IMG/VR virus record: IMGVR_UViG_3300036401_000385
Location: 1-33,599 of that record
Strand: one strand, 5' to 3'
DNA length: 33,599 bases
Origin: a virus
Shown here: one piece after another, positions 1 to 33,599 of the stretch
Layout: each line of letters begins with the position of its first letter
How positions within the stretch are numbered: the stretch's first letter is position 1
Program-made: the position numbers and the translations under genes
The notes under the pieces: generated by a model
The model's database searches: none
Told to the model about the DNA's origin: nothing
The model's input: the letters and a program-made list of their open reading frames with translations, nothing else

Positions 1-31
1 TGTCTGATTTTTGTACGCGCGAAAGCATTTT

Positions 32-49
32 GGGGGGAGGATAGCCTTG
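32..49 (+). promoter_or_regulatory. Ribosome binding site deciding a TTG start
   Basis: The run GGGGGGAGG (32-40) lies 6 bases before TTG at 47. It has no suitable spacing to the upstream TTG at 11. This places translation start at 47. Confidence 0.6.
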
Positions 50-853
50 CCTACTGCTCTTAAACAGGCGGATGCTACGCTAGGGAGCCTGCCAGAGCCA
101 CCCGAAGGCCTTGCCCCCTCTTACACCACCATCCCCCTGGAGACTGTAGCCCTGGGGCTCCTAAAGCCCCATCCCCGGAACTACCGCCAGCACCCGCCCG
201 ACCAGCTGCTCCATATCATCCGCTCCATCGAGGAGCATGGCGTCTACCGCAACATCGTCGTGGCCGAGGATTACACCATCCTGGCGGGCCACGGCGTCGT
301 CAAGGCGCTGCGCCAGATGGGGCGTGCCGAGGCCTGCGTCTACCGCCTGATGATCTCACCGGATTCCGTCCAGGCATTGAAGCTGCTCACCGGCGACAAC
401 GAGATCGGCCACCTCGCCGAAGTAGACGACCGCCTCTTCACCGAACTGCTCAAGGAAGTAAAGGACCTCGGGGAGCTTGTGGGCACGGGCTACGACGAGA
501 TGATGCTGGCGAACCTGCTCTACGTCACGGCCCCACCGGGCGGTACGGACGCGGATCAGGCCGCGCAGTGGGCCGAGGCAGGAATGCCGGAATTCGCTAA
601 CGGCGCATTGCCTCTCAAGCTGATCGTAAGTTTCCGGACGCAGGCCGACCGCATAGCCTTCGCCGATCAGTTCGGGCTGCGGATTCTCAAGCGGGAAGCG
701 GCGACCTGGGTTACATGGTGGCCGTACCGCGAACAGGAAGATACCTCGGCCTTGCGTTTCGATTCGGCAGAACAAACCAGGATGCCTGCGGGCGGCAGTA
801 ACCACCGGATACCGGCTGGTGAAGGCCAAGCGCCGCCCACCTCGACCCAATGA
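47..853 (+). CDS. ParB/Srx N-terminal domain protein
   Basis: A 268-residue protein that I assign to the ParB-N (ParB/Srx fold) family. The domain covers about residues 26-100: it contains PHPRNYRQHP (41-50), a QLLHIIRSIEEHG helix, and AGHG (80-83), which resembles the nucleotide-binding loop of this fold. The C-terminal part is not recognised. The reading frame is open to TTG at 11, but TTG at 47 is preferred because GGGAGG (35-40) lies 6 bases before it. The gene overlaps the next one by 4 bases (ATGA), so the two are probably translated together. ParB-N proteins next to TET-associated glycosyltransferases are known from phages that modify their DNA bases, which suggests a role in DNA modification or DNA handling. 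The catalytic activity, if any, cannot be read from the sequence. Because the window starts here, an upstream start outside it is possible but less likely. Confidence 0.75.
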   Translation: MPTALKQADATLGSLPEPPEGLAPSYTTIPLETVALGLLKPHPRNYRQHPPDQLLHIIRSIEEHGVYRNIVVAEDYTILAGHGVVKALRQMGRAEACVYRLMISPDSVQALKLLTGDNEIGHLAEVDDRLFTELLKEVKDLGELVGTGYDEMMLANLLYVTAPPGGTDADQAAQWAEAGMPEFANGALPLKLIVSFRTQADRIAFADQFGLRILKREAATWVTWWPYREQEDTSALRFDSAEQTRMPAGGSNHRIPAGEGQAPPTSTQ

Positions 854-1731
854 GCCCGCGCTACCCCATCTACGTCATTAGCAAGGGCCGCGCTGATAAC
901 TGCCTGACGGCCAAGTTCCTGGTGCGCGACGATACGCCCTTCTCGCTCGTCATCGAGCCGCAGGAGGAAGCGAAGTACGCTCATGCCTTCGGCGGCGACG
1001 TGCTGCGTATCTTACCCTTCAGTAACCTCGGCCTCGGTTCCATCCCCGCCCGCAACTGGGTGTGGGAGGATTCCAGGGCGCGCGGCTGCGAGCGGCACTG
1101 GATCATTGACGACAACATATACGACGTCGAGTTCCGCTATCAGGGCAAACGGATCGTGTGCAATTCCGGCCCCGCCCTGGCCGCCGTCGAAGACTTCGTG
1201 GATCGCTATGAGAATATCGCCATCGGCGGGCTAAACTATCACATGTTCGCGCCCGCTGGCCGCAACATCCCCCCGTTCGTCGTCAACTGCCACGTTTACT
1301 CCTGCCTGCTTATCCGCAACGATCTCCCCTACCGCTGGCGCGGACGCTATAACGAAGACACCGACCTCTGTCTCCAGGTGCTCTCGGGCAGCTGGTGTAC
1401 GGTGCTGACGAATGCGTTTCTGATCCACAAGGTTCCCACGATGAAGATGAAGGGCGGTAACACGGCCGAACTCTACCAGGACAACGGGCGATTGAAGATG
1501 GCGCGGTCGCTCGAGCGCATGTGGCCCGGCGTCGTGGAAACGCACCGCAGATTCCACCGTGCGCAGCACGTCATCAAGGACGCCTGGGGGCGGTTTAATA
1601 CGCCGCTGAAACTCAGAGCTGACGCCCCGCCCGCCGATCCCGCCAAGCATGCGCTGGCCTTGCAGCAGGTGAAGGGCATCAAGAGTGAAAGTCTGCGGCA
1701 GTGGTACGCCGCACAACAGGTGAGCGTATGA
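850..1731 (+). CDS. TET-associated-type DNA glycosyltransferase (TAGT family)
   Basis: A 293-residue GT-A-type glycosyltransferase matching, from memory, the TET-associated glycosyltransferase family of phages. These enzymes are thought to add sugars to oxidised 5-methylcytosine in phage DNA. Visible family features are the SKGR segment at the N-terminus (11-14), GSIPARNWVW (63-72), the acidic metal-binding motif WIIDDN (84-89), RGRYNEDTDL (164-173) and MKGGNT (200-205). The length fits the family. The start ATG overlaps the ParB-N gene stop by 4 bases, and its stop overlaps the small terminase start by 4 bases. The gene therefore sits in the late packaging operon, where modification would act on DNA before packaging. 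No TET/JBP dioxygenase or cytosine methyltransferase is visible in the window, so the source of its substrate is open. The identity is fairly secure. The exact sugar and base are unknown. Confidence 0.85.
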   Translation: MSPRYPIYVISKGRADNCLTAKFLVRDDTPFSLVIEPQEEAKYAHAFGGDVLRILPFSNLGLGSIPARNWVWEDSRARGCERHWIIDDNIYDVEFRYQGKRIVCNSGPALAAVEDFVDRYENIAIGGLNYHMFAPAGRNIPPFVVNCHVYSCLLIRNDLPYRWRGRYNEDTDLCLQVLSGSWCTVLTNAFLIHKVPTMKMKGGNTAELYQDNGRLKMARSLERMWPGVVETHRRFHRAQHVIKDAWGRFNTPLKLRADAPPADPAKHALALQQVKGIKSESLRQWYAAQQVSV

Positions 1732-2192
1732 CGGGACGCCCGCCCGTGCCGACTGTCCTGAAGGTCGTGCGCGGAAACCCAGGACACCGCAAACTGAACA
1801 AGAACGAGCCGAAGCCCGTCGGTGATCTGAAGGAACCGCCCGCACATTTCGACGAGGAACTGCGCGAGGTGTGGAACTACGCCATCGAGAACGCGCCCAA
1901 GGGGCTGTTAAAAAAGATCGACTCCGCGGTGCTCGAAACCTGGGTGACGTCGCACGTCCTGCACCGCAAGGCGATAGCCCAGGTGCGGCTGCACGGCATG
2001 CTGGTCAAGCCGCCGAAGAGCGATATCCCGGTCCAGTCGCCCTGGCTGCCCATCGTGAACAAGCAAGCCTTCATCATGCTGCGGGCCGTGGACCACCTGG
2101 GATTCTCGCCGGCAAGCCGCACGCGGATCGCCATCGGTGACGGCGTGCCCAGTACGGCAGGCGGATGGGGCGAGATCGCCGACGCCGGATAA
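1728..2192 (+). CDS. terS: Terminase small subunit (P27 family)
   Basis: A 154-residue protein of the phage P27-type small terminase family, which recognises phage DNA and presents it to the large subunit. The N-terminus has the typical pattern of a short basic start followed by GRPP..P, LKVVRGNPG.R, LN.NEP.P. Helical segments follow, with LVKPPKSDIPVQSPWLPIVNK-like and FSPASRTRIA elements that are usual near the C-terminus of the family. The ATG at 1728 overlaps the glycosyltransferase stop (ATGA). An in-frame upstream start exists at 1701 but would lie within the previous gene and lacks support. The large terminase follows after 6 bases, the usual order. Confidence 0.9.
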   Translation: MTGRPPVPTVLKVVRGNPGHRKLNKNEPKPVGDLKEPPAHFDEELREVWNYAIENAPKGLLKKIDSAVLETWVTSHVLHRKAIAQVRLHGMLVKPPKSDIPVQSPWLPIVNKQAFIMLRAVDHLGFSPASRTRIAIGDGVPSTAGGWGEIADAG

Positions 2193-2198
2193 ACTCAC

Positions 2199-3905
2199 AT
2201 GCCAACCCTCGCTAAAACGTGCCCCAACGTGGCGCGGGGGACGGAGTACGCCCAGGCCGTCGTAAAGGGCAGCGTGCTGGCCTGTACCTGGGTGCGCCTC
2301 GCCTGCCAGCGGCATCTAGAAGACCTGGACCGCTGGCAGGCGAAGGACTCGCCCTTCTACTTCGACCAGAAGGCCGCCGAGCGCGTGCTCGAAGTAGTCC
2401 AACTCTTTCCGCACATCCACGGGCACTGGGCGAAACAGCAGATGCGGATCACGCTCGAAGGTTGGCAGTGCTTTATCGTGATGTGCGTCTTTGGCTGGAA
2501 GGCCAGATCCACCGGGGCGCGGCGTTTCCGCGTAGCCTATATCGAAGTACCCAGGAAGAACGCCAAGAGTACCCTGACCAGCGCCATCGGGCTTTATCTG
2601 CTGGCCTGCGACGGCGAGCACGGCGGGCATATCGTCAGCGCGGCCAACACGCAGAACCAGGCCAAACTTTTATTCACCGACGCGCAGTGGATGGCACGCA
2701 AGGAGGTGGGCTTCCGCGCCCGCTTCAGCGTGGAAGTCCTGGCGCACACCATCGTGCAGATGGAGACGCAGTCCAAGTTCGAGGCCTTGAGCGCGGAGCA
2801 CTCGAACCTGGACGGGCTGAATCTTCACGGGGCGCTGATCGACGAGTTGCACGCCCACCCCACGCGCGGCCTGTGGGACGTGCTCGCAACGGCTACGGGC
2901 TCGCGTATCCAGCCGCTCATCTGGGCCATCACTACGGCGGGCCTAAACCGCGCCAGCGTGTGCTACGACCAGCACAACTATGTGATCGATATCCTCAGCA
3001 AGCGGGCCGAGGACGACGCCTACTTCGGCATCATCTACACCACCGATGACGGCGACGATCCGTGGGCCGAGACCACCTGGACGAAGGCCAACCCCAACTA
3101 CGGCGTGAGCGTGCGCCCGGAAGGGTTGAAGCTGGACGCCAAACGCGCCATGCAGATGCCGAGCGAGCAGGCCTCGTTTCTGACGAAGCACTTGAATGTG
3201 TGGATCAACGCGGCGATGATGTGGCTGCCTGCCGGTGCCTGGGACAAGTGCGGCGACGGGGCGCTCGACATCGAAGACTTCGCCGGCGAGGCCTGTTACC
3301 TCGGCATCGACCTTGCGCTGCGCAGTGATATGGCGGCGCTGGTGGTTGCTTTCCCGCCTACGGAGGCGCGGCCGCACTGGGTCGTCTTCGGCTTCTACTA
3401 CCTGCCAGAGGAGACCGTCAGCCGCGCCGAGAACGCTCACTATCAGGCCTGGGAAACCATGGGCCGACTCACCACCACGCCGGGGAATGTCACCGACTTC
3501 GACTACATCCTCAACGCGTTGGCCGATCTGTGCACGCGCTTCGGCGTCCGCGAGATTGCGCTCGATCCGTTCGACGCGGGTCCACTGCTGGTGAATATTG
3601 AAAAGGCGGGCCTGCCCAAGCCTGTTGAGGTCCGCCAGACCGCGCCGAACATGCACCCGGCGATGGTGGAGCTCGAAGGCCTCGTCCTGTCGAAGAAGAT
3701 CCGCCACGACGCCAACCCGATTCTCTCCTGGATGTTCTCCAACGTGAAGGTGGAAAAGTCGGGCGATCTGATGAAGCCGACCAAGGATGGCGACGAGAAA
3801 AAAATTGATGGCGTGGTCTGCCTGCTGATGTGTCTAAACCGCTGGATGAAACAGCAGCCGGGCGAGAAGCCCGACTACGAGAACCGAGGCTTATGGGCAA
3901 TCTGA
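2199..3905 (+). CDS. terL: Terminase large subunit (Terminase_1 / HK97-like)
   Basis: A 568-residue packaging motor ATPase and nuclease. The ATPase part has a Walker A-type segment PRKNAKST (118-125) in the form typical of this family, and a Walker B segment ALIDELH (212-218). The C-terminal RNase H-like nuclease shows LGIDLALRSD (368-377), with acidic residues at 371 and 377, and IALDPFDAG (453-461) with D456. A further Asp near 544, in KKIDGV, fits the third metal ligand. Length and motif order fit an intact enzyme. It would cut and pump DNA through the portal encoded next. Its 3' end overlaps the portal start by 13 bases. Confidence 0.95.
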   Translation: MPTLAKTCPNVARGTEYAQAVVKGSVLACTWVRLACQRHLEDLDRWQAKDSPFYFDQKAAERVLEVVQLFPHIHGHWAKQQMRITLEGWQCFIVMCVFGWKARSTGARRFRVAYIEVPRKNAKSTLTSAIGLYLLACDGEHGGHIVSAANTQNQAKLLFTDAQWMARKEVGFRARFSVEVLAHTIVQMETQSKFEALSAEHSNLDGLNLHGALIDELHAHPTRGLWDVLATATGSRIQPLIWAITTAGLNRASVCYDQHNYVIDILSKRAEDDAYFGIIYTTDDGDDPWAETTWTKANPNYGVSVRPEGLKLDAKRAMQMPSEQASFLTKHLNVWINAAMMWLPAGAWDKCGDGALDIEDFAGEACYLGIDLALRSDMAALVVAFPPTEARPHWVVFGFYYLPEETVSRAENAHYQAWETMGRLTTTPGNVTDFDYILNALADLCTRFGVREIALDPFDAGPLLVNIEKAGLPKPVEVRQTAPNMHPAMVELEGLVLSKKIRHDANPILSWMFSNVKVEKSGDLMKPTKDGDEKKIDGVVCLLMCLNRWMKQQPGEKPDYENRGLWAI

Positions 3906-5137
3906 ACACTGCTGCGGCGCGAGCCTGGAAGGCCATCACGCAGGCCGTCTCGCGCACCGTTGGGAGCGTGACGCGGATCGGTAACCGGACTGACGGCGGC
4001 ATGATTAACACCCTGCCCGGTGCGGGGCTTACCAACCCCACGGCCAATACCGCGCTGCAATCCGCGGCGGTCTGGGCATGCTGCCGCCTGATCGCCAATT
4101 CAATTGCCTCGCTGCCCACCAGCGTCCTGCAACAGACTACGGTGGGCAAGGTAAAGGCCGTCAACTCGCCGCTCTACCGCGTGCTTTGCCAGTCGCCCAA
4201 CCCGATGATGACGAGTTCGCAGTGGATGCAGCCCACCATGATGAGCCTGCTTTTGTGGGGCAATGCCTTCACCTGGATCGACCGCGTGGCCGGCGAAGTC
4301 ATGGGCCTTTGGCCGCTGAATGCCTCGCGCGTTCAGATCCTGCTCAAGGCCGACGGCACGCTTGACTATTTCTATAGCGACCTGACCGGCAAGACGCATC
4401 ACTTCTCGGGCGAGGAGTTGATTCACTTCCGGCTGTTCACGCTGGACGGCTACGTCGGCTTGCCGGTGCTCGACTACCACCGCATGACGCTGGACTTCGA
4501 AGCCGCGACCACAGCCTATGCCTACTCGATCTATCAGAATGGCGGGCAACCGAGCGGCGTGCTGGAGTATCCGACTGCGCTGAAGGAAGAACAGGTCAAG
4601 CGCATCCGCCAGTCGTGGCGCGAAACCCACGGCGGGCCGGGCAACGCGGGACAGATCTGTATTCTCGAAGACGGCATGAAGTACACGCCGCTTGCCATCC
4701 CGCTCAGCCAGCTGAACTATATCGAGGAAAAGAAATTTTCCGTCGAGCAGATCGCGCGTATCTTCGGCGTGCCGCCGCACCTGATCGGCGCGATGGACAA
4801 GCCCACCTACGCAAGCGTGGAACAGCAGTCGATTGAGTTCGTTCGCTATACCATCAACCCCTACGTGGTGAGCCTGGAGCAGTCGATCACCAAGGCGCTG
4901 CTCGAATTTCCCTATAGCTACAAGATGAACCTCAACGGTTTCGAGCGCAGCGATATCCGCACCCGCTACCTGAGCTACGCCACGGCGCGGCAGTGGGGCT
5001 GGTTGAGCGCGAACGATATCCGCGATCTGGAGGATTTGGTCCGCATCGACGGCGGCGACGAATACATGGTGCCGATGAACATGGCCCCGGCAGACGGCGG
5101 CGAGCCGCTCGTGCCGGTGCCGCAGCAGGGAGCTTGA
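3893..5137 (+). CDS. Portal protein (HK97 family)
   Basis: A 414-residue protein with the HK97-type portal pattern: an early AAVWACCRLIANSIASLP helix segment, the PNPMMT...W/L segment, LWGNAF, the SGEELIHFR stretch, and FGVPPHLIGAMD near residue 300. Portals form the dodecameric channel at one head vertex that binds terminase and then the connector. ATG at 3893 is preferred over the longer in-frame start at 3830 because GAGG lies about 5 bases upstream and the N-terminus then fits the family. The gene overlaps the terminase end by 13 bases. The C-terminal tail is Gly/Pro rich and variable. It is followed after 5 bases by the prohead protease. Confidence 0.93.
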   Translation: MGNLNTAAARAWKAITQAVSRTVGSVTRIGNRTDGGMINTLPGAGLTNPTANTALQSAAVWACCRLIANSIASLPTSVLQQTTVGKVKAVNSPLYRVLCQSPNPMMTSSQWMQPTMMSLLLWGNAFTWIDRVAGEVMGLWPLNASRVQILLKADGTLDYFYSDLTGKTHHFSGEELIHFRLFTLDGYVGLPVLDYHRMTLDFEAATTAYAYSIYQNGGQPSGVLEYPTALKEEQVKRIRQSWRETHGGPGNAGQICILEDGMKYTPLAIPLSQLNYIEEKKFSVEQIARIFGVPPHLIGAMDKPTYASVEQQSIEFVRYTINPYVVSLEQSITKALLEFPYSYKMNLNGFERSDIRTRYLSYATARQWGWLSANDIRDLEDLVRIDGGDEYMVPMNMAPADGGEPLVPVPQQGA

Positions 5138-5142
5138 AGGTT

Positions 5143-5775
5143 ATGGAACGCAAAGCGTGTGCGCTGATTGAACTCAAAGCGGAAGGGAACACCGGCCAGT
5201 TCTCCGGTTACGCCTCAACCTATAACGTGGATCTGACGGGCGACCAGATTCTGCCAGGGGCCTTCGCGCAGTCGATCAAGGATCGCAAGGCCAAGGTACC
5301 GATTCTCTACAACCACGAGGACTGGATCGGCTTCTCCACCGGGTTAGCCGAGGACGGCAAAGGCCTCACGCTCCAGGGCGAACTGGCGCTGGATAACTCC
5401 GTCGCCAAAAACACCTACGCGCTGTTGCAGAAGGCCTCGGCGCTCGACTTCCGTGTGGGTATGAGTATCGGATTCATGGCGAAGGACTGGGACTGGGACG
5501 GCAACATCCGCACGCTGAAAGAGATCGACTTGTGGGAAGTCTCTATTACGCCGTTCCCGGCGCAGCCGAAGGCCTTCGTGGCCGACGTGAAAACCTTCCG
5601 CGATTTAGAGAAGTACCTGCGGGAAGTAGAGTGCTTCTCGAAGTCGGATGCTCGGCGTATCATGCGCCTGTTCACCGACTACAACCAGTCTTCGGGTGGG
5701 ATGCTCGACGACGCCTCTTCGCCGCGCACGCGGCGCTTACTGGCGGCACTCGCCGCCGAACAGGGAGCAGCCTAA
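5143..5775 (+). CDS. Prohead maturation protease (HK97 family, U35/S78)
   Basis: A 210-residue serine protease that processes the capsid protein during head maturation. The fold shows FSGYAS near residue 20, the putative catalytic His58 in YNHED, and Ser108 in VGMSIGF. An acidic residue follows in IDLWEVSITPFPA, the typical C-terminal core motif. The longer frame begins at 4993 inside the portal gene, but ATG at 5143 is supported by GAAGG just upstream and by where the family normally begins. It ends directly before the major capsid ATG, whose N-terminal coiled-coil segment is the expected substrate. Confidence 0.92.
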   Translation: MERKACALIELKAEGNTGQFSGYASTYNVDLTGDQILPGAFAQSIKDRKAKVPILYNHEDWIGFSTGLAEDGKGLTLQGELALDNSVAKNTYALLQKASALDFRVGMSIGFMAKDWDWDGNIRTLKEIDLWEVSITPFPAQPKAFVADVKTFRDLEKYLREVECFSKSDARRIMRLFTDYNQSSGGMLDDASSPRTRRLLAALAAEQGAA

Positions 5776-7104
5776 ATGGCAACGACAACCCCGGATAAAG
5801 AAGACCTGGAACTGATTCGCCAGTTGCGGGTGGAGTGGAAAAAGGATTTCGACGCCGCGCTGGTGCAGGCCAAGACGGATGGCTTTGTGGACCCCGAGGC
5901 CCGCAGTAAAGTTACCAAGGTGGAAACCGAACTCAATACCAAAACAGACGCGGTAATTGCAGCGACCAACAAACGCTGCGACGAACTGGAAACTAAGGTA
6001 AAGCTGATCGGTGAGCGCGGCTCGCGGCCACCCGGCGCAGGCGATGACGGTTCGCTGATTAAAAGCGTCGGCACCAAGTTCGTGGAGAGCGAGCAGTTCA
6101 AGAACTGCCAGTGGAGCGGCCGCTTTCAGGTCCAGGCGGGTCTCACCAAAACGCGCATCAAAGATATCCTGGCCCGCAAGGCGGTAACGACCATCGCCGA
6201 GGGCGGCGCCACCACGATCACCCCGCCCGTGGGCGCGTATCCGATCTTCCCCCGTCGCGTGGGCCTGATCTCGCAGCAGTACGCACCGCTCACCATGCGT
6301 GATCTGGTAGACGTAATTCCGCTTGACGGCACCAACGCGGTCGAGTACGTGACGGAAAGCTGGACGAACGCCGCTGACTACCAGATCCTGGAAGGCGACA
6401 AGAAAGCCCAGTCAGGGGTGACCTATACCGATAACACCGCAGTGGTGCGCACTATCGCGCACTACGTGAAGGTGTCGCGGCAGATGGTGTCGGACGTGTC
6501 CTTCATCATCGCTACCATCGAAAACCGCCTTGCTCTCTTCGTGCTTCTCAAAGAAGACGCCGAGATCCTGTTCGGCAGCAACGCGGCGGGCCACCTGTGG
6601 GGAATTATGCCCCAGGCCACGGCAGCTGCAGTCTACTATCCGGGGCCAGCGCCGACGACCGATACTATGCTCGACCAGTTGAATGCGGCCGAGACATACA
6701 TCGAGAACCAGTTTTATTTCCCGACTGCTTTCGTCCTGAACCCGACTAACTGGTTTCACATCGAAAGTCTGAAGACGACCTTCGGCCAATACCTGCTCCC
6801 GACCTCGCCGCTGAGCGAAGGACCACCCCGCGTGTGGGGCCTGCCGGTGATTACCACGCCCGCCATGACGTTGAACGACTACCTGTGCGGTGCCTTCCCC
6901 GGTAATGCGGCGTTGTTCGACCGCGAGACGGTCAACGTGGAAATGGCCTTCCAGAACGAGGACGACTTCGTGCGTAACTTAGTCACGCTGCGCGCCGAGG
7001 AGCGCGTTGCCTTTGCGGTGTTCGTCCCCAAGGCCTTCGCCAAGGGTCCGTTCGTTACTCCCGCAGTGGGGCTTGAAAGCGAACCGGTGCGGAAGGGCAA
7101 ATGA
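5776..7104 (+). CDS. Major capsid protein (HK97 fold) with N-terminal scaffold segment
   Basis: A 442-residue HK97-fold capsid protein. Residues 1-80 are rich in charged and helical sequence and resemble the delta/scaffold domain that the protease removes. The mature part starts near the GSRPPGAG linker. Typical features are the G.H/L.GI segment after the E-loop and P domains, NPTNW, a LWG/VWGLPV segment near residue 352, and the C-terminal block QNEDDFVRNLVTLRAEERVA, followed by a P.AFAKG.F end. The start is immediately after the protease stop codon. A second, shorter HK97-like protein at 7919-8845 shares this C-terminal block almost exactly, so there are two capsid-like genes. Confidence 0.93.
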   Translation: MATTTPDKEDLELIRQLRVEWKKDFDAALVQAKTDGFVDPEARSKVTKVETELNTKTDAVIAATNKRCDELETKVKLIGERGSRPPGAGDDGSLIKSVGTKFVESEQFKNCQWSGRFQVQAGLTKTRIKDILARKAVTTIAEGGATTITPPVGAYPIFPRRVGLISQQYAPLTMRDLVDVIPLDGTNAVEYVTESWTNAADYQILEGDKKAQSGVTYTDNTAVVRTIAHYVKVSRQMVSDVSFIIATIENRLALFVLLKEDAEILFGSNAAGHLWGIMPQATAAAVYYPGPAPTTDTMLDQLNAAETYIENQFYFPTAFVLNPTNWFHIESLKTTFGQYLLPTSPLSEGPPRVWGLPVITTPAMTLNDYLCGAFPGNAALFDRETVNVEMAFQNEDDFVRNLVTLRAEERVAFAVFVPKAFAKGPFVTPAVGLESEPVRKGK

Positions 7105-7265
7105 CGATTCAGTTCATCAAGGACTATACGGGCACCGACGGCAGACGGCGTCGCAAGGGGGAGGTTGCTGTCGTCGGGGAACGGGTAGCCGATGAACTCG
7201 TGCGGGCGGGCGTTGCTAAAGAGCGCCCGCCCGTTGGGCCTGTCGAGCGTAAGGAGGCGGTGTGA
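7101..7265 (+). CDS. Small protein between capsid and connector genes
   Basis: A 54-residue basic protein beginning MTIQFIKDYTG, with a run of Arg/Lys (RRRRKG) and a C-terminus rich in charged residues. Its ATG overlaps the capsid stop by 4 bases, and its stop region overlaps the next start (GTG at 7262), so three genes are linked head to tail. Small proteins of this type, with a V/I.F...Y....G.....KG..V.V pattern, commonly follow capsid genes in siphophages. Their role is unknown to me; a head-stabilising or connector-associated part is a guess. Confidence 0.7.
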   Translation: MTIQFIKDYTGTDGRRRRKGEVAVVGERVADELVRAGVAKERPPVGPVERKEAV

Positions 7266-7399
7266 CCGTAACTCTGCACGGCATTTTGTTGATCCTGGCG
7301 TTTCTGTGCTTCGTGCTGCAGGCCATCGGGGTACAGTCGCGCATCAACCTCAACGGCGCAGGTCTCGCGCTGTGGGTGCTTTCACTCCTGATCGTATGA
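7262..7399 (+). CDS. Tiny hydrophobic protein, two possible membrane segments
   Basis: A 45-residue reading frame with a GTG start at 7262, preceded by AAGGAGG (7252-7258). It overlaps the previous gene's TGA (GTGTGA), and its own TGA overlaps the ATG of the next gene at 7396. The product has a hydrophobic stretch at about residues 5-23 (ILLILAFLCFVLQA) and a second at 33-45 (GLALWVLSLLIV). The good ribosome binding site and the exact coupling to both neighbours argue that it is real. Function unknown: a membrane peptide with a lysis or assembly role is possible, but nothing specific supports either. Confidence 0.6.
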   Translation: MTVTLHGILLILAFLCFVLQAIGVQSRINLNGAGLALWVLSLLIV

Positions 7400-7905
7400 G
7401 CGACCAGCCGCCTATCCTGCCGCCCGTACTGCCGCATGTGCGTATCCCGACGCAGCAGCTGAAGGATGCGGGCGGTCCACCGGCCGCGCTGGAAGACCAG
7501 GACAACTTCGTGCGCAACCTCGGCACCGTGCTGGGCGCTGGTCCTGGCGGCTTCGATCTGGGTAGTGTGGTTGCCCCGCCTGTGACGCCTTCGCCATCGG
7601 CCTCCAGCCGCGATCCGGTGCTGACGGTGGACGAGATCAAGATGCATGTCCACATCGAACCCGCCCAGACCGCCGAGGATACCTACCTGATGCAGCTCGA
7701 GATGGCGGCGCGGCTGCACGCCGAAAACTTCCTGCGCTATCAGATCGACGCGACGGTGGGCGAGAACATCAAGCAGGCGCTCTTGTTTCTGATCGCGCTG
7801 TGGTACCGCAACCGTGAGCAGATGATCGAGGGCAAGTGGGGTTCGATCCCCGCCGGGTTCCAGGCGCTGCTCGGCCTGGAGCGCGACTACCCTACCTACA
7901 CGTAA
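7396..7905 (+). CDS. Head-tail connector protein (gp6-like)
   Basis: A 169-residue protein. Residues from about 75 on (LTVDEIKMHVHIEP, AEDTYLMQLEMAARLHAENF, then IKQALLFLIALWYRNRE) match the gp6-like connector fold that forms the ring below the portal. The first 70 residues are a Pro/Gly-rich extension not usual in the family. Within it the segment DNFVRNLGTV resembles the DDFVRNLVT block at the C-terminus of both capsid-like proteins here. The ATG at 7396 overlaps the tiny hydrophobic gene by 4 bases. A longer in-frame start at 7192 would overlap two genes and is not preferred. Confidence 0.82.
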   Translation: MSDQPPILPPVLPHVRIPTQQLKDAGGPPAALEDQDNFVRNLGTVLGAGPGGFDLGSVVAPPVTPSPSASSRDPVLTVDEIKMHVHIEPAQTAEDTYLMQLEMAARLHAENFLRYQIDATVGENIKQALLFLIALWYRNREQMIEGKWGSIPAGFQALLGLERDYPTYT

Positions 7906-7918
7906 ATTGGAGGACCGT

Positions 7919-8845
7919 ATGAAACTCTCACCCGGAGCGCAGATCACCAACGCGCTGTTGGAACACCCCGAGCGCCGGCGCTTTTCGCTCAGCCTGGAAC
8001 GTAAGGCGGGGCCGATTCTCGTCTATCCTTCGACTGCCGAGACGGTCCCCGCCGTTGCCCCGGGCCCGACGATCCCCTATCGGCTGCGTTCCCTGATCGC
8101 GCCAGGGACGACGGTTGGTTCCGGTATTCTCTACGCGCGGGAGACTTCCTTCACATCGAGTCCTATCGTGCCAACCGCCGCAGGCGGACTGAAGCCCGCT
8201 GCCGATCTCACCTATGACATCCAGCTACAGCCTGTCGTCACCGTGCCCGCGTATCTCAAGATGCCCGCGCAGTACTGGGAAGACTTCAGCATGTTTCAAA
8301 GCTGGATCGACGCGCGGATGATGTACGGGCTGGCCGAGGCCGAGGAAAAGCAGCTGCTCAACGGCAACGGCGTTGCTCCGAACCTGCAGGGATTCATGCT
8401 GGTTGCCATCGCGGTAACGAGCGTGGCGGGCAGCGGCGGCGTGGCCCTGCTGGATAACGTGGCGGCGGGTATCGGCGCATTGTACACGCGGGGGTATATC
8501 GCCACGGGCATCGTGCTCAACCCCGGCGACTGGGGCGCGGCGCTGCAGATTAAGTCCACCGGGGGCGGCTACCTGATCGGCGCGCCGGGGCTGATTACCA
8601 ACCCGCTCAGCCTGTGGGGAATTCCCGTCGTGCTCAGCAAGGCTATGGCGAGCGGCAACTATCTGGTCGGGCAGTTCGACCCCTATAGCCAGATCTTCGA
8701 CCGCGACGACGCCGCGCTGGAAGTGGCCGATCAGAACGAGGACGACTTCGTGCGCAATCTGGTGACGGTCCGCGCCGAGGAGCGGCTGGCCTCCGCCATC
8801 TATCAGCCTGCGGCCTTTGCCAAGGGCACCTTCACCATGCCGTAA
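7919..8845 (+). CDS. Second HK97-fold capsid-like protein
   Basis: A 308-residue protein with the later features of an HK97 capsid subunit: a YWEDF...I..RM...L..AEEKQLLNG helix, LNPGDW, a LWGIPV segment, and a C-terminal block QNEDDFVRNLVTVRAEERLA then P.AFAKG.F. That block is nearly identical to the end of the first capsid protein (5776-7104). It lacks the N-terminal scaffold region. ATG at 7919 is chosen because GGAGGA (7909-7914) lies 4 bases before it; the TTG at 7907 overlaps that site. It sits between connector genes rather than next to the protease. It may be a second coat subunit, a decoration or vertex protein, or a recombination relic. The rest of the sequence is clearly diverged, so it is not a recent copy. 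Confidence 0.85.
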   Translation: MKLSPGAQITNALLEHPERRRFSLSLERKAGPILVYPSTAETVPAVAPGPTIPYRLRSLIAPGTTVGSGILYARETSFTSSPIVPTAAGGLKPAADLTYDIQLQPVVTVPAYLKMPAQYWEDFSMFQSWIDARMMYGLAEAEEKQLLNGNGVAPNLQGFMLVAIAVTSVAGSGGVALLDNVAAGIGALYTRGYIATGIVLNPGDWGAALQIKSTGGGYLIGAPGLITNPLSLWGIPVVLSKAMASGNYLVGQFDPYSQIFDRDDAALEVADQNEDDFVRNLVTVRAEERLASAIYQPAAFAKGTFTMP

Positions 8846-9183
8846 TGCCGAGCATCACGACGCCGGAACTCGACGCAGGTAAGCTGGACCGGCTGGTCAC
8901 GCTGTTGAAGCCGATCTATAAAGACGTCTACCAGGATGAGATTTCCGACTGGGAAGTAGTTGCCCAGGTCTGGGCTGCGGTGATGCCGAGCGTGGGCGTC
9001 GAGACGGATACGGGCGGCCGCACTCAGGAAGTAGTGACCACCACCATTCAGATCCGCTACCGCGCCGATATCGACGCGCGGTGGCGCATCCAGGATGGCC
9101 CCGTGGTCTACCAGATCAAGGGCATGCTGGATATCCTGCGGCGGCACGTACAGTGGCAACTGAATTGTTTGGAGGTGGAATGA
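8845..9183 (+). CDS. Head closure protein (head-tail joining family)
   Basis: A 112-residue protein of the phage head-tail joining family (SPP1 gp16 / HK97 gp7-like). Visible family features are an N-terminal GKLDRLVTLLKP strand, W..V..VWAAVMP, the ...TTTIQIRYRADID-x-RWRI strand pair and the final ...Y.I.G..D....R..W. segment. These proteins close the connector channel after packaging. Its ATG overlaps the stop of the second capsid gene by 1 base (TAATG) and its stop overlaps the next start by 4 bases. Confidence 0.83.
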   Translation: MPSITTPELDAGKLDRLVTLLKPIYKDVYQDEISDWEVVAQVWAAVMPSVGVETDTGGRTQEVVTTTIQIRYRADIDARWRIQDGPVVYQIKGMLDILRRHVQWQLNCLEVE

Positions 9184-9638
9184 CACCGAGTCCGCGTGAA
9201 ACCTTAGACCCACTGATCAAGGCGATCTTCGACGCGATGGAAGCTTACATGGCGGCCAATTCGCTGCCCAGTGTGAACTGCACGGCCGCGCAATCCGGCG
9301 CGGGCATTAGCGAGAGTCTCTCGGCTACGGAGTCGGACGGTGATTCGTTCACCTTCCAATTCTTTACCAAGGGGGTAATGACAACCATCACCCCTGCGGC
9401 GGTAAGCCTGGGCCCGAGCGGCACGCAGCAGTTCACCGCTATTGCTACCAACCCGGATGGCTCCGCCGTGGCTTCCGCCGCCTTTACCTGGACTCTTACC
9501 AGCGGCCCCGGCACGCTGGATACTGCGGGCCTCTATACCGCGCCCGCCACGATTGCGCAGGCTACCAACGCCACGATCCGCGCCACGCTCACGGGCGGGG
9601 AGTCCTGGGGTCAGGTGATTATCACGGTACACCCATGA
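9180..9638 (+). CDS. Ig-like domain protein in the head-tail joining module
   Basis: A 152-residue protein with an N-terminal part of unknown type (DPLIKAIFDAMEAYMA and a short beta-rich stretch) and a C-terminal bacterial Ig-like domain. The domain follows the classic pattern ITPAAVSLGPSGTQQFTA, a W in FTWTLTSGPGTLD and GLYTAPATI. Such domains decorate virions and bind weakly to cell-surface sugars in other phages. The gene is coupled to both neighbours by 4-base overlaps, so it belongs to the structural operon. It may be a decoration or a head-tail joining protein; its position in the virion cannot be told from sequence. Confidence 0.7.
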   Translation: MTPSPRETLDPLIKAIFDAMEAYMAANSLPSVNCTAAQSGAGISESLSATESDGDSFTFQFFTKGVMTTITPAAVSLGPSGTQQFTAIATNPDGSAVASAAFTWTLTSGPGTLDTAGLYTAPATIAQATNATIRATLTGGESWGQVIITVHP

Positions 9639-10078
9639 GGACCATTAGCACTTCCACTAAGGGGATGAAGCTGGAGGGCGTGCCCGCTCTGATCAAAACC
9701 ATCAAGGAGATTGGCAAAACACTCGACGGTGACGGTGCTGCGGCCTACACCGAACGGCTGAAAGATATCGCCATGAAGCCCTGTAACGTGATCGCGGACG
9801 AGGCGCGGGATATGGTCCCCGTGGTCACCGGCAAGCTCAAGGCGGGCATCTTCGCCGCCCCGCTGAAGGCCCGCATCGGCGCGGTGGTTGGCGTGCGCGG
9901 CGTGCGCTACGCGGACTGGGTAGAGTACGGTACGGTCCGCGCCTCGGCGCAGCCCTTCCTGCGGCCCGCTGTGCTGGCAACCCGCCCGCTGTTCACTGAC
10001 ATGATGGCAGGCGATCTCAAAAGCCTGATCGACGAAGTGGCGGCGGCCAATGCGTGGCACGCGCCGGACGCGGGGTAA
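9635..10078 (+). CDS. Tail completion / HK97 gp10-like protein
   Basis: A 147-residue protein with the HK97 gp10-like pattern: G...L...IK.I, a central AMKPCNVIADEARDMVPVVTGKLK segment, VGVRGVRYADWVEYGT, and QPFLRPAV. Proteins of this family join tail to head (tail terminator or completion region). The ATG overlaps the Ig-like gene stop by 4 bases. A second in-frame ATG at 9665 would also be compatible with the family. The next gene starts immediately after its stop. Confidence 0.83.
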   Translation: MRTISTSTKGMKLEGVPALIKTIKEIGKTLDGDGAAAYTERLKDIAMKPCNVIADEARDMVPVVTGKLKAGIFAAPLKARIGAVVGVRGVRYADWVEYGTVRASAQPFLRPAVLATRPLFTDMMAGDLKSLIDEVAAANAWHAPDAG

Positions 10079-10543
10079 ATGACGGTCATCATCGAAGACG
10101 TGCTGCGGCAACTGCTGATCGCCACTGATGTGGCGGCCACTCGCGTCTTCGTGATGCGTGCCCCGCAGAAGCCAGCCGAGCAGATGAAGACACCCTACAT
10201 CGTTTTCTTTCAGGTGGGGCCGTCGCCGATGCACTCACAGACCGGGCCGCTTGATTTGCTAGACCGCGAGTATCAGGTATCCATCTTCGACCCGTCGCAG
10301 TCGCGCGCCCTCGGCATTGCCGACGAGCTGCGCCGGCAGCTGGACGGGCTGCGCGGCGACTACATGGGCCTGCGCTTCGGCGCGATCTTCTTCCGCGTCC
10401 AGACTTCCGCTTTCGAAGCCACACCCGAAATCGTACAGGTGGTGACCGCTTTCCGCGTTCTCTTCACGGTGCTGGATGACTTCGGCGCTGTAACCCTCAA
10501 CCCACGCAACCAACCCGAAACCTTACGGAGTAAATTGTCATGA
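10079..10543 (+). CDS. Tail terminator-like protein (DUF3168 type)
   Basis: A 154-residue protein resembling the DUF3168/gp17-like tail completion family: a short helical start (IIEDVLRQLLIATD), a P....PYIVFFQV strand, YQVSIFD, an ALGIADELRRQLDG helix, and a C-terminal strand pair ending ...AFRVLFTVLD. Such proteins cap the tail tube at its head-proximal end. It begins directly after the gp10-like gene and overlaps the tail tube gene by 4 bases. The assignment rests on order and secondary-structure pattern more than on a diagnostic motif. Confidence 0.72.
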   Translation: MTVIIEDVLRQLLIATDVAATRVFVMRAPQKPAEQMKTPYIVFFQVGPSPMHSQTGPLDLLDREYQVSIFDPSQSRALGIADELRRQLDGLRGDYMGLRFGAIFFRVQTSAFEATPEIVQVVTAFRVLFTVLDDFGAVTLNPRNQPETLRSKLS

Positions 10544-11307
10544 GCCCACAGCTGCAAGCTATACCGCCATCCACGGTACCTACGACCCCGAGCGCCGATC
10601 CGGCCATCGCGGCATTCGGTACGTTGATTCAGGTCCTGAGCACCGCGTCCCCGGAAGCCTACACCACCATCGCTGGCGTCGGTGATATTACCGGCCCGAA
10701 TACCAACGTGGCCGAGGTGGAGACCACTTCCCACTCGACCGGCAGCCCGCATAAGACCTTCATGCCGACGCTGATTGACGACGGCGATCTGGCTTTCCCG
10801 TGCTACTTCAACCCAAGTGACCCGACGCACAGCCTGTTCAGCCCCTATGGCCTGGAAAACCTCTTTCAGAACAGGGCAGTCACCAGCTTCCAACTGGTGA
10901 ACACGGACCCGAATAAGCGCACCCGCAAGTTCCGCGGATTCGTCAAGCAGCTTGGCGAGACTTACCCCGTGCAGGGCATCTGCACCCGTCAGGCCACGAT
11001 ACGCATCACCAGTGTGCCCACCGATGTGGTGGCGGCAGTGACCCTGGCCCCTGTAAACGATCTCACCGAGACAGCAGCAGGTGCGCCCAGCAAGACCATC
11101 ACGGTGACTTCCTCCAGCACCACACCCTGGCTGGCCCACTCCGATGCCCCAAGCTGGCTGAGTATCACTTCCCCGCTCACGCCTACGACGGGCGACGGCA
11201 CGGTGACTTATGCCGTCGCGGCCAGCGTGGCCCCCACCCCTGCCAGGACCGGGCACATCACCATCGGAGACCAGTCCTTCACGGTTATTCAGGCTGCGGG
11301 GGTCTAA
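10540..11307 (+). CDS. Major tail tube protein with C-terminal BACON/Ig-like domain
   Basis: A 255-residue protein. Residues 20-185 fit a siphophage tail tube subunit: IQVLSTASPEAYTTIAGVGDITGP, VEVETTSHSTGSPHKTFMP, LIDDGDLAFPCYF and FRGFVKQLGE. Residues 190-255 form an extra domain of BACON/Ig-like pattern: SWLSITS, GDGTVTYAVAA, ARTGHITIG, FTVIQA. BACON domains are common on secreted and virion proteins and are thought to bind carbohydrates or mucin. Displayed on every tube ring they would decorate the whole tail. The ATG overlaps the previous stop by 4 bases. Confidence 0.83.
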   Translation: MSPQLQAIPPSTVPTTPSADPAIAAFGTLIQVLSTASPEAYTTIAGVGDITGPNTNVAEVETTSHSTGSPHKTFMPTLIDDGDLAFPCYFNPSDPTHSLFSPYGLENLFQNRAVTSFQLVNTDPNKRTRKFRGFVKQLGETYPVQGICTRQATIRITSVPTDVVAAVTLAPVNDLTETAAGAPSKTITVTSSSTTPWLAHSDAPSWLSITSPLTPTTGDGTVTYAVAASVAPTPARTGHITIGDQSFTVIQAAGV

Positions 11308-11311
11308 CCGA

Positions 11312-11740
11312 ATGCGGCAGATTCATCCCGGCAACGCCGCCGAGTTCCAGGTGGGCGATAAGATCTACCGCATGCGGCTCAGTCTGCGTGTGCTGAAGAC
11401 CCTGGAGCAGGATCACAATATTTCCATCATGCGCGGCCCCGAAAGTATCCTGGCTGCCCTGCACGACCCTGAGAAGTTTGCCCTGGTGGTCTACCAGGGC
11501 CTCAGGGCTAACCACCCGGAGGTGACGCTGGACTGGGTGGAAGATACCTTTGACGCCACCTCGATTGCCATGCTGGCCCCGGTGATCGGTCAGGCCATCA
11601 GCGGGCGCGAAGCGGGTGACTCCCCAAACGCACCCACGCCCGACAAGCCGAATGGAATTGGACCGCTCAGTGGGCCTTCGGGCGATACGACCTCGGCCTC
11701 TCTGACCATCAGTTCTGGGATCTCAACCTTGAAGAATTAG
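11312..11740 (+). CDS. Tail assembly chaperone, short (0-frame) product
   Basis: A 142-residue protein positioned between tail tube and tape measure, where siphophages encode the gpG-like chaperone that coats the tape measure during tail assembly. It has an N-terminal strand region (FQVGDKIYRMRLSLRVLKTLEQ) and helical segments (ALHDPEKFALVVYQGL, EDTFDATSIAMLAPVIGQAI). The last 37 residues after the frameshift site are Pro/Gly/Ser rich. ATG at 11312 follows the tail tube stop by 4 bases. A CCCAAAC slippery site at 11623-11629 would divert a share of ribosomes into the -1 frame. Confidence 0.82.
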   Translation: MRQIHPGNAAEFQVGDKIYRMRLSLRVLKTLEQDHNISIMRGPESILAALHDPEKFALVVYQGLRANHPEVTLDWVEDTFDATSIAMLAPVIGQAISGREAGDSPNAPTPDKPNGIGPLSGPSGDTTSASLTISSGISTLKN

Positions 11741-12036
11741 CCGCGCTGCGCGAGCGGTATGCGGCCGCGCAGGAATTCCAGGAATACTGCGCCGCCCTGC
11801 CAGCCTGGGTAACTTATGCGGTCAACCGTTCCCAGAATTCTCCCCGCCGTGACCTGGACTTCTTCCAGTTCCGCCACAATGCGCGGCGCGGGGCCGCCAC
11901 TGCGCCGGTATCCGTTGCGCCTATGCGATATGCCCAACCCGGCGAGCGGCCGCCCTCGTCGCGCCCGCCGGGCACGAACGATAACGTCATTGAACGGTTC
12001 GATATGTATGCCAACCGAATGAGAAGGACCGGGTAA
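11312..12036 (+). CDS. Tail assembly chaperone, -1 frameshift (G-T-like) fusion
   Basis: The -1 frame is open from 11620 to the TAA at 12034-12036 and has no good start of its own. It encodes a believable protein: AEWNWTAQWAFGRYDLGL, then FWDLNLEELAALRERYA, and a basic Pro-rich end. Slippage at CCCAAAC (CCA AAC to CCC AAA) would join 106 residues of the short protein to 135 residues of the -1 frame, giving 241 residues. This matches the lambda gpG/gpGT arrangement, where the T part contacts the tail tube. The tape measure ATG follows 4 bases after the TAA. The amount of frameshifting cannot be judged here. Confidence 0.8.
11623..11629 (+). promoter_or_regulatory. -1 ribosomal frameshift slippery heptamer
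   Basis: C CCA AAC in the chaperone reading frame is a canonical X XXY YYZ site. It lies just inside the overlap of the 0 and -1 frames: the -1 frame has a stop at 11617-11619, directly before it. Confidence 0.8.
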
Positions 12037-12040
12037 AGTT

Positions 12041-15000
12041 ATGGCCGATCTCGGGGACATGATTGCGCGTCTGCTGCTGGATTCCAAGCAATGGCTCACC
12101 GGCATGAAGGAGGTGGAGGGTTCCACGGCGGCGTCCGCTGCCGCGATTGAAGGTTCCCTGGGTATGGTGGGCGAGAGCGTGAAGGAACTCGGTAAGGGCC
12201 TCGCGGAACTTGGCCTGGCCGAGGGTATCAAGCATTTCGCCGAGGCCTGTATCGAGGCCTCTGATGATATGGGCAGGCTCAAGACCGCTATGGTCAACCT
12301 GAAGGGCGATACCCAGAATGTGGAAGAGTTCCTGGAGCACATCCACGAATTGTCGGCTACCTCGCCCTTTGCCTTTCCTGAACTGGCCGAAAGTGCCAAG
12401 CGCATGGTCATGTTGGGGCAGAGCCTGGATCAGACCCAGGAAACCCTGTCGGCTATCGTGGAGACCGGCACCGCGCTAAAGCTGACTGGAGCACAGGTCA
12501 CTGGCATTGCCGACGCCATGAGCAAGCTAGGCCAGGGCGCGGAACCTATGCGGGTGATGAAGCAACTGGTGAATGAAGGCATCCCGGCATGGCAGATGCT
12601 GGCCCAGGAAATGGGCACGAACATCCCCGACGCCCAGGCCAAGGTGAAGAGCGGCGTGATCAGTTCCCAGCAGTTATTCGAATCGCTTACCAAGGCGATG
12701 GACGAGAACAAAGACAAGGCCGCAGGGTGGGCCGACACATGGCGCGGGGCCATGAAGGGCCTGGATACCGCCACCGAAGCCGCCATGCGGAACGTGGGCG
12801 ACGACATTAAGAAGGCCCTGAACGAAGTCGCTGCGCCGGCGCTGAAAGAAGTCGCTCAGCTGGTGGAGAAACTAGGCGAATGGTGGAAGGGCCTGCCCAC
12901 CCCGGTGAAGGATGCTGCCATTGCCTTCGGTGCGGCCGCTACCGCAATTGCGGCTATCGGCGGGGCCATCGCCATCATCGGCATTGCGCTGGAAGCCCTC
13001 GGCACCAGCTTCCTGGCGCCAGTCGCGGCCATTGCTGTCCTGGTCGCCGCCCTGGTGGGCGTCGGTGTCTGGATCGGCGAGCACTGGGGGGCCATCAGCG
13101 ATATCCTCACGCACGCCTGGGATGAAATTGAGAAGATTTGGGGCGTTACTTGGGGTGAGATCAAGGCGGCACTGGGGATTATCTGGGACAGTATTACGGC
13201 TGCCGGCAAGGCTGTCTTCGATACCTACGTAGCGGTTTATTCCGTGATCTGGGACACCATCAAGGGTGCCTGGGATGTGATCTGGAAGGCTATCAAGCTG
13301 GTGCTTACCGTCGCCTGGGGCGAGATCAAGGCGGGCCTTTCCATCTTCGATGCAATCGCCACCTACCTGCTGGCATTCTGGGAGCCAATCAAGGCAAAAT
13401 TTCAGGAGGTCTGGGGCTTTATCTCTTCCAACCTCACATCAGTATGGGGCAAGCTGGCTGCCACCTTCGGGGTGGTGCAGAAGGCCGCTGCGGATGTCAC
13501 CACCGAACTTACCAAGCATGTGGAGGTGCACGAAAAGCTGAAGCCCAAGGTGGACGATACGGCAAACGCCACGGGTGGCCTTGGCACCCAGGCCTCCACA
13601 CTTACCGATAAGTTCATTGCTCTGCGAGATAAGACGGCTATTCTGTGGGCGGAAGCGGCCATCCTGAACAGCAAGCAGCAGGCGCTGATTCAGACCGTGG
13701 CGAAAAACCGCGAAGAGGCCGCGCTGATGGCGGCCGCCCACCAGACGCTGTACGACAAGTTCATGGCGGTGATTCCGCCGATCCAGGACACTACCAAGGC
13801 TTTCGATGCACTCCAGCTTGCGGGCGTGAAGGTCGTCACCCAGTTCGGCGCTATCGGCGGCTCGGTGGCTGTTGCCGAAGCTGCGCTCAAGCAGTTGAAT
13901 ATTACTTCCACCGCCGCGGCGCAGAAGACTGCTGAGCACACTACCGAACTGGTGAATCAGGTTACCGCCGCCGGAACCATGATGAGCGCGTACGACCAGC
14001 TGATGACGAAGCAGGCGGACCTGAAAGCCCAGATCGAATTACTCATTCGCACTGACGGCGATCACTCGGCCAAGCTCGCCCAGTTGCAGCAGGACCTGAA
14101 GGACACCACCACCCAGATCGGCGCGATGGCGACCAGCACCACCGATGCCTACCACCAGATGGGGCTGAACACTGCTGACGACATCGATAAGATCATTGCC
14201 AAGGACAGGGAGCGGTGGCAGACCGCAATCAGCCTGTCCAACGATGAGAATAACGGCAACCCCGCGCTGGTGCGACAGGCACACGCCGCAGAATTGCAGA
14301 TGCTCAAGGACTACGACCAGATGGGCATCGACATGTCTGCCAGCCAGAAACAGCGCATGGAGGACCTAGAGAAGGAACTAGGCAAGCACCACGACACGCA
14401 GCGGGAAGCCTGGAAGGCCTTTGAGAAGGACGTAAAGAAGGACTTCGACGATACCTTTACCGCGATGGAAGATCTGCTGATTACCGGTGACGGCAGCTTC
14501 AAGGACATTATGACGAAGCTCTGGCAGGGACTGGCGAAGGATGCACTCGACTTGTTCCTGGCCCCGCTGAAAAAATCCATCGAAGACTTCATGGCGACTA
14601 CTATCAAGAACCTACTCAGTGGCGACGGCCTCGGCGGCATCAGCACGGCCCTGAGCAACATCGGTAGTAAGATCGGTGGCCTGTTTGGCGGCGGCGCACC
14701 GGGCGGGCTGGCGACTTCGGGAAGCACGATGGGTACGGTAGGGCAAGCCATCCCCGGTGTTAGCGGCGCGGGCGGTTCAGCTGCTGGTGCGGCCACCAAG
14801 GCAATCGGTTCCAGCGTCACAGGCATCGTGGGAGCAGTCGGCGGCGTGGTGTCTGCAGTAAGCGGAGTTATCAGTAACTTCCAGCAGGCCAAGATGGAAA
14901 CCACTCTCAATGCTATCGAGCACAATACCCGCTACACCATGATGTACGTCGGGGAACGGGCCGACGGCGGCATCCTCGGCGTGCTGTTTAAGATTGACGA

Positions 15001-15319
15001 AGAGATTGCCTGGGGCGCGAACACCAAGGCCACAGAGAACCTGCGGGACCTGTTCAAGGACTGGAGCAACCCGGCCCTGGCAGCCATGCAGGGGATTCAG
15101 CAGGCTGTGGAAGGGACCGCGCCGTATATCGCCGATACCAAGGGTGTGATGGAAAACGTCAGGGACCTGACGGGTGAGTTGGTAGACGTGACCAGAAAAG
15201 GCCTGGAGTCGCTCAACGTCAACGTGACCGCGACGGGCGTCACCACCGTAGAGGCCGCGCGAAAGCTGGGCGACCAGATCGCAGCCAACCTTGCAAGGCA
15301 ACTGGTGCAGACCTCTTGA
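12041..15319 (+). CDS. Tape measure protein
   Basis: A 1092-residue protein, the longest in the window, just after the chaperone pair. It sets tail length and is packed inside the tube. The N-terminal 230 residues (LLDSKQWLTGMKEVEGS, LSATSPFAFPELAESAKRM, LGQGAEPMRVMKQL) match tape measure N-terminal domains. About residues 290-345 are hydrophobic and Ala/Gly/Ile rich, likely a membrane-interacting stretch. Residues 355-435 hold Trp-rich degenerate repeats (IWGVTWGEIKAAL, IWDSI, IWDTIKGAWDVIW). A long helical region follows, then a Gly-rich segment and a C-terminal domain. As a rough rule of about 1.5 angstrom per residue, the tail would be some 150-160 nm long. The stop overlaps the next gene's TTG start. 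Confidence 0.92.
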   Translation: MADLGDMIARLLLDSKQWLTGMKEVEGSTAASAAAIEGSLGMVGESVKELGKGLAELGLAEGIKHFAEACIEASDDMGRLKTAMVNLKGDTQNVEEFLEHIHELSATSPFAFPELAESAKRMVMLGQSLDQTQETLSAIVETGTALKLTGAQVTGIADAMSKLGQGAEPMRVMKQLVNEGIPAWQMLAQEMGTNIPDAQAKVKSGVISSQQLFESLTKAMDENKDKAAGWADTWRGAMKGLDTATEAAMRNVGDDIKKALNEVAAPALKEVAQLVEKLGEWWKGLPTPVKDAAIAFGAAATAIAAIGGAIAIIGIALEALGTSFLAPVAAIAVLVAALVGVGVWIGEHWGAISDILTHAWDEIEKIWGVTWGEIKAALGIIWDSITAAGKAVFDTYVAVYSVIWDTIKGAWDVIWKAIKLVLTVAWGEIKAGLSIFDAIATYLLAFWEPIKAKFQEVWGFISSNLTSVWGKLAATFGVVQKAAADVTTELTKHVEVHEKLKPKVDDTANATGGLGTQASTLTDKFIALRDKTAILWAEAAILNSKQQALIQTVAKNREEAALMAAAHQTLYDKFMAVIPPIQDTTKAFDALQLAGVKVVTQFGAIGGSVAVAEAALKQLNITSTAAAQKTAEHTTELVNQVTAAGTMMSAYDQLMTKQADLKAQIELLIRTDGDHSAKLAQLQQDLKDTTTQIGAMATSTTDAYHQMGLNTADDIDKIIAKDRERWQTAISLSNDENNGNPALVRQAHAAELQMLKDYDQMGIDMSASQKQRMEDLEKELGKHHDTQREAWKAFEKDVKKDFDDTFTAMEDLLITGDGSFKDIMTKLWQGLAKDALDLFLAPLKKSIEDFMATTIKNLLSGDGLGGISTALSNIGSKIGGLFGGGAPGGLATSGSTMGTVGQAIPGVSGAGGSAAGAATKAIGSSVTGIVGAVGGVVSAVSGVISNFQQAKMETTLNAIEHNTRYTMMYVGERADGGILGVLFKIDEEIAWGANTKATENLRDLFKDWSNPALAAMQGIQQAVEGTAPYIADTKGVMENVRDLTGELVDVTRKGLESLNVNVTATGVTTVEAARKLGDQIAANLARQLVQTS

Positions 15320-17883
15320 ATGCCATCATCAAGCTGAACGGTGAAGATGTGACGGCCAGCTGCCTGCTGGCGGCTACGCGCATCAGCTACGACTCATCGC
15401 GGCGTATCACTACTGCATCTATCACGGTCATGGGCCGCACCCTGAACCGGATCTCGCGCTACGACTACGCGCACTATGGCCAGGACTTCTACAGCATCGG
15501 CATCGGCGAGCTTTACCTGTGCACCATCCTGGATGGGCGCGACGGCACGACCAAGCTGTTCGAAGGCCAGATCTTCAGCTTAACGCTGACGCAGACTGAC
15601 GTGATCGGCGCCGAAGTCTTTTACGCCTGCGACCTGAACGACTATGCGTCCTGGCTGGATCGCTCGGTGTGCTGGGGCGGGTACACGCTCACCCTGCCGG
15701 CGAGTGATGCCGCCATCATCCAGGGGCTGGTGGGCCACTTCTGCACGCGCATCGACTCCGCAACTGACATAGCCACCGTGGTGCCTACCGTGCAGGCATA
15801 CGACTGGAAGGGGAAAACCACCCGGCAAGTGCTGGACGATATGGCCGCGCTCGCGGGTGCCGAATGGAACGTGGACTTCAACGCGGTGCTGCATTACCGG
15901 CTGGCGTCCAATGCCCCGGTGGCGCCGTTCGCACTTTCCACTTCCCACGATGACGTCACCAGCTTCCCGGTAAAGGTGACCAGCTACAAGCAGGACTTCA
16001 ATAACCCGGTGAACCGCTGCTATGTCAGGGGAGCCACCGACCCGGCGAGCGGCGTCTTCATCGAGGCCAGTTACTCTGACCCTGTGTCCGTCGGTAAGTA
16101 CGGCGAGTACGCGTACTCGGTGGTGGACGATCAGATCACGACTTCCTGGGATGCCTCGCTCAGGGCCAAGAGCGTGGTGCTGCGGTATGCCTACCCGGTG
16201 GAGTCTGGCAACTTCACCATCTGGGCCAAGGATGGCCTGCAGGTGGGCCAGCAGGTAAACATCACCGAGGATGCCCTGGGCATCAGCGGCTGGTACATTA
16301 TCCGCTCCCTGACCATGCAGTGGGTGAGCAAGAGCGACGTGCAGTATGATGCCCAGTTCGGCGCATCCCAGCCCGACCTCGAGACTCTCCTGCGGCTGAT
16401 CGACCAGCGCACCCGCTGGAAGTCCACCACCACGCCGACAGCCAATGCAGCCCCCGGCAGCATCACCGACGCGAATATCAAGATGCCGCCAGGGCTGAGC
16501 GCGGCAGTAATCGGCAGCGTTAATGCGAACACCATCGTCGGCCAGATCCAGGCAGGCCAGATCGGCAGTGTCAGTGCCGGGGCCATCGTCGGCACCCTGA
16601 GCGCGGGCCAGATCTCTAGCGTAAGTGCAGAAACTATCCAGGGAGTCATCACAGCAGGCCAGATCGGCAGCGTCAATGCAGTGAGCATCCAGGGCGTCAT
16701 CGTCACCAGCCAACTGGGCAACCAGATCGTGGATGACCTTGCCAAGTATGCCGCTGCCCTCCAGCCCATCCCAATGATGAGCAGCACGCCGACAGGACTG
16801 CCCAACGATAACAACCCGCCGAACTCCTGGTTCTATTACATCCCCGATGGGCACTTCTACAAGATGAATGCTGCGGGCACAAGCTGGACGCAGGATGACT
16901 CGGTGTCCGGCTCCATGCGCTTCTACCATATCGGGGCTATCAGCGCCAACCAGATCATTGGCCTCATCGTGGCCGCGCAGATCCAGAGCATCACCGCAGG
17001 CCAGATTACCGGGCAGATTTCGGCAGGCCAGATCGGCAGCGTCAACGCATCCAGCATCAGCGGCCAACTTACGGCATCCCAGATTAGCACCGTAAACGCG
17101 AGCAGCATTCAGGGGCAGGTAAGCGCGTCCCAGATTACAACTATCAATGCGAGCCAGATCACAGGAAGTATTCAGTCCACCCAGATCGGCAGCATCAATG
17201 CCGCGACTATCACTATCGGCCTGATCGGGGACAGCCAGATCGGCAGCATCTCGGGCGTCAAGATCACCCAGGGCACCATCGGTTCGGATAAGTTCACCGG
17301 GTTTTCCCTGGACGTGGGCGGCGGCAGCAATATGCCGGGGCGCATCCGTGTGTTCAACGGTTCCGGCAGCGTGGTTGCACAGATGGGCTACCTGGGGGAA
17401 GTGGGGACCTCATCCTATGGCGGCTGGTTCCAGCTATTCGGCGCGGGTGGCACCAGCTATTCCAATGCCAGCATGTTCACCAATGCGGCCGGCAGCCTGT
17501 TTCTGCGCAATGCCGACGTGAGCATCAGTGCCAGCGGCTTCCAGATCTTCACCAGCCCGTCCACCTTCGACACCACCTACTCATCGCTGGCGGTTAAGGT
17601 GAGCGGCCCCGGCGGCGACCTATCCAGCTTTATCTCGCGCGGCTTTTTGATCTATAACGGCGGCACCCTGCTCGGCGGCATCGTGCGTGACCCTTCGAAC
17701 GCCAGCAACCTGCAAGGTATCTTCTACAACTCCAGCCACTCTCTTGCCATCCTGATTGATGGCTACACAGGCACCATCAGGGCGGCAGGCTTCCAGGTGG
17801 GCAGTAATCCAGGCTTCAACGGGCAGGTTCCCGCAGGCCACGCAATCAACGTTTCAGGAGGTTTAATTACAGGCTATGTCTAA
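15316..17883 (+). CDS. Tail-tip / baseplate protein with 17-residue repeats
   Basis: An 855-residue protein. Residues 1-370 resemble a tail hub (gp27/J-like N-terminal part): beta-rich sequence with LFEGQIFSLTLTQ, TTRQVLDDMAALAGAEWNVDF and a long beta region. Two blocks of a 17-residue repeat of the type IGSVNA..I.G.I.AGQ follow, at about residues 399-466 (4 copies) and 539-659 (7 looser copies). Between them lies a domain of about 72 residues with a WFYYIPDGHFYKM pattern. The repeats should form a left-handed or triple beta-helix shaft. The rest is a Gly/Ser-rich fibre-like region. TTG at 15316 overlaps the tape measure stop (TTGA). No strong ribosome binding site is seen, so start depends on coupling. 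Confidence 0.78.
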   Translation: MNAIIKLNGEDVTASCLLAATRISYDSSRRITTASITVMGRTLNRISRYDYAHYGQDFYSIGIGELYLCTILDGRDGTTKLFEGQIFSLTLTQTDVIGAEVFYACDLNDYASWLDRSVCWGGYTLTLPASDAAIIQGLVGHFCTRIDSATDIATVVPTVQAYDWKGKTTRQVLDDMAALAGAEWNVDFNAVLHYRLASNAPVAPFALSTSHDDVTSFPVKVTSYKQDFNNPVNRCYVRGATDPASGVFIEASYSDPVSVGKYGEYAYSVVDDQITTSWDASLRAKSVVLRYAYPVESGNFTIWAKDGLQVGQQVNITEDALGISGWYIIRSLTMQWVSKSDVQYDAQFGASQPDLETLLRLIDQRTRWKSTTTPTANAAPGSITDANIKMPPGLSAAVIGSVNANTIVGQIQAGQIGSVSAGAIVGTLSAGQISSVSAETIQGVITAGQIGSVNAVSIQGVIVTSQLGNQIVDDLAKYAAALQPIPMMSSTPTGLPNDNNPPNSWFYYIPDGHFYKMNAAGTSWTQDDSVSGSMRFYHIGAISANQIIGLIVAAQIQSITAGQITGQISAGQIGSVNASSISGQLTASQISTVNASSIQGQVSASQITTINASQITGSIQSTQIGSINAATITIGLIGDSQIGSISGVKITQGTIGSDKFTGFSLDVGGGSNMPGRIRVFNGSGSVVAQMGYLGEVGTSSYGGWFQLFGAGGTSYSNASMFTNAAGSLFLRNADVSISASGFQIFTSPSTFDTTYSSLAVKVSGPGGDLSSFISRGFLIYNGGTLLGGIVRDPSNASNLQGIFYNSSHSLAILIDGYTGTIRAAGFQVGSNPGFNGQVPAGHAINVSGGLITGYV
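16510..17292 (+). repeat. 51-bp (17-residue) coding repeats in the tail-tip gene, two blocks
   Basis: Block one (16510-16713) has four units of 51 bases, each encoding I.SV.A..I.G.I.A.Q. Block two (16930-17292) has about seven units of 51-54 bases. A non-repeat stretch of about 216 bases separates the blocks. Confidence 0.75.
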
Positions 17884-18106
17884 CGAAAACGGTCAACCCG
17901 AAAACGATATGTTCCCTTTGGATGATGCAGCCATCCAGCTCCTCTCAGATCTCAGAAGCCAGATGCGGCTGATCGAGGCGCAGTTCCAGGGCGCACTGGT
18001 GCTCTTTATCCGCCAGCAGGGGCTGAAGGGCAGCTGGCAGGTGCATGAGAATGGCAGGGAACTGGTGCGCGTGCAGCCAGCCCCCACTACTGAAGTTATG
18101 AGGTAA
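17876..18106 (+). CDS. Small protein before the tail fibre
   Basis: A 76-residue acidic-to-neutral protein with a helical middle (AAIQLLSDLRSQMRLIEAQFQGALVLFIRQQG) and a C-terminal strand (GSWQVHENGRELVRV). It overlaps the tail-tip gene end by 8 bases and ends 2 bases before the fibre start. It may help fibre attachment or folding, or be a small structural protein. I do not recognise a family. Confidence 0.72.
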   Translation: MSNENGQPENDMFPLDDAAIQLLSDLRSQMRLIEAQFQGALVLFIRQQGLKGSWQVHENGRELVRVQPAPTTEVMR

Positions 18107-18108
18107 CT

Positions 18109-21063
18109 ATGACTCCCAAGCCGCCGCCCTCTGTGGTTCCGGTGCCGGCGAATTTTGCCGTGCCTGAGTTCAGCTTCCCCAATGCCATCCCAGGCCGCGT
18201 ACCGCTGCACTCTGATTTCGTGCTCTGGCCGGAAGTCACTCCGCAGGGCTTCCCGGTCACGCCACCCATCCCCCCCACGGTGCAGACCGGCGACGTGATC
18301 ACGGCCAGCCATGAGAACACGGTATCCACTGCCATCAATGACTTGTGGATCGATCTGCAGTCGCTGGCTTCTACCACCATCACGGATCCTACGCAGGCCC
18401 AGGGGGACCTGATCGTCAGGACCGCCACTACACTGTCCCGCCTGATCGTCGGGGCCAACGGCACCCTTCTGACTGCCGATAATACCCAGGCCACCGGGCT
18501 TCGTTGGGCCACCGTGGCATCCACGGGCGCGGTGCCCTCCACCCGGCAGGTGCTGGCAGGCGCTGGCATGACTGGCGGCGGCCCGCTCAGCGCCGATGTG
18601 ACTCTGAGCGCATTGCCATTCGTGGCATCAGGGGCCAGCCATGCCATCGGCGCAGTGCCAGATCCTGGCGCATCTGCAGGCATCACCCGCTATCTGCGGG
18701 AGGATGCAACCTGGGCCGCGCCCCCCGGTGGTTTTGTTGACCCGACCACCACAAAGGGGGATGTCATTGCACGCGGCACGGCGGCACCAGCCACCAGACT
18801 CGGCATCGGAGCCAATAACTCCATCCTGACTGCAGATTCCTCTCAGGCCCTAGGGCTGAAGTGGGCTGCACCAGCGGTGATGGGTGCTTCTGGTGGGAGC
18901 CATGCGGCAGGCGTTGTGCCAGATCCTGGAGCCACCACCGGGGCCACCCGCTACCTGCGTGAAGATGCAACCTGGGCAATTCCAGCAGGGGCTGGTGGTG
19001 GTCTGACCGACCCGACCACCACCAAGGGTGACTTGATGGCACGCAGTGCCGCAGCCGTCACCCGTCTTGGCGTGGGGACTGATGGACAGATACTGACTGC
19101 AGATTCTACGCAGACCCTCGGCATCAAGTGGGCTGCACCAGCAACAGGATCACAGACGCCATGGCTTACCGACATTGACGGTGGCAATCATAATCTCACC
19201 AATGTGGCGGCCATCATCGCAAATAGTTTTCTATATGCGGTTGGGTCAATCATCATTACGAATGATTCAAATGGTGCTTACCAGTCGTTCTATCAGGGCA
19301 GCGGGATTCGCTGGAACATGGGCAAGACCAACACCGCAGAAGCGACTGGAAATGTCGGCTCGGACTTTCAATGGAATCGATACGACAATACGGGCGGATT
19401 CATTGGCGCGGTCTTCTCTCTGCAGAGAAGCACTGGCAATGCCATCTTCTATAACAAGATCGGTGTCGGTATGGCCCCCGTCTACCAGTTGGATGTGCTG
19501 GGCGATGTAAATATTGGTGCCGGGTCCGTCTACCGAATCAATGGCGTGCCGATCACCACGGGCGGGGCGCAGACCCCCTGGGCCTCGGATATCGATGGGA
19601 ATGGCAAGACGCTGTTCAATGTTGGGAAAATCGGCATCGGTATTGCCACGCCCCAGGCTCCGCTACATGTAGTGTCATCTTCTGTTACAGCCGCAATGGT
19701 CGAGACAACCGCAGCCAGCGGCGGGGTGTCGGTACTGAACCTGAAGACCGCCACCAGCTTCTGGCAGGTGGCAGCGGGCGGCGTAGCTTCAGCCCTTCCT
19801 GGCTGCTGGTGGGTCTATGACCAGACCGGAGCAGGCACCCGGCTGGTGATCGGACCCGGCGGCAATGTGGGCATCGGGGTGGGAACCAATGTTCCAGGCT
19901 CACTCTTCCAGGTGGGGCAGGGTGCCCCGCTGGCTGCTGGCATTGCAGACTTCTATGGGCCGAACCGCACTCTGTCGCAGTCGGCAACAGTCAACATACT
20001 AAGCACAGATGCCATGGCAACAGACAAGGGTGGCTCACTCGGCCTCGGCGGTGTCGGCGGTGCAGCGAACCCGTTCGCCTTTGCCTATCTGGCAGGCCGC
20101 AGTGAGGGTAACTCTTACGCGGGTTACTTCCAGGTTTCCACAATGGGCGCAGGGGGCACAGCAGCAGAGCGCATGCGTATCACGGCGGCGGGCAACGTGG
20201 GCATCGGACTGCCGAATCCGCAATCTATCCTTCACATCATTCAACAGGCATCCGGTGCTCTTGGCCCGGTCCTCACATTGGAAAACAGCAACGGGCTGCT
20301 GCACGATGCGGCATCGATCAAGTTCGTGGATGCAAGTCAGCGCAGCGAACTTCGCTTTTCTGTCGAGTCCTCTCCGTACGGCGCGGATATGATTTATTTC
20401 GGTGGTGCTGCTGGAACCACAGAGGTATTTCGGGCAACGTCGGCGGGTAACGTGGGCATCGGGACGGCGAGTCCGCGCGACCTGCTCCATATAATCGGAC
20501 CCAATCGCTCAACGCCTGGAACGGCAACCCAATTAATGATTGGGGAGCAGAGCAACGCGGTCGGTCACTCGTTGTCGCTCGGCTATTATACGGACGGCGC
20601 TGTATGGCGCGGCGTCGTTCAGGCTTACCAAGCCAGTGCTGGCACTGCGCTTTTGCTGAATCCTGTTGGCGGCAACGTCGGTATCGGCGGCTCTCCTGGA
20701 TACAAGCTCGATGTCGCTGGCGACGTGAATTGCTCGGGCGTGTTCCGGGTGAACGGTCTACCGATCGGCGGCATTACGGCCGTGAGCAACGCTACCGGCT
20801 CGCGCGGATTGAACGTCGTCTACCAAAACACGAGCGGCAAGCCGCGTTTCGTGAACGTCACGGCGACGATTCAAGGCGGCTCGTACGTGCAATTCGTAGC
20901 CGACGGCGGGAATCCGCCGAGCTTTCTGATCTGCGCGGCGACGAACGCCGCGGCGTCAGGAACGACGATCAATCAAACTGTTGGCGGGTGGGTGATGCCG
21001 GGTGACTTCTACCGGGCGAATTCGCCGAATGCAACGCTGATGACTTGGACGGAGTGGACTTAG
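18109..21063 (+). CDS. Tail fibre protein with repeated shaft modules
   Basis: A 984-residue fibre, probably trimeric and the host-binding protein. The N-terminal 100 residues are Pro rich and likely attach to the tail. Three copies of a module of about 42 residues (DPTTTKGD...R.GIG..G.ILTAD..Q..GLKWA) begin at 18385, 18739 and 19009. They alternate with two copies of a segment containing VPDPGA...TRYLREDATW. From residue 440 on the chain has six spaced modules of the type NVGIG..SP...LHI, a feature of beta-structured phage and bacterial fibres. The C-terminus has no visible chaperone domain. GAGG (18100-18103) lies 5 bases before the ATG. Base composition becomes AT-richer after about 19170 and changes again after about 20440, a sign of a mosaic gene. 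Confidence 0.85.
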   Translation: MTPKPPPSVVPVPANFAVPEFSFPNAIPGRVPLHSDFVLWPEVTPQGFPVTPPIPPTVQTGDVITASHENTVSTAINDLWIDLQSLASTTITDPTQAQGDLIVRTATTLSRLIVGANGTLLTADNTQATGLRWATVASTGAVPSTRQVLAGAGMTGGGPLSADVTLSALPFVASGASHAIGAVPDPGASAGITRYLREDATWAAPPGGFVDPTTTKGDVIARGTAAPATRLGIGANNSILTADSSQALGLKWAAPAVMGASGGSHAAGVVPDPGATTGATRYLREDATWAIPAGAGGGLTDPTTTKGDLMARSAAAVTRLGVGTDGQILTADSTQTLGIKWAAPATGSQTPWLTDIDGGNHNLTNVAAIIANSFLYAVGSIIITNDSNGAYQSFYQGSGIRWNMGKTNTAEATGNVGSDFQWNRYDNTGGFIGAVFSLQRSTGNAIFYNKIGVGMAPVYQLDVLGDVNIGAGSVYRINGVPITTGGAQTPWASDIDGNGKTLFNVGKIGIGIATPQAPLHVVSSSVTAAMVETTAASGGVSVLNLKTATSFWQVAAGGVASALPGCWWVYDQTGAGTRLVIGPGGNVGIGVGTNVPGSLFQVGQGAPLAAGIADFYGPNRTLSQSATVNILSTDAMATDKGGSLGLGGVGGAANPFAFAYLAGRSEGNSYAGYFQVSTMGAGGTAAERMRITAAGNVGIGLPNPQSILHIIQQASGALGPVLTLENSNGLLHDAASIKFVDASQRSELRFSVESSPYGADMIYFGGAAGTTEVFRATSAGNVGIGTASPRDLLHIIGPNRSTPGTATQLMIGEQSNAVGHSLSLGYYTDGAVWRGVVQAYQASAGTALLLNPVGGNVGIGGSPGYKLDVAGDVNCSGVFRVNGLPIGGITAVSNATGSRGLNVVYQNTSGKPRFVNVTATIQGGSYVQFVADGGNPPSFLICAATNAAASGTTINQTVGGWVMPGDFYRANSPNATLMTWTEWT
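18385..19134 (+). repeat. Three tail fibre modules of about 42 residues
   Basis: Direct repeats at 18385-18510, 18739-18867 and 19009-19134 encode the same module. The last two share near-identical starts (GACCCGACCACCAC). Two copies of a linker ending in YLREDATWA lie between them. Confidence 0.75.
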
Positions 21064-21075
21064 GAGATTTTGACA

Positions 21076-21381
21076 ATGACTTACGCCGAGAGCGAAAAAC
21101 TGATGTCGAACCTGGACTTCCGCGGGCGCGTGAAGGTCGCCGCGCTCAAGTACGCCGATAGCATCTCGATTGAGGCGAACACGGTTCCGGCGCACAACAC
21201 ACGCCTGCGCTGGGCGCAAAACTGCTTTCAGCAACCCGACGCGGTGGCAGGCCAATTGACGCCGCCCACCGTCATGGATAGCGCCGTGCAGACGGCGGGA
21301 GTCGATGAAGACGGTAAAGCGCTGATCACCGACGCCCTTCTCCAGGGCGCGGTGGAGACGGTCGTCAATAAGATGCTGTAG
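21076..21381 (+). CDS. Small protein after the tail fibre
   Basis: A 101-residue protein with a helical N-terminus (YAESEKLMSNLDFRGRVKVAALKYADSI), a middle with TVPAHNTRLRWAQNCFQQP, and a helical end (ALITDALLQGAVETVVNKML). AGGAG (21062-21066) supports ATG at 21076 (9 bases) better than TTG at 21070 (3 bases). It is the last rightward late gene and overlaps the opposing LuxR-type gene by 17 bases. The family is common in phages near the fibre, but I know no proven role. I see no lysis-enzyme motif in it. Confidence 0.72.
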   Translation: MTYAESEKLMSNLDFRGRVKVAALKYADSISIEANTVPAHNTRLRWAQNCFQQPDAVAGQLTPPTVMDSAVQTAGVDEDGKALITDALLQGAVETVVNKML

Positions 21382-21754
21382 AATTCCGGCCCGTCTGGAT
21401 CCACCAGACGGCAAGGCAGGTACGGTTCTCCAGACCCGTCTTCGCCAGGATGGTTGATATCGCCACCTTGATCGTTCCTTCGCCCAGGCGTAGCTGATGC
21501 GCAATCTCCTTGCTTGGCCTGCCATTGGCCACAAGATCGACTACCTGCTTCTCGCGCGCCGTGAGCGGGCGGCCGCGCAGCGTGGGTGAATATCGTGGCG
21601 ACCTTACTTTTGGCTTCTTGCATTCCGGGCAGACCCGGGCCAGCCCGCGATCGCTGAAGTCCTGAAAGCGCCTGCCGCAGCGGCAGCAGGTTTTTGGCAG
21701 ACCGGTGCAGAGCGGCGCCGGGTGCGAATTCACGGTCCTTACGGCCTCCCGCAT
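21365..21754 (-). CDS. Zinc-ribbon plus LuxR-type HTH regulator
   Basis: A 129-residue protein with an unusual pairing of domains. Residues 23-45 have a zinc-ribbon pattern C-x2-C...C-x2-C (C23, C26, C42, C45). Residues 62-115 form a LuxR/NarL-type helix-turn-helix: LTAREKQVVDLVANGRPSKEIA, then GTIKVAISTILAKTGLENRT. There is no receiver or autoinducer domain. It runs leftward from a good promoter and converges with the last tail gene, and it stands next to the repressor genes. It is therefore probably a transcription factor of the lysis-lysogeny decision or of late or host genes. ATG at 21754 lacks a clean ribosome binding site, so a nearby GTG could be the start. Confidence 0.75.
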   Translation of the reverse strand: MREAVRTVNSHPAPLCTGLPKTCCRCGRRFQDFSDRGLARVCPECKKPKVRSPRYSPTLRGRPLTAREKQVVDLVANGRPSKEIAHQLRLGEGTIKVAISTILAKTGLENRTCLAVWWIQTGRNSTASY

Positions 21755-21778
21755 TTCCTTACTTCCCCAAAGACCGCT

Positions 21779-21806
21779 ATCGTATCAGCCCGCGCGGCCC
21801 GGTCAA
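21779..21806 (-). promoter_or_regulatory. Promoter of the LuxR-type gene (leftward)
   Basis: On the minus strand, TTGACC (21806-21801) and TACGAT (21784-21779) are separated by 16 bases. They lie 24 bases upstream of the ATG at 21754, an ordinary sigma-70-like arrangement. Confidence 0.5.
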
Positions 21807-21852
21807 GCGGCCAAAGAAAACCGCCCGTCTATTTCTGATATATAGGGGGTGT

Positions 21853-21876
21853 ATAAATCAGGTGGTGATTTATCAC
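21853..21876. promoter_or_regulatory. Operator-like inverted repeats before the XRE gene
   Basis: ATAAATCA-N5-TGATTTAT (21853-21873) is a perfect 8-base inverted repeat. It overlaps GTGAT-TT-ATCAC (21865-21876). Both lie 23-46 bases before the ATG at 21899, a likely binding site for one of the nearby regulators. A TATAAA box (21852-21857) overlaps it, which would suit repression. Confidence 0.55.
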
Positions 21877-21898
21877 GCAATCTGCCACCGTTGGCATT

Positions 21899-22186
21899 AT
21901 GAATCAGAAGGTGCCCGAGGATTGGGTGATTCGCCGGGCGTTCGCGATGGCCCTACAGAATCTGCGTTATCAGGTAGGCATCGCACAGGAGACGCTCGCC
22001 CTCGAAGCCGGGATTAACAGGGGCTATATGAACGGGATGGAGCAAGGCCGTCATGCGCCCACGCTGGTGATGATCTTCCGCATGCTGCCGCACCTACAGG
22101 TATCCTTCACGGGTTTTGCGATGGAGTTCGAGCGCTGCCTGCGGCAGGTTCAGCGGGAGAAACAAGGCCCTCCCGCTTCAGCATAA
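21899..22186 (+). CDS. XRE-family regulator (Cro/CI-like)
   Basis: A 95-residue protein consisting almost wholly of an XRE helix-turn-helix domain at about residues 12-70: AFAMALQNLRYQVGIAQETLA, LEAGINRGYMNGMEQGRHAPTL, MIFRMLPHLQVSF. It has no protease or oligomerisation domain, so it is Cro-like in size. It is clearly related to the opposing gene at 22194-22460; both share RAF..A...LR...G..QE and RMLP.L.V.F. The two genes converge and their stops are 7 bases apart. It lies behind operator-like repeats and probably controls the early or regulatory promoters. Confidence 0.85.
   Translation: MNQKVPEDWVIRRAFAMALQNLRYQVGIAQETLALEAGINRGYMNGMEQGRHAPTLVMIFRMLPHLQVSFTGFAMEFERCLRQVQREKQGPPASA
22152..22177. 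terminator. Hairpin between convergent XRE genes, possible terminator
   Basis: AGCGGGAG-N10-CTCCCGCT is a perfect 8-base stem in the 3' end of the rightward XRE gene. A smaller stem CTGCT-N5-AGCAG follows at 22191-22205. No run of T follows either stem, so termination is uncertain; the stem may only shape the mRNA ends. Confidence 0.35.
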
Positions 22187-22193
22187 CCTTCTG

Positions 22194-22460
22194 CTAGCTC
22201 AGCAGATACTGATCTACTGCCTGCGCCAGTTCGCCGAAGGTGACGCCGAGCACTGGCAGCATCCGCATCATGATTTCGAGCGACAGGTTACAGCGGCCCA
22301 TCTCAATGGTATTCATGTGGGCCCGCTCGATACAGCACTGGAAAGCGAACTCTTCCTGGGACATGCCGGCGCCCTCGCGCAAGCCGCGTACGGCCTTACC
22401 GAAAGCGCGGCACGCAACGGCGCCGTTGATGGGCCTAGGTGGTTTGGTGGCTTTCATCAT
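22194..22460 (-). CDS. XRE-family regulator, paralogue of 21899-22186
   Basis: An 88-residue XRE helix-turn-helix protein on the minus strand: AFGKAVRGLREGAGMSQEEFA, then ERAHMNTIEMGRCNLSLEIMMRMLP. The frame is open to TTG at 22520. ATG at 22460 is preferred because the extra upstream residues do not fit the family and the upstream DNA contains a palindrome (22494-22504) and AT-rich sequence that look regulatory. It reads away from the pseudoknot leader and early operon, as expected for a lysogenic repressor. A plain single-domain repressor without a LexA-type cleavage domain suggests that induction works through something other than RecA-stimulated self-cleavage. Confidence 0.8.
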   Translation of the reverse strand: MMKATKPPRPINGAVACRAFGKAVRGLREGAGMSQEEFAFQCCIERAHMNTIEMGRCNLSLEIMMRMLPVLGVTFGELAQAVDQYLLS

Positions 22461-22493
22461 GGGGAACATACTACCGCAAGAGCGGCGCTGCAC

Positions 22494-22504
22494 CAAACCG
22501 TTTG
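22494..22504. promoter_or_regulatory. Palindrome, possible operator
   Basis: CAAAC-C-GTTTG, with a related CAAAC at 22515-22519, lies just upstream of the leftward XRE gene. The spacing and AT-rich surroundings suit an autoregulatory operator, but there is no direct evidence for it. Confidence 0.3.
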
Positions 22505-22553
22505 TTTTCGCCCCAAACACGAAAAGTATTTGATGTTTTTTGCGACTTGAATA

Positions 22554-22581
22554 TTGCAGTTTATTTTTGGTGTGATACTAT
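22554..22581 (+). promoter_or_regulatory. Possible early rightward promoter
   Basis: TTGCAG (22554-22559), a 16-base spacer and TACTAT (22576-22581) form a weak sigma-70-like promoter. It would start transcription near 22588, just before the pseudoknot leader and early operon. The -35 match is poor. Confidence 0.35.
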
Positions 22582-22624
22582 CTTTCACGTCGGCTTTAAA
22601 CGAAACACTATCCTGCCGGCGTAA

Positions 22625-22681
22625 CGCGCCCTGGAGAGACGCCCTTGCATTTACCGGGGGGGCGCGGCTTCCTGGCGTCTC
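22625..22681 (+). ncRNA. Pseudoknot-forming leader, first (divergent) unit
   Basis: CGCGCCC (22625-22631) pairs perfectly with GGGCGCG (22660-22666). Inside its loop GAGACGCC (22636-22643) pairs perfectly with GGCGTCTC (22674-22681). The two stems interleave, giving an H-type pseudoknot with 7 and 8 base pairs. Loops differ from the two tandem units that follow, so it may be a related or a separate fold. A competing stem, CGCCC (22640-22644) with GGGCG (22660-22664), is also possible. Confidence 0.5.
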
Positions 22682-22774
22682 GGCCCCGTGGGAAGGGCCG
22701 TAACAAAGAAGCGATAGCATCCCACAACTTCGGTCTTGCGAGAGGACCGTAACACAGAAGCGAAGGCATCCCGC
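22681..22774 (+). ncRNA. Tandem pseudoknot RNA element (STAXI-like candidate)
   Basis: There are two tandem copies. Copy 1: stem one is CGGCCC/GGGCCG (22681-22686, 22695-22700), and loop bases GTGGGA (22688-22693) pair with TCCCAC (22720-22725). Copy 2: stem one is CGGTCT/GGACCG (22731-22736, 22744-22749), and loop bases GCGAGA (22738-22743) pair with TCCCGC (22769-22774) with one mismatch. Both have a 1-base first loop and a 19-base third loop of consensus TAACAMAGAAGCGAWRGCA, ideal H-type geometry for plus-strand RNA. Stem changes C-G to T-A (stem one) and T-A to C-G (stem two) are compensatory. From memory, a simple pseudoknot repeated in tandem near DNA-binding and recombination genes is the STAXI class. 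The early recombination operon lies just downstream. Confidence 0.6.
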
Positions 22775-22816
22775 GTAAATCCTATACAACCTTATTCCCT
22801 GGTTCAGGAGGCGCTT

Positions 22817-23038
22817 GTGCCAATTCGACGAATCCGCCAAAAGCGAATGAGTCTTTCGATTCCGCTGCCCGTCTGGGAGGCCATGCGTTCGGAGTGTAAA
22901 CGCAGAAGCACCACGGCGGGCGGTTCTGTTTCTCTCTCCATGCTGGTTGTTCAGATGGTGAACGAAAGTCTACTGCGCCGACGCCGCGTTGATGGGCACG
23001 CCACCGCATCGGCGGCAGGCGCGATGGCCGCGCAGTAA
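22817..23038 (+). CDS. Small basic protein, possible ribbon-helix-helix regulator
   Basis: A 73-residue basic protein. The segment KRMSLSIPLPVWEAMRSECKRR, followed by a second helix SLSMLVVQMVNESLL, resembles the strand-helix-helix of RHH DNA-binding proteins, and the C-terminus is Ala rich. GTG at 22817 is chosen because AGGAGG (22806-22811) lies 5 bases upstream. The longer frame from 22736 would run through the pseudoknot element. It is the first gene of the early operon, 42 bases after the second tandem pseudoknot, so its translation may be controlled by that structure. Confidence 0.65.
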   Translation: MPIRRIRQKRMSLSIPLPVWEAMRSECKRRSTTAGGSVSLSMLVVQMVNESLLRRRRVDGHATASAAGAMAAQ

Positions 23039-23076
23039 GCAGCGCGGCATAACTCATACCTTACAAGAGGCAAACG

Positions 23077-23259
23077 GTGATGGCGGCAACAGGCCAGCCC
23101 TATCTCCGCATGCGCGTGGTGGCCCGCGAGATCGCAGCAGGCTGGTGCGACTGCTGCCATGTAGCGGGGGGCGTGCGGTTCTTCGACTACTACTGGGTGT
23201 GCGCGGACTGCCGCGCGGTTCTCATTCAACAACTGGAGGATGAAAGGCTATGCCGGTAA
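23077..23259 (+). CDS. Small Cys-rich (zinc ribbon-like) protein
   Basis: A 60-residue protein with a cluster CDCC near residue 24 and CADC near residue 43, spaced like two knuckles of a zinc ribbon. AAGAGG (23065-23070) precedes both GTG at 23077 (6 bases) and ATG at 23080 (9 bases). It overlaps the exonuclease start by 10 bases, so the two are coupled. Function unknown; a helper of the exonuclease or a nucleic-acid-binding protein is possible. Confidence 0.6.
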   Translation: MMAATGQPYLRMRVVAREIAAGWCDCCHVAGGVRFFDYYWVCADCRAVLIQQLEDERLCR

Positions 23260-24224
23260 ATCTGACATTCGATCCGAAGCGCCTGGGGGCGAGCGAGGCG
23301 GGTGACATCCTCGGCTGCGGCTTCCGCACGCCGTGGGAAGTGGCGGCAACGCATAAGGGGCTGATCCGGCATGCCGAGCAGACCAACGAGATGCTGCTCG
23401 GTAAGCTACTGGAACGCGGCCTCGTGGAATTCTACGCGAAGATCACCGGCCACCCGGTGCGCTTCGTGGACGAGAGCGTCTTCCACCCCGAGTGGGAGTG
23501 GCTGCGCTACACCCCGGATGCCTTCGATGACGCGGTGCCGGCAGTCGTCGAAGCCAAGGTAGTAAATGAATTCCAGGTGCGCGACTGGGGCGACTGCGCC
23601 GAGGAAATGCCGCTGCGCGTGCAACTCCAGACGCAGCTGTACATGGCCGCGACCCGCCTGAAGGTATGCAACGTGATCGCGCTGCTCAAGGGGTCGCCGC
23701 ACATCTTCGTCCAGCACTTCGACCCCGAGGCGGCGACCGTCATCTGCGAATGCATGGAGCAGTTTTATCGGCGCTACATCATCGGCGACGAGATGCCGCC
23801 GCTGGATACCAGCGAGGCCGCAGGCCGCTATTTGCAGCAGCTGTACCCGCGCCACCGGGCAAGGGATATCGTGGAGGCCACGCCGGAACAAGCCGATATC
23901 CTGGACGACTATCTGACGGTGCGCGTCGAGCAGAAGGTTCTACAGGATACGCGCGACCGCATCGAGGTGCGGCTCAAGCAGGAAGTAGGCAACCACGAGG
24001 GCCTGCGCTGGCAGGACGGCGTCTTCACTTGGCGGAACACCAAGGACAAGAAGATTACCGACTGGAAGGCCATGGCGCTCGGCCTGTTGCACGGCTACGT
24101 GCCGGATGCCGAGGAGCAGATCAAGTTGACGGACTTCTACACGCGCACCAAGGAAGGATCGCGGCGTGTCTGGTTGGCCAGCGACCAGCTGAAGGACGCG
24201 CTGGAATCGGAGGCCGCAGCATGA
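23250..24224 (+). CDS. YqaJ-type viral exonuclease
   Basis: A 324-residue PD-(D/E)XK nuclease of the YqaJ/lambda-exo-like family. It digests one strand of double-stranded DNA to prepare ends for annealing recombination. Visible motifs are LGASEAGDILGCGFRTPWEVA (residues 12-32, the family's N-terminal signature), GKLLERGLVEFY (51-62), TPDAF with D90, EAK with E101 and K103, and Q...QLYMA (125-133). The domain ends near residue 200 and a C-terminal helical part follows. The start overlaps the small Cys-rich gene. The next two genes, coupled by 4-base overlaps, include a candidate partner recombinase. Confidence 0.9.
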   Translation: MPVNLTFDPKRLGASEAGDILGCGFRTPWEVAATHKGLIRHAEQTNEMLLGKLLERGLVEFYAKITGHPVRFVDESVFHPEWEWLRYTPDAFDDAVPAVVEAKVVNEFQVRDWGDCAEEMPLRVQLQTQLYMAATRLKVCNVIALLKGSPHIFVQHFDPEAATVICECMEQFYRRYIIGDEMPPLDTSEAAGRYLQQLYPRHRARDIVEATPEQADILDDYLTVRVEQKVLQDTRDRIEVRLKQEVGNHEGLRWQDGVFTWRNTKDKKITDWKAMALGLLHGYVPDAEEQIKLTDFYTRTKEGSRRVWLASDQLKDALESEAAA

Positions 24225-24484
24225 CGCCCGCCAAGGACATTCTGGGCCAGCACGCGCTCGAACTGATCGCCAGCCTACAGAAGGAACGCGACATTGCCCG
24301 CGACATTGCCAAGCGCCTGGTTGCCAACATCGGGGAGCGCGGCACGTGCAAGGGATGCCTGCGCGATATTGTGTGGATCACCCACAAGAACGGCGTGTCC
24401 GCGCCTTATGATCTCGACGGTGTAAACCACTTCGCCACTTGCCCGAAGTCCAACCAGTTCAAGAAGGAGCCCAAAACAAAATGA
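24221..24484 (+). CDS. Small zinc-ribbon-like protein
   Basis: An 87-residue protein. A helical N-terminal half (ALELIASLQKERDIARDIAKRL) leads to GTCKGCLRDIVWITHKNG, then GVNHFATCPKSNQF, giving CxxC...HxxxC zinc-binding spacing. Similar short proteins occur in many phages with a C..C..I.W.....G....D pattern, with unknown role. It overlaps both the exonuclease and the next gene by 4 bases, so all three are likely made together. Confidence 0.7.
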   Translation: MTPAKDILGQHALELIASLQKERDIARDIAKRLVANIGERGTCKGCLRDIVWITHKNGVSAPYDLDGVNHFATCPKSNQFKKEPKTK

Positions 24485-25461
24485 GCGAAAGAGAAATTAT
24501 CCCGAGCGGCAGTACGGTCACGGTGCGGCAGGACCTGGCCGAGGAAATCAGCGTCGGCCACGACATGGCACCGACAGCCGCAGCCGCCGCGGCGAAAGCC
24601 GAGATCGAGGCCCGCATCATCGCCGCCCGCAAGTGGCCGCGCGATGTCGATCAGTTCCGCGAAGGCATCCTGAAGGACTGCCGGCGACCCGGCTTTGCCG
24701 AGATCGCGCTCTATCGCAGGCCGGTCGGCCGGAAGAAGGATGCCACGGGCAACTGGGTGGATGCGTTCGCCATCAACTTCTCCGTGCGCTTCATCGAGTC
24801 CGCGCTTCAGCACTGGTGTAACGTTCACGTCACGGCGCGGATCGGCTACGAGGACGCGCAGCGGGCCTTGCTCACTGTCCAGGTGATCGACGTCCAGCGC
24901 AACGTCGGCTACTCGACCGACGCCATGTTGGACAAGGTAATCGAGCGGCGTGAAGTCAAGAAGGGCCGTAGCGTGCGCGGCGTGCGCGAGAACAGCTACG
25001 GCGACACCGTGTATCTGGTAGATGCCACGGGCGACGAATTCAGAAATCTGATGGGAGCGGAGCGTTCGAAACTGCTGCGCGATAACGGCCAGCGGCTACT
25101 GCCGCGCGACATTCTGGACGAGGCGCGGGCGCTGATCGACAAGACGGTTGCGGATGAAACCGCCAAAGATCCTGACGCGGCCAAGAAAAAGATCCTGGAT
25201 AAGTTTGCTGGCCTCGGTATCTCGGCCACGATGCTGAAGGACTACCTGGGCCGTCCGGTCGAGACGCTCACGGCGAAGGACCTGGGCGAACTGGCGCCGC
25301 TGTACGCAGGCCTCCAGCAGGGCGAGTTCAATTGGGCCGACGTGATGCGCTCGCGTAACGAGCCAGCCGAAGGCGAGCCGAAAGCCGAGGCGGGCAAAGG
25401 GGGTGCGAAATCGCTAACCGACAAGATTCGCGAACGCCAGGCGCAGCCACCGAAGGAGTGA
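24481..25461 (+). CDS. Candidate phage recombination (ssDNA-annealing type) protein
   Basis: A 326-residue protein. Residues 40-180 (ARKWPRDVDQFREGILKDCRRPGFAEIALYRRP, then NFSVRFIESALQHWCNV, YEDAQRALLTVQVIDVQRN) match a widespread phage family that I know from genes found beside exonucleases or single-strand-annealing systems. Its biochemical role is, to my knowledge, not settled. The last 90 residues have LGISATMLKDYLGRPVETLTAKDLGELAPLYAGLQQGE and a charged tail, as in annealing-protein C-termini. The position after YqaJ is where a RecT/Bet/Erf-type protein is usually found, and none of those is recognisable in the window. I therefore infer a recombinase-like function, to be treated as a hypothesis. 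Confidence 0.6.
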   Translation: MSEREIIPSGSTVTVRQDLAEEISVGHDMAPTAAAAAAKAEIEARIIAARKWPRDVDQFREGILKDCRRPGFAEIALYRRPVGRKKDATGNWVDAFAINFSVRFIESALQHWCNVHVTARIGYEDAQRALLTVQVIDVQRNVGYSTDAMLDKVIERREVKKGRSVRGVRENSYGDTVYLVDATGDEFRNLMGAERSKLLRDNGQRLLPRDILDEARALIDKTVADETAKDPDAAKKKILDKFAGLGISATMLKDYLGRPVETLTAKDLGELAPLYAGLQQGEFNWADVMRSRNEPAEGEPKAEAGKGGAKSLTDKIRERQAQPPKE

Positions 25462-25469
25462 GGTGCAGC

Positions 25470-25604
25470 GTGTGTGACTCGGATAACCTCGCCGGCATCG
25501 AGGGCGAGTATCCGACTGGCGTGGTTGCACCCGATGGCGGCGCTGAAATGTGGCGATATGTGGGCTGGCTATGCCGCGACTGCGGCGCCAGGGAGGAAAT
25601 ATGA
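25470..25604 (+). CDS. Tiny Cys-containing protein
   Basis: A 44-residue reading frame starting at GTG 25470, 6 bases after GAGG (25460-25463). Its TGA overlaps the ATG of the next gene at 25601. It encodes M-C-D near its start and WLCRDCGARE at its end, a half zinc ribbon. Length and coupling resemble the neighbours. It is short, so a chance frame cannot be excluded. Confidence 0.5.
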   Translation: MCDSDNLAGIEGEYPTGVVAPDGGAEMWRYVGWLCRDCGAREEI

Positions 25605-25843
25605 CGGACACGGAACGTGCCGAGTGGAGAGTCAATGAAGCTGCGGCACAGATGGATGCGCTTGAAAAACCGCTGCGTGATACGCCGCTCTACGTCGGCC
25701 GCGACGAAGACCCAGTTCAGGCATTAAAGAGAATCATATCTTTCCTGCGTAACAACGTGGGCGATTCGCCGGTGCTGGCATTAGCCGTAGTGGGGCTGGG
25801 GCGTGTGCTGGACAAGCTCAGCAAGCAACAGGTGAAGCCATGA
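25601..25843 (+). CDS. Small hypothetical early protein
   Basis: An 80-residue protein beginning MTDTERAEWRVNEAAAQ, with a helical C-terminal half (QALKRIISFLRNN, then ALAVVGLGRVLDKLS). GGAGGA (25592-25597) lies 3 bases upstream, close but usable. It overlaps the next start by 4 bases. I do not recognise a family; the pattern of a hydrophobic last helix is not a clear membrane segment. Confidence 0.65.
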   Translation: MTDTERAEWRVNEAAAQMDALEKPLRDTPLYVGRDEDPVQALKRIISFLRNNVGDSPVLALAVVGLGRVLDKLSKQQVKP

Positions 25844-26037
25844 CGAACGCTACAACTGCCCGACCGGTGGTTCGGGAAACTGCGGTGCTGGATCGCGGCA
25901 AGCCTTTAGTTGTGGCCGTCCACGCACGCATGATCGCTATCCGCCCGAAGGGGACTCGAGAATGGTTCTCGGTTCCCTATGACGCTCTCTTCGATCTGGC
26001 GCGGAAGCTGGACGCGCGACAAAGGCGGGTGGCATGA
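25840..26037 (+). CDS. Small hypothetical early protein
   Basis: A 65-residue basic, beta-rich protein (ETAVLDRGKPLVVAVHARMIAIRPKGTREWFSVPYDALFDLARKLD) linked by 4-base overlaps to both neighbours. The strand-rich first part and closing helix are typical of small phage early proteins. No function is recognisable. Confidence 0.65.
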   Translation: MTNATTARPVVRETAVLDRGKPLVVAVHARMIAIRPKGTREWFSVPYDALFDLARKLDARQRRVA

Positions 26038-26393
26038 GCGCCCGCCAGTATGAATCGCTGCGGCGGTACTTTGATGAAGCCGAACTCGCGGCCATGCACG
26101 AAGATCTCGTGCAGGCAGTCGGTGAAGTAAAGATGCTGCGCGACCAGAAGGCCGCTTATAACTCCACCGTCGGCGCCGCTATCAAGACAGCCGAGCGCAC
26201 CGTCTGGAACACGCAGGAAAAGCTGACCGTCGGGTACGAGTCGGTAGAGGTGGAAATTATCGCCGTGATGGACACGCCGCGCCCGGGCCTGAAGCGGATC
26301 GTCCGCGTGGATAGTAATGAAACCGTGCGCGAAGAACCGATGACGCCACGGGAACGGCAACAGTCGTTTGGGTTCCAGGAGCCTGAAGCGTGA
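26034..26393 (+). CDS. Hypothetical early protein, coiled-coil-like start
   Basis: A 119-residue protein with a long charged helix at residues 1-60 (YFDEAELAAMHEDLVQAVGEVKMLRDQKAAY), then beta-rich sequence (LTVGYESVEVEIIAVMDTP) and a charged tail. I recall similar phage proteins placed near recombination genes, but I know no function. It overlaps both neighbours by 4 bases. Confidence 0.65.
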   Translation: MSARQYESLRRYFDEAELAAMHEDLVQAVGEVKMLRDQKAAYNSTVGAAIKTAERTVWNTQEKLTVGYESVEVEIIAVMDTPRPGLKRIVRVDSNETVREEPMTPRERQQSFGFQEPEA

Positions 26394-27247
26394 ACGTCAC
26401 CGATGTCCCTACCGACAAAATTCAGATCGGCATGCGCCACCGTGTGGACTACGGCGACATCGAGGGGCTGGCCGCAAATATTGGCGAGATGGGTCTGCTT
26501 CAGCCGATTGGCATTGATCCGTTCTTTCATCTGATCTTTGGCTTTCGGCGGCTGTATGCCTGCAAAGATCTTCTGAAGTGGAAACAGATCCCCTGCGTCA
26601 CGCTCGACCTGGAATCCCTTCTGGCCGGCGAGTATGCGGAGAACGAATTCCGCAAGGACTTCACGGTAACCGAGCGGGTTGCCATCGGCGCGGCCATCGA
26701 GGTGGAACTGGGAAAGCGGAAGCCAGGACCGAAATCCTCCGCAAATGCGGAGCAATTATTGGCGGGCAACGCCGTCGATATCGCCGCCAAGGGCGCGGGC
26801 TTCAAAAGCGCCGAGAGTTTTGAGCGGGCCAAGACGGTGACGATGCGCGGCGCACCGGAACTGAAGGCGGCGGTCGATAAAGGCGAGATCTCAATCAGCG
26901 CGGGCGCGGACATTGCATCGCAGCCCATTAAAGCCCAGAAGCAAATCGTGGCCATGCCGAAGGCCGAGCGCCGTCAAGTTCTGGAACAGATTCGCCAGAC
27001 CAAGGCGCACAAGGAAGCCGACGAGCGGCGTGCCTATGATCTCCGCGTATATCGCGGCCTAGCAGAGAGTGTGGAGAGAATCGCCAAATACTTTGAAGAT
27101 GCGCGGGATACGTGGGCGGGCCTGGAGCGGGTGAGCGCGTTCGACTTCGCCGATAACCTGGACCTCGCCATCAAGTGTTTATCTCGGATTCAGAAGGAGC
27201 ACCCCAATGCCCGAAGACCTGGAATCGTTACGAAGACAACTCACTAG
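26390..27247 (+). CDS. ParB-like DNA-binding protein
   Basis: A 285-residue protein with a ParB N-terminal domain: PTDKIQIG..., DIEGLAANIGEMGLLQPIGI, and IFGFRRLYACKDL, where GFRR stands in for the GERR box. A helical region follows with ENEFRKDFTVTERVAIGAAIE, as in ParB/Spo0J proteins before the HTH, then a likely HTH (VDIAAKGAGFKSAESFERAKTV and AVDKGEISISAGADIAS). No ParA partner is present, so plasmid-like partition is not supported; a regulator or DNA-organising role is likelier. It overlaps the next gene by 41 bases. This is the second ParB-type protein in the window and is only distantly like the one at 47-853. Confidence 0.8.
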   Translation: MNVTDVPTDKIQIGMRHRVDYGDIEGLAANIGEMGLLQPIGIDPFFHLIFGFRRLYACKDLLKWKQIPCVTLDLESLLAGEYAENEFRKDFTVTERVAIGAAIEVELGKRKPGPKSSANAEQLLAGNAVDIAAKGAGFKSAESFERAKTVTMRGAPELKAAVDKGEISISAGADIASQPIKAQKQIVAMPKAERRQVLEQIRQTKAHKEADERRAYDLRVYRGLAESVERIAKYFEDARDTWAGLERVSAFDFADNLDLAIKCLSRIQKEHPNARRPGIVTKTTH

Positions 27248-27743
27248 CATCATCGCGGATGAGATCCGCATCGCTCTGCGCGGTGGCCCTACCGATGGGG
27301 AACTGGTCGCCGTTGCAGTGGAAGCCCGCGCCACCGTGTTGATTGACCAACTAGCGCCGCACCTTGCCAAAGCGGAAGTGCGCAATATCATCCGCCGCAT
27401 GTTGAAGCGAACCGAACTGAAGCCCGAGGATGCCATCAACCTGTCGAAGCAGATTGAATTTGCCGACATGGATGAGTTCCGAGGCATTCCGCCGCAGGTA
27501 ACTTATCACGACCGCCCTGGCCATGTGACGTACATTCCGTACCTCGATACCTTTGAGTGTGAGAGAGCGGCCGCGCTGATGCTGCTAGAGAAGTCGATGG
27601 CGGCGGATGCCCAGACCTATCACGCTCTGAAGTCAGGCAATGCGTTTGCCTCGCGGCTGGTTGCGCTATACGGCGATCTGCCGCTATGGGATCTTTACCG
27701 TAAGTATCGAGATGACCAGCGTAAAGCACGGGGAGCATCGTGA
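27207..27743 (+). CDS. Hypothetical early protein
   Basis: A 178-residue protein with a helical N-terminal half (LESLRRQLTSIIADEIRIAL, EVRNIIRRMLKRTEL) and a second half containing HDRPGHVTYIPYLDTFECERAAALMLL. AAGGAG (27194-27199) lies 7 bases before the ATG, supporting the start inside the end of the ParB-like gene. I do not recognise a family. It is coupled to the next gene by a 4-base overlap. Confidence 0.68.
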   Translation: MPEDLESLRRQLTSIIADEIRIALRGGPTDGELVAVAVEARATVLIDQLAPHLAKAEVRNIIRRMLKRTELKPEDAINLSKQIEFADMDEFRGIPPQVTYHDRPGHVTYIPYLDTFECERAAALMLLEKSMAADAQTYHALKSGNAFASRLVALYGDLPLWDLYRKYRDDQRKARGAS

Positions 27744-28015
27744 CCACTACTCTCCGCACCGCCGACGAACTTCAACGCGCCCACGATATCCTGGCGAGCC
27801 TCGTGCTGGACGAGCGAATGATGCGCTTCGTCTGCCCCACGCTGAGAGATACGCAGAACGTCATAGCAACGCTGAATGTTCTGTGTTGGGTCCTAAAACA
27901 CGACCACAACCCGAACTTTGGCGAGATGATCGACAGGCTGGAAGCCGCGCTGCGGGAACTGGGCGTACAGGTGATCGACTTCGGGCAACTTCAACCTGGG
28001 AGGAAACCACAATGA
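27740..28015 (+). CDS. Small hypothetical early protein
   Basis: A 91-residue mainly helical protein with a GTG start at 27740 overlapping the previous TGA (GTGA). GGGAG (27731-27735) lies 4 bases upstream. Segments such as TADELQRAHDILASLVLDE and NVIATLNVLCWVLKHDHN resemble small conserved phage proteins of unknown role. It overlaps the next gene by 4 bases. Confidence 0.68.
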   Translation: MTTTLRTADELQRAHDILASLVLDERMMRFVCPTLRDTQNVIATLNVLCWVLKHDHNPNFGEMIDRLEAALRELGVQVIDFGQLQPGRKPQ

Positions 28016-28248
28016 CACCAGCAGTAGAACGACAGCGACTTTTAAAGGCACGCAATAAGTCTGAAGCGGGCGACTTCGACCGTCAGGTGATATCGCGCGA
28101 GCCTAGCGATATCTATTGCGATGACGTAGTTCTGGAGTGCGGCCACAAGTCCTACCTACGGATGATTGCCTCACTACGGAAGCAGGACAGCAAAGTATAC
28201 TGCGGAGCTTGCGCGGATGCGTGGATCAAATCGGGAGCATCCGAATGA
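28012..28248 (+). CDS. Small zinc-binding-like protein
   Basis: A 78-residue protein with an ECGH element near residue 43 and YCGAC near residue 64, spaced like zinc ligands (CxH...CxxC). The N-terminus is charged. It overlaps its neighbours by 4 bases. Similar small zinc-knuckle proteins recur across this early region. Function unknown. Confidence 0.65.
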   Translation: MTPAVERQRLLKARNKSEAGDFDRQVISREPSDIYCDDVVLECGHKSYLRMIASLRKQDSKVYCGACADAWIKSGASE

Positions 28249-28910
28249 ATCCGACTACCGAAAGCTTGCGCCCTGAACTAACCAAGATGCCGGCGAGGAT
28301 AGCAGCCCTTCCGGTGTATCGCGGTTACCCGGTGCCCTGGTTCGTGGCCTATCCCAACGGCCCCGAGGGCGAACCCGAGTTCCGTACAGCAGACGGTAAG
28401 AAATGGATCATCGCCGTTCAGCAGCGGCGCTGTTGGGTATGCGGTGAGCAACTGGGCCGCAATATCGTTTTCGTTTTAGGCCCGATGTGCGGGATCACCA
28501 GAACTACAAGCGAACCCGCTTGCCATCTCGACTGCGCGGAATGGAGCGTTCTCAACTGCCCGTTCCTGACGCGCCCGCACATGGAGCGGCGCGACGATAA
28601 CTTACCCGAGGGCACGGTAAACCCGCCCGGTGAACCGATCCTGCGCAACCCCGGCGTTACCCTGTTGTGGCTGACGCGTGACTTCAGTCTCTTCCGCGCA
28701 GCCGACCGGCGCTTCTTGATCCGCGTAGGCAACCCGTTCCAGGTTGTCTGCTACAAGGAGGGCCGAAAGGCCACGCGGGCGGAGGTTGACGAGAGTGTGG
28801 CCGGTGGCCTGCCGAAGCTGATCGAACTGGCGAAGATGGACGGTGACGAGGCCGTGGACGACTTGGTGAAGAAGGTTCGGGAATTTGAATTTTACATGCC
28901 CGCGCAGTGA
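28245..28910 (+). CDS. Conserved phage protein with Cys/His cluster
   Basis: A 221-residue protein. The segment RRCWVCGEQLGRNIVFVLGPMCGI, then HLDCAEWSVLNCPFLTRP, contains CxxC, a third Cys, HxxC and a further Cys, likely one or two structural zinc sites. The N-terminal PVPWFVAYPNG and the middle FRTADGKKW are typical of a conserved phage and actinobacterial family of unknown function, which I recognise only by pattern. It starts by 4-base overlap with the previous gene and is followed after 13 bases by the next. Confidence 0.7.
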   Translation: MNPTTESLRPELTKMPARIAALPVYRGYPVPWFVAYPNGPEGEPEFRTADGKKWIIAVQQRRCWVCGEQLGRNIVFVLGPMCGITRTTSEPACHLDCAEWSVLNCPFLTRPHMERRDDNLPEGTVNPPGEPILRNPGVTLLWLTRDFSLFRAADRRFLIRVGNPFQVVCYKEGRKATRAEVDESVAGGLPKLIELAKMDGDEAVDDLVKKVREFEFYMPAQ

Positions 28911-28923
28911 AAGGAGCAGCGCA

Positions 28924-29583
28924 ATGAACGTTTCAACGATTACGATGGACCCCGTAGAGGCGCAGCAAAAGCTGGACGCCTATCGCGATGCGCTCGCCGC
29001 GCGCCACAGCGTCAAGGTGGAAGAGGAGTGGCAGGCGGCAGCGGACGCCTATAAGGAACTGGCGAAGGGCACACCGCTGATTGATCCACTGGCCGCGATC
29101 CGCGAGTGCGGGTGGCGTTCGGATAGCCGCCCGGTGCTTGCCATCGCGCGGGCGGATATGGCGCGGGTGGCTTGGGATGTGTCGCGCAGCAGCCGATGGT
29201 GGGATCCCGACGCCAGGCGTCACAAAGGTGCCTGGGCCCCTATGCAGTGGCAATTCGCCGCACAACGTAACCACGAGTCCAACTGGCGGTGGCGGGAGGG
29301 AGCCGGAAAGAGTTTCGTCATCCCGAATATCACCGCAGAGCCGCCCGGTGATCCGGCCTCGGGTATAGCCATGGTGCCGATGGTGCCCCCGGACGTGTTG
29401 CCGGCGCGTGGTTGCGATCTCAGCAAGCACTACATCCTGTGGGAAGTAGAAAGCTGGGATGTTTCCCCACCCGTGGACCCGATCCTCCTGCGGCCTATCG
29501 GCGGCGATCTCTACGCCGTCGTGGCGCAATGGGACCTGACCGAGATCGAGCGGACCATCATTGCTGGAACCCGAAAGGCATAA
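28924..29583 (+). CDS. Hypothetical early protein
   Basis: A 219-residue protein. It has a charged N-terminal helix (QQKLDAYRDALAARHSVKVEEEWQAAADAYKEL) and an aromatic, Trp-rich middle (SRWWDPDARRHKGAWAPMQW), then a Pro-rich part and a C-terminal strand region (YILWEVESWD, YAVVAQWDLTEIER). AAGGAG (28911-28916) lies 7 bases before the ATG, which decides the start. No family is recognised. Confidence 0.68.
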   Translation: MNVSTITMDPVEAQQKLDAYRDALAARHSVKVEEEWQAAADAYKELAKGTPLIDPLAAIRECGWRSDSRPVLAIARADMARVAWDVSRSSRWWDPDARRHKGAWAPMQWQFAAQRNHESNWRWREGAGKSFVIPNITAEPPGDPASGIAMVPMVPPDVLPARGCDLSKHYILWEVESWDVSPPVDPILLRPIGGDLYAVVAQWDLTEIERTIIAGTRKA

Positions 29584-29587
29584 GACC

Positions 29588-29806
29588 ATGCAACTCAAAT
29601 TAGATAACCTACGCGCACTGAAAGACGACTGGGACAACGACGGAGCACTCGCGCCTACCGAGGAAGCCATCCTGCTGGCCGAGAAGATCATCAACGCCGA
29701 ACCGAGCGTGGTACCGCTGACCGACGGCGGCGTCCAAGTCGAGTGGCACTGCGGCGCCGATATCGAGATTGCGATTACGCCCGAAGGGACGATGGCGCTC
29801 GAATGA
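29588..29806 (+). CDS. Small conserved protein (GGVQ-EWH motif)
   Basis: A 72-residue acidic protein with a familiar pattern: L..LKDDWDNDGALAPTEEAI, VVPLTDGGVQVEWH, and IEIAITPEGT. I have seen this pattern in many short bacterial and phage proteins, always without known function. It starts 4 bases after the previous stop and overlaps the next gene by 4 bases. Confidence 0.68.
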   Translation: MQLKLDNLRALKDDWDNDGALAPTEEAILLAEKIINAEPSVVPLTDGGVQVEWHCGADIEIAITPEGTMALE

Positions 29807-30057
29807 ATGCCATTGCCGAGGGGATGACGATGCAGGGCCGCGCCGAATTCCTGGAGCCGCATTACACCCTGGCCGAACTGTCGAAGGCATGGCACGTCTC
29901 GCGGCCTACGCTACAGGGGTGGTTTCGGGATGAGCCGGGTGTGATCCGCTACGGCCAGGACAAACTGAAAAAGGGACGCCAGCGAACTCACTTATCGCTG
30001 CGCGTCCCTGAAAGTGTGGCGCGGCGGGTGTACCGCGAGCGCACGGGGCGGGGATGA
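29803..30057 (+). CDS. Excisionase-like / MerR-type small HTH protein
   Basis: An 84-residue protein with a helix-turn-helix at about residues 20-50: HYTLAELSKAWHVSRPTLQGWFRDEPGVI. A basic wing-like part follows (GRQRTHLSLRVPES). This pattern is common to excisionase and MerR-like winged-helix proteins. It is the last rightward gene before the leftward moron and integrase genes, a position that suits an excisionase or directionality factor. The family is broad, so that role is an inference. The ATG overlaps the previous stop by 4 bases, and its stop is 3 bases from the opposing gene's end. Confidence 0.65.
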   Translation: MNAIAEGMTMQGRAEFLEPHYTLAELSKAWHVSRPTLQGWFRDEPGVIRYGQDKLKKGRQRTHLSLRVPESVARRVYRERTGRG

Positions 30058-30060
30058 TAT

Positions 30061-30513
30061 TTACCGGGTGACCAGCTTCGTCACCAGGAAGTCCTCGCCG
30101 TCATTGGTTTGGAGATGACAGGTATAGCGGGTTCGAATCAACGCCCCGAAGCCGTTCTGCGAGTCCACGTAGGACGTGACGCGATACTTGCCCGCGCCCA
30201 GGTTCTCGATGGTGGAATCCCAGTAACCCGCGAAGTCGGCGGTTTTGGGGGCCTTGAGTCTGGCTTCCATGTAGTCTCTTGCCCGCAGGAAGGCGGCAGT
30301 GTCCGCCTTTGCTGCCCGGGCGGATTTCGCGGCTTCCTTGGCAGCGATCCGTTCCACTTTTTCGCGGGCGTCGGCGGCAGCGTTTTGCTCCATCCGGGCC
30401 TTCACCTGTTCCTTTGGCACGCTTTTAATGGCAACGGCCAGAAGGACGAACAGCACGACGATGCCGGCGAACCCGATCACGGCAACCATCAACAGTCTCT
30501 TTATGATTCTCAC
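30061..30513 (-). CDS. Membrane-anchored protein, moron candidate
   Basis: A 150-residue protein with an N-terminal membrane helix (residues 8-30, hydrophobic VAVIGFAGIVVLFVLLAVAI) preceded by basic residues, so N-terminus inside. An Ala/Lys/Glu-rich helix covers 35-75. The C-terminal domain (ARDYMEARLKAPKTADFAGYWD, YRVTSYVDSQNGFGALIRTRY) resembles a domain common in bacterial envelope proteins. GTG at 30513 has AAGGAA about 8 bases upstream. It lies downstream of the integrase but is separated by an inverted repeat, so it may have its own promoter. Superinfection exclusion or another lysogen trait is likely but unproven. Confidence 0.72.
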   Translation of the reverse strand: MRIIKRLLMVAVIGFAGIVVLFVLLAVAIKSVPKEQVKARMEQNAAADAREKVERIAAKEAAKSARAAKADTAAFLRARDYMEARLKAPKTADFAGYWDSTIENLGAGKYRVTSYVDSQNGFGALIRTRYTCHLQTNDGEDFLVTKLVTR

Positions 30514-30539
30514 GTTATTATTTCCTTTTCAAGATTTGA

Positions 30540-30556
30540 CGCGGCACTAGGCCGCG
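30540..30556. repeat. Inverted repeat between integrase and membrane protein genes
   Basis: CGCGGC-ACTAG-GCCGCG is a perfect 6-base stem with a 5-base loop. It lies after the integrase stop. There is no T run, so it may be a weak terminator or a protein site rather than a classic terminator. Confidence 0.45.
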
Positions 30557-30592
30557 AGATTTACGCTGCATGGGATACCCCGGACGGCTGGT

Positions 30593-31837
30593 TTAACCTG
30601 CCTGGGGGAACTGATAGGATAATACCCGCGTGGACTTCGACATGCGTTCGCGGTATCCAGGAACGAGCTTCATGTAATGCTGGTCGGTGATCTTGACGTC
30701 GCTGTGGCCGAGCATCTTGCTCACCGTGTAAATGTCTGCGCCCTTCTCCCCGTCCCCGACCAGCAGGTTGATGGCGAAGGTGTCGCGGAATTTGTGGCAG
30801 GCCCCGTCGATCCCGGCCAGCGCCAGGACCTTCATGACGATGGCGGTCGTCTCGCGGATGCGGGTTTCGTAATCCGGCATCAGCGAACCAAACTCTTCAC
30901 CCTCGCGCAGCGCTTGGCGGGCTTCCTGGTAGTCTCCGGGGCGGTCGGGCTGAAAGAAGTACACCCGCGTCTTGGGGAGCCGCTGCAGGGCCTCTATGGC
31001 GGGCGGCTGCAGTTCCGGGGGCAGCGAGATCGGGCGGCGGGTTTTGATTACGTAGTAGTCCAGGTTGCCGTCGGGCGTGAGGTAGCCGCGCTCGCAGAAG
31101 GTGGCGTCACTGATGCGCATGCCCGAATACAGCAGCAGGTAGATCAGGGCGCGGGCGCGATCGCGCTCGGCTTCGGGCAGTTGTTCGATAGCAGCGAATA
31201 TCTGCGTGATCTGCGCGGGCGTGAACGGCAGGCGCGACGAGGCCGGAGAATTGCCCCGCTTACTGTTCTGATTCAGCTTGCGGTCTTCTGTAGGCGGGAA
31301 GGCGATCCAGCGTTTGGTGCGCGCGCACCAGTTGAACCACACCCGCAGGTGCGTCAGGCGGCCCTGCGCGGTGGTCCGCTTCCAGCCCGCGTGGCTTTCG
31401 AAGTAGCGGCGGATGTGGGAAGAGTCCACCTGGGCGAGCAGGGTAATTTCCTGCTGCGCAGCCCAGGCGCTGAAGTGGCCCACGGCGCGGGCATAGAGTT
31501 CCTTCGAACTGGAGGAGAGTTTCTGGGAGGCCTCGAGGAATTCCTTGGCGGCGTGCTCTATGGTCTCGCTGCCCTTCGGGGCGGGCTTCCCCATCAGCCG
31601 GGGGCCACCGGGCGTAGGGTCCTCGTCCCCGCCGCGTTCCAGGGTATCCTGGCGGGCCTCGGCGGTCGAGAGCGTGCGCGTATCGAGCGACTGGCGGATG
31701 AACTTGCCGCGCACCTTGCCGTGGATCCACAGCGGGCACTCGCACTGCGTCACGTTGTTGGGTTGGCCGTGAATGGGGCACTTCTCGGCGTGCCTGCGGT
31801 AAATCGTCGTCTTCGTCGTGTGGGTTCGTTTTGTCAT
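30593..31837 (-). CDS. int: Tyrosine recombinase integrase
   Basis: A 414-residue site-specific recombinase that would insert the phage into its host. The catalytic set is visible: R241 in SGMRISD, K265 in VIKT, H348 and R351 in CHKFRDTF, H378 in LGHSD, and the nucleophile Y388 in DQHYMK. The core-binding domain covers about 90-185. The N-terminal 60 residues hold C20, H23 and C32/C34 with LWIHGKVRGKFIRQSL, a form I associate with integrases of Acidobacteriota and similar soil bacteria. GGAG (31847-31844 on the minus strand) precedes the ATG by 6 bases. No attP could be identified without the host sequence. Confidence 0.93.
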   Translation of the reverse strand: MTKRTHTTKTTIYRRHAEKCPIHGQPNNVTQCECPLWIHGKVRGKFIRQSLDTRTLSTAEARQDTLERGGDEDPTPGGPRLMGKPAPKGSETIEHAAKEFLEASQKLSSSSKELYARAVGHFSAWAAQQEITLLAQVDSSHIRRYFESHAGWKRTTAQGRLTHLRVWFNWCARTKRWIAFPPTEDRKLNQNSKRGNSPASSRLPFTPAQITQIFAAIEQLPEAERDRARALIYLLLYSGMRISDATFCERGYLTPDGNLDYYVIKTRRPISLPPELQPPAIEALQRLPKTRVYFFQPDRPGDYQEARQALREGEEFGSLMPDYETRIRETTAIVMKVLALAGIDGACHKFRDTFAINLLVGDGEKGADIYTVSKMLGHSDVKITDQHYMKLVPGYRERMSKSTRVLSYQFPQAG

Positions 31838-31847
31838 AGCAGTCTCC

Positions 31848-31886
31848 AGAAAAGGAAAACGGGCGAAGGCCGTAAGCCCCCGCCCG
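31848..31886 (-). terminator. Rho-independent terminator before the integrase
   Basis: On the minus strand, CGGGCG (31886-31881) and CGCCCG (31865-31860) form a GC-rich hairpin, followed by the T-rich run TTTTCCTTTTCT (31859-31848). It lies between the Lys/Ala-rich gene and the integrase. It should end transcription of the first gene or limit read-through into the integrase. Confidence 0.6.
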
Positions 31887-31897
31887 CCCGAAGTGAG

Positions 31898-32641
31898 TTA
31901 CTGAAGGTGGACCACGATCGCGTCGCCCACCATCTTCGCCGGCAGGTCCTGGGTCGTCTTGTTCCAGCCGGTCTCGGCCAGCAGCTTGGCGACGCGAAGA
32001 ACCGGGGCGGCGTGGCAGAACATCACCTGCGTCGCGTCCTTGCCGCTCTTGGTGGGCGTGAGCGTAACCGTCTTGCCCTTGGCCTCAAGCTTGACGTAGG
32101 GTGCGCCGTTCAGCTTCTCGGCAGCCAGCTTGGGGAAGAAAAACTCGCCCTTGGCGTAGAGCCGCAGTTTCAGTTCCTTCGGCGCCGCTTCCTTTTTGGC
32201 CTTCACGATCTTGGCGCCCACGGCCTCAACCGCCTTCTTGGCCTTGGCGGGGGTAACGGCCTTCGCTGCGGGCTTCCAGTTCTCAGCCCGCGCCGAGGCG
32301 AGGTTCTTATCCTTCTCCAGGACGGTCAGCCGCGCGTTGCGGGCTTTTTCGTTTTTGAACCGCTCGTAGGACACGGTGTTATCCTTCGCGGCGATGCAGA
32401 GGATGGAAAAAGGGAAGGCCTCGTTCGCGCCCATCTCCGAGGGGATCACAACCGGGGGGCGGTTCTTGGCAGCATCAATATCAGCCACGAGGCTGAGCAC
32501 GTTCAGCTTGCCCATGTGGGCCGAGATCGCGGGTTCGCCCAGGCTATCCTTGGCAAGCTCTTTCCCGGCTGCGAGATCCGCCGCAAGCGTCTTGGTGGCC
32601 TTCGCGGCCGTCTTCTTAATTTTCGTCGTTTGTTTTGTCAC
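31898..32641 (-). CDS. Lys/Ala-rich protein, histone H1-like segments
   Basis: A 247-residue protein with repeated Lys/Ala/Thr-rich stretches near the N-terminus (KQTTKIKKTAAKATKTLAADL) and in the middle (KPAAKAVTPAKAKKAVEAV, AKIVKAKKEAAPKELKL), like histone H1-type tails. More ordered parts lie between and after them (PPVVIPSEMGANEAFPFSILCI; EFFFPKLAAEKLNGAPYVKL). GTG at 32641 is chosen because AAGGA (32653-32649 on the minus strand) lies 7 bases before it; a longer frame to TTG at 32689 lacks such a site. It may be a DNA-coating or regulatory protein. No recognised domain supports a precise function. Confidence 0.6.
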   Translation of the reverse strand: MTKQTTKIKKTAAKATKTLAADLAAGKELAKDSLGEPAISAHMGKLNVLSLVADIDAAKNRPPVVIPSEMGANEAFPFSILCIAAKDNTVSYERFKNEKARNARLTVLEKDKNLASARAENWKPAAKAVTPAKAKKAVEAVGAKIVKAKKEAAPKELKLRLYAKGEFFFPKLAAEKLNGAPYVKLEAKGKTVTLTPTKSGKDATQVMFCHAAPVLRVAKLLAETGWNKTTQDLPAKMVGDAIVVHLQ

Positions 32642-32898
32642 AGTAGTATTCCTTGTTTGGTCGGCTCCCTTCGTCGTGGGTGCCGCCAAGAGACAAGTCT
32701 ACTACGTGGTACATGTTTTTTGTACAGTGTTGCAGAAGAAAAAGAAAATAAAGGGGTTAAATCGGTGCAAAAAACTAGAAGGTCTACTTTAGAAGCCAAC
32801 TCGAATCAACTAGATAGGCGCAAAACACTAGTAAATATCGTACCGATAGCAGCGATAGTATTCAGACGTTGTACAGGCTTTGTACAGCCTGGGGGCGC
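32642..32898. other. Divergent intergenic region
   Basis: No gene is seen in these 257 bases. The stretch is AT-rich compared with its surroundings and separates the leftward Lys/Ala-rich and integrase genes from the rightward zinc and nuclease genes. It therefore must hold at least two promoters and the TTGTACAG repeats. I cannot assign -10/-35 boxes with confidence. Confidence 0.6.
32720..32887. repeat. TTGTACAG repeats flanking the right-end intergenic region
   Basis: TTGTACAG occurs at 32720-32727, 32869-32876 and 32880-32887, the last two with an 11-base period (one helical turn). An inverted GTACA at 32709-32713 lies close to the first. They sit in the 257-base gap between the leftward and rightward genes, so they may bind a common regulator. 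Confidence 0.45.
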
Positions 32899-33273
32899 AT
32901 GAGGTGCCGGCGCTGCAGCCGTGAAATACCCGCGCATCTGATCGGCTGCGAGTACTGCCTTATCGAGCGGGGCGTCGAGTTCCTGGAGAAACGGCAGATT
33001 GAGATCCTGCCATCCGTTTACTGCGGCAAGGCCGATCTCGTGCTCGTGACGGCTCGCGGGATAGCTCGCCACGTGCAGCTGTTCGGCGAACCCTACCGCA
33101 TGTACTGCGGTGCGCAACTCGGCCCGCACTATAAGCGCACCCGCGAGCCGTACAACGAAGTCACTGTGAAAAAGCTGTGCGTGCCCTGCCGCATCCGGCT
33201 CAAGGCACTGATGGAGGAAGCGCTTGCCGCCACGGTTCCGGCTCACAGCGCCAGCAGCCCCGCGCCTCAGTGA
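32899..33273 (+). CDS. Cys-rich protein with zinc ribbon-like motifs
   Basis: A 124-residue protein starting MRCRRCSREI, with CxxC at 3-6 and CEYC about 12 residues later (a four-Cys zinc ribbon). A second set, YCGAQL and KLCVPC, may hold another metal. The basic C-terminal part is low in order. ATG at 32899 follows GGGGG (32891-32895). It overlaps the nuclease gene by about 50 bases. Function unknown; binding to DNA or to the nuclease is plausible. Confidence 0.7.
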   Translation: MRCRRCSREIPAHLIGCEYCLIERGVEFLEKRQIEILPSVYCGKADLVLVTARGIARHVQLFGEPYRMYCGAQLGPHYKRTREPYNEVTVKKLCVPCRIRLKALMEEALAATVPAHSASSPAPQ

Positions 33274-33592
33274 AAACGACGTAGAGCGGGCCTGTCTCGA
33301 TCTACTCGCGCTGCGCGGCTACTACGTCCAGCGTGTGCACTCGGGAACCTTCAAGAGTCTCGACGGCCGCAGGTTCATCAAGGGCGCACCGAAGGGGACG
33401 CCTGACTATTCGGCGCACCACGCGCGGCACCGCGGCTTCCTGCTGGAAGTCAAACGGCCTGGCGCCGAACTCGATCCCGTGCAGCGTTCGAAGATCCACG
33501 AGATTGACTGGGCCTTCCGAATTCCTATTGCGGTGGTGGATACGGTGGACGCGCTCGCGGCGTGGCTCGCCGGCCACGAACGGTCGCCCTAA
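33224..33592 (+). CDS. VRR-NUC domain nuclease
   Basis: A 122-residue single-domain VRR-NUC nuclease (PD-(D/E)XK fold). The motifs SENDVERACLDLLALRG (16-32), KGTPD (57-61), LEVKRPG with E75 and K77, and PVQ with Q87 are all present, and the length matches the stand-alone viral forms. These enzymes cut structured or branched DNA and often lie just before phage packaging genes. If the molecule is circular or permuted, this gene would precede the ParB-N and terminase genes at the left end. A TTG start at 33224 is supported by GGAGG (33213-33217), 6 bases upstream. The gene ends at the last few bases of the window, followed by a run of A. Confidence 0.88.
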   Translation: MPPRFRLTAPAAPRLSENDVERACLDLLALRGYYVQRVHSGTFKSLDGRRFIKGAPKGTPDYSAHHARHRGFLLEVKRPGAELDPVQRSKIHEIDWAFRIPIAVVDTVDALAAWLAGHERSP

Positions 33593-33599
33593 AAAAAAA

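Follow-up and report, generated by a model that had tools for sequence, protein, structure and literature searches.

The window analysed here, an IMG/VR contig of 33,599 bases, carries a TAGT-family glycosyltransferase gene directly downstream of a gene for a ParB-like protein that ends in a WGMP module, and thus contains a ParB-WGMP-TAGT cassette. Solitary TAGTs have already been reported in phages; the ParB-WGMP partner defines among them one large class, which is independent of TET and of hydroxymethylase. With moderate confidence, we favour the explanation that the pair is a ParB/WGMP-coupled DNA glycosylation cassette, operating without TET or hydroxymethylase, of which TAGT is the catalytic half. 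The ParB-like protein, combining a nucleotide/DNA-associated ParB_N domain with WGMP, would dock or direct TAGT, which would in turn move a sugar from a host nucleotide-sugar onto phage DNA. This transfer is presumed to take place after replication, late in infection and near packaging time, and the sugar would probably protect the DNA against host nucleases. As a whole, the TET-less, ParB-linked TAGT points to a widespread and unexplained sugar-coating of phage DNA. If DNA is the acceptor, this would be a new glycosylation chemistry, one that needs neither TET nor hydroxymethylase, and the cassette a compact, portable shield against both restriction and CRISPR.

The TAGT gene and its operon

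The ORF at 850-1731 (+) is intact, with 293 codons for a product of 293 aa. It matches PF20691 (TAGT) over the entire profile (1-205 of 205; E 2.6e-47, 161.8 bits, for a curated Pfam cut-off of 27.5 bits) and PHROG 842 (5.6e-39). IMG/VR holds 353 encoded relatives, the dN/dS values of close pairs range from 0.11 to 0.32, indicating that the gene is under purifying selection, and some 60 alignment columns are invariant in 40 relatives; the ORF is therefore far from a chance reading frame. The structure model, built from the 40 relatives, reached a pLDDT of 90.6 and its best PDB fold matches are GT-A glycosyltransferases, e.g. heparosan synthase 2, LARGE1 and K4CP. The product is accordingly modelled with a GT-A fold, although it resembles the GT-A enzymes of solved structure only moderately (query TM about 0.42), which counts against the favoured explanation. 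Altogether, it is probably a DNA-decorating sugar transferase. The features of the cassette and of its operon are as follows.

47..853 (+): ParB-like partner (ORF 11-853, likely start TTG at 47), from PHROG 620, PHROG 498 and the Spo0J/ParB profile
569..763 (+): WGMP module, pattern W..aGMPEF ... F...aDR..F ... W.TWWP...eD.SaLRF, common to the N-termini of isolate TAGTs
850..1731 (+): TAGT-family (PF20691) glycosyltransferase, from Pfam, the structure model and PDB fold matches
1108..1116 (+): DDN, residues 87-89, DxD-like metal/nucleotide-sugar position, invariant in 40 relatives
1348..1365 (+): YNEDTD, residues 167-172, candidate catalytic acid/base region, invariant in 40 relatives
1728..2192 (+): terminase small subunit (PF05119 3.7e-11, PHROG 83 3.2e-29)
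2199..3905 (+): terminase large subunit (PF20441 1.4e-43, PF03354 2.1e-28)

The DDN of the window aligns with the DDN of isolate TAGTs, the DDD of Nonlabens phage P12024L and the DDT of T6, and the E-D pair of the YNEDTD region is kept in P12024L.

The stop of the ParB-like gene and the start of the TAGT gene overlap by 4 nt (ATGA), as do the TAGT stop and the start of the terminase small subunit gene, so that the three genes are probably translationally coupled. The first-pass annotation had placed an intact TAGT-type gene in the packaging operon next to a ParB-N protein, and both parts of this description hold: the PF20691 match is full, the two terminase genes follow downstream, and the neighbour is ParB-like (see below).

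Further downstream, a 75-nt stretch close to the 3' end of one capsid-like gene (6938-7012 in 5776-7104) recurs with 81% identity close to that of another (8718-8792 in 7907-8845). This repeat suggests that the gene for the major capsid protein was duplicated. Also, a 36-nt element occurs eight times, mostly with a 51-nt spacing, between 16501 and 17265, within the tail gene 15316-17883, where it encodes repeated 'GQIGSVNA'-like units.

The ParB-like partner and the WGMP module

The upstream protein consists of a ParB_N domain (with HPxNYR and ILAGHG motifs), a GTGYD helical part and the C-terminal WGMP module. Taken alone, its Pfam ParB_N match is under the cut-off (E 0.069). Its ParB-like nature is confirmed by the matches to PHROG 620 (7e-24) and to Spo0J/ParB chains (1.6e-8), and by the top fold matches of its model, which are of the ParB/Noc/Srx type. 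It also matches PHROG 498 (ParB-DNA methyltransferase; 6e-20). A second ParB-like gene (26390-27247; PHROG 12047), located in the early region of the window, is unrelated to the TAGT partner.

Among the 80 viral loci closest to the window (out of 353; common descent links part of them), 78 have a ParB-like gene upstream of TAGT on the same strand, in direct succession save for a few with one extra gene in between; in the remaining two, the C-terminus of the partner lies at the contig edge. As for the cellular contigs, the ParB/WGMP partner is present in 10 of 11 loci, and the supposed TAGT of the eleventh (L178) proved to be an ordinary GT2. The general WGMP pattern in partners is WxGMPeY...F...eDR..F...(T/S)xSxWWP...eD.sS.rF. 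Of the 7,942 ORFs from all loci, only ParB partners, TAGT fusions and one small ORF of Aeromonas phage Aeh1 carry the module. The latter ORF (L097:4897-5094, +) lies directly 3' of the Aeh1 TAGT and holds a second WGMP-like module. In locus L044, the partner has a ParB_N domain of another subtype and WGMP is kept, so that WGMP seems to be what stays constant.

A WGMP HMM was built from 79 ParB-partner C-termini. It matched the TAGT N-termini of the cultured phages Aeh1 (7e-12), Pectobacterium POP12 (1e-11), Tenacibaculum PTm1 (1e-5), Kuja (5e-5), Vibrio 1.124.O (8e-4) and Vibrio 1.076.O (1e-3). These TAGTs belong to the same subfamily as that of the window, with 38-44% identity and the same WGMP. 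Unlike in the window, the module is N-terminal on the TAGT chain itself, on which no ParB_N was detected. In the seventh cultured phage, Vibrio phage henriette 12B8, the module is directly upstream of TAGT in an interrupted frame (L098:3560-4130, +); the two parts being in different frames, the gene is left unannotated. The other isolate fusions are annotated only as hypothetical or as beta-glucosyl-HMC-alpha-glucosyltransferase. With these phages named, the product becomes directly measurable in culture.

In a beta-proteobacterial assembly (L171), ParB, WGMP and TAGT form a single ORF. An apparent ParB fusion in L048 was discarded, since what precedes TAGT there is a fortuitous open frame that no ParB profile matches. 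WGMP is absent from T6 and P12024L, and a tblastn search of the isolates with one ParB C-terminal module gave no match, i.e. the two-gene form with that module was not seen there. A tree including T6 and P12024L has saturated branches (length 10); it was used solely for the position of the isolate fusions, which fall inside the cassette clade. Since these TAGTs almost always have the ParB-like protein as a neighbour, in some cases fused to them, they are placed in a separate TET-independent class.

Genome completeness and the search for first-step enzymes

A second record, G001 (IMGVR_UViG_3300035118_000135; 41,037 bases), matches the whole window at 100% identity and extends it by 7,394 bases at its end. 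The two ends of G001 share a 37-nt overlap containing one mismatch, the 31-nt exact core occurring nowhere else in G001, and the junction puts an HNH endonuclease gene directly upstream of the ParB-like gene. The same order, HNH-ParB-TAGT-TerS-TerL, is contiguous in six relatives (L006, L008-L010, L012 and L014). From the end overlap and this gene order, G001 probably represents a complete phage of about 41.0 kb. Its genes include an integrase, a RecE-like exonuclease, a replication initiator and structural genes, and the phage is temperate.

All the absences given here rest on profile searches. As the first-pass annotation had noted, neither a TET/JBP dioxygenase (PF12851) nor a methyltransferase is visible in the window, where C5-methylases (PF00145) and N6/N4 methylases (PF01555) were also without a match. 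The searches for TET/JBP, methyltransferase and hydroxymethylase genes that it had proposed for the complete genome returned no match in G001 either. Thymidylate synthase/dCMP hydroxymethylase (PF00303) had no match in the window record (G000), in G001 or in any of 35 records, a hydroxymethylase-like match being found in the T6 control; a weak thymidylate-synthase match in Aeh1 was set aside, as it sits within gene 47. In G001, no match was found to the 2OG-Fe(II) oxygenase family PF03171 or to alpha-glucosyltransferase (PF11440; T6 control 1.1e-260). Beta-glucosyltransferase (PF09198), searched with no positive control, matched neither G001 nor any other record searched. The TET cut-off was passed by none of 47 carrier records, while the P12024L control was found at 2.8e-29; a TET-like match in G040, a phage other than that of the window, remained below the cut-off (15 bits). 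The isolates 1.124.O and 1.076.O are likewise without TET and thymidylate synthase/hydroxymethylase by profile search. In 1.124.O, a short protein (L092:18011-18661, +) located far from TAGT has a partial C5-methylase match (6.7e-7).

The known first-step enzymes are thus excluded in one probably complete genome. An incomplete genome, which had been offered as one explanation for the missing dioxygenase, is an unlikely one, G001 also being devoid of TET, C5-methylase, hydroxymethylase and alpha-glucosyltransferase, and no TET gene appeared in the 7.4 kb that it adds. That a TET or hydroxymethylase gene lies in unassembled sequence is highly improbable: IMG/VR does classify the two contigs as linear and fragmentary, with no repeats at their ends, but the 37-nt overlap, the HNH junction order of contiguous relatives, the 47 TET-negative carrier records and the two isolates all speak against it. 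The absence of TET is probably not a sequence gap.

Known systems, possible acceptors and the mobile cassette

The first-pass annotation had tied TAGT to TET/JBP systems. This holds for P12024L, a TET phage whose TAGT falls in PF20691, but is too narrow, since the T6 beta-glucosyl-HMC-alpha-glucosyltransferase, which works on bases made by a hydroxymethylase and attaches a further glucose to alpha-glucosylated hydroxymethylcytosine in DNA (PMC13216743), belongs to PF20691 as well. The scores are 37 bits for the T6 enzyme, 76 for P12024L and 162 for the window. The T6 enzyme shares with the window TAGT the GT-A fold and a full-length profile match, yet is very divergent from it and has no ParB/WGMP part; T6 also possesses a dCMP-hydroxymethylase-like gene beside TAGT and an alpha-glucosyltransferase, unlike the window phage. 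Like that of the window, the P12024L TAGT is a GT-A enzyme of compact size encoded in a small cassette. It has no ParB/WGMP part, and it is flanked by a TET immediately upstream (5.9e-27) and a methyltransferase immediately downstream, whereas the window phage has neither. A 2026 study counted TAGT without alpha- or beta-glucosyltransferase in 288 of 753 phage genomes and left the function open (PMC13216743).

The ParB_N type of the partner is tied to DNA-modifying enzymes elsewhere: such domains are often fused to phage DNA methyltransferases (PHROG 498) and occur near cytosine hypermodification enzymes, including as ParBc neighbours of CmoX (PMC12783734). The enzyme associated with ParB is a methyl- or carboxymethyltransferase in those systems, vs. 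a glycosyltransferase in the window. Taken with the precedent of the family and the DNA-handling neighbourhood of the cassette, these links make DNA the presumed acceptor of TAGT. Two points count against this reading. The 41-kb genome has no base-hydroxylating or hydroxymethylating enzyme, which leaves the known acceptor missing. Also, according to Petrov et al. (PMC2993671), many T4 relatives that lack gene 42 are probably devoid of any major cytosine modification, since DNA from some of them can be digested with restriction enzymes that do not cleave T4 DNA, and Aeh1, which has a WGMP-TAGT, is not among the gene-42 carriers of their Table 4.

Twenty-one long genomes were clustered (blastp 1e-4). 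The TAGT family was found in 20 of them, plus one where it is masked by an antisense ORF, and the ParB partner family in 16, these being the only families present in most genomes; the next one reaches 6/21. The ParB/TAGT pair is therefore the only content broadly common to 21 otherwise unrelated phages. This distribution bears on an unlikely alternative, in which TAGT acts on a hydroxylated or functionalised base made by the host or by an unrecognised phage enzyme. The characterised TAGT and T-even glycosylations do require a pre-made hydroxyl acceptor (PMC13216743, PMC13390438), first-step chemistries of the carboxymethylcytosine type were only recently discovered (PMC12783734), and the 41-kb genome encodes uncharacterised proteins, e.g. 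a 424-aa phrog_6160 protein (L083:3656-4930, -) in the 7.4 kb beyond the window, which has no Pfam or NCBIfam match. However, with no third gene recurring, a first step made by the phage would require a non-homologous enzyme in every case, unless ParB itself performs it, and a host-made acceptor would need to be shared by hosts that differ greatly. Tentatively, and with rather low confidence, it may be proposed that ParB-WGMP-TAGT alone glycosylates unmodified phage DNA, on a canonical base or at a backbone or end position, with no separate base-hydroxylating enzyme. If true, this would make it a self-sufficient mobile DNA-glycosylation system, guided by a ParB-type NTP-binding partner.

Concerning its surroundings, the 3' neighbours of the cassette are terminases of unrelated families (phrog_2, 9, 38 and 675, and PF04466), and anti-restriction proteins also occur nearby. 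The TAGT of 1.124.O is near Dam/dUTPase, and that of henriette is near a clamp loader and a DNA polymerase. Phage-encoded glycosyltransferases that glycosylate phage virions are known, and in the window as in many relatives the gene occupies a late position in the packaging operon; this position, along with the lack of a base-modifying partner, would fit an enzyme acting on a protein such as capsid, portal, terminase or the ParB partner. Such a protein acceptor nevertheless appears quite unlikely: the isolate gene lies more with replication/recombination genes than with structural ones, no capsid or tail family is common to the carriers among the 21 genomes, and the characterised family members act on DNA.

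Some cassettes contain additional genes. A nucleotide-sugar epimerase/dehydratase (extended SDR) is found near the cassette in 11 loci (L027, L029, L031, L042, L043, L047, L049, L064, L067, L068 and L070); it could not be named UDP-xylose synthase, no NCBIfam cut-off being reached, and is assigned to the family only. Combining a phage glycosyltransferase with nearby nucleotide-sugar enzymes recalls RB69-type arabinosylation (PMC6024577), where RB69 has a dedicated pyrimidine-modifying enzyme, of which none was found in the window phage. Contig L168, which has only the cassette genes in common with the window phage, was not retained as evidence for an Acidobacteriota host.

A two-gene mobile cassette with glycan-biosynthesis accessories in some loci could also modify a molecule of the host (its surface polysaccharide, the nucleotide pool or a defence protein), ParB being only a co-transferred neighbour. 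This is very unlikely, the ParB_N domains of that type being tied to DNA methylases, and the gene overlaps and ParB/WGMP-TAGT fusions arguing for a physical complex. In line with the favoured DNA glycosylation cassette, the accessory genes look like a diversification of the sugar product on one acceptor. L074 further encodes a glycosyltransferase of PF04488, and four loci (L020, L021, L054 and L068) a SAM-methyltransferase. Finally, a second TAGT lies between ParB and TAGT in five loci (L031, L033-L035 and L046) and L064 has a double-TAGT ORF; these second TAGTs suggest successive sugar additions.

Follow-up and report, generated by a model that had tools for sequence, protein, structure and literature searches.

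Gene Content and Order of the Head Module

The window analysed here, 33,599 nt in length, covers positions 1-33,599 of the IMG/VR virus record IMGVR_UViG_3300036401_000385, which belongs to an uncultured tailed phage; all features described below are located on the plus strand. A portal protein gene (3830..5137; PF04860, E 7e-101; phrog_12) and a prohead (head maturation) protease gene (5143..5775; PF04586, E 8e-25; phrog_80), whose ATG at 5143 was taken from the reading frame, are followed by the gene of a full-length HK97-type major capsid protein of 442 aa, MCP1 (5776..7104; PF05065, E 3e-40; phrog_10, E 2e-56). Downstream of MCP1, a small ORF of 54 aa (7101..7265) occupies a position similar to that of the small gpFI-like protein in named phages and matches weakly to phrog_2616/829, profiles of unknown function. 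It is followed by a second very small ORF (7262-7399) and by the gene of Ad1, a gp6-like head-tail adaptor with an N-terminal extension (7396..7905; PF05135, E 9e-7; phrog_40, E 4e-16). A second capsid protein of 308 aa without a coiled-coil tower, MCP2, is encoded at 7919..8845 (PF05065, E 3e-31; phrog_10, E 1e-37). Its gene starts with the ATG at 7919, preceded by a GGAGG-type ribosome site, and its stop codon abuts (TAATG) the start codon of the directly adjacent gene of the head-closure protein Hc1 (8845..9183; PF05521, E 1e-17; phrog_25).

The original prediction of two HK97-type capsid genes with a connector gene between them is confirmed, since both products match PF05065 and the phrog_10 profile “major head protein” and Ad1 intervenes; besides Ad1, however, the two very small ORFs also separate the capsid genes. 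Likewise, the position of MCP2 between connector genes holds for the present genome but not for the family. The MCP2 gene is always located within or beside the Ad1/Hc1 connector genes, but only in the present phage does it lie between Ad1 and Hc1, whereas the orthologs seen in other lineages follow Hc1.

Sequence Divergence and Predicted Structure

MCP1 and MCP2 share 34% identity over 260 columns (BLASTP, E 7e-41), and their PF05065 scores of 138.7 and 109 bits, respectively, both exceed the curated cut-off of 24.2 bits. MCP2 is a genuine HK97-type capsid protein and homologous to MCP1. In agreement with the predicted contrast between a nearly identical C-terminal block and a diverged remainder, the P-loop/P-domain strand is the most similar segment with 61% identity, while most other segments, including the A-domain and the E-loop, have diverged to 20-31%, with 47% at the extreme C-terminus. 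Such a pattern is expected if contacts between capsomers must match and those within capsomers need not. Furthermore, a segment of the A-domain is deleted in 6 of 10 MCP2s, and this region is ungapped in every MCP1 compared. The similar C-terminal block is conserved throughout the HK97/D3 group in an alignment of 52 rows (A3). Gene conversion was rejected as its origin, as the DNA identity of the P-loop region is 0.71 within the genome compared to 0.68 between genomes.

An AlphaFold2 model of MCP2 based on the 52-row alignment (pLDDT 85.8, pTM 0.76) presents a complete HK97 fold with spine helix, P domain, A domain, and E-loop; it superimposes on HK97 gp5 with a Z-score of 27.2 and an rmsd of 2.5 Å over 259 aligned residues. 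Due to the inclusion of canonical MCPs in this alignment, the model is a test of fold compatibility rather than an independent discovery of the fold. The top Foldseek matches were the capsids of phiXacJX1, D3, and HK97. The capsid fold suspected for MCP2 is thus intact in the prediction. The best-matching HK97 chain was often chain G; its scores are close to those of the other chains, and it was therefore not counted as evidence for pentons.

N-Terminal Region of MCP2

The N-terminal scaffold domain of MCP1 extends over approximately residues 1-136. Ahead of the capsid domain, MCP2 contains only about 30 residues as compared to about 136 in MCP1, and the coiled-coil tower of approximately 80-100 residues is missing from all eleven MCP2 orthologs. 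It had been noticed from the sequence that MCP2 lacks the N-terminal scaffold; this is correct with regard to the tower, whereas the C-terminal part of the scaffold domain was probably retained. Residues 1-30 (7919..8008) probably constitute a P-domain associated region (PDAR), i.e., the stretch seated on the P domain. They are collinear in the alignment with the PDAR of canonical MCPs and with the PDAR plus cleavage site of D3, for whose capsid protein a PDAR and cleavage at A113/I114 were described (PMC12749128). A helix was modelled at residues 5-15, and the PDAR strand is absent from the prediction; the N-terminal profile match taken by itself is not significant (P 0.2). The stretch ends in an RKA motif that is invariant among the MCP2 orthologs and likely represents the putative protease site of MCP2.

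Crosslink and Threefold-Contact Residues

The residues at HK97 positions 169, 356, and 363, which make up the crosslink set, are all present in both proteins, namely K92, N280, and E287 in MCP2 and K210, N401, and E408 in MCP1. The lysines correspond to the crosslink lysine K169 of HK97 and K178 of D3. K210 of MCP1 (6403..6405) is invariant in the MCP1 alignment and in A3, and K92 of MCP2 (8192..8194) belongs to a column conserved in 52 of 52 rows of A3. Across the 52 sequences, the glutamate is invariant as well and the asparagine occurs in at least 90%; it is replaced by Asp in two MCP2 orthologs (L007 and L014). The remaining residues are situated in the P-loop blocks NEDDFVRNLVTLRAEER of MCP1 (residues 394-410; 6955..7005), comprising the threefold triad N394/F398/R406 along with N401 and E408, and NEDDFVRNLVTVRAEER of MCP2 (residues 273-289; 8735..8785), comprising the triad N273/F277/R285 along with N280 and E287. 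For each of the D3 P-loop residues N360, F364, N367, and R372, whose roles were taken from PMC12749128, a counterpart exists in both MCP1 and MCP2. The residue set for an isopeptide chainmail is complete in the two proteins, which suggests that both may be crosslinked.

A peptide resembling the P-loop of the capsid proteins, DQDNFVRNLGTV, was also found at residues 34-45 of Ad1 (7495..7530). With a PSSM score of 26.6 bits, it ranks third in the six-frame translation of the window after both MCPs and above all 20,000 random controls. It is present in all Ad1s of the family (14 of 14), including those of phages without MCP2.

Distribution, Selection, and Phylogeny

Conservation of MCP2 alongside a normal MCP gene extends over about ten related viral lineages, and the gene pair is contained in several contigs that originate from different metagenome samples. 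MCP2 evolves under purifying selection, with a dN/dS of 0.17 at a dS of 0.54 for the best unsaturated pair (L007-L013), similar to MCP1. A survey of related genomes, as had been suggested, showed that the pair occurs repeatedly among them and is subject to selection. Relatives of MCP1 are 50-83% identical in 12 viral loci. Close relatives with MCP1 only exist as well (L018, L020, L023, L024, L025, and L026); these share the order of head genes and have MCP1s that are roughly 50-66% identical, but lack MCP2, and their Hc1 gene is directly followed either by an Ig-like gene or by the next gene of the tail. Since these relatives manage with MCP1 alone, shells and pentons can in general be formed without MCP2. 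An association of MCP2 with larger genomes was rejected: the contigs, which may be incomplete, overlap in size (35.6-41.0 kb with and 37.7-42.2 kb without MCP2).

In the phylogeny, the MCP2s form a separate clade on a long branch with a support of 100/100. MCP2 is an old separate branch, and this topology rules out a recent duplication of MCP1 as its origin. The trees of MCP1 and MCP2 are in conflict and give no sign of close co-evolution. In addition, MCP2 was exchanged between phages, as illustrated by MCP2s that are 65% identical where the MCP1s share only 46%.

No MCP2 ortholog with at least 60% identity was found in one scan of 84,980 bacterial species genomes, nor were orthologs of this degree found on plasmids; relatives of approximately 40% identity are single capsid genes, nearly all of full length. 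None of the phage records contained two such capsid genes (982 records correspond to 982 places and 975 to 975). In the literature, of which coverage was incomplete, only the D3, HK97, and T4 cases and no HK97/D3-type phage with two capsid genes were found.

Proposed Role of MCP2

Considering the sequence and the model, we infer that MCP2 is probably a lattice subunit that co-assembles with MCP1 and would accordingly be present in the virion. We consider it rather probable that MCP2 functions as a second HK97/D3-type capsid subunit. The original suggestion of a minor coat, vertex, or mixed-capsid protein is supported in part, being compatible with the conservation of the crosslink and threefold-contact residues. 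In the proposed scenario, MCP2 would be translated along with the head-connector genes and enter the prohead without a tower of its own, so that its assembly would depend on the scaffold domains contributed by MCP1 (and the portal). The phage protease would then remove the short N-terminal peptide at RKA, and on expansion K92 in the E-loop and N280 in the P-loop of MCP2 would crosslink to neighbouring MCP1 capsomers. As the minor subunit, MCP2 would build whole capsomers alone, most likely the vertex pentons, in a relation like that of gp24 to gp23 in T4. The specific formation of pentons is put forward only tentatively, by analogy.

A random distribution of MCP2 or its incorporation into mixed capsomers with MCP1, e.g., altering the stability or size of the shell, appears unlikely. 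In favour of this reading, all lattice-contact residues are conserved, and a tower-less subunit might depend on MCP1 within its own capsomer for scaffolding. The low identity of the A-domain and E-loop to those of MCP1 and the A-domain deletion confined to MCP2s argue against it, however, and the exchange of MCP2 among genomes with very different MCP1s is more easily explained by homomeric than by mixed capsomers. Quite improbable, in turn, is a capsid-fold collar, i.e., a structural component located in the neck or at the portal vertex. The constant proximity of the gene to Ad1 and Hc1 and the P-loop-like peptide in Ad1 would suit such a function, but this peptide also occurs in phages without MCP2, and the retained E-loop lysine, P-loop asparagine, and threefold triad point to contacts within the lattice.

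An optional and exchangeable gene could also encode an interference or decoy factor that poisons the shells of competitors or misleads capsid-sensing host defences, and by reasoning alone, dominant interference is conceivable for a capsid protein that has no scaffold but retains intact contact surfaces. With the gene encoded inside the late head module, no sequence feature pointing to such a role, and the retained putative protease site left unexplained, we consider this to be very improbable. The interpretation of MCP2, which is shorter than MCP1 and optional, as a duplicate in decay or a product of misassembly is hardly credible in view of its presence in different samples and lineages, a dN/dS well below 1, the absence of stops, and its ancient, fully supported branch.

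Returning to MCP2 as a lattice subunit, it is tempting to speculate that a tower-less capsid protein evolved or was acquired in one uncultured group of the HK97/D3 branch, forming its own capsomers, most likely pentons, which are crosslinked into the MCP1 chainmail, and that its gene is handed from phage to phage as a single-gene cassette. If true, this protein would represent an independent counterpart of T4 gp24, and the degree to which it is required would differ naturally from one close relative to another. Being under selection and yet optional, MCP2 would allow testing whether a scaffold domain is required in every subunit, how a vertex-specialised capsid protein arises, and, together with MCP1, whether one covalent chainmail can hold two different proteins. 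It may also be of use in constructing shells whose capsomers are distinct and addressable.

Comparison with Known Capsid Systems

HK97 and D3 are model shells in which a single protein fills hexamers and pentamers and brings its own scaffold. The major capsid proteins of HK97 (gp5), the Pseudomonas phage D3, and the Xanthomonas phages phiL7 and phiXacJX1 share with MCP2 the fold, the E-loop lysine, the P-loop asparagine, and the glutamate, and are about 38-44% identical to it in the capsid domain. In these phages, a single capsid gene encodes the complete N-terminal scaffold domain, whereas MCP2 is a second, tower-less gene product.

The T4 vertex protein gp24 is a paralog of gp23 and the second HK97-fold capsid protein of that genome (PMC9958956, PMC5694885), with a propeptide of 10 residues as compared to 65 in gp23 (PMC9958956). 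MCP2 is similarly paralogous to the principal capsid protein of its genome, and its N-terminal portion is far shorter. The capsid sequence family of MCP2 differs from that of gp24, however: PF05065 was its only Pfam match up to an E-value of 1, and none was obtained to the gp23/gp24 family. By this parallel, MCP2 is possibly placed at the vertices of the shell.

Two capsid genes in the head module

The window, 33,599 bases long, is one entire virus record of the IMG/VR type. Its head module starts with TerL (2199-3905) and continues with the portal (3830-5137), the protease (5143-5775), the full-length capsid protein MCP1 (5776-7104), two very small ORFs, the connector Ad1 (7396-7905), the second capsid protein MCP2 (7919-8845) and, directly after it, the head-closure protein Hc1 (8845-9183), followed by an Ig-like protein, a gp10-like protein, the tail terminator and the tail tube. 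Both capsid proteins match Phage_capsid PF05065 and phrog_10, and they align with an E-value of 7e-41 over 260 columns (34% identical), a similarity far beyond chance. The original prediction had described this pair of capsid-like genes, and all of its numbers were right.

Between MCP1 and Ad1 sits a GTG ORF (7262-7399) whose 45 residues probably include one membrane helix, and similar short ORFs occur in the related viral loci L007 and L013. The Ig-like-domain protein (9174-9638), which had no PHROG match, adjoins either Hc1 or MCP2 in almost every member of the group. Upstream of the terminase, a ParB-like partition/nuclease or methyltransferase-associated domain is found at 11-853. The product of 850-1731 matches phrog_842 (glucosyl-HMC glucosyltransferase type, E 6e-39), which suggests that phage DNA or some other acceptor may be modified with sugar. 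In case of the relative L017, the TerL frame (652-3474) is open through an insertion of approximately 1.1 kb in the Walker A region, which begins after PRKNAK, ends with MVPTHN just ahead of STLTS and looks like a putative intein.

Distribution and microsynteny of MCP2

Viral contigs were searched with MCP1 and MCP2, followed by tblastn on the fetched loci. The window's phage was also observed in contigs of other samples (L003, L004, L005/L011), and MCP2 orthologs with 60-72% identity were found in L006, L007/L017, L008/L009, L013, L014/L033, L015, L016, L030/L031, and L032, giving about ten lineages with MCP2. MCP1 is also present in every MCP2 relative whose contig spans it. All relatives with an MCP2 ortholog show the order Ad1-Hc1-MCP2-Ig; Ad1-MCP2-Hc1 is restricted to the window's phage. 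L018, L020, L023, L024, L025, and L026 of the same group are without MCP2, the next gene lying directly after Hc1. Counts over entire records were consistent with this: MCP2-free contigs (42.2 and 37.7 kb) have a single capsid gene, and MCP2-carrying ones (35.6-41.0 kb) have two. Due to this presence and absence and the differing gene order, MCP2 is an optional cassette that, in the lineage of the window, was shifted by a single gene. No such pair was found outside the group, as the 982 phage records matching MCP2 and the 975 matching MCP1 did so in exactly one place each; in viral and bacterial contigs alike, relatives with about 40% identity stand as the sole capsid gene and are almost always full-length.

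All MCP2 orthologs are open (292-308 aa) and without the coiled-coil scaffold tower. Their dN/dS is 0.15-0.45, and for the least saturated pair, L007-L013 (dS 0.54), it is 0.17, within the range of MCP1. A decayed duplicate is ruled out by the low dN/dS and the open frames in all orthologs; MCP2 is a genuine second capsid protein of the HK97 type, kept under selection.

When MCP1s, MCP2s and named capsid proteins are placed in one tree, the MCP2s form a single clade (support 100/100, branch of 1.48 changes per column) apart from MCP1 (100/99) and from HK97, D3, phiL7 and others (98/97). MCP2 is either an ancient paralog or was acquired long ago. The MCP1 tree pairs the window with L007 and the MCP2 tree L007 with L013, a strongly supported conflict; between the window and L031, MCP2 is 65% and MCP1 46% identical. 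The portal, TerL and Hc1 trees likewise indicate a head module that is mosaic throughout.

Predicted fold and conserved contacts

The AlphaFold2 model of MCP2 from a 52-row alignment reached pTM 0.76 and pLDDT 85.8 (pLDDT 36.9 with only eight orthologs). It superimposes on HK97 gp5 (2ft1 chain G) over 259 residues (rmsd 2.5 A, Z 27.2), and the first-ranked Foldseek matches are the capsid proteins of phiXacJX1, D3, and HK97. Since canonical capsid proteins are contained in the alignment, what the predicted model demonstrates is compatibility of MCP2 with the full HK97 fold; the sequence homology to capsid proteins is independent of it.

The C-terminal block that had been noted as nearly the same in both proteins is exactly the P-loop, with 61% MCP1-MCP2 identity; with approximate domain limits, identity falls to 47% at the very C-terminal end and to 20-31% across the N-arm, E-loop, spine, and A domain. 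No sign of gene conversion maintaining the P-loop likeness between MCP1 and MCP2 was observed. An A-domain stretch (HK97 about 289-296) is deleted in 6 out of 10 MCP2s and ungapped in every MCP1 compared. Glu363 of HK97, which has a role in crosslinking, is kept as E287 in MCP2 and E408 in MCP1.

In HK97, K169 of the E-loop is bonded to N356 of the P-loop (PMC5701804), and in D3 the crosslink pair is K178 and N367, with a contact triad of N360, F364, and R372 at the local threefold axis (PMC12749128). The counterparts are K92 and N280 with N273, F277, and R285 in MCP2, and K210 and N401 with N394, F398, and R406 in MCP1. Lysine and glutamate are invariant across the 52 sequences; the asparagine is replaced by Asp in two MCP2 orthologs.

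In D3 the scaffold domain is a coiled-coil tower of 70-80 residues with, behind it, a P-domain associated region (PDAR) at residues 81-113, built from a helix, a linker and a strand; the protein is cleaved behind A113 (PMC12749128). The start of MCP2 nearly coincides with that of the PDAR: MCP2 residues 1-30 are collinear with the PDAR in the alignment, although the N-terminus by itself gives a non-significant profile match (P 0.2), the model has a helix at residues 5-15, and an invariant RKA stands at the position of RSA|I in D3 and RKA|V in MCP1. Taken together, MCP2 looks like a PDAR, a putative protease site and a complete capsid domain, with only the tower missing.

A P-loop-like peptide in the connector

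The N-terminal extension of Ad1 in this group contains DQDNFVRNLGTV, with close likeness to the capsid P-loop (HK97 EDRDNFVKNMLT). The peptide (7495-7530, Ad1 residues 34-45; consensus EDxDNFVRNLxT) includes the crosslink-type asparagine. Against a capsid-motif profile it scored 26.6 bits, third in the six-frame window behind both MCPs and above all 20,000 random controls. It is present in 14 out of 14 Ad1s of the group, with or without MCP2 (window, L006-L008, L013-L016, L018, L020, and L023-L026), and was not seen in Ad1 of the HK97, D3, phiL7, Mesorhizobium, Nostoc, Stenotrophomonas, and PseuP_224 phages. It may let the connector touch the shell at the portal vertex.

Possible role of MCP2

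The pattern suggests that MCP2 is still bound to match the inter-capsomer lattice and to undergo maturation as MCP1 does, and that it is free of the need to fit within MCP1 capsomers, with no scaffold tower of its own. Homomeric special capsomers would account for this best, and the pentons are obvious candidates. Less likely alternatives are that MCP2 enters mixed capsomers, serves in the neck or acts in interference. The observation behind the original prediction is confirmed, and its reading of MCP2 as a minor coat or vertex protein or a partner in mixed capsids is partly supported.

A relative of gp23 in T4, gp24, is restricted to the vertices and has a propeptide of 10 residues versus 65 (PMC9958956; PMC5694885). 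MCP2 makes vertex specialisation and scaffold sharing testable within the HK97/D3 branch. In T4, changes in gp23 can bypass gp24, and the close relatives that are naturally without MCP2 resemble this bypass.
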